Shown here piece by piece: positions 1 through 38,147 of a stretch of DNA of 38,147 bases. Origin of the DNA: Lewinella cohaerens DSM 23179 (lineage in GTDB: Bacteria > Bacteroidota > Bacteroidia > Chitinophagales > Saprospiraceae); the NCBI RefSeq assembly GCF_000379805.1, contig NZ_KB903537.1, forward strand, positions 116,291 through 154,437, read 5' to 3'. Each line of letters opens with the position of its first letter. The stretch's first letter is position 1. Below the pieces are notes generated by a model that was given only the letters and a program-made list of their open reading frames with translations, was not told the DNA's origin and searched no databases. The translations under genes were made by a program, and so were the position numbers.

Positions 1-1560
1 CCCCCCCGTCATAGCCGTAGCAGTGAGTACACCTGAAAAGAGCGCGCCCCCGACCCCAGCAGTCACAATATCCTGCCCTGTGAGGTAGAAGTTCTTAATG
101 GGTGTTCGAGGCTGAAGGAAACGTTGCCGAAAACGCTGCGGGCTATGATCTAAGCCATAAATTTCTCCCTTATCGTAGTTGACGAAATGCTGGGTCGTCA
201 GTGGTGTCGACAGTTCGTAGCAATCTACTTTGCCTTCCACTTGTGGCATTTGTTTGTACAATTCCGCCAATAGGCGTTGAGCAATACGCTCCTTGAAGGC
301 CTCGTAGTCTTCTCCCCTTTTCATCCAGCGACTGCCTTCCCAATTCGCGAAAGCCTCGTAAGGAACCAGTGTGATAATATCAATCGTACTTCTTCCTGGA
401 TAACGGCGATCCCAATCAGGGTCTTTGGCGGAAGGAAACGAAACATACACCACCGGAAAGGGCTGATCCAAATCTTCCAAATAGCGATCTACACAAGCAT
501 CATGATCAAGATCGCCAGGATATATCCAAAGGTTGGTTTTAGGCAACTGTAACTCCTCCGGACTACCAGGTAATCCGATATACAGACAAGCGTGAGCTAC
601 AGAGCGTTCTACCTTTTGCAATGGTTCCAGCAATTGGTGATCAGCCACCGCGGCAGCCGGCAAAAGTTTCTTATAGGTTGTCATCACCCCCGCGCCGCTG
701 ACGATGTTATCAGCAGTGAACACCTTCCCATCGGCCATCCGCACACCAGTGGCGGTGTTGCCTTCTAACACAATCTCCGCTACCTCGGCACTGATGAGAA
801 TCGTCCCACCAGCGGCTTCAATGACAGGGGCAACGGTAGCCACTATCTGCGACGAACCACCCACCGGGAAGCTCCCACCACCAAAATAGTGCCTTGCTAC
901 CGAGGCGTGCATCACAAAACTGCTTTTCTTGGGCGGCAAACCATAATCACCGTATTGCCCACTGAGCACGCGGATCAATTCTTCGTTATCCGTAAGGGAA
1001 CGTAAAACCTCATAAGTCGTCTGGTCAGAGAACTTCAAAAAAGGTCGCCGCATAAACGGCCCCGATAGCTTGCTCAACAGCGGCGGCATGGCCTTATCCA
1101 TATAAAACCAACGGCTGGTCTTATTGGCTTCAAACACCAAGTCGACGTATTTTTCAATGGCCATTTCTTCTCCGGGGAAGTAGGCAGAAAGCTGCGCAAT
1201 GAAGTTTTTAACGCCCTTTACCAAGTCATAATGCCGATCGCCGAGGATGATACGGTCGTAAACATCCCCCATGTCTGCCCATTGGAGTTTGCCATTACTG
1301 ATGTAATCAAACAGACGCTTGATCACGCTATTGGGCCGTTGCACTTCTCCAATGTAGTGAATTCCCACATCCCACTCGTAGCCCTTGCGCTTGAAGACGT
1401 GCGTAAACCCACCGGGCGTGTAATGCCGCTCCAAAACCAGCACTTTCTGACCTTCTTTTGCCAAAATGGCCGCCGTCGTCAAGCTCCCCATTCCTGAACC
1501 AATGAGGATGGTATCGTAATGATCAGCGAGCTCGTGGCGTTTTTTGTAGGATTGGATCAT
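1..1560 (-). CDS. RetSat/CrtI-like FAD-dependent oxidoreductase (C-terminus cut by window edge)
   Basis: The reading frame starts at ATG 1560 and is open to the window edge (520 codons), so the stop lies outside. The N-terminus has a dinucleotide-binding fold: YDTILIGSGMGS at residues 15-26 (GxGxxS form), followed by an LVLERH strand end and the PGG-F turn seen in phytoene desaturase and all-trans-retinol 13,14-reductase proteins. The last translated residues contain LTGQDIVTAGVGGALFSG, the C-terminal FAD-contacting segment of that superfamily, so only a few residues should be missing. The family saturates or desaturates polyene chains (carotenoids, retinol). The substrate cannot be read from sequence, and no carotenoid genes are adjacent. 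It follows the glucanase gene on the same strand after a 413-bp gap full of hairpins, so it is probably transcribed separately. The family is confident, the exact reaction is not. Confidence 0.88.
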   Translation of the reverse strand, partial: MIQSYKKRHELADHYDTILIGSGMGSLTTAAILAKEGQKVLVLERHYTPGGFTHVFKRKGYEWDVGIHYIGEVQRPNSVIKRLFDYISNGKLQWADMGDVYDRIILGDRHYDLVKGVKNFIAQLSAYFPGEEMAIEKYVDLVFEANKTSRWFYMDKAMPPLLSKLSGPFMRRPFLKFSDQTTYEVLRSLTDNEELIRVLSGQYGDYGLPPKKSSFVMHASVARHYFGGGSFPVGGSSQIVATVAPVIEAAGGTILISAEVAEIVLEGNTATGVRMADGKVFTADNIVSGAGVMTTYKKLLPAAAVADHQLLEPLQKVERSVAHACLYIGLPGSPEELQLPKTNLWIYPGDLDHDACVDRYLEDLDQPFPVVYVSFPSAKDPDWDRRYPGRSTIDIITLVPYEAFANWEGSRWMKRGEDYEAFKERIAQRLLAELYKQMPQVEGKVDCYELSTPLTTQHFVNYDKGEIYGLDHSPQRFRQRFLQPRTPIKNFYLTGQDIVTAGVGGALFSGVLTATAMTGG

Positions 1561-1612
1561 GGTAAGGGGTTGATAGTTAGGTGGTTGTTGGTTTGATAAT
1601 TGGAAAAGTATA

Positions 1613-1719
1613 GGGGTGTAAAGGTGTAAAAGTTTTTTTACTTACGGGACCAAATAACTGGGAGGTAGTGATAAACATTAATGAGCTCTCTACGCTCCAA
1701 CTCTTACACTTTTACATCC
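1613..1719. repeat. Short 'GGTGTAAA' repeat pair in inverted orientation
   Basis: GGGGTGTAAAGGTGTAAAAG at 1613-1632 is two heptad-like units, and CTTACACTTTTACATCC at 1703-1719 is the same motif inverted. The same units recur at 10409-10445. They look like dispersed intergenic short repeats and could pair into a weak stem. No gene was seen here. Confidence 0.6.
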
Positions 1720-1741
1720 TTTTTCTGAAAAGAACATAAAT

Positions 1742-1922
1742 TAGTGGTTCCTCGTTGTTTTATGGCGGGCATGATCCGCTAGCCCTAAAACACGAAGAAC
1801 CACTATTTTAAGAGCGAATAAACCATTAACTTGAAAGACTGTTGGTCGGGAGACCAACGTGATATTTCCAGGTTAGTCTGGGGACTAACCTGCGCGGTTT
1901 CTTTTCTGAGACACAAAACCGC
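1742..1922. other. Cluster of four consecutive hairpins in the gap 1561-1973
   Basis: Four stem-loops follow one another. (1) Arms 1742-1766 and 1781-1805 pair over roughly 21 positions with few mismatches, starting TAGTGGTTC. (2) A perfect 7-bp stem at 1841-1847/1852-1858 has loop GGGA. (3) A perfect 10-bp stem at 1869-1878/1883-1892 has loop TGGG. (4) A 7-bp stem at 1894-1900/1916-1922 has a 15-nt loop. The cluster lies downstream of the glucanase stop and upstream of the oxidoreductase start, both on the minus strand. It could be a compound transcription terminator or processing site, a structured leader or small RNA, or remnants of hairpin-type repeats. A plus-strand frame over it has no protein-like features. 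Confidence 0.65.
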
Positions 1923-1973
1923 ACGCAAAATCAAGAAAATCAAGCACAATCATGGTTTAGACAAATGCCTCCC

Positions 1974-3443
1974 CTACTCTTTCACTACCTTACAAGACTG
2001 CAACAACCGTCCTGTTCCTTGTTCGTACATCGCCACCAAATAAATACCACTGGGCAGGGCCGACAAATCAAAGCTAACTTCCTCGGAAGAAGCCTGCTTT
2101 ACCGCCAACTCACGTCCTGTTAAATCTTTAAGAGACACCGTAACCGAAGTAAGGTTTCCACCAATAGTTACCCGCACCTGATCCTTGGTGGGATTGGGGT
2201 AAACAGACAGCGAGGGTGTTTCTTCTAAGACTGTCGTTGATGTTGGCTGCTCGTCTTTGTAGACGCGTACCCAATCCACCTCCACGGTATGTGGATAGAG
2301 GCTGTTATCAGGCGTACCACCCCAGGCACCGCCTACCGCATGGTTGAGAATGATAAAGAAAGGTTGGTCAAAAGGCCACTGGGCCTCACTATCGCCAATG
2401 GAAGATTTTTTGACCCTCATATAGGTTTCACCATCCACACTGAAGCTCATTTCCTCCGTATCCCACACCAGGCCGTAGGTATGAAAGCCGGTGTCGTAAT
2501 CATCAATCTGGTAGGTTCCTGTAATTTGGGTTCCTATGATGTGATTGTAAGCCTGGGTGTGGATGGCTGCGCCAAGATGATCAAAATCCTGACCGTGCTC
2601 CATGATGTCGATCTCACCACAACGTGGCCAGCCAATGCCTGAGTCGAAGATATTTTCGCCCAGCATCCAGAACGCCGGCCAAGTGCCCCGACCACGAGGG
2701 AGTTTCATGCTGGCTTCAATCTTACCATACTGAAAAGTGATTTTTCCCAGCGTCTCGATCTTGCCCGAGGTGTAGTTGCGGGTAGAGGGAGAGCTCATCG
2801 CTGGCCCCTGCCCCGTATAGGTTTCCTGACGGGCAATGAGTTTTAATGTTCCGTCAGATACGACAATGTTTTCTGGCCGTGGCGTATAAAACTGTAACTC
2901 TCCATTGTCGGGGTTACCGTGGTGGACTTTTGACCAATAGGTTTCATCAACAGCGTTACCGTTGAATTCGTCGGCCCAGTCCAGCACCCAGTTGGGTTCA
3001 TAAACTTCTTCTTCCGAAAGGACGAAAAAATCGAGGTTACATACACCTATTTCTCCACGACCAATGAGATAGAGATCGTGTGTCCCCGTCACTGCTTCGA
3101 TACCCGTGAGTTGTGCCTCGAAGGTTGTCCATCCCAGGGTATTCTGCGGATAAAAGGTACCAATCAAGGGTCCATTGAGGTTATCTAATCGAATTTCTAC
3201 GCTTCCACCGTTGTTACCTTTAGCGGCTTGGAAGGTGATGCTGTTGTAGCCACCATCGAAGTTAATCTGTGCATACTGTAGCCAGTCGCCATCGTCAAAA
3301 TAGCCGATGTTGGTGCCGCTGTTTTCTAGTTCGATGCCTTGCATGGCATCATAATCTTCCGCTTCTATCTGCACGGGCGTAGCGCCGAGTACCACGGGTA
3401 AAAGGAACCCTAGCAGAGCCAGGAATTGATAATTGTTTTTCAT
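1974..3443 (-). CDS. Secreted GH16 beta-glucanase (laminarinase-like) with CBM6 and T9SS type A signal
   Basis: This 489-residue protein has three parts after a signal peptide (about 1-21). Residues 23-142 resemble a CBM6 carbohydrate-binding module (VQIEAEDYDAMQG, GDWLQY). Residues 150-396 are a GH16 catalytic domain with GEIDIMEHG: E277 is the expected nucleophile, D279 the assisting residue and E282 the acid/base. The C-terminus (about 411-489) is a T9SS type A sorting domain with SVYPNPTKDQVRV and a GIYLV segment near the end. GH16 enzymes with this motif cleave beta-1,3 or mixed beta-1,3/1,4-glucans such as laminarin. The protein should cross the outer membrane by T9SS. The ATG at 3443 gives a clean signal peptide. 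A hairpin repeat ends 11 bp upstream of the start, separating it from the co-oriented TonB receptor gene. Linkage specificity is inferred only. Confidence 0.95.
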   Translation of the reverse strand: MKNNYQFLALLGFLLPVVLGATPVQIEAEDYDAMQGIELENSGTNIGYFDDGDWLQYAQINFDGGYNSITFQAAKGNNGGSVEIRLDNLNGPLIGTFYPQNTLGWTTFEAQLTGIEAVTGTHDLYLIGRGEIGVCNLDFFVLSEEEVYEPNWVLDWADEFNGNAVDETYWSKVHHGNPDNGELQFYTPRPENIVVSDGTLKLIARQETYTGQGPAMSSPSTRNYTSGKIETLGKITFQYGKIEASMKLPRGRGTWPAFWMLGENIFDSGIGWPRCGEIDIMEHGQDFDHLGAAIHTQAYNHIIGTQITGTYQIDDYDTGFHTYGLVWDTEEMSFSVDGETYMRVKKSSIGDSEAQWPFDQPFFIILNHAVGGAWGGTPDNSLYPHTVEVDWVRVYKDEQPTSTTVLEETPSLSVYPNPTKDQVRVTIGGNLTSVTVSLKDLTGRELAVKQASSEEVSFDLSALPSGIYLVAMYEQGTGRLLQSCKVVKE

Positions 3444-3454
3444 TTGAAAGTTTA

Positions 3455-3552
3455 CTTAGGAACAGCACGAAAATAAAACACGATTTGGCTACGCCGCTAC
3501 TTTGTGGTCGCTTCGCGGCTACTTCGTGTTTTATTTTCTGCGCAATACTTAA
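3455..3552. repeat. Hairpin repeat, copy 1 (98 bp, MITE-like)
   Basis: This is the first of three related intergenic elements. It is bounded by CTTAG (3455-3459) and CTTAA (3548-3552), a possible degenerate 5-bp target duplication. The shared left end is GAACAGCACGAAAATAAAA and the shared right end TTTATTTTCTGCGCAATAC. A perfect 15-bp stem, GAAAATAAAACACGA, joins the two ends. The interior differs from copies 2 and 3 and is shorter and GC-richer (GGCTAC/CCGC motifs). It sits between the TonB receptor stop and the glucanase ATG. Confidence 0.85.
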
Positions 3553-3573
3553 AAAATTGTTGCACTTAATATG

Positions 3574-5985
3574 TCAAAAGTTAGCACTCAAGGAAAGAAT
3601 AAAATTCCTCCCAGGGGCTGAAATACCTGCACTGTAAGGTCGGTAACGCTGATCCGTCAAATTTTCCATTCCTGCACTAATGGTAATGGTTGGTGACAGA
3701 TCATACAAAGCCTTAATATTCAAAGTATACCATGCGGGGGAATAATTATTCCCATTAGAATCCTTAGCATATATTTCGTCCTTGCTTTGCTCTTCTCTTG
3801 CCAAATCTTCAAACTTGCGTTCTCCTTGATAGTTGGCATAAAATTGCAAAGTTAGCTTTTTAGCTTTGTAGCTTAAACGAGACACCCCAAAAAGGGGAGC
3901 TGCATGCCGGGAGGGGCTAGTGATACCATCGTCCAGTTCTTCCTCACCAATCTGATAATTTATAGAAGAAGAAAAACTGAAACCAGCTGGTAGTTTCCAC
4001 TCTAGGCCGGCCTGTATCCCATATACCTTCGTCACTGCGGCGTTTTGGATCGCTTGTACCTGACTCAGCGTTCCTTCATATAAAATACTATCCTGGCCAT
4101 TTAGTTCGAAGTTTCTACGAACCAAGGCATTCTGTAAAATGGTATAGTAACCTGTAAGGTCAACCTTTATCACCTCCTTGAACACTTTTGCAATTCCTAT
4201 ATCCAAATTGGAAGCATATTCAGCTTTAAGTCCAGGATTAGGGATAGTCACTGTACCTGGTTCGGAATCAAAAACCTTTCCCATATCATCCACATTTGGT
4301 GAACGAAAAGCTGTTCCAAGGTTAGCACTAATTACGCTGCTTTCTGAAACCCGGTAAACAGCACCAATACTCCCCGTCAAAGCTCCATCATTCATTTCAG
4401 CCTTTGCAAACGGAAAAGGATAGAAATCCAGGTTATTGCTAAAGTCAGCATTAGTAGAAAATTGGTTAAAACGCATACCTGCCTGTAGTGTGAATTCATC
4501 GGACAGTTTAAACTCATTATTTACATAAATAGCTGCAGAGCTCCAGGTCGCCGTGGGGTAACGTGCTGGACCTTTCTGCACTTCCTCCGTGGATATATTT
4601 GTGATCATCCCCGCAGAGGTGATGTCATTCAAAATATACTCTGCGCCATAAAAGAGGGTATGCTTCCTTCCTGTTTTTTTTATAAAATCCAGATTAACCG
4701 AATAAGCTTCAACATTTTCGGTTTGCATATTACGGTCTTCTTTATTTAATAATCGATCAATACGACTTTCTTCAAAAGACTGTTGTGCCAAGCGGAGGGT
4801 CATTTGATCATAAGCAGTATTTTTCCCTTCATGAGCGATACTCAGGTGGTTCATCATCCACTTTTGTGGGCCGTAATCCCACTCTGCGTAACGAGCTGTT
4901 CCATTGCGCACCCGATTGTGGCGATCATACCGACCGTAGGGAGAGGTCGCTGAATAGTGAAACCCATATTGAAAATCCCACTTCTCATTTGGCTTGAAAC
5001 GCACCTTTTGCATAACGTTCATTTGCGAATAAGCCGTCGGAATCTGCAAAAGCGGATCATCCTGAGTAATCACGACATCGGTGCTCTCTTGACGCTGGAC
5101 AAAATAGTCTTTGAGGTAATCATCTGGCCCATTGCTCCCTTGCCTCAGGTGGTCGTAATCCCAGGTACTGAAGCTGGTCACCAAGGCCCATTTTTCCCAA
5201 CCAATATTTATATCAAAATGGCCTGTTTTTTCCTGATTGGCTGAAGCGTAACGTGTAAGGACTTTTCCGGTAATCAAAGGAGTTTTATCTATGGATAACT
5301 GTGGCACAAGTGTCTGAAAGCTCATCACTCCACCAATGGCATCACTACCATAAATAACGGAACCTGGCCCAAAGAGTACTTCGGTGTTGCTTATCGCAAA
5401 AGGATCAAGACTGATCACATTCTGAAGATTACCACCTCTAAAAATGGCCGTATTCATCCGCACACCATCAATGGTATACAAAAGTCGGTTGGTGGCAAAA
5501 CCCCGAATCATCGGGCTGCCACCACCCTGTTGGCTTTTTTGGATATAAACCTTACCCGAAACCCCGAGAAGGTCCGCTGCGGTTTGCGGATTCTGGAGCG
5601 CAACATCTTTAGGAGAGATGGAAATGATCTTCATCGGTACATTACCCGAAGATTGCCGCCAACGTGTAGCAGAAACCACAATTTCATCCAAGTTCAAATT
5701 AGACGGTTCTAATACTATTTCAAAACCCATCAATTCAAGATCCGCATAGCTTTTAACGACCTCTTTATAGCCAAGCATCCGAATCTCGATCTTAGCAGCC
5801 GCGTTGAAATCAGATATATCCGCTTGTCCATTTACATCAGTCACCGCATACGCTTCGGGGTTTGTACTCAAGAGCGTCACAAACTCCAGCGGTTTATTCG
5901 ATGCTTGATCTTTAATGGTTATTGTTTGGGCATGCGACCAGACGGCCCACCCCAGCAATAACCATAGTGATAAATATTTTTTCAT
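3574..5985 (-). CDS. TonB-dependent outer-membrane receptor, heme/hemoglobin-receptor-like
   Basis: This 803-residue protein begins with a signal peptide (MKKYLSLWLLLGWAVWSHAQ). A carboxypeptidase-regulatory-like beta domain follows (about 21-100), then a plug domain (about 115-225) with the motifs MIRGFATNRLLYTIDGVRMN and VLFGPGSVIYGSDAIGGVMS, then a beta-barrel ending in the aromatic residue expected for an outer-membrane protein (SLSANF). The plug motifs and the YRPYSAGISAPGRN segment near the end resemble heme/hemoglobin and CirA-type receptors more than SusC. No SusD partner gene is next to it, which also argues against a polysaccharide-uptake pair. It would import a ligand across the outer membrane using TonB energy. 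The ligand is not proven. The gene starts at ATG 5985 and is divergent from the radical SAM gene. The glucanase follows on the same strand after 130 bp that contain the hairpin repeat. Confidence 0.92.
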   Translation of the reverse strand: MKKYLSLWLLLGWAVWSHAQTITIKDQASNKPLEFVTLLSTNPEAYAVTDVNGQADISDFNAAAKIEIRMLGYKEVVKSYADLELMGFEIVLEPSNLNLDEIVVSATRWRQSSGNVPMKIISISPKDVALQNPQTAADLLGVSGKVYIQKSQQGGGSPMIRGFATNRLLYTIDGVRMNTAIFRGGNLQNVISLDPFAISNTEVLFGPGSVIYGSDAIGGVMSFQTLVPQLSIDKTPLITGKVLTRYASANQEKTGHFDINIGWEKWALVTSFSTWDYDHLRQGSNGPDDYLKDYFVQRQESTDVVITQDDPLLQIPTAYSQMNVMQKVRFKPNEKWDFQYGFHYSATSPYGRYDRHNRVRNGTARYAEWDYGPQKWMMNHLSIAHEGKNTAYDQMTLRLAQQSFEESRIDRLLNKEDRNMQTENVEAYSVNLDFIKKTGRKHTLFYGAEYILNDITSAGMITNISTEEVQKGPARYPTATWSSAAIYVNNEFKLSDEFTLQAGMRFNQFSTNADFSNNLDFYPFPFAKAEMNDGALTGSIGAVYRVSESSVISANLGTAFRSPNVDDMGKVFDSEPGTVTIPNPGLKAEYASNLDIGIAKVFKEVIKVDLTGYYTILQNALVRRNFELNGQDSILYEGTLSQVQAIQNAAVTKVYGIQAGLEWKLPAGFSFSSSINYQIGEEELDDGITSPSRHAAPLFGVSRLSYKAKKLTLQFYANYQGERKFEDLAREEQSKDEIYAKDSNGNNYSPAWYTLNIKALYDLSPTITISAGMENLTDQRYRPYSAGISAPGRNFILSLSANF

Positions 5986-6345
5986 TATAAAAATAGAAAT
6001 ATGCTAGCGGCTTTACCTTTCAAAAACAAGAGGTTTAGGAAACGAAGTTAATCAATAATGGCAGGGTTTTTCCTAAAAGTATACTTCATGTAAAGCAGCC
6101 AACTTTTATAGGTTATTGAACCATATCAGGGATTATAAGGTCATTTAAGGTTGAGAAATATAGCACGGTGCGCTACACCAAAAGTGTGTCTCGCGCAGAG
6201 ACGCAGAGGTTTTTTATTGCTGGTTATCAAGTAGATACATTTTGACAATTTTAGTTAGACACAGTTGACTGAACACTCTCAGCCTGAAATAGGGAATTTA
6301 TTATTCGCCGCCTTAAACTTGATCACAAATCACAATGTCAATGTT
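5986..6345. other. Divergent intergenic region with dispersed short repeats
   Basis: No convincing gene was seen. Two dispersed motifs are present. The segment 6119-6150 (AACCATAT, GGATTATAAGG, ATTTAAGG blocks) recurs at 24363-24396. CGCAGAGACGCAGAGG at 6194-6209 recurs with one change at 11337-11352. The plus-strand reading frame of the next gene is open back to TTG 6265, but this upstream part does not look like protein. Confidence 0.55.
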
Positions 6346-6353
6346 TACCTTTG
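6346..6353 (+). promoter_or_regulatory. Bacteroidota -7 box (TACCTTTG) for the radical SAM gene
   Basis: TACCTTTG matches the TAnnTTTG -7 consensus of the Bacteroidota primary sigma factor. A TTG at 6319-6321 is the only nearby -33 candidate, with a long 24-bp gap, so the -33 match is weak. The box lies 35 bp before TTG 6388 and inside the longer reading frame from 6265, which favours the downstream start. Confidence 0.55.
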
Positions 6354-6387
6354 CAGGTACTTTCGTAATCTTCAAACTCATTCCCTC

Positions 6388-8586
6388 TTGGCAGATATTC
6401 TCCTTCTTACGCCACCCTTTACCCAGCTGAATACGCCCTATCCGGCGACGGCCTACCTCAAGGGTTTTTTGAATACGAAGAACATCTCTTCCTATCAGAT
6501 GGATTTAGGTATTGAGGTTATGTTGGCGCTCTTTACCCGCGAAAGCCTCGAATTACTTTTTGAGGCAGCCTACGAGCATGAGCGCTTGGAGACGTCGAAT
6601 ACCCAACGCATGTACGCCCTGCGGCATGCTTATTTACGAACCATTGAGCCCGTCATCGCTTTCTTGCAAGGGCATCAGCCCACGCTGGCGCGGCATATTT
6701 GTAGCGACAATTACCTCCCTCAGGCCAGTCGCTTCGAACAGCTGGACGATATGGAATGGGCGTTTGGCAATATGGGCATGCAAGACAAAGCCAAGCATTT
6801 TGCGACGCTTTATCTCGAAGATTTGTCTGACTTTATGGTGGAGTGTATCGATGAGCATTTTGGCTTTAGCCGCTACGCCGAACGGCTGGGGCGATCAGCC
6901 AACAGCTTTGAAGAACTATACAATGAGTTAGAAGAGGAGCTTTCTTACGTCGATCAGCTGACCATAGATATTCTTGATGAACGGATCGCGAAAGTACAGC
7001 CCAAGCTGGTATGTATTTCGGTACCATTTCCTGGCAATCTGTTTAGTGCTTTTCGTTGTGCCCAGTACATCAAGACACATTACCCGGAGATAAAAACAGC
7101 CATGGGCGGTGGGTTTCCCAATACGGAATTGCGGTCGCTAAAGGAACCGCGCGTCTTCGAGTTTTTCGACTACATCACCCTTGATGATGGGGAACTGCCG
7201 ATTGAGCTACTAGCCAACAACGTGCTGCTACCCGCATATAAAAATCCGGATTTTCAACTCTTTAAACGCACTTTCCTGCTCGACGAAAAGGGCGAAGTGC
7301 TTTACAATAACTTCTCGCTGCGACAGGACTACAAGCAGAGCGCCGTGGGCACGCCTGATTATTCCGACTTGCTGCTGGACCAGTACATCTCGGTTATCGA
7401 AATTGCGAATCCAATGCACAGTTTGTGGAGTGATGGCCGCTGGAACAAGCTGACGATGGCGCACGGTTGCTACTGGGGAAAATGCACCTTTTGCGACATC
7501 TCACTGGATTATATCAAGCTCTACGAGCCTGTGGCTGCACGCCTACTGGTGGACCGCATGGAAGAATTGATCGCCCAGACCGGCGAGAGCGGTTTCCACT
7601 TTGTAGATGAGGCTGCGCCGCCGGCCCTCATGCGGGCGGTAGCCCTGGAGATCATCCGGCGCGGATTGACCGTAACGTGGTGGACGAATATCCGCTTTGA
7701 GAAAAGCTTCACCAGGGACTTGTGCCGACTGCTGGCAGCATCAGGATGTATTGCCGTTTCAGGAGGCTTGGAGGTTGCATCCGACCGCCTGCTGGACTTG
7801 ATTCAAAAAGGGGTGACCGTGGCGCAGGTGGCTCGTGTTACTCGCTATTTTACGGAAAGTGGAATCATGGTACACGCTTACCTCATGTATGGCTACCCCA
7901 CCCAGACCGTACAAGAAACGGTTGACAGCCTGGAGATGGTTCGGCAATTATTTGAAGTGGGTGTGCTGCAATCGGGCTTCTGGCACCAGTTTGCCCTCAC
8001 GGCGCACAGCCCGGTGGGATTGGAGCCCGAAGCCTATGGGGTAATGCCTCATCTCGCAGACATTACTTTCGCGAATAACGATATTCAGTTTACGGACAAA
8101 ACCGGCATCAACCACGACCAGTTTAGCTTTGGTCTCAAAAAATCGCTATTCAACTATATGCATGGCATTGGTTTTGAGTTCGAACTACAGGAGTGGTTTG
8201 ATTTTCCTGTGCCCAATACTACGATTGCAGAAGACTACATTGTGCGCAGCCTTGAAGATGCCCCCTACCCCATTACCAAACCTTCTGCTAAGATCGTCTG
8301 GTTGGGTAGTACCCCAAGTGTTTCGGCTACCGGTAAAAGCAAGAAAGGCAAAGCATTGGTGGAACTCACTTTTCATGACCAGCGCGATACCGTTTCCGTA
8401 AACCTCCCTGAACCACAATCGGAGTGGCTACTGGCCATGCTTGAAAAAGCGGCGCCACAGCAGGAGAAGCCCCTTGTGTTCAACCAATTGAAAGCAGACT
8501 ATCTCCTTCATTTCGACCATTTTGATGCTTTTTGGTATTCTGATGAAATGGAGGTGGTGCGGGAAATTGGGTTGGTGGCGGTTTAG
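6388..8586 (+). CDS. B12-binding-domain-type radical SAM protein
   Basis: I place the start at TTG 6388, giving 732 residues that begin MADILLLTPPFTQLNTPYP, the usual opening of B12-binding radical SAM proteins. The frame is open 41 codons further upstream, but those residues look non-coding and hold a promoter box. A Rossmann-like region (LVCISVPFPGNLFSAFRCAQ, then MGGGFPNTELR) suggests a cobalamin-binding-type fold. The DxHxxG cobalamin ligand motif was not found. The iron-sulfur motif is GCYWGKCTFCD with C361, C366 and C369 (new numbering), that is C-x4-C-x2-C. FVDEAAPP and GGLEVASDRLL fit later strands of the SAM barrel. The C-terminal about 200 residues were not recognised. The family includes methyltransferases and other radical enzymes. 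The substrate is unknown and the neighbours do not suggest one. Confidence 0.85.
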   Translation: MADILLLTPPFTQLNTPYPATAYLKGFLNTKNISSYQMDLGIEVMLALFTRESLELLFEAAYEHERLETSNTQRMYALRHAYLRTIEPVIAFLQGHQPTLARHICSDNYLPQASRFEQLDDMEWAFGNMGMQDKAKHFATLYLEDLSDFMVECIDEHFGFSRYAERLGRSANSFEELYNELEEELSYVDQLTIDILDERIAKVQPKLVCISVPFPGNLFSAFRCAQYIKTHYPEIKTAMGGGFPNTELRSLKEPRVFEFFDYITLDDGELPIELLANNVLLPAYKNPDFQLFKRTFLLDEKGEVLYNNFSLRQDYKQSAVGTPDYSDLLLDQYISVIEIANPMHSLWSDGRWNKLTMAHGCYWGKCTFCDISLDYIKLYEPVAARLLVDRMEELIAQTGESGFHFVDEAAPPALMRAVALEIIRRGLTVTWWTNIRFEKSFTRDLCRLLAASGCIAVSGGLEVASDRLLDLIQKGVTVAQVARVTRYFTESGIMVHAYLMYGYPTQTVQETVDSLEMVRQLFEVGVLQSGFWHQFALTAHSPVGLEPEAYGVMPHLADITFANNDIQFTDKTGINHDQFSFGLKKSLFNYMHGIGFEFELQEWFDFPVPNTTIAEDYIVRSLEDAPYPITKPSAKIVWLGSTPSVSATGKSKKGKALVELTFHDQRDTVSVNLPEPQSEWLLAMLEKAAPQQEKPLVFNQLKADYLLHFDHFDAFWYSDEMEVVREIGLVAV

Positions 8587-8777
8587 TAAGAAGGGAATCG
8601 TAAAAACAGTTGATATCTTGACAATTTCACGGCCACAACTGGCCTAGCGATGTGCAGCAGCTGCCCGGCACGGGCAGGCCCGCAGGGCTGAGTGAATAAC
8701 GAACTGCGTAACGTAGCGCCCACGCGAATGCGGGGGAGGCCCCATAAAAAATTTAGTGCTTGTTTGAAAAACAAAAA
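8587..8777. other. GC-rich intergenic segment with small palindromes
   Basis: Between the radical SAM stop and the next start there are small perfect stems: GGCCA/TGGCC at 8631-8635/8640-8644, and CTGCCCG/CGGGCAG at 8661-8667/8671-8677. Base composition is more GC-rich than the surroundings from about 8630 to 8745. No U-tract follows these stems, so they are not typical intrinsic terminators. They are probably dispersed intergenic repeat sequence. Confidence 0.45.
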
Positions 8778-9371
8778 ATGAGAATATTATTCTGCATTAT
8801 TGTAGCAGCTCTTTTCCAAAGTAGTTGTACTCCTGCCCAGCCTGCGCGTGCAAATCAATTTGTAGACAGCAGGGATCAGTATGTCTATGAGGTCATCACT
8901 ATTGGTGACCAAGACTGGTTGGGGTCCGATTTGAAATATCAAACACCCGCCTCCTTTTGCTATAAGAACGAGGAAGAGAATTGTCAGGAATATGGACGAT
9001 TGTATTCCTTCCCCGAAGCCCAAATAGCTTGCCCCTCAGGCTGGCGATTACCTACAGAAATGGATTGGAGAACATTGGAACAAACGCTAGGCATGGAGCC
9101 TGCCGAAGCAGAGGCCATAAGAGTATGGCGAGGAGACCAGGAAGGTGCTTTGTTAGCTCAAAAGCTAGGGCTAACATTTTCGGGTATGGGGAGATACAAT
9201 GGTCGTGATTTTATGGGCAAAGACCAATTTGTCTACTATTGGGTAGATGAACCGGGCCCATCAGGCGAGCAATTCTCCCTTTACCGAATGGTTAGCAAAA
9301 AGGAAAATAGAATCTATAGTGATCAAGTGCCCAAAATGGACCTTTGCTGTGTGCGTTGTGTGAGAGATTGA
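8778..9371 (+). CDS. FISUMP-domain lipoprotein
   Basis: From ATG 8778 the protein has 197 residues. It opens with a lipoprotein signal ending in FQSSC (lipid-attached C17). The body matches the FISUMP (Fibrobacter succinogenes major paralogous) domain: VYEVITIGDQDWLGSDLKY, ENCQEYGRLYSFPEA, ACPSGWRLPTEMDW and a cysteine-rich end CCVRCVRD. Paired cysteines are typical and may form disulfides outside the cytoplasm. The function of this domain is not known; the proteins are usually lipoproteins or secreted. The frame extends to TTG 8760, but ATG 8778 gives the better signal peptide. The gene follows the radical SAM gene after a 191-bp GC-rich gap and is probably transcribed alone. Confidence 0.82.
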   Translation: MRILFCIIVAALFQSSCTPAQPARANQFVDSRDQYVYEVITIGDQDWLGSDLKYQTPASFCYKNEEENCQEYGRLYSFPEAQIACPSGWRLPTEMDWRTLEQTLGMEPAEAEAIRVWRGDQEGALLAQKLGLTFSGMGRYNGRDFMGKDQFVYYWVDEPGPSGEQFSLYRMVSKKENRIYSDQVPKMDLCCVRCVRD

Positions 9372-9403
9372 GTCGTTAATAACGAGCCACATGCGCTAAG
9401 ATT

Positions 9404-9736
9404 TTATGACAGGTAATAGGCCACACTATCCCTCAATTCAGCGATGAGTTCTTCATTCATGTAGGGGTATTCGTCAGGAAGATCCAGTACAATTACGGTT
9501 TTATCCGCTAGCAGGTCGCCAAAGTCAGCGGTGATGCGTTGCTTGTGGGAATCCTCCATCACGAAGATGAGTTCTGCCCAATTGATCAAGGTGGCGTTGA
9601 CTCGAATGCGGGCCGTTTTAGAAGTCCCTGCAGACTTTACGTTGATCCCCTCTGTATTACGAAAGATGGTCTCGGCAGTGCGGCTGCGCCATTCGTTTTT
9701 ACTACAAATAAAGAGGAGGTGTTTTGCTTTAGTCAT
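9404..9736 (-). CDS. Small predicted protein tyrosine phosphatase (COG4551-like)
   Basis: This 110-residue protein starts at ATG 9736. The N-terminal LLFICSKNEWRSRTAE contains the CX5R phosphatase loop (C11, R17, S18) after a beta strand, as in low-molecular-weight tyrosine phosphatases. LDLPDEYPYM near residue 84 provides D85 or D88 as a possible general acid. It is shorter than classical LMW-PTPs (about 150 residues), which fits the short predicted phosphatase family. It would be cytoplasmic, and its substrate is unknown. It lies 13 bp downstream of the NTF2-like lipoprotein gene, so the two are probably co-transcribed, although no functional link is evident. Confidence 0.8.
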   Translation of the reverse strand: MTKAKHLLFICSKNEWRSRTAETIFRNTEGINVKSAGTSKTARIRVNATLINWAELIFVMEDSHKQRITADFGDLLADKTVIVLDLPDEYPYMNEELIAELRDSVAYYLS

Positions 9737-9749
9737 GCTCTAGATACGC

Positions 9750-10244
9750 CTACTTCTGAACTCGGGTAGAATGTAACATTTTCAACTTCCAGCCTTCGGC
9801 AGTCTTGACTGCTACAGCGCTTTCGAGCCAGTGGGCTTGCCCAGTGGTGTCTTTACCTACGGTCCAGGTGCCATAGTTGTGGTAAGTTGTCCAAGCTAGT
9901 TCGCTATTGGCCCCTGTGGTCAGGAATTCCATATGATTGGTGCGTACGTACCCTTGCTCAATCATGCCTGCCATTGCGTTGCGTTGGTAGTTGATAATCG
10001 TGTCATTGGTCCACACTTCACCATGTTCTAGCAGCAGAAAGTCTTCGGTATGCAAGCGCGCCAAACTGTTGGTATCGAGGGCCGACCAGACTTGGTCAAA
10101 AGCATCGATCACCAGTTGTTGGATGGCTTCTTCGGGGGTGATCTCCTCTACCGTTGTTTCTATTACAGAATCGGCTGAAGGAGTAGTTGGCTGACAGCTA
10201 CATAGGGCTAGCAAAAAGAAGAGGTAGAAGCTTGGGGTTTTCAT
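9750..10244 (-). CDS. NTF2/SnoaL-like (DUF4440-type) lipoprotein
   Basis: This 164-residue protein starts at ATG 10244. A lipoprotein signal (MKTPSFYLFFLLALCSCQP) has two candidate lipid-attached cysteines (C15, C17). The rest looks like a compact cone-shaped NTF2-like domain: a first helix VIDAFDQVWSALDTNSLARL, the strand pair DFLLLEHGEVWTND, then AWTTYHNYGTWTV and a closing strand GWKLKMLHSTRV. Such domains are used as enzymes or as ligand-binding scaffolds; no catalytic residues can be assigned. It is likely anchored to a membrane facing the periplasm or surface. It is first in a probable two-gene unit with the phosphatase-like gene. Confidence 0.75.
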   Translation of the reverse strand: MKTPSFYLFFLLALCSCQPTTPSADSVIETTVEEITPEEAIQQLVIDAFDQVWSALDTNSLARLHTEDFLLLEHGEVWTNDTIINYQRNAMAGMIEQGYVRTNHMEFLTTGANSELAWTTYHNYGTWTVGKDTTGQAHWLESAVAVKTAEGWKLKMLHSTRVQK

Positions 10245-10314
10245 GATGGAAGTTGTTTTTTGTGATTTTGGCTCAAAACGTATGATCGCACTGGTACGAT
10301 TGGCGTGCGTTTTT

Positions 10315-10445
10315 GGGTGCGGGGTGCGGGGTGCGGAAACCTACGGTGGGCTAACTTCCGAATTCCGAGTTCCCAATTCCGACTTTAAGTGCGGAGTTAG
10401 CCCAACGCTTACACCTTTACACTTTTCCAACCTTTACACCTTTTT
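10315..10445. repeat. Heptad-repeat cluster with hairpin
   Basis: Several short tandem repeats sit together between the cvfB-like stop and the lipoprotein start. GGGGTGC is repeated three times around 10315-10336. Four TTCCGAN/TTCCCAN heptads run over about 10356-10383. GGTGTAAA units lie in reverse orientation at 10409-10445. Perfect 10-bp arms, TGGGCTAACT at 10347-10356 and AGTTAGCCCA at 10395-10404, enclose the TTCCGAN array. No gene was seen. Confidence 0.7.
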
Positions 10446-10451
10446 GGCCCC

Positions 10452-11288
10452 TTATTCCGCCATCCGAATCCCCCCATCTTCCAGGGTTATCTTCCGCTGG
10501 CGGTACAGGTCACCGATGGCTTTTTTGAAGGCTTTCTTACTGATATGAAAACGGTGATAAATCACCTCTGGATCACTTTTATCCGTGATAGGTAGGAAGC
10601 CGTTGTTTTGCTCCAAAGCGTGAAAGATATCCTCGCTATTTTTACTATTGAAGTTTTGGTAACCGATAGGGTGAAGCGATATATCGACCTTATTGCCTTC
10701 GCGGATTTTCTTGACGTAGGCAGTCATTTTATCACCGATACGCAGGTCTTTGAAAATCTCGTTTTTGTAGACCAAGCCCCGGTGGCGGTTGTTTACCGTT
10801 ACGGAATAGCCAATCTCTGTTTCGCGGTACACGAGAATTTCGACTTCCTCGCCTTCCTCTACCATTAGTTCGTCATTGATCAGCCATTTTTCCAGTTTAT
10901 TGCTGGCGTAAAGGCGGTCGGTTTCTTCATCTAGTGCCAGATACACGACGTACCAGCGGCCTTCTTCCAGTTTTACGCGTTGCTCGCTGTACGGCACCAT
11001 CAGGTGTTTTTCCATACCCCAGTCCAAGAAGGTGCCGACATCAGCAACATCTACGACTTCAAGCAGGGCAAACTCATTGAGTAAAATACCAGGAGTGAGC
11101 GTAGTAGCGACTTTGCGTTCATCGTAATCGAGGTAAACAAAAACCGTGATCTGATCGCCAATATCGTAGTGTTCTGGTATATATTTATTAGGAAGTAAGA
11201 CATCTTCGCCTTCTTCATCTCCCAGGAAAAGACCTACGCTGGTTTCCCTTAATATCTCTAAATCGTTGTATTGTCCGATGGCTATCAC
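10452..11288 (-). CDS. cvfB: CvfB/YitL-family S1-type RNA-binding protein
   Basis: This 278-residue protein starts at GTG 11288. It is made of successive S1/OB-like beta-barrels, visible as LGDEEGEDVLLPNKYIP, VVDVADVGTFLDWGMEKHLM, VNNRHRGLVYKNEIFKDLRI and KVDISLHPIGYQ, and ends in a winged-helix-like segment (FHISKKAFKKAIGDLYRQRK). This arrangement and length match the CvfB (conserved virulence factor B)/YitL family, RNA-binding regulators first described in Gram-positive bacteria. The protein is cytoplasmic, and its RNA targets cannot be inferred. It follows the GT-C gene on the same strand after 123 bp that contain a dispersed repeat, so co-transcription is possible but not shown. Confidence 0.87.
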   Translation of the reverse strand: MIAIGQYNDLEILRETSVGLFLGDEEGEDVLLPNKYIPEHYDIGDQITVFVYLDYDERKVATTLTPGILLNEFALLEVVDVADVGTFLDWGMEKHLMVPYSEQRVKLEEGRWYVVYLALDEETDRLYASNKLEKWLINDELMVEEGEEVEILVYRETEIGYSVTVNNRHRGLVYKNEIFKDLRIGDKMTAYVKKIREGNKVDISLHPIGYQNFNSKNSEDIFHALEQNNGFLPITDKSDPEVIYHRFHISKKAFKKAIGDLYRQRKITLEDGGIRMAE

Positions 11289-11336
11289 TTGCGCTAAATT
11301 TTACTTATTATTCTTGTTACACCAACTTTTTCTTGC

Positions 11337-11352
11337 CGCAGAGACGCTGAGG
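11337..11352. repeat. Dispersed CGCAGAGACGC motif
   Basis: CGCAGAGACGCTGAGG differs by one base from CGCAGAGACGCAGAGG at 6194-6209. This kind of motif is scattered through intergenic DNA of many bacteria, and its role is unknown. Confidence 0.6.
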
Positions 11353-11411
11353 CATGGAAGTTTTAGTTACTGCTTAGGTATTTCCCTTACAGGAAAAAGA
11401 AGATGAATACA

Positions 11412-12761
11412 TTAGTTAACAAAACGATTTGCTTCCTTTTGTGTCCACACTTCCCACGTTCCCCACAAAAGTACAACTATATATTCCAATCCTACGATCC
11501 AAAGATTTTCGTAGTATTCGGGATAGCTATAATTGATGTACGTCAGTAAAATCATCCCTGACCATACGACAGGCCAGCGGTAAGGTGTGAATAGACAAAG
11601 CACCAGCGGAAGGGCCGTGTACCAAGGATGAACCGTAGTGGCACAAAACAGATAAATACCGATAGCAAACAACCAACGCCCAGGCAGCTCGGCCCACACT
11701 TCGCTAGCACGTTCTTGCAATGCCCGGCCGGTAATCGTCACAAAGACCAAAATCGCCAGGACAGGCCCTATAAAACGAATGAGGTTGAAGCCACTAACCT
11801 GGAGTCCTACCCAACGGATAACGTAGTACAGCGATCCATTGAACTCAAATTGCTGGAAATATAGATTGACACTACTCCCGAAGTTCTTTAGAAATACACT
11901 GCTCACAAGCGGCCACCAGGTAAGCATCAAGATCACGCCCAGAATGGTGAAATACCCGAAGCTGCGCTTCCAACCCAAGCGGCGAATAAGAAATGGGAAA
12001 AACAACAATGGCAGTAGTTTACTCGCTACCGCTAAAGCCATTGCCCCGGCTGATGCAAAAAAAGTCCAGCCTTTCCCTTCACGCCACCAGCGCAACAAGA
12101 GCCACAAGCCCAAAAGCAAGAAAAAGATCATTGCTCCTTCAAAATGTAGGTTCCCCACTACTTCGACAATGATCAAGGGGTTGAGTGCGTACCACAATAC
12201 CCTGCTGGCGGGCAAGCCCCATTCACGCAACAGCGCCAACAAAAGGAAGATCGTTCCTACCTCCATCAACAGCAAAAACACCTGCATTACGACCGCTGCT
12301 CCCCATACACTATTGGGCGAAAGCCAACAGGCAAAAGCAAACAAGCCCTGCGCTACTGGTGGATAAATGGTATAGTATTCCGGGGAGTTGAGTTCGTTGA
12401 AGAGTGCCTGGCCCAAACCGGGCAAATGATGCCCTTCCTCCAAGTACCAGACCGGCAAATGATCAAAGGGGTTTTGCCCTGCCAACCACAATCTGCCATC
12501 CCACACGAAGCGGTAAATATCATCAGACAATGCTGGAAATGCACCTACGAGCGCCAGGCGCAACAATATCGCTACCCCTATCCAGAAGGTAAGATCAGCC
12601 GGCTTCGCGGTGTTGACTTGCCAAATGTAGACAAAGAAAAATGCCCCGTAACAACAGATAATACGCGGGAAAGAAGACTGCTCGACTCCGTAGCCTAAGC
12701 CTAAGGTTGCCAGGAGCATAACGAGGAAGGCAAGCAGTTGATAAAATTTTGGAAATTGCAT
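11412..12761 (-). CDS. GT-C membrane glycosyltransferase (polyprenol-phosphate mannosyltransferase-like)
   Basis: From ATG 12761 the protein has 449 residues and about ten or more hydrophobic helices. After the first helices a loop reads SDDIYRFVWDGRLWLAGQNPF (D80, D81), the acidic first-loop motif typical of GT-C enzymes that use a lipid-phosphate sugar, as in MptA/B-like and DUF2029-type mannosyltransferases. NPLIIVEVVGNLHFEG and VASKLLPLLFFPFL also fit this group. It would add a sugar on the periplasmic side of the inner membrane. The frame extends to TTG 12812, but that region carries a hairpin, so the ATG is preferred. Upstream on the same strand, the two GT2 genes may supply the lipid-linked donor. 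Sugar identity is inferred only. Confidence 0.82.
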   Translation of the reverse strand: MQFPKFYQLLAFLVMLLATLGLGYGVEQSSFPRIICCYGAFFFVYIWQVNTAKPADLTFWIGVAILLRLALVGAFPALSDDIYRFVWDGRLWLAGQNPFDHLPVWYLEEGHHLPGLGQALFNELNSPEYYTIYPPVAQGLFAFACWLSPNSVWGAAVVMQVFLLLMEVGTIFLLLALLREWGLPASRVLWYALNPLIIVEVVGNLHFEGAMIFFLLLGLWLLLRWWREGKGWTFFASAGAMALAVASKLLPLLFFPFLIRRLGWKRSFGYFTILGVILMLTWWPLVSSVFLKNFGSSVNLYFQQFEFNGSLYYVIRWVGLQVSGFNLIRFIGPVLAILVFVTITGRALQERASEVWAELPGRWLFAIGIYLFCATTVHPWYTALPLVLCLFTPYRWPVVWSGMILLTYINYSYPEYYENLWIVGLEYIVVLLWGTWEVWTQKEANRFVN

Positions 12762-12783
12762 TATCGGCAAAAATAACAACCAT

Positions 12784-12827
12784 AAGTCATACCGAATTTT
12801 GGCTAAGGCCAAAATTCAGCCTGACTT
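12784..12827. repeat. Long inverted repeat upstream of the GT-C gene
   Basis: The arms 12784-12803 and 12808-12827 match at 17 of 20 positions, with a perfect inner 10-bp stem GAATTTTGGC/GCCAAAATTC and loop TAAG. A related sequence, inverted, lies at about 12974-12991 (AAAATTCGGGATGACT), so the motif occurs on both sides of the terminator at 12891. Part lies within the possible N-terminal extension of the GT-C frame. Confidence 0.65.
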
Positions 12828-12890
12828 TAACTTAGAAAGAGTCATTAAATACCCTGAAAAGAGTAATTTATCGAGACTATTTGTAGAAAA

Positions 12891-12931
12891 CCCCATGATT
12901 TTACTAATAGAAATCATGGGGTTTCTTCTTT
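12891..12931 (-). terminator. Intrinsic terminator for the GT2 pair (bidirectional shape)
   Basis: A perfect 11-bp stem, CCCCATGATTT/AAATCATGGGG (12891-12901, 12911-12921), has a 9-nt loop. On the minus strand it is followed by TTTTC. On the plus strand it is followed by TTTCTTCTTT. It lies 72 bp after the stop of the larger GT2 gene and would separate the GT2 pair from the GT-C gene. Confidence 0.75.
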
Positions 12932-13002
12932 AAAGATAGGTTTTGCAGTTGGTCAGCACGGATTTTGATGACAATCAAAATTCGGGATGACTGCTCAAGG
13001 CA

Positions 13003-14577
13003 CTAGAGCCTCAAATGCTTCACGGAATAGAAGAAAATCGCACCAAAACCAAGGGCCAGCATCAAGTGAAACATGACGAAAGTTGTATTCTGTATATAGA
13101 ATGCTCCACCTACTGCGGCCATGAAATACAATGAAAGCAGCCCCTCTCCAATGGTTGTCCAAGTAAGTTTCTTGGTAAGGTAATTTTGCTTCTTGAAGCT
13201 ATCCGTGATGTTCTTGATATTGAACTTCGGCGTGCGAATGAAAGGAGATTTCTTACCTCGGTAACCTTGCAGTACTGCAACAGAGTTGTGCAATGAAAGC
13301 CCCATCGACAATGCTAAGAACAAAGGAAAGAGCAGAATAAACTTGGTCACCGCTTTACCAAAATCTTTTTCCTGATTGGCCGGACTTTGAATATTTGCTA
13401 CGTAGTAAATGGCAATGATCGACAATAGTCCTACGAGGAAGTATGCAAAGAAGTTTTTGCTAAAGCCCATTTCGATTAAATCGCCCATGAAGAACAACAG
13501 CGGCACACTCGATATTCCTGCCAGAAACACGAACAAGAAGACCGAACTGGCCAACAAGTGACTGGTAGCATGAACTTTCTGGTTCAAGCTCAGGTCTGAA
13601 CGCCAAACGGTAGGCAGCATTTTCTTAGCGGTCTCCGCGCCACCTTTCATCCAGCGAAACTGCTGCGATTTGAAGCTGTTCATTTCAGCAGGTAATTCGG
13701 CAGGAGAGCCAATGTTCTCCAGGAAGCGAATTTTATATCCCTTCAATTGAGAACGGATACTCAAATCCAGGTCTTCAGTAAGGGTATCAGCTTCCCAACC
13801 ACCAGCATCTTCGATGGTTTTGCGGCGCCAAACACCAGCAGTACCGTTAAATTGAAGCATGTATTCACCGTTCATACGGCCCACTTGCTCTACAGTAAAG
13901 TGTACGTTCAGCTGTAAAGCCTGCAAGCGGGTAATGAGGGAATAATCCTCGTTGATGTGCTCCCAACGAGTTTGCACTACGCCCACTTTTTCGTCCTGAA
14001 AAAACGGAAGAGTTCTCAATAAAAAGTCTTTCTTAGGAAGAAAATCCGCATCGAAGATGGCCATAAATTCGCCCTTCGCAGCAGACATGCCATCACGCAA
14101 TGCGCCCGCCTTGAATCCTTGGCGAATTTCACGCGTCACCTGCTCGATATTATAGCCTTTGGCTTTATACTCCGCAACTTTAGCCGCGACGATATCGAGG
14201 GTTTCGTCGGTAGAATCATCCAGAATATGGATCTCGTATCGATCCTTTGGATAATCAAATTCCGCGACCGCATCGATCAGTCGTTCGATGACGTACATCT
14301 CGTTGTAAATCGGTAGTTGTACCGTAACAAACGGATAAGCATCGGTGTCTTCTTCAGCAAAAGCCGTCATCTGACCAGCCCCCGAGCTCCAGCTATCACC
14401 ACCAGCAGCTACTGCAACCTGTACAGGTTTTTCGTGCTCTGCCATGATCATTTCCGGCGTATTGCGGCGACCGCGCTTATAATAATACAACAAGTTGAAC
14501 TGCATCACACAGTAAATGGTGATGTACAACAAGGCGAGAGTATATACTCCCAACACGAAAAAAGCAAGTGTAGTCAT
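13003..14577 (-). CDS. Membrane GT2 glycosyltransferase, cellulose-synthase-like
   Basis: This 524-residue protein starts at ATG 14577. It has one N-terminal membrane helix (about 1-30), a cytoplasmic GT-A domain (about 82-310) and about four or five C-terminal helices. The processive-type GT2 motifs are all present: DDS at 120-122, DAD at 176-178, TED at 267-269 and QQFRW at 305-309. These bind the UDP or GDP sugar and position the acceptor, as in cellulose, mannan and glucomannan synthases and in ceramide glucosyltransferase-like proteins. It probably makes a beta-linked glycan and moves it through its own membrane channel. No PilZ domain was recognised. It lies 30 bp downstream of the smaller GT2 gene in the same unit, and a terminator follows. 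The sugar and the product are unknown. Confidence 0.9.
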   Translation of the reverse strand: MTTLAFFVLGVYTLALLYITIYCVMQFNLLYYYKRGRRNTPEMIMAEHEKPVQVAVAAGGDSWSSGAGQMTAFAEEDTDAYPFVTVQLPIYNEMYVIERLIDAVAEFDYPKDRYEIHILDDSTDETLDIVAAKVAEYKAKGYNIEQVTREIRQGFKAGALRDGMSAAKGEFMAIFDADFLPKKDFLLRTLPFFQDEKVGVVQTRWEHINEDYSLITRLQALQLNVHFTVEQVGRMNGEYMLQFNGTAGVWRRKTIEDAGGWEADTLTEDLDLSIRSQLKGYKIRFLENIGSPAELPAEMNSFKSQQFRWMKGGAETAKKMLPTVWRSDLSLNQKVHATSHLLASSVFLFVFLAGISSVPLLFFMGDLIEMGFSKNFFAYFLVGLLSIIAIYYVANIQSPANQEKDFGKAVTKFILLFPLFLALSMGLSLHNSVAVLQGYRGKKSPFIRTPKFNIKNITDSFKKQNYLTKKLTWTTIGEGLLSLYFMAAVGGAFYIQNTTFVMFHLMLALGFGAIFFYSVKHLRL

Positions 14578-14607
14578 GCTTAATTGACTTTTACCTAGCT
14601 GCCGAAA

Positions 14608-15306
14608 CTACAGCAGCTTAAAAATGGTCCACAAAATTTTATATCCAGCCATTATCGTTCCACGAATGGTTCCAGAAACTTTTGACACCCCCACTCGGCG
14701 GCGGTAAGTAACAGAAACCTCCGTACAGCGTAATTTCTTTTTAGCAGCTTTAACCTGCATCTCTACAGTCCACCCAAAGTCAGGATCCTGCATTTCCAAG
14801 GCTTGCAGTTTATCCCAACGGATTGCCCGAAAAGGGCCAAGGTCTGTAAAGTGATAGTTGTAAAACAGTCGGATCAAATTTGTGGCCAGCCAGTTGCCAA
14901 AAATTTGTTGGGGTTGCATCGCACCGCTCTCCATCGCTCCTGTGGCCCGAGAGCCAATCACCATGTCCATCTCCTCTTCAAGAATCGGTTTGATCAACAA
15001 AGGTAACTCTTCTGGATGATCCGAGTAGTCTCCATCCAAAAAAACCACAATATCAGGCTGTTCTGATGGTTTTTTAGCGGCAACATGAGCCATGCCTGCC
15101 AAACAAGCACTTCCATATCCCGGCCTTGGCTGATCAACAACGGTAGCACCTCCTGCCGCAGCTACTTCAGCCGTTTTATCAGTACTTGCATTGTTACAAA
15201 CAATAATATCTCGTACCCAATCCCGAGGAATATCTGCTACAACCAGCCCTATAGAAGCTTCTTCGTTGTAAGCAGGAATAATAAGATCAATAACAGGTTT
15301 GCTCAA
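14608..15306 (-). CDS. GT2 glycosyltransferase, polyprenyl-phosphate-sugar-synthase-like
   Basis: This 232-residue protein starts at TTG 15306. The GT-A fold begins VIDLIIPAYNEEASIG, continues with IIVCNNASTDKT and has the metal-binding DGD at 91-93 (VVFLDGDYSD). GSRATGAMESGAM and GPFRAIRWDKL are typical of dolichyl/polyprenyl-phosphate mannose or glucose synthases. Only a weakly hydrophobic tail is present (GYKILWTIFKLL), so it is probably peripheral to the membrane. It would transfer a sugar from a nucleotide donor to undecaprenyl phosphate. It is the first gene of the unit, with a good -7 box about 55 bp upstream. A GT-C enzyme that could use its product lies two genes downstream. An ATG start was not found near the N-terminus. 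Confidence 0.85.
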   Translation of the reverse strand: MSKPVIDLIIPAYNEEASIGLVVADIPRDWVRDIIVCNNASTDKTAEVAAAGGATVVDQPRPGYGSACLAGMAHVAAKKPSEQPDIVVFLDGDYSDHPEELPLLIKPILEEEMDMVIGSRATGAMESGAMQPQQIFGNWLATNLIRLFYNYHFTDLGPFRAIRWDKLQALEMQDPDFGWTVEMQVKAAKKKLRCTEVSVTYRRRVGVSKVSGTIRGTIMAGYKILWTIFKLL

Positions 15307-15664
15307 AGTTGATGCTTTACTAGAAGCAGAGATGCCCCATTCTACTTAAGATTTCGGCGCAAAGGTACACCAAATGAATAGATTCTGCTTGTCCCAATGG
15401 CTACATATTCAGGACTTAAGCACTTTGCAATAAAAAAAGAACATTATTTTTCTTCAATTCGTAACCTTCACCGCTGTCCACCGTACAATAGCGACAAATA
15501 GGTAGACTTCGGTTTGCCTAGGCACAAATAACAATAATGAGTGAAACCATATAGCTTCGGCCTTCCTACGGGTTGCTGAAGCACAAATCGGCTTTTGTAT
15601 TAACCCTCCGAAAAAAATCGGGCAAAAGTCGTGCTAATTTACTTGCGGATAAATCATTTCACTC
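15307..15664. other. Divergent intergenic region between GT2 and small ORF
   Basis: No gene was seen. The region contains the minus-strand -7 box at 15360-15367. A run with CTTCGG/CCGAAG-type short stems lies at about 15505-15590. The region before 15665 is AT-rich, but no clear plus-strand promoter was recognised. Confidence 0.4.
15360..15367 (-). promoter_or_regulatory. Bacteroidota -7 box (TACCTTTG) for the GT2 operon
   Basis: Read on the minus strand, the sequence is TACCTTTG followed by CGCCG, a full match to TAnnTTTG. It lies 54 bp before TTG 15306. No TTTG was found at the preferred spacing upstream, so the -33 element is weak. Confidence 0.5.
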
Positions 15665-15970
15665 ATGCGTAACGGAAATACTATCTTACCGACGACACAG
15701 CTGGACATTGCACTAGAGCGCCTGGAATTACTACTGGAGCCTGGCTCGCAGGAGCTGTTTGAAAAATTACAGACCCAAAAGGATATCCATCTTCCCTACC
15801 TGAGCCAAGAACTCAGAAAACCTCCGGGGAAACTAAAACGGCAGCTTGATAAACTCAAAGCTACCGGGCTGGTCTACAGCTCTAAACGATATCCGAAAAG
15901 TTATTCTCTTAATCACTTACGGTGCCTAAAAATCCGCCTTCAGGTAGAAGCGGTTGTCGAGGCCTTGTAA
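15665..15970 (+). CDS. Small winged-helix-like protein of unknown function
   Basis: This 101-residue protein starts at ATG 15665 and ends in tandem stops (TAA TAA). It looks helical at first (LDIALERLELLLEPGSQELFEKL), then has a helix-turn-helix-like stretch (LPYLSQELRKPPGKLKRQL), a third helix (KLKATGLVYSS) and a basic wing-like hairpin (KRYPKSYSLN). This pattern resembles ArsR-type winged-helix proteins, so DNA binding is plausible. No metal-binding cysteines are present. It is monocistronic and convergent with the RNA methyltransferase gene. I do not recognise a named family. The coding call rests on length, codon use and secondary structure. Confidence 0.6.
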   Translation: MRNGNTILPTTQLDIALERLELLLEPGSQELFEKLQTQKDIHLPYLSQELRKPPGKLKRQLDKLKATGLVYSSKRYPKSYSLNHLRCLKIRLQVEAVVEAL

Positions 15971-16166
15971 TAATAGCTGTTCAATATGCTACAAAGAGAT
16001 TAACAAACCAATGCACTTGGCATCCCCGCCACCTGCGGGGCGGCCGGGCTATCCGTTCGCTATCGCTACCTTCTATCCCTGGCTGTGCTCGCTCCGCTGC
16101 GCCGAGCTCTCCCGATGGAAGATCGGGATTCGGTCCGCTGCTAGATAGAGTGCTGAGCTTTTTTCT
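15971..16166. repeat. GC-rich repeat-like segment between convergent genes
   Basis: Abruptly GC-rich DNA holds short palindromes: CCCCGC/GCGGGG at 16024-16029/16035-16040, and TCCCGAT/ATCGGGA at 16110-16116/16122-16128. The wording (GGGCTATCCGTTCGC, TCGCTCCGCTGCGCCGAG) resembles dispersed intergenic repeats common in Bacteroidota genomes. It could also act as a two-way terminator. No convincing protein is encoded. Confidence 0.55.
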
Positions 16167-16691
16167 CTACCCTATCTCCTGCCACCGACTCACCCAGGCA
16201 CTGAGTGCTATGGCCAATGCTGTAGCTACATTTAAACTGGAATTGCGGCCGTACATAGAAATGTGTACACAATCATCTAACACCTCCAACACCTCTTTAC
16301 TAATACCGGACTGTTCAGCACCTAACACCAATACCGTAGGCTGCTGAACTTCGGCGCTTAAGTATTCATCCAAAGCCTTGCTTTGATTGGTAATCTCTAC
16401 TCCTATCAGGCTATATTTTTTTGCTCTTATCTCTACTAATGCCTCTGCTAAATTGTGCTGATGCACAAAAGGCACCCAGCCCTCTGTACTACGGGCTGTC
16501 TTACTAATTTTGCGGTTGGGTGGCACCGGTGTCGTTCCTCCCAACCAAATGGCTTCTACGCCAAAGGCATCAGCCAAGCGAAAAGCCATCCCCACATTCC
16601 GGGGGTCCTGCCAATTATCACAGGCCAGAATGAGGGGGAATGCTCGTGTTGTCCAGCGGGTCTCCCCGTGGCTCAATTGTTGTTGTTCCAA
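16167..16691 (-). CDS. SpoU/TrmH-family RNA 2'-O-methyltransferase
   Basis: This 174-residue protein starts at TTG 16691 (another TTG is at 16676). All three SPOUT knot motifs are visible. Motif 1 is DNWQDPRNVGMAFRLADAFG with N32 and R38. Motif 2 is LVLGAEQSGIS (121-131) with E126. Motif 3 is MYGRNSSLNVATALAIAL (146-163) with N154. These bind S-adenosylmethionine in a trefoil knot and methylate a ribose 2'-OH in tRNA or rRNA. There is no N-terminal substrate-binding domain, so it is a minimal TrmL/TrmH-like form. The exact RNA target is not predictable. The gene starts 10 bp after the dodecin stop, so the two are probably co-transcribed. Confidence 0.9.
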   Translation of the reverse strand: MEQQQLSHGETRWTTRAFPLILACDNWQDPRNVGMAFRLADAFGVEAIWLGGTTPVPPNRKISKTARSTEGWVPFVHQHNLAEALVEIRAKKYSLIGVEITNQSKALDEYLSAEVQQPTVLVLGAEQSGISKEVLEVLDDCVHISMYGRNSSLNVATALAIALSAWVSRWQEIG

Positions 16692-16701
16692 CAGCTAAAT
16701 T

Positions 16702-16902
16702 TTAGTCATTAACTCGGAAAGAGATGTTGCAGATCACACCATAGGTGGAAATCTTGCCATCCTGAACGTGGGCTTTAATATCCTTTACATACACAGAATC
16801 TACATTACGAACAGTTTTGCTTACTTCTGTTACTGCTTTTTGGATAGCATCTTCTATGCCCTTTTCAGATGAGGCAATTACTTCAATTACTTTGACAATC
16901 AT
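16702..16902 (-). CDS. Dodecin family flavin-binding protein
   Basis: From ATG 16902 the protein has 66 residues, the usual dodecin length. The sequence MIVKVIEVIASSEKGIEDAI opens with the strand-helix pattern, and VDSVYVKDIKAHVQDGKI, YGVICNISFRVND gives the remaining strands. Dodecins form hollow 12-mers that bind flavins (riboflavin, FMN) and buffer their reactivity in the cytoplasm. The frame is open upstream to 17013, but those 37 codons run into the hairpin repeat at 16951-17080 and should be ignored. The repeat ends 48 bp before the ATG and may hold or displace the promoter. Confidence 0.9.
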   Translation of the reverse strand: MIVKVIEVIASSEKGIEDAIQKAVTEVSKTVRNVDSVYVKDIKAHVQDGKISTYGVICNISFRVND

Positions 16903-16950
16903 AGTTTTCTTGGTTTTGTTAATAGATGAAAGAAAGATAAGCTTTTTAAG

Positions 16951-17080
16951 CTTAGGAACAGCACGAAAATAAAACGCGGCTTTGTTTCCCAAATAGTTAA
17001 CTAAACGATTCACTTCAAGTGTGTTAACTATTTGGGAAACTCGAAAAAAAATCGCGGTTTATTTTCTGCGCAATACCTAG
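16951..17080. repeat. Hairpin repeat, copy 2 (130 bp, MITE-like)
   Basis: Bounded by CTTAG (16951-16955) and CCTAG (17076-17080). It shares both ends with copies 1 and 3. The inner stem is a perfect 18-bp pair, GTTTCCCAAATAGTTAAC, with its reverse complement on the right arm. The outer stem pairs GAAAATAAA, one mismatch, then CGCG. A small CACTT/AAGTG stem caps the loop. It is the same length as copy 3 and in the same orientation. Confidence 0.88.
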
Positions 17081-17264
17081 TGACTTAATAACCTTGTACC
17101 TGCTGTCTATGTTCGAACGAGATGAGTATCTAAGGCAGCATTTCCCCCTTTCGTCGTATCTTTACCCTGAAGCTTGGTCAGAAATCGTATTTTCTGGTCC
17201 AACCTTCACAATATTATCCCAAGAACAGCAGTCTATAAAACGCTTAGAGTTTGTTTATGCTTCG
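17081..17264. other. 184-bp segment between two hairpin repeats, with a doubtful small ORF
   Basis: A plus-strand frame could start at TTG 17094 or ATG 17109 (MFERDEYLRQHFPLSSYLYP) and runs into copy 3, ending at 17306 with residues supplied by the repeat. I recognise no family. It may be a truncated gene, upstream DNA of the adhesin gene, or chance. No clear promoter was found in it. Confidence 0.4.
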
Positions 17265-17394
17265 CTAAGGAACAGCACGAAAATAAAAAGCGATTTTGTT
17301 TTCTAAATAGTTGAATAAGCGCTTCATTTCAAGCGTTTTAACTACTTGGAAAACTTGAAAAAAAATCGCAGTTTATTTTCTGCGCAATACTAAG
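17265..17394. repeat. Hairpin repeat, copy 3 (130 bp, MITE-like)
   Basis: Bounded by identical CTAAG at 17265-17269 and 17390-17394, consistent with a 5-bp target duplication. Ends are as in copies 1 and 2. The inner stem equivalent to copy 2 carries differences from it that keep pairing: C-G becomes T-A at stem position 5 and A-T at position 18, and two other positions become G-T type wobbles. It ends 31 bp before the adhesin ATG. Confidence 0.88.
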
Positions 17395-17425
17395 ACGTTT
17401 TATCAACTGCAAGAACATTTACCCC

Positions 17426-20400
17426 ATGCGCCAACCGCTTGTGCGCCTTTTGCTGCTTTCCATCTTCACCGTGATATTTCTATCGCGGGGCTTTGCCCAA
17501 AATTGTGGACAAAGAGATACAATCATTTTCACGGCCAACACGACAAGTTCCCTATCTCTCGATATAAGTGATTACTTCAACGACGACCTCAGCGATCCAA
17601 TGCAGGGTTTATGTGGTATTGAACTGGGGTTTGTCCATCAGTTTGTAGAAAATTTTGAGCTTTCACTTACTTCTCCCGGCGGCCAAACGGTTGGCCTTCT
17701 CGGGCCAAATAGCGATGACCCTTTCGCTTTCACCCCTGGTACGCAATGGCAGATCAACTTGGTCAACTGCGGCTCCGTTGCCCAACCCGATAGTGCTTTC
17801 GCCGATCAGTGGAACAACGATCAGGTCGAAAACTGGGTGCCCTTTGGTTTCTACAATGGCTCTTACTATCCCTATGGCGGTTGTCTCGAAGATTTCAACA
17901 CTGGCCCCGTCAATGGAACCTGGACGTTCAATATTACCAATAATCCCTCCAACAATCCCGGTGCAATCACCTACCTCCGGCTCATTTTTTGCGATAGCCG
18001 AGGCGTAGAATGCTGCTTTGCCCAAGCGGGTGAGTGGCAGAACGAAGATATCCTGGCTTGTGTGGGTGCCGACACCTTACAAATTACACCAGACATCAAC
18101 TTTTCCCTTGGCGAAGCGGATACGCTGGAATACAGTTACGCCTATCTTATTGGTCTCAACGGCATATACCAGCAGCTTGATTCTGTACTCGACCTGCGAG
18201 CAGCCGCCGCTGGGGAATATGATATTTGTGGCTTCTCGTACCGCAGCAGTCAACTAGATAGCCTTCCACTCCCTGACGGAATGCTTACCCTCGATAGTAT
18301 CCGTACCAACCTCGAAGGGCTGGAACCCTGGCTATGTGGTCTGCTTACGCCCGAGTGCCTCCATGTTTCTATCGTTGCCCCACCCGATACTACCCGGCTC
18401 AATGAGCGCATTTGTAGAGGAGACAGTATCGTCGTTGGGGCGCAAAGCTTCCTTGATGGTGGTTTTTATACTGTAGACCTTGAAAATTATGCAGGCTGTG
18501 ACAGCATCGTTACACTTGACCTTTTTGTACAAGAGGTGCAGTTTACCAGCATAGATACGACCCTCTGCCCTGGAGATACCGTATTCGTGGGCAATGAATT
18601 TTATTTCGAAACCGGCGTTTACAGTGATACACTAGCCAGCGTGGAACTGGGTTGCGACAGCATTGTCAACCTCAACCTGATCGTATTGGCAGAGCAGGTC
18701 ACACCGATTGCGCCTGTTATTTGTGTTGGTGAAAACTTTGCGGTGGGGGATAGTTTATTGACAACCACAGGCAACTACCAAATTTTACTAACCTCCGTAG
18801 CCGGTTGCGATAGTTTGGTAATCGTAGACTTATTGGTACTTGAACCGGAGGCCGCCATCACTGGCCCGCCAGAAATAGATTGTGCTCAACCGGAAGTCAC
18901 TTTGAGTAGTAGCGGATCGTCTCCTGCGGGGGAACTCAGTTTTCAATGGTTCGCCATTGATGAAACAATATTAGGCAACAGCCCCACTCTACTAGTCGAT
19001 GCTGAAGGCGCCTATATTTTAGAAATAAGTCAGGAAGTTTCAGGAACCATCTGTACTGCCCGTGACACCTTTAGCTTAAGCGCAAATTTTGATACGCCTA
19101 TCGCCGATGCCGGACCAGCAACCAGCGTCACCTGCGCCCAACCAAGTGTACAAATTGGAGGGCCAACGACCAGTATGGGTAATGCCTACACTTACCAGTG
19201 GCAAACCACCAACGGCAGCATTAGTGGCCCACTAGACAGTCTATTTACTACCGTCAACAGTGCAGGGGATTACCAACTTATCGTCCAGGACACTATTAGT
19301 TTCTGTACCGACACCAGTATGGTTAACGTCATGGCCGATCAACTTCCACCAGATGTTTTTACAGGACCGGGGTTCACGCTCAACTGTCTCATTCTTGCAG
19401 ATACCCTGGATGGTTCCGCCTCTTTAGGCCAAGGGATTTCGGCCAGCTGGTCTGGGCCTTGCATCACAGAAACTCCTGGCCCTGGCCTGGCCATTATTGA
19501 TTGCCCGGGGTGGTACTACCTGGAAGTAATTAATGCCAATAATGGCTGTAGTGCGCTAGATTCTTTATTGATTGAAGAAGACCTAACACCAGCATTTGCC
19601 GTGATTGCTCCCGCCGATACGCTCACTTGCGCGGAGGAGACCGTAGTATTGGATGGTACGCTATCGACCCCTAACGGGATCATTGATTTTGACTGGACAG
19701 GCCCTTCCGGGCAAAACGCCAATACCTCCACATTTCCTGTGACCGAAGCAGGCAATTATGAATTAATCATCATTCGTCAGGATAATTTTTGCCGGGATAC
19801 ATCTACCGTTTTCGTAGAACAAGATACCCTAGCACCGACTGCCGACGCTGGGCCTGACACTACGTTGAATTGCTATTCAGCGATGTTTCTTTTGCAAGGT
19901 TCCACCACCTCAACCGGGCCTTTTTACAGTTATCAGTGGTACAGTAGTGGCACGCCCATCCCCAATGCCACCAACGACAGCTTACTGATTACAGAAGCTG
20001 GCACCTATTCCCTCGAAGTTACTGACATCCGTAATGGTTGTACATCCCTTGACACCGCTGAAGTCGACGAAGATTTTATTACCCCAGAAGATGTCATCGC
20101 AGGGCCAGGCCAACTGTTGACTTGTGGTGGCGACATTGTTCAACTCCAACCAGACAGCACCATTTATTCCAGGCCCGTCACTTGGGAATGGACCGCCGAC
20201 TGTATCACCCCACAATCGGACAATTGGGCCATTTTTACCGATTGCCCCGGACTTTATACCCTTACGGTAACCAACATTGACAATGGATGTGTTGGGAGTG
20301 ATACCACCAGGGTTAATCTAGCTCCTAATTTCAGCATCTCCATTTTGCCAGACACTGCTTACCTCTCTTGTGAAACAGGGTCGGTAGTTTTGGACAACAG

Positions 20401-23400
20401 TGGTAGCATTGGCAGTGTATTTCAATGGTTTTTAGACGACGTAGCCATTAGTTTGCCTAATAATCAACCTAGTGTTCAAGAAGCAGGTATTTATTCATTG
20501 GTCACTAGCGACATTAACCAATCCTGTTCTGATACAGCTTTCGTAGAAGTATTGATAGACTGTACTCCCGTGGCGATTATTGATCCCGCTGAAGTGCTTA
20601 CTTGCGCTCAGCAGTCCATCTTTTTAGATGGGTCAAATAGCCAAGTTATCGGCCCGCAGACTTATGCCTGGACGGGGCCATCAGCGGGGTGCCTACTATC
20701 TCCTGCTGATTCGCCAACCATTGAGGTGGTTTGCCCTGGGGAATATCAACTGATTGTTGAGCACAGTATCTTCAATTTACGAGATACCACAACAATAACG
20801 GTCTTAATCGACACCGTCGCGCCCATCGTCGAAGCTGGCCCCAACCAACAAATAACGTGTAACAACACCCTCGCTGACTTACAGGGTTCTGTGATGGGTA
20901 ACATCAATGATTATACCTTTGCCTGGACCACTTTTTTCGAGCCAGATGACACCCTTACTCAGAACATCAACTATACCACCAATGCTGCCGGTACTTATGT
21001 GTTCATGGCGCAGGATATAGACAATGGTTGTATTCGTACAGATGTCGTACAGGTTACGCTAAATGACAGCCCGCCAACGATTGCGTTTGGTAGCTCCGTG
21101 TTCCCCTGCCAAGCGGACACTTTCCGTTTACAAGCTTTTGTCAATCCGCCCGCAGGAGATTACACCTACACCTGGAATGGCTTGGGTATAGAACAAGATG
21201 CTGATAGTCTGGCGGTTTTGATCAATCAGCCTGGTGACTATACTTTTTCTGTCATCAATAATCAGACGGGTTGTTCAGACAATGACCTTGTTACAGTTAC
21301 AGAGCAAACCTGCGTCCCCTGTCTTGATTTAGCTCCCGTAGATACCCTTGACTGTATCACCTCCATCGTTAATCTTGAAGTAGAATTTTGCCGCGAATGT
21401 GAAGGTTGTGTTCTTCAGTGGTCAGATGAAAACGGTGATATAGCAGGCGAAGACAGCTTATTCTTAACGGTCAACCTACCCGGTAATTACACCCTCACAG
21501 CAACCGATACGCTCGGATTCAGCACCATCGTTACCGCTACCGTCCTGCAATTAACGAATACGCCACTCGTTGATCTTGGGCCAGATCGAATGATCACTTG
21601 TGACAGTACCAATATTCTTTTGCAGAACTTATCCAACAATGAAAATTTTGACTACAGTTATCGCTGGGAAGAAACGACTTTGGGTAACCTGCCTGAAACA
21701 TCTCCCACGCTAACAGTCACTAGTCCCGGAGAATACGTATTGGAGTTAACAAACCTGCTCACTGGCTGTAGCCAAACAGATACCGTTTTAGTAACAGAAA
21801 ACCTGGTCTTACCGGTGGCCGAAGCTGGACCAGACATGGACCTCACCTGCCAAGATGATGTAATACCCCTTGATGGTACTGGCTCTACCCTCAGTGGCGT
21901 AAGCTATCAATGGACGGCCCCAAATACTACGTGTATTTCTGGTGAAGACAACACCACGCCCTTGGTCACCTGTCCCGGATTGTATACCCTGGAGGTAACC
22001 AGCCTGCTCAACGGCTGTTCCGCTACCGACACGGTGCGCGTAAGACTTGATGAAGAAGTCCCCGTACTAACCAGCTTCCCGGATACCGTGCTTACCTGCA
22101 CACAGAGCAGCGTTACCCTGACTGCCTCACCACCAACGACCGGGAGCTTTAGTACCCGCTGGTGCCCCCTTGATGAATTTGGCGATGAAGTTACTATCAT
22201 GTGTACTCAAAACACGATAGACTTTGTAGTGACGACGCCCGGTCAATACCAATACACCGCAGAGAATGATGTTACGGGTTGTAGCAATAGCTTCGTCGTC
22301 ACCGTAGGTATTGACACCCTTCCTCCTGTTATTGATGTGGGGGTAGAAGACACCCTTTATTGCACGCTAAACAGCCTCCAACTAGCAGGTACAGCTCCTA
22401 GTGGTGCGAACTATTTATGGAGCAATCCGGAGATGGCACAAATAGACAACCCTACCTCGTTACAACCAACAGTTTATGCAACCGGCTGGTATTTTCTCGA
22501 CGTACAATCACAAGCCAATGGTTGCGTTGCCCGTGATAGTGTTTTCATCGCCGAAGACGCCAACCAACCGGTACTTACAGCTGGCAATGACACCCTCATT
22601 AACTGTTTCCAACCAGAGGTCCGATTGTCGGCAACAGGATCAACTTTTAATGGTGAAAGTAGCTGGATTTGGAGTACACCTGTGGGTAATTTGCTTGAAG
22701 ATGAGGATACCCCTACCCCACTCATAGCTGCTAGTGGTTGGTATTTCGTAACATTGACGGATACAGGTAATGGTTGCTTTGTCACGGACAGTTTATTGGT
22801 TGATGAAGATTTCACTACGCCCCAAGCGGTCATCGAAAACCTTGGGAACTTACAACTCAGTTGTGCACAAGACACCTTGTTACTGGATGGCACCAATTCC
22901 GTAAGCAACACAAGCAACGGGCTGTTTTACTCCTGGCAGACTGCCCCTGCTGGTAATTTATTCCCCGACCTTGCTGCCCCACAGGTGTTTACCGATCGTC
23001 CTGGTAATTATGCGCTCATTGTTACAGATAGTGGCAATGGCTGTACAGATACGCTAGACTTTAATGTAAGCAGTGATTTCACCCTTCCATTATTGACTTT
23101 AGCACCAGCTGATACGATCACTTGTAGTAATTCTAATAGTACTTTAAGTACCTCTACTCCTACAGTTCCTGATGGTTTTCAGTTCTTATGGACCAATGAA
23201 AGCGGAGAAACAATAAGCACCACCTCCACCGCTGAAGCAACAGCTAGTGGCTGGTATACCCTGGTATTAACAGCTGACGAAAATGGATGTAGCAGCCTCC
23301 CTGATTCTGTCTTCGTTAACAGCAATTTCACCCTACCTGAAGTAGAGGTCAATACCGATGGTGATATTGATTGCGACCAAAATTTGATTCATTTAAGCGG

Positions 23401-24355
23401 TACTGGCTCTTCCCAAGGGGCCAATTACGGTTACCAATGGTCTAGCACCGATGGCGTGCTACTTGGAGATGGTACCAACCTCCTGGACTCGACAATAGTA
23501 GCAGGAACCTATACCTTAATGGTAACCAATATTTCTACGGGCTGTACCGCGTCTGATAGTATCGAAATAGTGCTACAAGGTGCCCCTATTGATAGCCTGG
23601 ACATAGAAATTGTATCGCCGCTTTGTGTGGGAGAACTTTCCGGCAGTATTAGCCTCAACGCTGTCTTCGGAGGTACCCCTCCTTATCTTTATCAAATAAA
23701 CAACCAGGGATTCAGCAGCTTATCTTTCTTTGAAGACCTCCCTCCCGGCGCCTATCAGCTACAAGTTTTGGATAGCCAGGGTTGTGATTGGGATGAAATG
23801 GCCACCTTGGAGGTTCCCCTCCCTCTAGGTGTAGAACTGGGGCCTGATCAAGAGGTATTGCTAGGCGACAGTCTTCAACTTGAACCTGAATTAACTCGCC
23901 CTATTATTGATTGGAAGTGGAATGCTCCGGGCTTACTTCAAGAAGATGCCCCTTTCCTGCCATTGATCACGCCGCAAGAAACTCAATATATTCTTCTGAC
24001 CGTCACTGATGAAAACGGTTGTACCGCTAGTGATACAATGCGTGTTTTTGTCAATAACCGTACTAGGGTTTTCATTCCTACGATCTTCTCTCCGAATGGA
24101 GATGACAACAACGAACTGTTTACTATTTACGCTGGTGATGAAGTAGTAGAAATCGAAAGCCTGCGCATCTTTAGCCGATGGGGAAATATGGTCTTTGAGA
24201 GAGACAACTTCCCTCCTAATGACGCTACGCTAGGTTGGGATGGTACCCTATGGGGTGAGCCACTCAACCCAGCCGTTTTTGTCTATTACGCCCAAGTCCG
24301 CTACACCGATGGCAGTACGGAACTGATCACAGGCGATGTGGTACTGATGAAATAG
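17426..24355 (+). CDS. Giant multi-repeat surface protein with P-domain-like N-terminus and T9SS type B signal
   Basis: This 2309-residue protein starts at ATG 17426 with a signal peptide ending at about FAQ (residue 25). Residues 26-195 resemble a proprotein-convertase P domain (FELSLTSPGGQTVGLLGP, GPVNGTWTFNITNN). Three short repeats follow (about 320-475), each with a GCDSIV-type end. About 19 tandem Ig/PKD-like domains of roughly 80-85 residues occupy about 480-2060; each opens with a pattern like AGPDTTLNC and closes with GxYxLxVTD plus NGC. Then come a SprB-like domain (about 2060-2135) and one more PKD-like domain. The last 95 residues (VFIPTIFSPNGDDNNELFTI, RWGNMVFE, GDVVLMK) are the gliding-motility-associated type B T9SS sorting domain. 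It is probably a surface adhesin or gliding-related filament. There is no recognised enzyme domain. It is monocistronic, and copy 3 of the hairpin repeat lies just upstream. Confidence 0.92.
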   Translation: MRQPLVRLLLLSIFTVIFLSRGFAQNCGQRDTIIFTANTTSSLSLDISDYFNDDLSDPMQGLCGIELGFVHQFVENFELSLTSPGGQTVGLLGPNSDDPFAFTPGTQWQINLVNCGSVAQPDSAFADQWNNDQVENWVPFGFYNGSYYPYGGCLEDFNTGPVNGTWTFNITNNPSNNPGAITYLRLIFCDSRGVECCFAQAGEWQNEDILACVGADTLQITPDINFSLGEADTLEYSYAYLIGLNGIYQQLDSVLDLRAAAAGEYDICGFSYRSSQLDSLPLPDGMLTLDSIRTNLEGLEPWLCGLLTPECLHVSIVAPPDTTRLNERICRGDSIVVGAQSFLDGGFYTVDLENYAGCDSIVTLDLFVQEVQFTSIDTTLCPGDTVFVGNEFYFETGVYSDTLASVELGCDSIVNLNLIVLAEQVTPIAPVICVGENFAVGDSLLTTTGNYQILLTSVAGCDSLVIVDLLVLEPEAAITGPPEIDCAQPEVTLSSSGSSPAGELSFQWFAIDETILGNSPTLLVDAEGAYILEISQEVSGTICTARDTFSLSANFDTPIADAGPATSVTCAQPSVQIGGPTTSMGNAYTYQWQTTNGSISGPLDSLFTTVNSAGDYQLIVQDTISFCTDTSMVNVMADQLPPDVFTGPGFTLNCLILADTLDGSASLGQGISASWSGPCITETPGPGLAIIDCPGWYYLEVINANNGCSALDSLLIEEDLTPAFAVIAPADTLTCAEETVVLDGTLSTPNGIIDFDWTGPSGQNANTSTFPVTEAGNYELIIIRQDNFCRDTSTVFVEQDTLAPTADAGPDTTLNCYSAMFLLQGSTTSTGPFYSYQWYSSGTPIPNATNDSLLITEAGTYSLEVTDIRNGCTSLDTAEVDEDFITPEDVIAGPGQLLTCGGDIVQLQPDSTIYSRPVTWEWTADCITPQSDNWAIFTDCPGLYTLTVTNIDNGCVGSDTTRVNLAPNFSISILPDTAYLSCETGSVVLDNSGSIGSVFQWFLDDVAISLPNNQPSVQEAGIYSLVTSDINQSCSDTAFVEVLIDCTPVAIIDPAEVLTCAQQSIFLDGSNSQVIGPQTYAWTGPSAGCLLSPADSPTIEVVCPGEYQLIVEHSIFNLRDTTTITVLIDTVAPIVEAGPNQQITCNNTLADLQGSVMGNINDYTFAWTTFFEPDDTLTQNINYTTNAAGTYVFMAQDIDNGCIRTDVVQVTLNDSPPTIAFGSSVFPCQADTFRLQAFVNPPAGDYTYTWNGLGIEQDADSLAVLINQPGDYTFSVINNQTGCSDNDLVTVTEQTCVPCLDLAPVDTLDCITSIVNLEVEFCRECEGCVLQWSDENGDIAGEDSLFLTVNLPGNYTLTATDTLGFSTIVTATVLQLTNTPLVDLGPDRMITCDSTNILLQNLSNNENFDYSYRWEETTLGNLPETSPTLTVTSPGEYVLELTNLLTGCSQTDTVLVTENLVLPVAEAGPDMDLTCQDDVIPLDGTGSTLSGVSYQWTAPNTTCISGEDNTTPLVTCPGLYTLEVTSLLNGCSATDTVRVRLDEEVPVLTSFPDTVLTCTQSSVTLTASPPTTGSFSTRWCPLDEFGDEVTIMCTQNTIDFVVTTPGQYQYTAENDVTGCSNSFVVTVGIDTLPPVIDVGVEDTLYCTLNSLQLAGTAPSGANYLWSNPEMAQIDNPTSLQPTVYATGWYFLDVQSQANGCVARDSVFIAEDANQPVLTAGNDTLINCFQPEVRLSATGSTFNGESSWIWSTPVGNLLEDEDTPTPLIAASGWYFVTLTDTGNGCFVTDSLLVDEDFTTPQAVIENLGNLQLSCAQDTLLLDGTNSVSNTSNGLFYSWQTAPAGNLFPDLAAPQVFTDRPGNYALIVTDSGNGCTDTLDFNVSSDFTLPLLTLAPADTITCSNSNSTLSTSTPTVPDGFQFLWTNESGETISTTSTAEATASGWYTLVLTADENGCSSLPDSVFVNSNFTLPEVEVNTDGDIDCDQNLIHLSGTGSSQGANYGYQWSSTDGVLLGDGTNLLDSTIVAGTYTLMVTNISTGCTASDSIEIVLQGAPIDSLDIEIVSPLCVGELSGSISLNAVFGGTPPYLYQINNQGFSSLSFFEDLPPGAYQLQVLDSQGCDWDEMATLEVPLPLGVELGPDQEVLLGDSLQLEPELTRPIIDWKWNAPGLLQEDAPFLPLITPQETQYILLTVTDENGCTASDTMRVFVNNRTRVFIPTIFSPNGDDNNELFTIYAGDEVVEIESLRIFSRWGNMVFERDNFPPNDATLGWDGTLWGEPLNPAVFVYYAQVRYTDGSTELITGDVVLMK

Positions 24356-24360
24356 TGGTT

Positions 24361-24682
24361 TTAAACCATATGTGGGATTATAAGGAAATTTAAGGGTTTA
24401 TTTTTTTCACCACCAAAGGCAGCAGAGATTTTCTCTTTGGTGGTTTAGAACAAATGTCTCTGTTTGGGTCGGGTAAATTCGTGAATTCACCCTAGCTAGC
24501 AGCCCTCTTATAATCCCTTCTATTTCCTTACATGGTTTAGAAAAACCTTTGGTGCCTTTGGTGGTTTAGAACAAATGTCTCCGTTGGGTCGGGTAAACTC
24601 GTGAATTCACCCTATTGGGCTAGGCCCTTATAATTCCTTACATGTCCTTATATGGTTTTAAAAATCCTTTGGTGGTTTAAAA
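24361..24682. repeat. Intergenic tandem and inverted repeat array
   Basis: Two units beginning CTTTGGTGGTTTAGAACAAA start at 24435 and 24556, and a partial third starts at 24667 (periods 121 and 111 bp). Each full unit has a near-palindrome GGGTAAAYTCGTGAATTCACCC (24471-24492, 24591-24612). The block AAACCATAT...GGATTATAAGG...ATTTAAGG at 24363-24396 is inverted at about 24508-24538 and 24627-24659, and it recurs at 6119-6150. Spacing of the TAAGG units is about 10-11 bp. No gene was seen. Confidence 0.8.
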
Positions 24683-25528
24683 CTATTCCTTCACCAAATC
24701 GGAAATAATGGTGTTGCGTGCTTGTTCTATTTGCACCTGATTTTGATAAACCTGCCTTAGGAATTGTGCCTTTCGCGACTGCTGGTCCTTCAATTGAGCT
24801 GCCGCTTTTTCTACCAGTTGCCGGGCTTCTCCGCCACAATCTGAAGAAGGGTCTATTTTGCCAATTTCGTCGAGCGCAGCCTTAGGCATTTCCAAGGCCA
24901 ACTGCTGGTGAGCCATGTCCAGATGTTGCCGACAAGACGCTGCCTGATAATCCAGGTAGTAAGCCTGGCGCTTATTCCGGGCCTGAGCATAACAGGGAGA
25001 AGCCATCGGGATCGCATCCGTGATGGCGAGGGCCGTGAGTAAGTTGCCCCTTTCCGCTTGTTGGGCAGCTGTAGCCAATAAGTCATTACAGTTGGCTGTA
25101 AACGTCTTTTGATAATCCGCCTTTAGCGTTTCCCATAAGCGATTGGCTGAGGTGCCGCCGTTCGTCAATTGCCGGAGGGCATTCCGACGAGCGTCAGCCA
25201 GAGAACTACCCGTTGCTTGCAGCGATGTGCTGGCAGTGCTTATCACTTGGTCGCTACCGCTTAACCTCAAATTGACCAGTAGATCATAAGCGGCTACAAA
25301 ACGGGTACGCATCCCCTCTATCTGCCCTTCACGGGCGAGTACCAAATCAGCTTCCAGCAATACGCCCGAGAGACTGTCCAGTAGCGCACCATTACGTTGT
25401 AGAGCTGGCGTGAGTCGTTGCACAACATCCTTCTCCACACTTTTTGCAAAGCGTAATTGCAGGGGGATATCCTGTGCCATTCCGTTAAGGAAACCAGAGA
25501 GGAGCAAAAGCAGTGAAAATAATCGCAT
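24683..25528 (-). CDS. Periplasmic protein of unknown function in the CsgG-like operon
   Basis: This 281-residue protein starts at ATG 25528 with a signal peptide (MRLFSLLLLLSGFLNGMAQ). The first half has a segment ATGSSLADARRNALRQL, which resembles the GSG-sse-eA-rnAl pattern of FlgT/LPP20-type envelope domains. This is a weak similarity read by eye. The second half looks helical and repeat-like, with cysteines spaced near helix ends (ANCNDLL, SPCYAQA, ASCRQHL, SDCGGEA), suggesting tetratricopeptide-like hairpins with disulfides. No enzyme motif was seen. It is the last gene of the minus-strand unit, 31 bp after the methyltransferase. Its partners suggest an envelope assembly or stability role. 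I do not recognise a named family. Confidence 0.7.
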   Translation of the reverse strand: MRLFSLLLLLSGFLNGMAQDIPLQLRFAKSVEKDVVQRLTPALQRNGALLDSLSGVLLEADLVLAREGQIEGMRTRFVAAYDLLVNLRLSGSDQVISTASTSLQATGSSLADARRNALRQLTNGGTSANRLWETLKADYQKTFTANCNDLLATAAQQAERGNLLTALAITDAIPMASPCYAQARNKRQAYYLDYQAASCRQHLDMAHQQLALEMPKAALDEIGKIDPSSDCGGEARQLVEKAAAQLKDQQSRKAQFLRQVYQNQVQIEQARNTIISDLVKE

Positions 25529-25559
25529 AATTAGCTAGTTAAGAGAGTGTGTGCCGTAT

Positions 25560-26135
25560 TCATTTATTCATCTTCTTTACCGAAACCATTTCGTACTTTG
25601 TTTCTGAATGATGGTTTGATTCTTTATCCTCATAGATGTAAATCAATTCGACTTGATGAGTGATTTCCAAATCGTTACTATTCGAAATTATCGAATTAAG
25701 AATTTCTAATTTCCTACCCGTTTTTTGAATACAAATTGTGATTAATGTATTTGGTTTTGATTCGGCTATAACTCTGTTTAAAAATTCCGTTTCCTTTACT
25801 CTTTCTTTTTTACCAAAATGGAACATGCTATCCAAAAGAATAAATTCAAATTCTCCAAAATTCGAGTAGTTGAAAATGTCGTCAACGATTCCGAGTAATG
25901 GCAAGTTTTCTTTTTTTGCAATTTCATTTAACTGCCCAATTCCAACTTTGGAATTATCTATTCCTGTTACAACAAAGCCTAATCTTGCCAAAGCGATGGC
26001 GTCCCTTCCTTGTCCACAACCAAGATCCAGTAGTTTGCCTTTTACCTTTATCCCCGAATAAAAATCTATCAATTCAGGGTATGGACTTCCAAATAAGTTT
26101 TCTGATTGATAATAGTTATCGTACTCAACTTTCAT
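25560..26135 (-). CDS. Class I SAM-dependent methyltransferase, AT-rich
   Basis: This 191-residue protein starts at ATG 26135. The Rossmann motif I is LLDLGCGQGRDAIALARLG (about 36-54), followed by the acidic end of strand 2, VTGIDNSKVGI, and motif II/III-like FEFILLDSMFHFG. This resembles small TehB/UbiE-like enzymes, but the substrate is not known. It is visibly more AT-rich than the genes around it, with many AAA, AAT and TTT codons. It sits with 29-31 bp gaps between two envelope genes to which it has no obvious relation. That suggests recent acquisition into an existing operon. It is complete, with no frameshift. Confidence 0.88.
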   Translation of the reverse strand: MKVEYDNYYQSENLFGSPYPELIDFYSGIKVKGKLLDLGCGQGRDAIALARLGFVVTGIDNSKVGIGQLNEIAKKENLPLLGIVDDIFNYSNFGEFEFILLDSMFHFGKKERVKETEFLNRVIAESKPNTLITICIQKTGRKLEILNSIISNSNDLEITHQVELIYIYEDKESNHHSETKYEMVSVKKMNK

Positions 26136-26164
26136 TGTTTCCTGTTTTCTTCATCACAGACAAC

Positions 26165-27055
26165 CTAGTTGAGTGTAATGAATATTTTGTTTCCCTGCAC
26201 ATCACGTTCACAGTCGTATCCCAACTCGCGGAGGAAGTTCCTGAGTTTTACCGCAAAACGGTAAGCCCGGTAAGGCTGGCCATTTGTGGGATGCAAATAG
26301 GGTACTCTCAACTGGTCGACGATCATCTTGGTGGCCGTCATTCCTTGTAGGTGGTACTGGCCCCGGAGGGTATTTTCGCCCAACCAGTTGGCAATGACTT
26401 CTGCCAGTAGCAGGTCACTACCTGTTACAGGGCTGTCCAGGTCGTAGCTCACCGAAGGCGAGAGCGTTATGTTCAACGCTAACACACGCCCAGCCATGAG
26501 CATATCATGAAAACTTGACGTTATCTGCGGGATGAACTCGGGGAGTCCTTCTTCGGCTGCTCTTTGCACCAAACGCTCATACTGTTTGGTATAAAAGCTT
26601 GGGGAATGCGAAGTATGATTGGCCAGCGACACCCCCGAAACGGCATCGTAGGCCGTCATTATAAGGCCACCTGTACTGCCGTTATAAGATTCATTGATAA
26701 TAGGTTCTACCTCCACGTAGATATCTGCGCCAGACAATTCGATCACTTCTTGTTTGACGCTCGTGAGGTTGCCCCACTCAATGGTCTGATCGTTGGCTAA
26801 CTGCCGTAACCGCGCACGTAAATCAACCGTACTGTAACCCGCTGCTGCGAAGCCTTCGCGTACCGCCGTCACAGCGGTCAGCATTACTTTATCTTGCTCC
26901 AATTGCTGCCGCCAGTCTTCCCCTTGTTTCGCAAAGGGAATAACCATGATGGTAGGCTGATACCCAGGCATACTATCCAATCGGGGTTCTGTTTGGGCCA
27001 TAACCAACTGGGTACAGCTATAGAAAAACAACAGTAATAGGGTATATTTTCTCAT
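26165..27055 (-). CDS. DUF6175-like secreted protein
   Basis: This 296-residue protein starts at ATG 27055 with a signal peptide ending at MAQ (residue 21). QPTIMVIPFAKQGEDWRQQL, then VREGFAAAGYSTVDLRARL and SGADIYVEVEPIINES, resemble the Bacteroidota DUF6175 family (recognised by memory of family motifs). The N-terminal half has the alternating strand-helix layout of CsgG/TolB-N-like domains that build a protein from a 'new value, old value' fold. The C-terminus RNFLRELGYDCERDVQGNKIFITLN looks like a small alpha/beta domain. The function is unknown. It lies 78 bp downstream of the CsgG-like gene, so the two are likely transcribed and used together at the envelope. Confidence 0.72.
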   Translation of the reverse strand: MRKYTLLLLFFYSCTQLVMAQTEPRLDSMPGYQPTIMVIPFAKQGEDWRQQLEQDKVMLTAVTAVREGFAAAGYSTVDLRARLRQLANDQTIEWGNLTSVKQEVIELSGADIYVEVEPIINESYNGSTGGLIMTAYDAVSGVSLANHTSHSPSFYTKQYERLVQRAAEEGLPEFIPQITSSFHDMLMAGRVLALNITLSPSVSYDLDSPVTGSDLLLAEVIANWLGENTLRGQYHLQGMTATKMIVDQLRVPYLHPTNGQPYRAYRFAVKLRNFLRELGYDCERDVQGNKIFITLN

Positions 27056-27133
27056 TTCTTTATCGTTTTAGTATTCGTGTCGAGGTGTAGGAACTCTATA
27101 CACGATCCCGCGAACGCCAGTGAGCACCTTCAT

Positions 27134-28081
27134 CTAATCCACCAGTCCCAAAAACATCATTTTCATTAACCAGTGCGACTTTTGATCACCGGGAACAGCA
27201 TAAAGCACGTGCCCTTCTTCGCGAGCATCATACAGCTGGGTCGAACCTTTCAATATTTTACATTCCAATAGGCGATCTTCTTGCCGCTGAATGCGTGCCT
27301 CTGCCAAGACAATCGGCCGTGCAAGGGTATCGCCACTGATCACATAGTATTCGTTGAAGTAAATTTTCAGTTCCTGTCCAGAAAAATTTGGCATTGTGGT
27401 TGCCACCAAAACCTCATTGATTTTATTTCGGCTTTCATGTAAAACATCCACAACCTGCATTCCGCCCTGAAAAGTTCGTAAAACAAACCTCCTCACTTGT
27501 TTTGATAACTGAGCAGCAGCCTTGCGTTCGACCTGAGCGATCAAGCTCTCAAGCGGCGCATCCATTTCCGGCTCACCGACCCGGGTACTTAGAAACCCTT
27601 CCAAGTGACTGGTTTCAGCTTTCATCAATTGACCAGTGCGTACATCCAGCAGGCTTAGTTTCAATTGGTAACGCAAGCTTACTGTCTTCGTAGGCAGTCC
27701 ATCAGGAGAAGTCGACTGGCGAGGGACTAACTTGCGGCTCAGTACCCGACCGACCAGTAAGTAATCAGCACCCAGTGCAGCAATACTTTCCCGATCGCTG
27801 GCCAGGTAGTCCTCGTGGCGGACTTCTTCCCGCGCCATAAAAACTGCATCAAGGCGACGGCGATCAACGATACGGAATCCTTCGTTTTCGGTCAAACCTC
27901 GTTCGGCAGCTTCTCCAAGTAAGAGCAGGCTACCCTCTCCCATCTCTACATCACTGACAAAGGTCGGTACTCCAATCGTAGGTACTACAGATTGGCCTTC
28001 AACACCCAGCGAAAAGACAAGGAGCAAGAACAGCAGACAGAAATTTCTAAATAAACTTTTCATAGGAAAGAGTAAGCTCAT
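27134..28081 (-). CDS. CsgG-like outer-membrane assembly protein
   Basis: This protein has 315 residues from ATG 28081; a second ATG at 28063 gives MKSLFRNFCLLFLLLVFSLG, an equally good signal peptide. The body matches the CsgG/HfaB/LpoB type: IGVPTFVSDVEMGEG, a regulator-like helix, FRIVDRRRLDAVFMAREE, then LGADYLLVGRVLSRKL and a long strand pair ending in DVRTGQLMKAETSHL. CsgG forms the curli export pore, and the related LpoB stimulates peptidoglycan synthase. No lipobox cysteine is evident in the signal region, unlike true CsgG. No CsgA/B/E/F genes are nearby, so a curli role is not supported. It is the first gene of the minus-strand unit, with a -7 box just upstream. Confidence 0.82.
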   Translation of the reverse strand: MSLLFPMKSLFRNFCLLFLLLVFSLGVEGQSVVPTIGVPTFVSDVEMGEGSLLLLGEAAERGLTENEGFRIVDRRRLDAVFMAREEVRHEDYLASDRESIAALGADYLLVGRVLSRKLVPRQSTSPDGLPTKTVSLRYQLKLSLLDVRTGQLMKAETSHLEGFLSTRVGEPEMDAPLESLIAQVERKAAAQLSKQVRRFVLRTFQGGMQVVDVLHESRNKINEVLVATTMPNFSGQELKIYFNEYYVISGDTLARPIVLAEARIQRQEDRLLECKILKGSTQLYDAREEGHVLYAVPGDQKSHWLMKMMFLGLVD

Positions 28082-28105
28082 AACAACTTCATTGCACTTA
28101 AATCA

Positions 28106-28113
28106 CAAAGGTA
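28106..28113 (-). promoter_or_regulatory. Bacteroidota -7 box (TACCTTTG) for the CsgG-like operon
   Basis: On the minus strand TACCTTTG precedes ATG 28081 by 24 bp and ATG 28063 by 42 bp. It fully matches TAnnTTTG. The -33 position reads CATG rather than TTTG, so the upstream element is weak. Confidence 0.5.
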
Positions 28114-28236
28114 ACCGTATTCCAGAAAATGCCATGACAGCCTCTAAACTGTCCTTGTGCAGTCATTATTATCAAAAAGGATGATCTTTACGAATCAAAT
28201 TATTGTTACAGTGGCGTTCCTTAAAAAACAACAATT

Positions 28237-28953
28237 ATGAAACCTACGTATTGCTTATTACTCTTTTCGCTAGTTTTACTAGCCTGCAATCCTTCTACAT
28301 CACAAACGACAACGGCCCAGGAAATGCCGCCACCTACAGAAGAACCCGCGCCATCTTATTCCGCTTCTGATACCCCTACACTTGCAGAGGCCCAACTCGA
28401 TCGTGCATTGGAGGATTACAGCCAGGCCATTTTTGCCAGCGGTTGTTTTTGGTGTACCGAAGAGGTCTTTGAACGCGTAAAAGGCGTAAAAGGTGTTTAT
28501 TCCGGCTATGTTGGTGGAGAAGAGGGAATGCGGCCGACTTACAGTTCAATCGGAACCGGCAGAACGGGTTATGCCGAGGCTGTCGTGGTCTATTTTGACC
28601 CCACTATTGTCTCTTATGACTTATTGTTAGAGTTCTTCTATGCCAGCCATGATCCTACCCAACTCAACCGGCAGGGGCCGGACGTAGGCACCCAGTACCG
28701 TTCTGGTGTGTTTTATCTAAATGATGAACAAGCCAGCAAAGCCCGCGCCTACCAAGACAAACTCAACAGCACTGGTAAATATGACCAAGCTATAGCCACA
28801 GAAATCACTGCTGCCAGCACCTTCTACCTGGCAGAGGAATACCATCAGAATTATTATCCTCAGCATCCTGAAAATCCTTACATCCAGCGGGTCAGCCGTC
28901 CCAAGGTGGAAAAATTCGCAAAGGAATACGCTCAATATTTAGAAAAGGCTTAA
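28237..28953 (+). CDS. msrA: Peptide-methionine (S)-S-oxide reductase MsrA, predicted lipoprotein
   Basis: This 238-residue protein starts at ATG 28237. A lipoprotein signal ends in LLAC17, followed by a proline- and threonine-rich linker (about 18-58). The catalytic motif ASGCFWCTEEVFERVKGV gives C70 as the nucleophile. GYVGGE, GRTGYAEAV, DPTIVSYDLLLEFFYASHDP and EYHQNYYPQHPENPYI complete the MsrA signature. The enzyme repairs S-form methionine sulfoxide in proteins using thiol reductants. Most MsrA proteins are cytoplasmic; here the lipobox predicts membrane anchoring in the periplasm or outer membrane, where reducing power must be supplied from outside the cytoplasm. No MsrB is adjacent. 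It is monocistronic and convergent with the protease gene, sharing a bidirectional terminator. Confidence 0.95.
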   Translation: MKPTYCLLLFSLVLLACNPSTSQTTTAQEMPPPTEEPAPSYSASDTPTLAEAQLDRALEDYSQAIFASGCFWCTEEVFERVKGVKGVYSGYVGGEEGMRPTYSSIGTGRTGYAEAVVVYFDPTIVSYDLLLEFFYASHDPTQLNRQGPDVGTQYRSGVFYLNDEQASKARAYQDKLNSTGKYDQAIATEITAASTFYLAEEYHQNYYPQHPENPYIQRVSRPKVEKFAKEYAQYLEKA

Positions 28954-28959
28954 AAAACA

Positions 28960-29000
28960 TAGAGGGATGTGGGACGTTTAGATCGTCCCACATCCCTCTA
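28960..29000. terminator. Bidirectional intrinsic terminator between msrA and the protease gene
   Basis: A perfect 17-bp stem, TAGAGGGATGTGGGACG (28960-28976) with its complement (28984-29000), and a 7-nt loop. On the minus strand it is followed by TGTTTTTT, a good U-tract for the protease gene. The plus strand lacks a U-tract, though the stem may still stop msrA transcription. Confidence 0.9.
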
Positions 29001-29025
29001 CAACAACTCTGCCATTAAAGGCTTA

Positions 29026-32000
29026 CTAATATTTAAACAAACGTAGCGTTTCCTGCCAAGTAGCTCCTTGAATCACTACCTGGTAATTACCCGGTGGCAG
29101 GTAATCCATTTTCACTGGCATCGTGAAGTCACCACCACCTAGCTGGATATAATCTTTCTTGATGATACGCCCATGCGCATCCTGCAAAAACATTTCTACG
29201 TCTTCCTCCGTCTTGGTCCAACCGCTTAATTGAGCATTATTTGCTGTTGGGTTTGGATAAACCGACCATAAGCCCACACTAGAGGTATTCTGCGAAATAC
29301 CCGGCCAAGTCTGCAGGTTCATATTTCCATCATTGGCATTATCACCTTCTATCCACTCAATGGTATAGTCTTCTACTTCACCGTAACTGATATTCGCACA
29401 ATAGGAAGCAGGACTGCCATAACGCATAGAAATTCGCATACGGGTAGTACCCTGAGCATTTGACGGAGGCGTAAATTGAGTATTGACGAAACCTGCCTGA
29501 GGCCCGATTGATGTGACCTCTTCTCCTGGGTCCGCAAAATCTCCGTCGCGGTTATAATCAATCCATACCCTCCAGAACTCGTTATAATTTGTGCTGGTAT
29601 AGCCCGGCACCAACTTAAGAGTATGTGTAGCATCTTTTTCCAGGTGCAAGACAATGGAGGTATAATCTCCATAGCCATCATCGTTGCCGCTGGCATAATT
29701 GTTGCCATTGACAAAAATTGCACTTATCCACTCGTAATTAGTGTTTGCTCCCTGAGACTCACAATATACCAAGCCTGGGCCATCCGTACTTTCATCATTT
29801 ACCCAGACTTCGGTACTGGCCTGGCAACCGTTTTGGTCGGTAACATGAGCAGTATACTGCCCCGGCGAAAGATTGGATATCTGCTGCCCTTGGTCACCAT
29901 GCTCCCAATCCACCACATAAGGGCCTACTCCGCCATTGACGGCGATTTCAATAGCACCATTATTTCCGGCAGTAGCATGGGTAACACTTACGCCCAACTC
30001 CAGTTCTTGTGGATTTTGCAGCGGAAAACCACGCACGGCACTACAGCCAGCAGCATCAGTAATCGTCACCAAATACACACCGCCACTTAAACCTGAACGG
30101 ATAGCATCCTGACTTCCATCTGCCCAAAAATAAGAGAAGGGAGCCGTGCCTGAATTTACCTCAAGGGCAATCCAACCATCTTGGCCATTGAAACAAAGTG
30201 GATTCACACTGGTTCCTGATACAGAAAGGCCAACAGGGCTTACCAACTGGGTAGAAGCCACCGTTGAACAGTTTCCATCTGTTACCGTGAGCGAGTAATT
30301 CCCTGCGGCTAACCCTCCAATAAAATTACTGCCAGTAGCACCATTACTCCAGAGATAGGAATAATTCCCACTGCCACCAGAAACGGTAGCACTAATGCTG
30401 CCACTGTTTGCAAACTGGCAATTAGGCGACTGCGCATTTAACGAAACGACCAAAGGTGGGGCACCCTCAACCGAAATATTAGCAGTGGTGAAGCAACCAT
30501 TGGCGTCCGTAATCATAGCATAGTAATCACCGGCAGCAAGTCCGGTTCGGATGCCGCCCACTGCTCCATCTGCCCAGTCAATTTGATAAGGGCTTGTACC
30601 TCCACTAGGCAGAATCGTAATACTCCCTTGGGCACATATAGCAGGCATTACAGAATAGTTATAATGCAAAGGCGACGGCGCTGTCAGCATAACAGAACGG
30701 GTAATTGTTTGGGTACCATCATTAATCTGAACAGTATAGGAACCAGCGCCAAGGCCTGTAATCGTTGTTTGCTGACTTCCTGTACTCCAAGAATAGGTGT
30801 AACTTCCACTGCCACCAGTTGCGGTTACGCCCAGCGCTCCGGTGAGATCGCCCGAACAATCAATCCGATTGATAATTGTAGTCGTTGCTTGAAGTGGAGG
30901 AGTACCATTTTCTTCTACACAAAAAAGGTCATAGCTAATAGCATTAAATTCACCACCAGAGACCAATTCATTACCAAAACCATCTGTGAGACGGAACCAG
31001 CCATCGCCATTGGCACAGCACATTCCATCACTGTAAGCATCTGTAACAACTAGCGTGAAACAGCCCGGCGGCAGGCAAATCGTTTCTTCCAGGTAACTAA
31101 AGGCAGGTGTCCCAGTGTAAGGGCCTCCCGAATTTCTTATTGCTCCCGTAGCATCTAGGATATACCAAGAGGTTTCTCCAGGATAAAGATCAAATTGCAA
31201 GGCGAGAGTTACCACTGTTTCACAACCAAAATGCTCGTATTCTTGTGCATTCGCACGACGACCACTCAAGCCATTAGGGAAAACCGGGGCTACTGAATGC
31301 CAATATTTTTCGCCAACAACAGCATCTAATTCAACACTTAAGTCGGTGGTATTCTCAACAACTTCCATGTATTGATCTCCAAGTCGAAAGACTTCATAAG
31401 CGACCGCACCTGGTACCGGTTCCCAACTAGCAAGCGCCGTACTGGCATCCTGATAGTCTACCCTAAATTCTGGAACAGAAGATATAACACCCCGCTGTTG
31501 CGAAACCAAAGTCGTACTCCCCCGGCGGAGGCGAAACTTCAACTCACTGGTTGCATTATTAGGCACCGACCATACATAAGAACGGGTCGTTGGTGCCAAG
31601 TTGTTTGCCAGGTTAGACCAGCTTTGACCATTGTTGTACGAAACATCAAGGGAAAAAGGCTGTCCGTTCGTCACTGCATCCCAAACAATCATCGTCTCTT
31701 CAGCTGGTACATACGTCTCCCCTACTTGGGGACTAAGCAGCTCCATAGGAGACATTTCTATTTCATATACCACATAGTAATTCTGTGGTCCTTCAGGTAC
31801 TTCAAAGCCTTCTACGATGAGGTTGTAATAACCAGCAGCAGGCTGATCAATTACTACTTGCTCTACATTATTGAGGCGATCCAGTCCAGGAAGTGCAGCT
31901 CTTCCCAAGCTATCAAGATCGGGGAATGCACTCGGTATCCAAGGCAATTGCTGTTGGCCATTAGGCTTTTCTACCCGTAAGTCCAAGTCATTTACCAATG

Positions 32001-33633
32001 CTTTGGCACTCAATACACTGCCCGCTGGATCGTGCCAGTACAACATGACTTTTACGCGTTGGGCACCACTGGGGATCGCCAACTGAAATGACTGTGTTTG
32101 TTGGTGCGAAATTGTTCCTTGAAGGTAGTTTTCGGCTTGCAAACTGGCTAGCGCCTTGCGAGCATTCATACGCCCCCAGCCATAGTGAAAATCGGGGCCA
32201 GCAACGCCCAGGTCATCAGCAGTATTCAAGGTAAGCGCCTTGATTAAGGCAGAGGAAGGGTAGGCATTATTGTGGGTTTCCCGGTAATAACCATAGAGGA
32301 TAGCAAAAGCTCCGACAGTATTGGGTGCTGCTGCTGAGGTTCCAGAACTATAGCGGTAAGTATTATTCGGCCCAGTGGTATAATCATTTTGCCCTAAAGC
32401 ACTAAGATCAGGCTTAATTCTGCCATCAGGCGTTGGGCCTCGGCTGCTACTGGATAATAATTCATCGTTCCAATCAATATTTCCTATTGCAAGAACATTC
32501 TTTCCAGCCTTACGGCCACCCGTAATCGTAGCGTAATAGTTACCAGACTGGTTGGCACCTAACCAGCTGTAAGGATTGTAACAAGGATCCGTACCGTGAT
32601 TTCCCGCAGAAAATACGTGTAATAAATGTGGGTTATTGAACACCTGATCGTCAATGGTAACAGTTGACTGTTCATATACTTCTCCGCATCCTTCTCCAAA
32701 TGAAGTGGAGGTGATTGCAGTACCAAAATCTTCAAAATGAAGCGGTGCAAGATCCACATGGGTGTAGGAGCTTATGTCAAAAAGGTGAATCATTGCTCCC
32801 GGAGCACTTCCTGCTGTAGCAGGATTGATATTACCAGCACCCGCAGCCATACCACTGGTCATCTCGGCATGACTTCCCGTGTCGTATTGTGTATGATCAA
32901 CAAGTCGGCCATGAAAATCAAGATGAAAGACACCACCATCGTCACCGATAGCAATTGCCATTCCCTCTCCGGTATAAGGGAAGCCAGTAAAAGAACGAAT
33001 AATTCTACTGCTGAGGCGGCCAATATTCCCTTCTGGAATTGGAGCCACCGGAGCAGCTTCCGTGTACTTCAAAAGCGGGCAAGACAATGCTAACGACAGG
33101 TCATCAATAGCAATTTCGTAAGTCAACCATTTCTCCTGAAAAGATAAAATAGAAGCCCCTTCATTTTCAAGTGCTTGTGCTAATTGCAGAAGACTGACCC
33201 CAGGAAAAGGTACTCCAATGAGGTGATATGTCGTGGTATTTTCTTCACCACTACCAAAATTAAGGGGAGCATTGGGCCGCTTGTGCTGGGCCTCTAGCGG
33301 AACAACCTGAAGCATATCATCCTCTAGAAGGAATTCATCCGGCTGCGTATTGCTCACCAGATAAGCATAGTTATTCAAGTATTTATGAAAGAAAAGGCCA
33401 AGTTCAGCCAACTCCATTTTTCGTTCATCTGAAGCTATTCCTTCAAATTGAACAATAGCATAACAACCATTAAGTGGGTCGCAATTATTTTCCGGCCAAT
33501 ATGTCGGGAGTGTGTTCCTTTGAACAGAGGGTGTCGCAATGAGTTCATTATTCAATAATATCCCATTTCCATTCTGACTATAACCTGCTGCTGATAGTAC
33601 GCACACCAAACTTAGCCATACCAGGTATCGCAT
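29026..33633 (-). CDS. Secreted subtilisin-family (S8) protease with SprB repeats, GEVED domain and T9SS type A signal
   Basis: From ATG 33633 the protein has 1535 residues with signal peptide MRYLVWLSLVCVLSAAGYSQ. The S8 domain (about 205-490) has the catalytic triad in order: D231 or D232 (AIAIGDDGG), H255 (GSHAEMTSG), oxyanion N345 (FSAGNHG) and S433 (SSGTSAAAP). Beta-sandwich domains follow, including a segment with a fibronectin-like look at about 720-800. Five SprB repeats span about 910-1280. A GEVED domain (YCESQGANTN, GEVEDYTIEW) follows. The last about 75 residues (SVYPNPTANNAQLSGW, LRLFKY) are a type A T9SS signal. The region before the S8 domain may be a propeptide. It is probably a cell-surface or released protease. 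The reading frame continues to 33675, but the ATG at 33633 gives a better signal peptide. Confidence 0.92.
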   Translation of the reverse strand: MRYLVWLSLVCVLSAAGYSQNGNGILLNNELIATPSVQRNTLPTYWPENNCDPLNGCYAIVQFEGIASDERKMELAELGLFFHKYLNNYAYLVSNTQPDEFLLEDDMLQVVPLEAQHKRPNAPLNFGSGEENTTTYHLIGVPFPGVSLLQLAQALENEGASILSFQEKWLTYEIAIDDLSLALSCPLLKYTEAAPVAPIPEGNIGRLSSRIIRSFTGFPYTGEGMAIAIGDDGGVFHLDFHGRLVDHTQYDTGSHAEMTSGMAAGAGNINPATAGSAPGAMIHLFDISSYTHVDLAPLHFEDFGTAITSTSFGEGCGEVYEQSTVTIDDQVFNNPHLLHVFSAGNHGTDPCYNPYSWLGANQSGNYYATITGGRKAGKNVLAIGNIDWNDELLSSSSRGPTPDGRIKPDLSALGQNDYTTGPNNTYRYSSGTSAAAPNTVGAFAILYGYYRETHNNAYPSSALIKALTLNTADDLGVAGPDFHYGWGRMNARKALASLQAENYLQGTISHQQTQSFQLAIPSGAQRVKVMLYWHDPAGSVLSAKALVNDLDLRVEKPNGQQQLPWIPSAFPDLDSLGRAALPGLDRLNNVEQVVIDQPAAGYYNLIVEGFEVPEGPQNYYVVYEIEMSPMELLSPQVGETYVPAEETMIVWDAVTNGQPFSLDVSYNNGQSWSNLANNLAPTTRSYVWSVPNNATSELKFRLRRGSTTLVSQQRGVISSVPEFRVDYQDASTALASWEPVPGAVAYEVFRLGDQYMEVVENTTDLSVELDAVVGEKYWHSVAPVFPNGLSGRRANAQEYEHFGCETVVTLALQFDLYPGETSWYILDATGAIRNSGGPYTGTPAFSYLEETICLPPGCFTLVVTDAYSDGMCCANGDGWFRLTDGFGNELVSGGEFNAISYDLFCVEENGTPPLQATTTIINRIDCSGDLTGALGVTATGGSGSYTYSWSTGSQQTTITGLGAGSYTVQINDGTQTITRSVMLTAPSPLHYNYSVMPAICAQGSITILPSGGTSPYQIDWADGAVGGIRTGLAAGDYYAMITDANGCFTTANISVEGAPPLVVSLNAQSPNCQFANSGSISATVSGGSGNYSYLWSNGATGSNFIGGLAAGNYSLTVTDGNCSTVASTQLVSPVGLSVSGTSVNPLCFNGQDGWIALEVNSGTAPFSYFWADGSQDAIRSGLSGGVYLVTITDAAGCSAVRGFPLQNPQELELGVSVTHATAGNNGAIEIAVNGGVGPYVVDWEHGDQGQQISNLSPGQYTAHVTDQNGCQASTEVWVNDESTDGPGLVYCESQGANTNYEWISAIFVNGNNYASGNDDGYGDYTSIVLHLEKDATHTLKLVPGYTSTNYNEFWRVWIDYNRDGDFADPGEEVTSIGPQAGFVNTQFTPPSNAQGTTRMRISMRYGSPASYCANISYGEVEDYTIEWIEGDNANDGNMNLQTWPGISQNTSSVGLWSVYPNPTANNAQLSGWTKTEEDVEMFLQDAHGRIIKKDYIQLGGGDFTMPVKMDYLPPGNYQVVIQGATWQETLRLFKY

Positions 33634-33983
33634 AGTTCTGTGTTTAAAAAATGTTTGGACGGGTAGGCTGAACATTCAATTGCTCATCCTCCCTTTGCAT
33701 CAGATGGAAAAAACCGACGAGTAGTTGGCCGGCTATTTTTTACGGCAAATACAGTGTTTCAAAGCATAAAAAAACAAAATAAGACATTATTGGGGACAGC
33801 TTTGAATTACAAATATAAATAAAAAAACAATGTTTAACACGCTAAGAACTTGCGTCTTCCTTAAATCAGGTTCGAAATAAAAAGTAGAATTTCGACTCAA
33901 AAAGGAAATAAACGCCTTTTCTATACCGCTCCTTGTTCTAAAGCGACCGTTTACTCAATCGCTGCATTAATCTAATATAATTG
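33634..33983. other. AT-rich intergenic region with no gene seen
   Basis: This gap lies between the protease start and the M23 peptidase stop, both minus. It is AT-rich with A and T runs. A TATATTTG (-7-like) on the minus strand at 33810-33817 has no matching -33 element. A 13-nt direct repeat (AATCTAATATAAT at 33969-33981 and 33988-34000) crosses the M23 stop codon. No terminator hairpin was found. Confidence 0.45.
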
Positions 33984-34898
33984 TTAAAATCTAATATAAT
34001 CAACCGGATCGACGGGAATTCCGTGCCACCATAGCTCAAAATGCAAGTGTGGGCCAGTTGTCTGGTGGCCCGTGTTTCCGATGATTGCTATCGCTTCACC
34101 GCCTTTTACAAAGCTCCCTACTTCTTTGAGTAGCTCTTGGTTGTGCTTGTAAAACGAAATCACGCCATTCTGGTGTTGAATACCTATGGTATACCCTGTA
34201 TCGTAAGTATAGTCAGAAAGAATAACAAAGCCATCCATTGCGGCCTTTACTGCTGTTCCTTTAGCAGCGATAATATCGACCCCGTTGTGGTTCTCATCCA
34301 ACTCAAATCCGCCGATAATTTCGCCCCGTATCGGGGCAACAAAAAACAATTGCTCCAGCGGAATATCACGGCTACCGGAAATGGGTTGTTGGCGGGAATT
34401 CCGTGCAGCTGCACCAACGGATTCCAGTTCCATCTCTCGGCGCAGCTGCATTTCCTCTGCTGAGATGGTGACTTCTTCAATATTATCCAGGTTCTCTAAA
34501 GCGGCAGAATCAATCCCTTGCTGAGATTCCAATACCGATTGGTATTTCCCCAATAAGAGGTTACGAAAATTATCAGCATAAGCTGTTTGAGCTTCTAGTT
34601 CCCTTTCAAGGGAAGTAATTTCAGTGGATAGCTCCATCAATTCTTCGCGAGCAACCACATCACCAAAGCCGGGCAGGTATTTTTTCAGTGGTGTGAAAGC
34701 GATCAGAACAACTACAACTAGTGCCACTAACACCACAATACTGCTCAGTGCCAAGTAAACATTCATCAAGCTAAGTTGGAAAGAACGCACCTCTTCAAAG
34801 GTATCCTCGTTCATTACCGACATTCGGTAACGGTTGTTGAGGCTAGCTCTCCAGCGCTGCCAGGCGCTACTTCCTTGTTTTCCCTCTAAATCTTCCAT
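33984..34898 (-). CDS. Membrane-anchored M23-family peptidase
   Basis: This 304-residue protein starts at ATG 34898. One membrane helix lies at about 48-68, with the N-terminus cytoplasmic. A coiled coil covers about 84-120. The M23 domain (about 185-304) has HNGVD (H204, D208), SFYKHN (H252) and GPHLHFE (H284, H286). Zinc is expected to be held by H204, D208 and H286, with H252 and H284 supporting catalysis. All expected residues are present, so it should cleave peptidoglycan cross-links or stems in the periplasm, unlike degenerate EnvC/NlpD-type activators. It is monocistronic and divergent from the SprE/PorW gene. Membrane anchoring with a coiled coil suggests regulated cell-wall remodelling. 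The target bond is unknown. Confidence 0.92.
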   Translation of the reverse strand: MEDLEGKQGSSAWQRWRASLNNRYRMSVMNEDTFEEVRSFQLSLMNVYLALSSIVVLVALVVVVLIAFTPLKKYLPGFGDVVAREELMELSTEITSLERELEAQTAYADNFRNLLLGKYQSVLESQQGIDSAALENLDNIEEVTISAEEMQLRREMELESVGAAARNSRQQPISGSRDIPLEQLFFVAPIRGEIIGGFELDENHNGVDIIAAKGTAVKAAMDGFVILSDYTYDTGYTIGIQHQNGVISFYKHNQELLKEVGSFVKGGEAIAIIGNTGHQTTGPHLHFELWWHGIPVDPVDYIRF

Positions 34899-35014
34899 AG
34901 TATTCTATACTTCTACCTGCTTTTCCACGTTTACTAAGGTGGATTAAATTGGACACATCCTTCATTCTGTCGTTAAAATCAACGATTTGGAGACTTAAAC
35001 GACTTTCTTTAGGG

Positions 35015-35045
35015 TTTGAAGTATGGACAATTAAAAATACCTTTG
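35015..35045 (+). promoter_or_regulatory. Bacteroidota promoter for sprE/porW
   Basis: TTTG (35015-35018), exactly 19 bp, then TACCTTTG (35038-35045). This is a full match to the Bacteroidota primary sigma consensus, the best in the window. It places the transcript start near 35052, about 50 nt before TTG 35104. Confidence 0.8.
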
Positions 35046-35103
35046 TTAGAATTTCGGCAAAGATAAGTGAATAATTCTTTGCTCATCACAAAAATTACTT
35101 GGC

Positions 35104-38073
35104 TTGAGACAGATTAACAAGCTCTTTTGGATTGCAATCAGCATGGTAGTGCTTACGGCTTGTACTACCCAAAAGAAGAAAGGAGAGCTAACGACCGTAG
35201 GTAAATTATGGCACAACACCACTGCTCACTATAATGGCTATTTCAATGCCAATGAAATCATTGAAGCTTCGAAATTGCAACTGGCAGAGCAGCATCAGGA
35301 TAATTATCTTGAGTTGCTGGATATTTACGAATACACGGAAGTAGATAACCCCAAGGTCATTTCAGAGCAGGTCGACGAGGCACTCAAAAAGGTAACCGTT
35401 GTTATCAACCTTCACCCTTATAGCCAGTGGTCAGATGATTGTTATCTCTTGGCAGGGAAAGCGCTTTACCTCAAACAGGATTACGAAAGCGCTGAAAAAG
35501 CTTTCCGATTTCTTCTAAACGAATATCCGCCTGAGGATAAAGCCGCTAAAGCCGAGCAACAGAAAAACAGCCGCCGTAAAGGAAAATCTGGCGCTAGCAG
35601 AAACTCGAGAAGTAGCAAAAACACCAGTACTTCTGCTGGTTTGGAAGGCGAAAAGCCTTTAACGACCAAACAACGTCAGAGAGCTCGCAAAAAATACAAC
35701 AGGGAAGTTCAAAAACGCAAAAAGCAAAGGGAGAAGGCACGTCGTCGGGGCAAGACCCCCCCCAAGGACCCCGAAGTTCCTGATGAAACACCAAAGCCTG
35801 CCCCCACTACTACCGATGAACCCACCGCTACCGAAACCGACGAATTGCCTCCGGTAGGTATGGTACGCCTTTCGAAAGACCCTGTTACCGGAGGTGTCGA
35901 TGGGGATACTGACCAATACCGCCTCAAACACCGCCCAGCTTATCAGGAGGGGCAATTGTGGCTAGCAAGAACCTACATCGAAAGAGACAACTACAATGCA
36001 GCTCGTCGTATTCTTAATCAGATGGAGAAAAACCCGGCTACTTTCAACGACTTGCGTAGTGAAATAGCTGTTGCCATGGCACATCTGGCAATTAAAGAGG
36101 GGGATTACGATATAGCAGCTCAAGCCTTGGACGAAGCTGTTGATCGCGCAGAAAATAAAGATGAAAAGGCTCGTTTTTCCTTTATTCAGGCCCAACTTTA
36201 TCAACAACTAGGTAATAGTGAAGGCGCTTATACTGCTTACCAACAAGTAGTGAGGTACAAGCCAGCTTACGCGATGGAGTTTGCTGCTCGCCTAAACATG
36301 TCGCAAAACGCTTACCTGTCAGGCAAGGGTTCTGCCGAAGAAGCAATCGCCAACCTGGAGCGCATGCTCAAAGACGAGAAAAATGAACTTTACCAAGATC
36401 AAATTTACTTCGCGATGGCTGGCATTCAGCTTGCCCAGGGCAATGAAATAGAAGGTATAGCTTTGCTTGAACAGAGCCTGAGTGTAGGCAGCTCTAATGC
36501 TGCTCAACAGGCCGAAGCTTACTATATCCTTGGTAGCCTTTATTATGCCAAGGAGGATTACCTTGCTGCAAAGACCTATTTCGACAGTGCACTTAGCGTA
36601 ATGAACCCTGGTGATGAACGCTTCCCTGCAACAGAACGCTTGCGCGATAACCTGGTAGATATTGCTCGCAATCTGGAAACGATTACCCTACAGGATAGTC
36701 TTCTGAGAATTGCAGCAATGAGCCCGGAAGAACAAGCCGAGCTTGCGAAGAAGCTCTATGAAGCCAAAGGCGTAGGTAAAACAGATGATGCCAATACTGG
36801 TCGCGATAAGTTTAACTCATCGACTGCTCGGGTGGCGATGTCTGGCAGGCCTTCTGCTGGCCCTTCCTTGCGTACAGAATCTAGTTTCTTCGCTTATGAT
36901 GATCGCGTGATGAAGCGTGGTGCTCGGGAATTCGATCGCCGCTGGGGAGACCGCCCACTGGAAGACAACTGGCGGCGTAGTAATCGTGCAGATGCTGGCT
37001 TTGACACCGTGGAAGAAGCAGAAGAAATCGACCTCAACCTGCTAACCCAGGAACAAATCGATAAAATTCTTTCTGATGTCCCTAAGGATAATGGCGCTCA
37101 GGAAGGTGCTCGCCTACAAATTAAAAAGGCAATGTTTGAATTGGGTCGCCTCTACCGTGATCGACTCAAAAACAACCAGAAGTGTGTAGATATCCTGGAG
37201 GAACTCAACGAACGTTTCCCTGGGCACATCCACGAATTGGACAGTTGGTATTACCTCTACCTTGCCCACTCCGAACTCAACAATACTGCTGAAGCTCAAG
37301 TGTACAAGGATAAGATTTTGCAGAAATACCCTACCTCTACGTTCGGTCAAATTCTGATAAACCCCAACTATGCACAAGAGTTCATGGATGGAGAACGGCA
37401 GCTTAATCGTACCTACGACGAAGTTTACCAACTTTTTGAACAAGGACAGTTCGAGCAGGTAATCACCCAGTCGAAAACCAATGCTGGCCGCCTGGTTGGC
37501 AAGCACCCTTTAAAACCTCGCTATGCACTACTAACTGCCATGAGCACCGGTAGTACAGAGGGAAAGGAAGCCTATATCAGTGAATTGCAAAAGGTCATTG
37601 CGACTTACCCTAGTTCGCCGGAAGAGACACGTGCGAAGGAAATCCTACGCCTTTTAGGGGGCGCAGGAGCTAGTTTGCCTGGTAATACTCAGGAGACCAG
37701 CGGCGCTTTTCAGGTTGCAGACAATGAGCTTCACTACGTGATCATCGTCTTTGAGTCAGATGACATTGACCTTAACGCCAATAAGATAAAAGTCTCTGAC
37801 TACAACCGTAAATACCACAACTTGGATAAACTGCGAATCTCTAATGTTTATCTCGGCCAGAGCAATGACGTTCCGGTACTGGTATTGCGTCGTTTCAAAA
37901 ATAAAGATGCCGCCATGTCTTATTATGATGGTGTTCAAAAGAATGGAGCAGACTTCATCAATCCCGATGAGGTTCCTTTTCAAATCTTACCAATCACCCA
38001 GAGTAATTACCGCGAGGTGTTGAGAAATCGTTCCGTCGATGGTTATCCTGCTTTCTTTCAGGAGAGTTACTAA
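35104..38073 (+). CDS. porW: Type IX secretion system TPR lipoprotein SprE/PorW
   Basis: This 989-residue protein starts at TTG 35104, which gives the lipoprotein signal MRQINKLFWIAISMVVLTAC (C20). A region typical of SprE/PorW follows (TVGKLWHNTTAHYNGYFNAN), then tetratricopeptide-like helices before and after a basic, low-complexity insert at about 155-245 (KKYNREVQKRKKQREKARRR, then proline/threonine-rich). TPR-like pairs continue to about 530 (DNYNAARRILNQME, GDYDIAAQALDEA). The C-terminal part has further helical repeats and a conserved-looking final domain (LHYVIIVFESDDIDLNANK). SprE/PorW is a periplasmic lipoprotein needed for T9SS secretion and gliding. A strong promoter precedes it and a terminator follows, so it is monocistronic. 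Its presence fits the three T9SS cargo proteins in this window. Confidence 0.85.
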   Translation: MRQINKLFWIAISMVVLTACTTQKKKGELTTVGKLWHNTTAHYNGYFNANEIIEASKLQLAEQHQDNYLELLDIYEYTEVDNPKVISEQVDEALKKVTVVINLHPYSQWSDDCYLLAGKALYLKQDYESAEKAFRFLLNEYPPEDKAAKAEQQKNSRRKGKSGASRNSRSSKNTSTSAGLEGEKPLTTKQRQRARKKYNREVQKRKKQREKARRRGKTPPKDPEVPDETPKPAPTTTDEPTATETDELPPVGMVRLSKDPVTGGVDGDTDQYRLKHRPAYQEGQLWLARTYIERDNYNAARRILNQMEKNPATFNDLRSEIAVAMAHLAIKEGDYDIAAQALDEAVDRAENKDEKARFSFIQAQLYQQLGNSEGAYTAYQQVVRYKPAYAMEFAARLNMSQNAYLSGKGSAEEAIANLERMLKDEKNELYQDQIYFAMAGIQLAQGNEIEGIALLEQSLSVGSSNAAQQAEAYYILGSLYYAKEDYLAAKTYFDSALSVMNPGDERFPATERLRDNLVDIARNLETITLQDSLLRIAAMSPEEQAELAKKLYEAKGVGKTDDANTGRDKFNSSTARVAMSGRPSAGPSLRTESSFFAYDDRVMKRGAREFDRRWGDRPLEDNWRRSNRADAGFDTVEEAEEIDLNLLTQEQIDKILSDVPKDNGAQEGARLQIKKAMFELGRLYRDRLKNNQKCVDILEELNERFPGHIHELDSWYYLYLAHSELNNTAEAQVYKDKILQKYPTSTFGQILINPNYAQEFMDGERQLNRTYDEVYQLFEQGQFEQVITQSKTNAGRLVGKHPLKPRYALLTAMSTGSTEGKEAYISELQKVIATYPSSPEETRAKEILRLLGGAGASLPGNTQETSGAFQVADNELHYVIIVFESDDIDLNANKIKVSDYNRKYHNLDKLRISNVYLGQSNDVPVLVLRRFKNKDAAMSYYDGVQKNGADFINPDEVPFQILPITQSNYREVLRNRSVDGYPAFFQESY

Positions 38074-38107
38074 AAAAAAGCTGCTGGGGAAACCCAGCAG
38101 CTTTTTT
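38074..38107 (+). terminator. Intrinsic terminator of sprE/porW
   Basis: Immediately after the TAA (38071-38073): an A run, then the perfect 9-bp stem GCTGCTGGG (38080-38088), GAAA loop, CCCAGCAGC (38093-38101) and six Ts. A textbook terminator with a stable GNRA-type tetraloop. Confidence 0.95.
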
Positions 38108-38147
38108 AATCCCTCAAGAAATTACTCCACTGCTCGCTTCGCTTCTG

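What the first reader, a model, noticed from the sequence alone, without database searches (positions are those of the whole stretch)
16951..17394. Hairpin repeat family with compensatory stem changes
Copies 2 and 3 (130 bp each) share both ends and form long hairpins. At stem positions 5 and 18 copy 2 has C-G pairs where copy 3 has T-A and A-T pairs, and two further copy 3 positions become G-T wobbles while one becomes an A-C mismatch. Paired changes suggest the folded form, in RNA or single-stranded DNA, has been selected. Copy 3 has identical CTAAG on both sides and the other two have similar CTNAG-like flanks, so they look like inserted MITE- or REP-like elements with a CTNAG-type target. 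I know of no named family that matches.
Basis: partly seen in the sequence, partly recalled or inferred. Interest (0 to 1): 0.72.

Follow-up and report, generated by a model that had tools for sequence, protein, structure and literature searches.

The report
Mobile hairpin repeats between bacterial genes
A short, non-coding piece of DNA has copied itself more than a hundred times into the gaps between genes of this bacterium and its relatives, and copies that spread seem to keep one of their two strands able to fold into the same long hairpin, which an ordinary jumping DNA should not need.

Summary
The window holds three copies of a 122-nt element (one shortened); the genome has 157 left-end matches. 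In 67 of 135 copies both flanks carry the same trinucleotide, mostly TAA or TTA (25 expected), so insertion duplicates TNA inside C|TNA|G. Empty sites in a sister species support insertion. No gene was seen inside. The stem covaries in 27 of 39 pairs within the genus. Three other genera carry versions with another stem sequence but the same apical loop and 3' bulge, and in 12 of 28 copies, read by eye, a flanking duplication. Changes placed on internal branches of the copies' tree keep the plus strand paired (18.9 to G.T, 2.0 to A.C), while mismatch types private to one copy are balanced (11 and 12); several controls weaken this. Best reading: a new MITE-class family moved in trans by an unseen IS5-type transposase, with a probable strand-specific folding requirement that standard MITE models do not explain. 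IS5-type elements with TNA duplications exist in three carrier genomes, but with other ends.

The parts
3459..3548 (+). Shortened copy (90 nt with terminal G and C): conserved ends and outer stem; core replaced by GGCTACGCCGC...-type repeat units
   Evidence: TTA on both sides (3456-3458, 3549-3551)
16955..17076 (+). Copy 2, full-length element (122 nt)
   Evidence: fold z -7.57
16952..16954 (.). Left flank trinucleotide TTA of copy 2 (right flank 17077-17079 is CTA, so the pair is not identical)
17269..17390 (+). Copy 3, full-length element (122 nt)
   Evidence: fold z -7.70; absent from the matching place in sister genome G002, but not as a clean empty site
17266..17268 (.). Target duplication TAA, left of copy 3
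17391..17393 (.). Target duplication TAA, right of copy 3
16984..17001 (+). Inner stem, 5' arm of copy 2 (pairs with 17023-17040)
17023..17040 (+). Inner stem, 3' arm of copy 2
16702..16902 (-). Neighbouring dodecin gene, divergent from the copy pair
   Evidence: Pfam Dodecin E 1.4e-24
17426..24355 (+). Neighbouring 2309-aa protein with PKD, SprB-repeat and CHU_C type IX secretion domains; starts after a 35-nt gap from copy 3

Best explanation
A non-autonomous mobile element of the MITE class. Shown: 122 nt in its commonest form, no gene, inserted between genes at C|TNA|G with duplication of TNA. Inferred: moved in trans by an IS5-type DDE transposase that was not identified. Shown: the plus strand folds into one long hairpin with a 6-7-nt bulge on its 3' arm and a conserved apical loop (AAACGRTTCAYTTNAAGYGT-like) in four genera. 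Supported but not settled: lineages of copies that went on to multiply kept this fold on the plus strand (G.T tolerated, A.C removed). Inferred: some step of propagation needs a folded single strand, RNA or DNA, probably bound through loop and bulge. Some copies then decay, several by loss of the hairpin: 19 of 107 paired copies are 35-54 nt (one of these is a false pairing), and 18-nt remnants occur between duplicated trinucleotides.
For: Copy number. Target duplication: one register agrees; 67 of 135 copies identical (51 of 107 own, 16 of 28 congeners) against 25.3+-3.7 shuffled, maximum 40 in 2000 shuffles. Near-identical copies (L042/L043, L012/L087) carry different central bases, each matched on both sides, so the duplication comes from the target. 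Empty sites in G002. Covariation: 27 of 39 pairs, 0 of 500 shuffles; in 29 matches from other genera 31 of 39 (alignment fitted to the model). Four single copies from three other genera fold with z -7.8 to -8.3. Strand: internal branches 18.9 changes to G.T against 2.0 to A.C on 34 stem pairs chosen without wobbles, p 2e-4; p 0.011 to 0.0001 on four other trees; mismatch types in a single copy 11 G.T and 12 A.C, in four or more copies 7 and 1; mutation spectrum balanced at unpaired sites; full-length own copies fold better on the plus strand in 56 of 65. Orientation: 50 with and 22 against tandem neighbours, p 0.0013. IS5-type elements with TNA duplications in G002, G021 and G063.
Against: No transposase with matching ends: PF01609 and PF13359 in four genomes, PF13340 in seven; apart from Y1 in the own genome, other transposase families were not searched. 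Terminal inverted repeats are poor (GGAACAGCAC-GAAAATAAA against GTATTGCGCAGAAAATAAA). Strand result: mismatch types shared by 2-3 copies are 6 G.T and 8 A.C, so the excess rests on widely shared types; on all 48 wobble-free pairs, loop-side ones included, it is 22.9 against 12.4 internal and 48 against 36 terminal; on 25 pairs common to both strands' consensus folds 11.5 against 3.2 and 28 against 17.6; without the two G.T-richest pairs 11.4 against 1.5, p 0.02. The internal/terminal contrast is only suggestive (Fisher 0.013 to 0.43). Short own copies fold better on the minus strand (17 of 21). One shared old copy (L094/L125) keeps its fold in both species, so selection at the site or conversion between copies is possible.
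Confidence: 0.57

Rival explanations
1. Ordinary fold-back MITE. The arms stay complementary through DNA-level correction between arms (template switching in quasi-palindromes) or conversion between copies; folding has no function.
For: MITE anatomy and TNA duplication; hairpin deletions occur; one G001 copy appears to have its inner hairpin inverted; mismatch types shared by 2-3 copies show no strand excess.
Against: Such correction is strand-neutral and should not give 18.9 against 2.0 on internal branches or 7 against 1 among widely shared mismatch types, nor keep the same apical loop and asymmetric bulge across genera while the stem between them is rewritten.
Confidence: 0.2
2. Host-level RNA function or tolerance: copies sit in transcripts, and the folded plus-strand RNA (mRNA processing, stability or insulation, as reported for ERIC in Yersinia) decides which insertions survive; mobility itself needs no fold.
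For: 2 of 107 copies in called ORFs and 50:22 co-directional with tandem neighbours; ERIC's orientation-dependent mRNA effect (PMC2229807, passages); L094/L125 keep the fold in both species.
Against: Mismatch types private to one copy are strand-neutral; the resident orthologue L116 has lost much of its fold (-27.5 against -46.6 kcal/mol in L167); congeners show only 11:7 for orientation.
Confidence: 0.25
3. REP/REPIN-type element moved as single-stranded DNA by a Y1 (HUH) transposase.
For: A strand-specific hairpin recognised next to its foot is how IS200/IS605 enzymes work (recalled); four Y1 genes in the genome.
Against: No element ends near any of the four Y1 genes; those enzymes leave no target duplication (recalled), whereas here the duplicated base comes from the target.
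Confidence: 0.06

Closest known systems
ERIC / NEMIS (Correia) / YPAL bacterial MITEs
   Same: Same size class (~100-170 bp), usually intergenic, one long hairpin, target duplications; ERIC acts on mRNA in an orientation-dependent way (PMC2229807 and PMC10969869, passages seen).
   Different: Other hosts and TNA duplication; ERIC and NEMIS have TA at their ends (PMC2229807 table), this element does not. A strand-specific fold signal and replacement of the stem between genera were measured here.
IS5 family (IS1031/ISL2 groups, names recalled) and eukaryotic PHIS transposons (NuwaII, C|TNA|G)
   Same: NuwaII has exactly C|TNA|G (PMC4482050, passages). Three IS5-type elements of carrier genomes show TTA or TAA duplications.
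   Different: Their terminal repeats (GAGCCTGTTT..., GAAGCCGTTTT..., GATCATGTTT...) do not match the element's ends. The same paper gives ANT, not TNA, for the IS5 elements it compared.
REP / REPIN with RAYT
   Same: Many short intergenic hairpins, clusters and tandem arrays.
   Different: Target duplication present, no linked Y1 gene, single 122-nt hairpin.

Membership tests
MITE | Short (<~0.5 kb), non-coding, many copies | tested here: met
   67 of 107 paired copies are 117-121 nt between GAACAG and CAATA; 157 left ends
MITE | Target site duplication | tested here: met
   67 of 135 identical trinucleotide flanks against 25 shuffled; empty sites
MITE | Terminal inverted repeats | tested here: inconclusive
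   Imperfect: 9-nt GAAAATAAA inverted block, weak outermost 10 nt
MITE | Ends shared with an autonomous element | tested here: inconclusive
   None found; searches limited to PF01609, PF13359, PF13340, Y1 and to part of the left-end matches
IS5 family derivative | TNA target duplication | tested here: met
IS5 family derivative | Terminal repeats matching an IS5-type element of the genome | tested here: not met
   Terminal repeats found in L293, L294 and L295 differ
REP/REPIN-RAYT | Linked RAYT (Y1) gene flanked by the repeat | tested here: not met
   Four Y1 loci of the own genome without ends
REP/REPIN-RAYT | No target duplication (recalled) | tested here: not met
   Duplication present
Known Rfam RNA family | Match at gathering score | tested here: not met
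   0 matches in the window; only sub-threshold matches to unrelated families

The most novel reading that the evidence does not exclude
The element moves through a folded single-stranded intermediate (RNA, or one DNA strand) recognised by its conserved apical loop and 3' bulge, and is then integrated with a 3-bp TNA duplication: a transposition route that joins strand-specific hairpin recognition with DDE-like target duplication, present in at least four genera of one bacterial family.
Probability: 0.2. Interest if true: 0.85.

Novelty: new variant of a known kind. Interest (0 to 1): 0.58.

Why it matters
MITE hairpins can be taken for by-products of fold-back DNA. Here the copies themselves may record a filter: mismatches private to one copy are strand-neutral, widely shared ones keep the plus strand foldable, and across genera the stem is rewritten while loop and bulge stay. 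That makes it testable whether a bacterial MITE needs a folded RNA or single DNA strand to spread, or whether hosts select which insertions survive through their RNA. The covariance model also gives a handle for finding the family and its missing enzyme.

Tried and rejected
Y1 transposases as partner: four loci of the own genome, no ends. DDE_Tnp_1: 32 matches in four genomes, 30 loci read; no pair of close end matches flanks a transposase (L190 holds a ~30-nt remnant of the element more than 1 kb from its transposase); terminal repeats of six multi-copy groups differ. DDE_Tnp_4: none in four genomes. DUF4096: 8 matches in seven genomes; terminal repeats with TNA duplications found for three (L293, L294, L295), with other ends; the own-genome copy has a stop inside. 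Further left ends: 20 loci fetched (18 own, 2 of G002), several of them ordinary copies; no autonomous element recognised; about ten other listed left ends were not fetched, and the ORFs listed for ten loci were not searched against families. A 5-bp CTNAG duplication: rejected, since positions -1/+5 do not agree. The 216-nt copy as an own subtype: rejected, it looks like a nested MITE of a 460-aa IS. Terminator as main role: not favoured, 10 of 101 placed copies are between convergent genes. Replication-strand bias in G002: 25 of 39 with an origin fitted from the GC skew of 66 loci, inconclusive. Plasmids, phages, viral contigs: no match. Exact left end in the genome collection: 8 records; three (two contigs of an uncultured Lewinella MAG, one of a Bacteroidetes MAG) are copies, one of them cut by a contig end; five have no right end within 300 nt and look like chance. 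Literature: six searches; in their listings I saw no paper on such an element in Lewinella or Saprospiraceae.

Rows dropped or imperfect: of 35 congener rows 28 were kept. Seven were dropped: four pairings with an internal CACAATA, a 71-nt and a 337-nt row, and one true 41-nt copy (L164, flanks not identical). One false pairing (L145, 293 nt) was kept by oversight. The own 107 include one false pairing (L109) and the nested L075 copy. Gene calls are greedy longest ORFs, not a trained caller. Flanks of the other genera were read by eye.

Full report
Observation. The two full copies are at 16955-17076 and 17269-17390, with a shortened third at 3459-3548. Both full copies fold with z of -7.57 and -7.70 against 200 dinucleotide shuffles, none as stable. 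The pair lies in the divergent gap between a dodecin gene and a 2309-aa SprB/PKD protein with a type IX secretion signal.

Family in the genome. The left end occurs 157 times and the right end 210 times with up to two mismatches, against 0 and 1 for the reversed patterns (100 places of each listed). From the loci fetched I extracted 107 paired copies: 67 are 117-121 nt between GAACAG and CAATA, 19 are 35-54 nt (mostly outer stem only), 13 are 140-142, the rest 68, 88, 116, 162-165, 184 and 216. The 140-165-nt ones carry CTTCGCGGCTACTTCGTGG-type inserts on one arm, or the complement on the other; L107 and L165 have both. Remnants as short as 18 nt (GGAACAGCACGAAAATAC) remain between trinucleotide copies (L211, L220, and L203 with one change). 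Tandem arrays exist (L013, L016, L039, L115).

Insertion. Comparing left and right flanks in registers of 2 to 9 bp, clear agreement above shuffling appears only at 5 bp, over positions -5 to -2 against +1 to +4 (z 3.6 to 6.5), and not at -1/+5. Among 135 copies (107 own, 28 congener rows) 67 have the same trinucleotide at -4 to -2 and +2 to +4, against 25.3+-3.7 by shuffling: TAA 37, TTA 17, others 13. In those 67 the outer bases behave as element (G at -1 in 60, C at +1 in 59) and as target preference (C at -5 in 37, G at +5 in 33), that is C|TNA|G. Near-identical copies have different central bases matched on both sides (L012, L042, L043; L087), so the duplication is made from the target. 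Of 47 candidate insertion sites, the joined flanks of 11 (plus a fragment of a twelfth) were searched in three congeners. Eight had a G002 match that I aligned: two read through without a gap and with one trinucleotide (L045, L030), three with small indels near the site (L026, L012, L005), one with many indels (L042), one not clean (window copy 3), one not alignable (L007). The trinucleotide itself has sometimes changed in G002 (TGA for TAA at L030). Five alignments to G001 or G003 show no element but are more diverged, and one of them covers the right flank only.

Distribution. With the left-end pattern, 17 of 60 genomes had a match, but only the genus exceeded control level (157, 39, 11 and 2). 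NCBI places Lewinella in Lewinellaceae, order Saprospirales; the search tool does not name its family. A covariance model from 77 copies found the family in 5 of 120 genomes of that family: own, one congener, and three other genera with at least 28, 6 and 4 matches; at most 30 candidates per genome were scored, with stricter filters. These have the same architecture, apical loop and bulge but different stem sequences; 12 of 28 copies, read by eye, have identical flanking trinucleotides. Four single copies from these genera fold with z -7.8 to -8.3.

Structure under selection. On the genus alignment 27 of 39 pairs show changes on both sides and 96.8% of cells pair, 0 of 500 shuffles as high on any measure; slid registers pair 36-57%. 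On the 29 matches from the other genera it is 31 of 39 and 95.3%, though that alignment was fitted to the model.

Which strand. G.T pairs fold on the plus strand only, A.C pairs (as G.T) on the minus strand only. Counting changes by parsimony for 34 stem pairs chosen without wobbles, internal branches have 18.9 changes from a Watson-Crick pair to G.T and 2.0 to A.C (p 2e-4), terminal branches 35.0 and 21.5. Trees from unpaired columns, from either half, or with another model give internal p of 0.011 to 0.0001. Without a tree, mismatch types seen in one copy are 11 G.T and 12 A.C, in two or three copies 6 and 8, in four or more 7 and 1. The mutation spectrum is balanced at unpaired sites (27.8 against 24.6 internal, 39.3 against 36.0 terminal). 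Full-length own copies fold better on the plus strand in 56 of 65, 138-190-nt ones in 13 of 17, congener full-length ones in 8 of 13. Against this: with all 48 wobble-free pairs the internal count is 22.9 against 12.4, with the 25 pairs common to both strands' folds 11.5 against 3.2, without the two G.T-richest pairs 11.4 against 1.5; the internal/terminal contrast is not always significant, and short own copies fold better on the minus strand in 17 of 21.

Gene context. With crude gene calls, 2 of 107 copies lie in ORFs (1). Of 101 placed copies 72 are between tandem genes, 50 with and 22 against their direction (p 0.0013), 19 divergent, 10 convergent; congeners give 11:7 (p 0.48). Two old shared insertions differ: L116 lost much of its fold relative to its orthologue L167, while L094 and L125 both keep it.

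Mobilising enzyme. TNA duplication points to IS5-type DDE enzymes (recalled for the IS1031 and ISL2 groups; PMC4482050, passages, gives ANT for the IS5 it compared and C|TNA|G for eukaryotic NuwaII). IS5-type elements with DUF4096 and DDE_Tnp_1 domains and TTA or TAA duplications exist in G002, G021 and G063, but with other terminal repeats; the own-genome copy has a stop inside. No transposase between these ends was recognised in what I read. The enzyme is inferred, not shown.

Verdict. A new family of MITE-class elements with strong, cross-genus structural covariation and a probable strand-specific folding constraint. Whether that constraint acts in mobility or in the host's RNA is open; mobility-linked folding is my best explanation, host RNA effects the main rival, a single-stranded intermediate the boldest reading. 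On checking I lowered confidence in the best explanation slightly (0.60 to 0.57), because the mismatch types shared by 2-3 copies and the 48-pair count had been left out.

Noticed in passing
L036 left flank; G002 many places (query 2870-2994): A second abundant repeat family (GACGTTGCGACAATATTCCCAAACCACTTAGTGCCGGGTATAG-like) with more than ten matching places in G002.
   Followed up: no
L143, L144, L148, L149, L151, L157, L165, L170 (G002 copies): A GC-rich palindrome (CCCGTCTGGCCAGCCGGACAGGCG-like) sits at the tip of the hairpin in these copies, as if another repeat targets the loop.
   Followed up: no
window 3459-3548; L022, L046, L077, L107, L165: CTTCGCGGCTACTTCGTGG-type units inserted near the bulge position on either arm; the inserts of the two arms are complementary.
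   Followed up: partly
L051 (own contig C21, around 82355): Y1 transposase gene with two copies of a GTAG-ended palindrome (GCTGGTCGGGGGACCAGCAGGATATATCCTTGTAG) in its locus: possibly a separate REP/RAYT system.
   Followed up: no
L075 1878-2093: Apparent nested insertion: a sequence with the terminal repeat of the 460-aa IS (AACATGAGTCATCCCGAATTTT) inside a copy of the element.
   Followed up: partly
L226 (uncultured Lewinella MAG): A copy whose inner hairpin seems to be in reverse orientation between normal outer stems.
   Followed up: no
L270 1251-1376, L291 1913-2038 (G021): A second, related-looking hairpin type with another loop and GGAGCG... ends, found weakly by the covariance model.
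   Followed up: no
L211, L220, L203: 18-nt remnants GGAACAGCAC(G/T)AAAATAC flanked by TNA-type trinucleotides, probably hairpin deletions between AATA repeats.
   Followed up: partly
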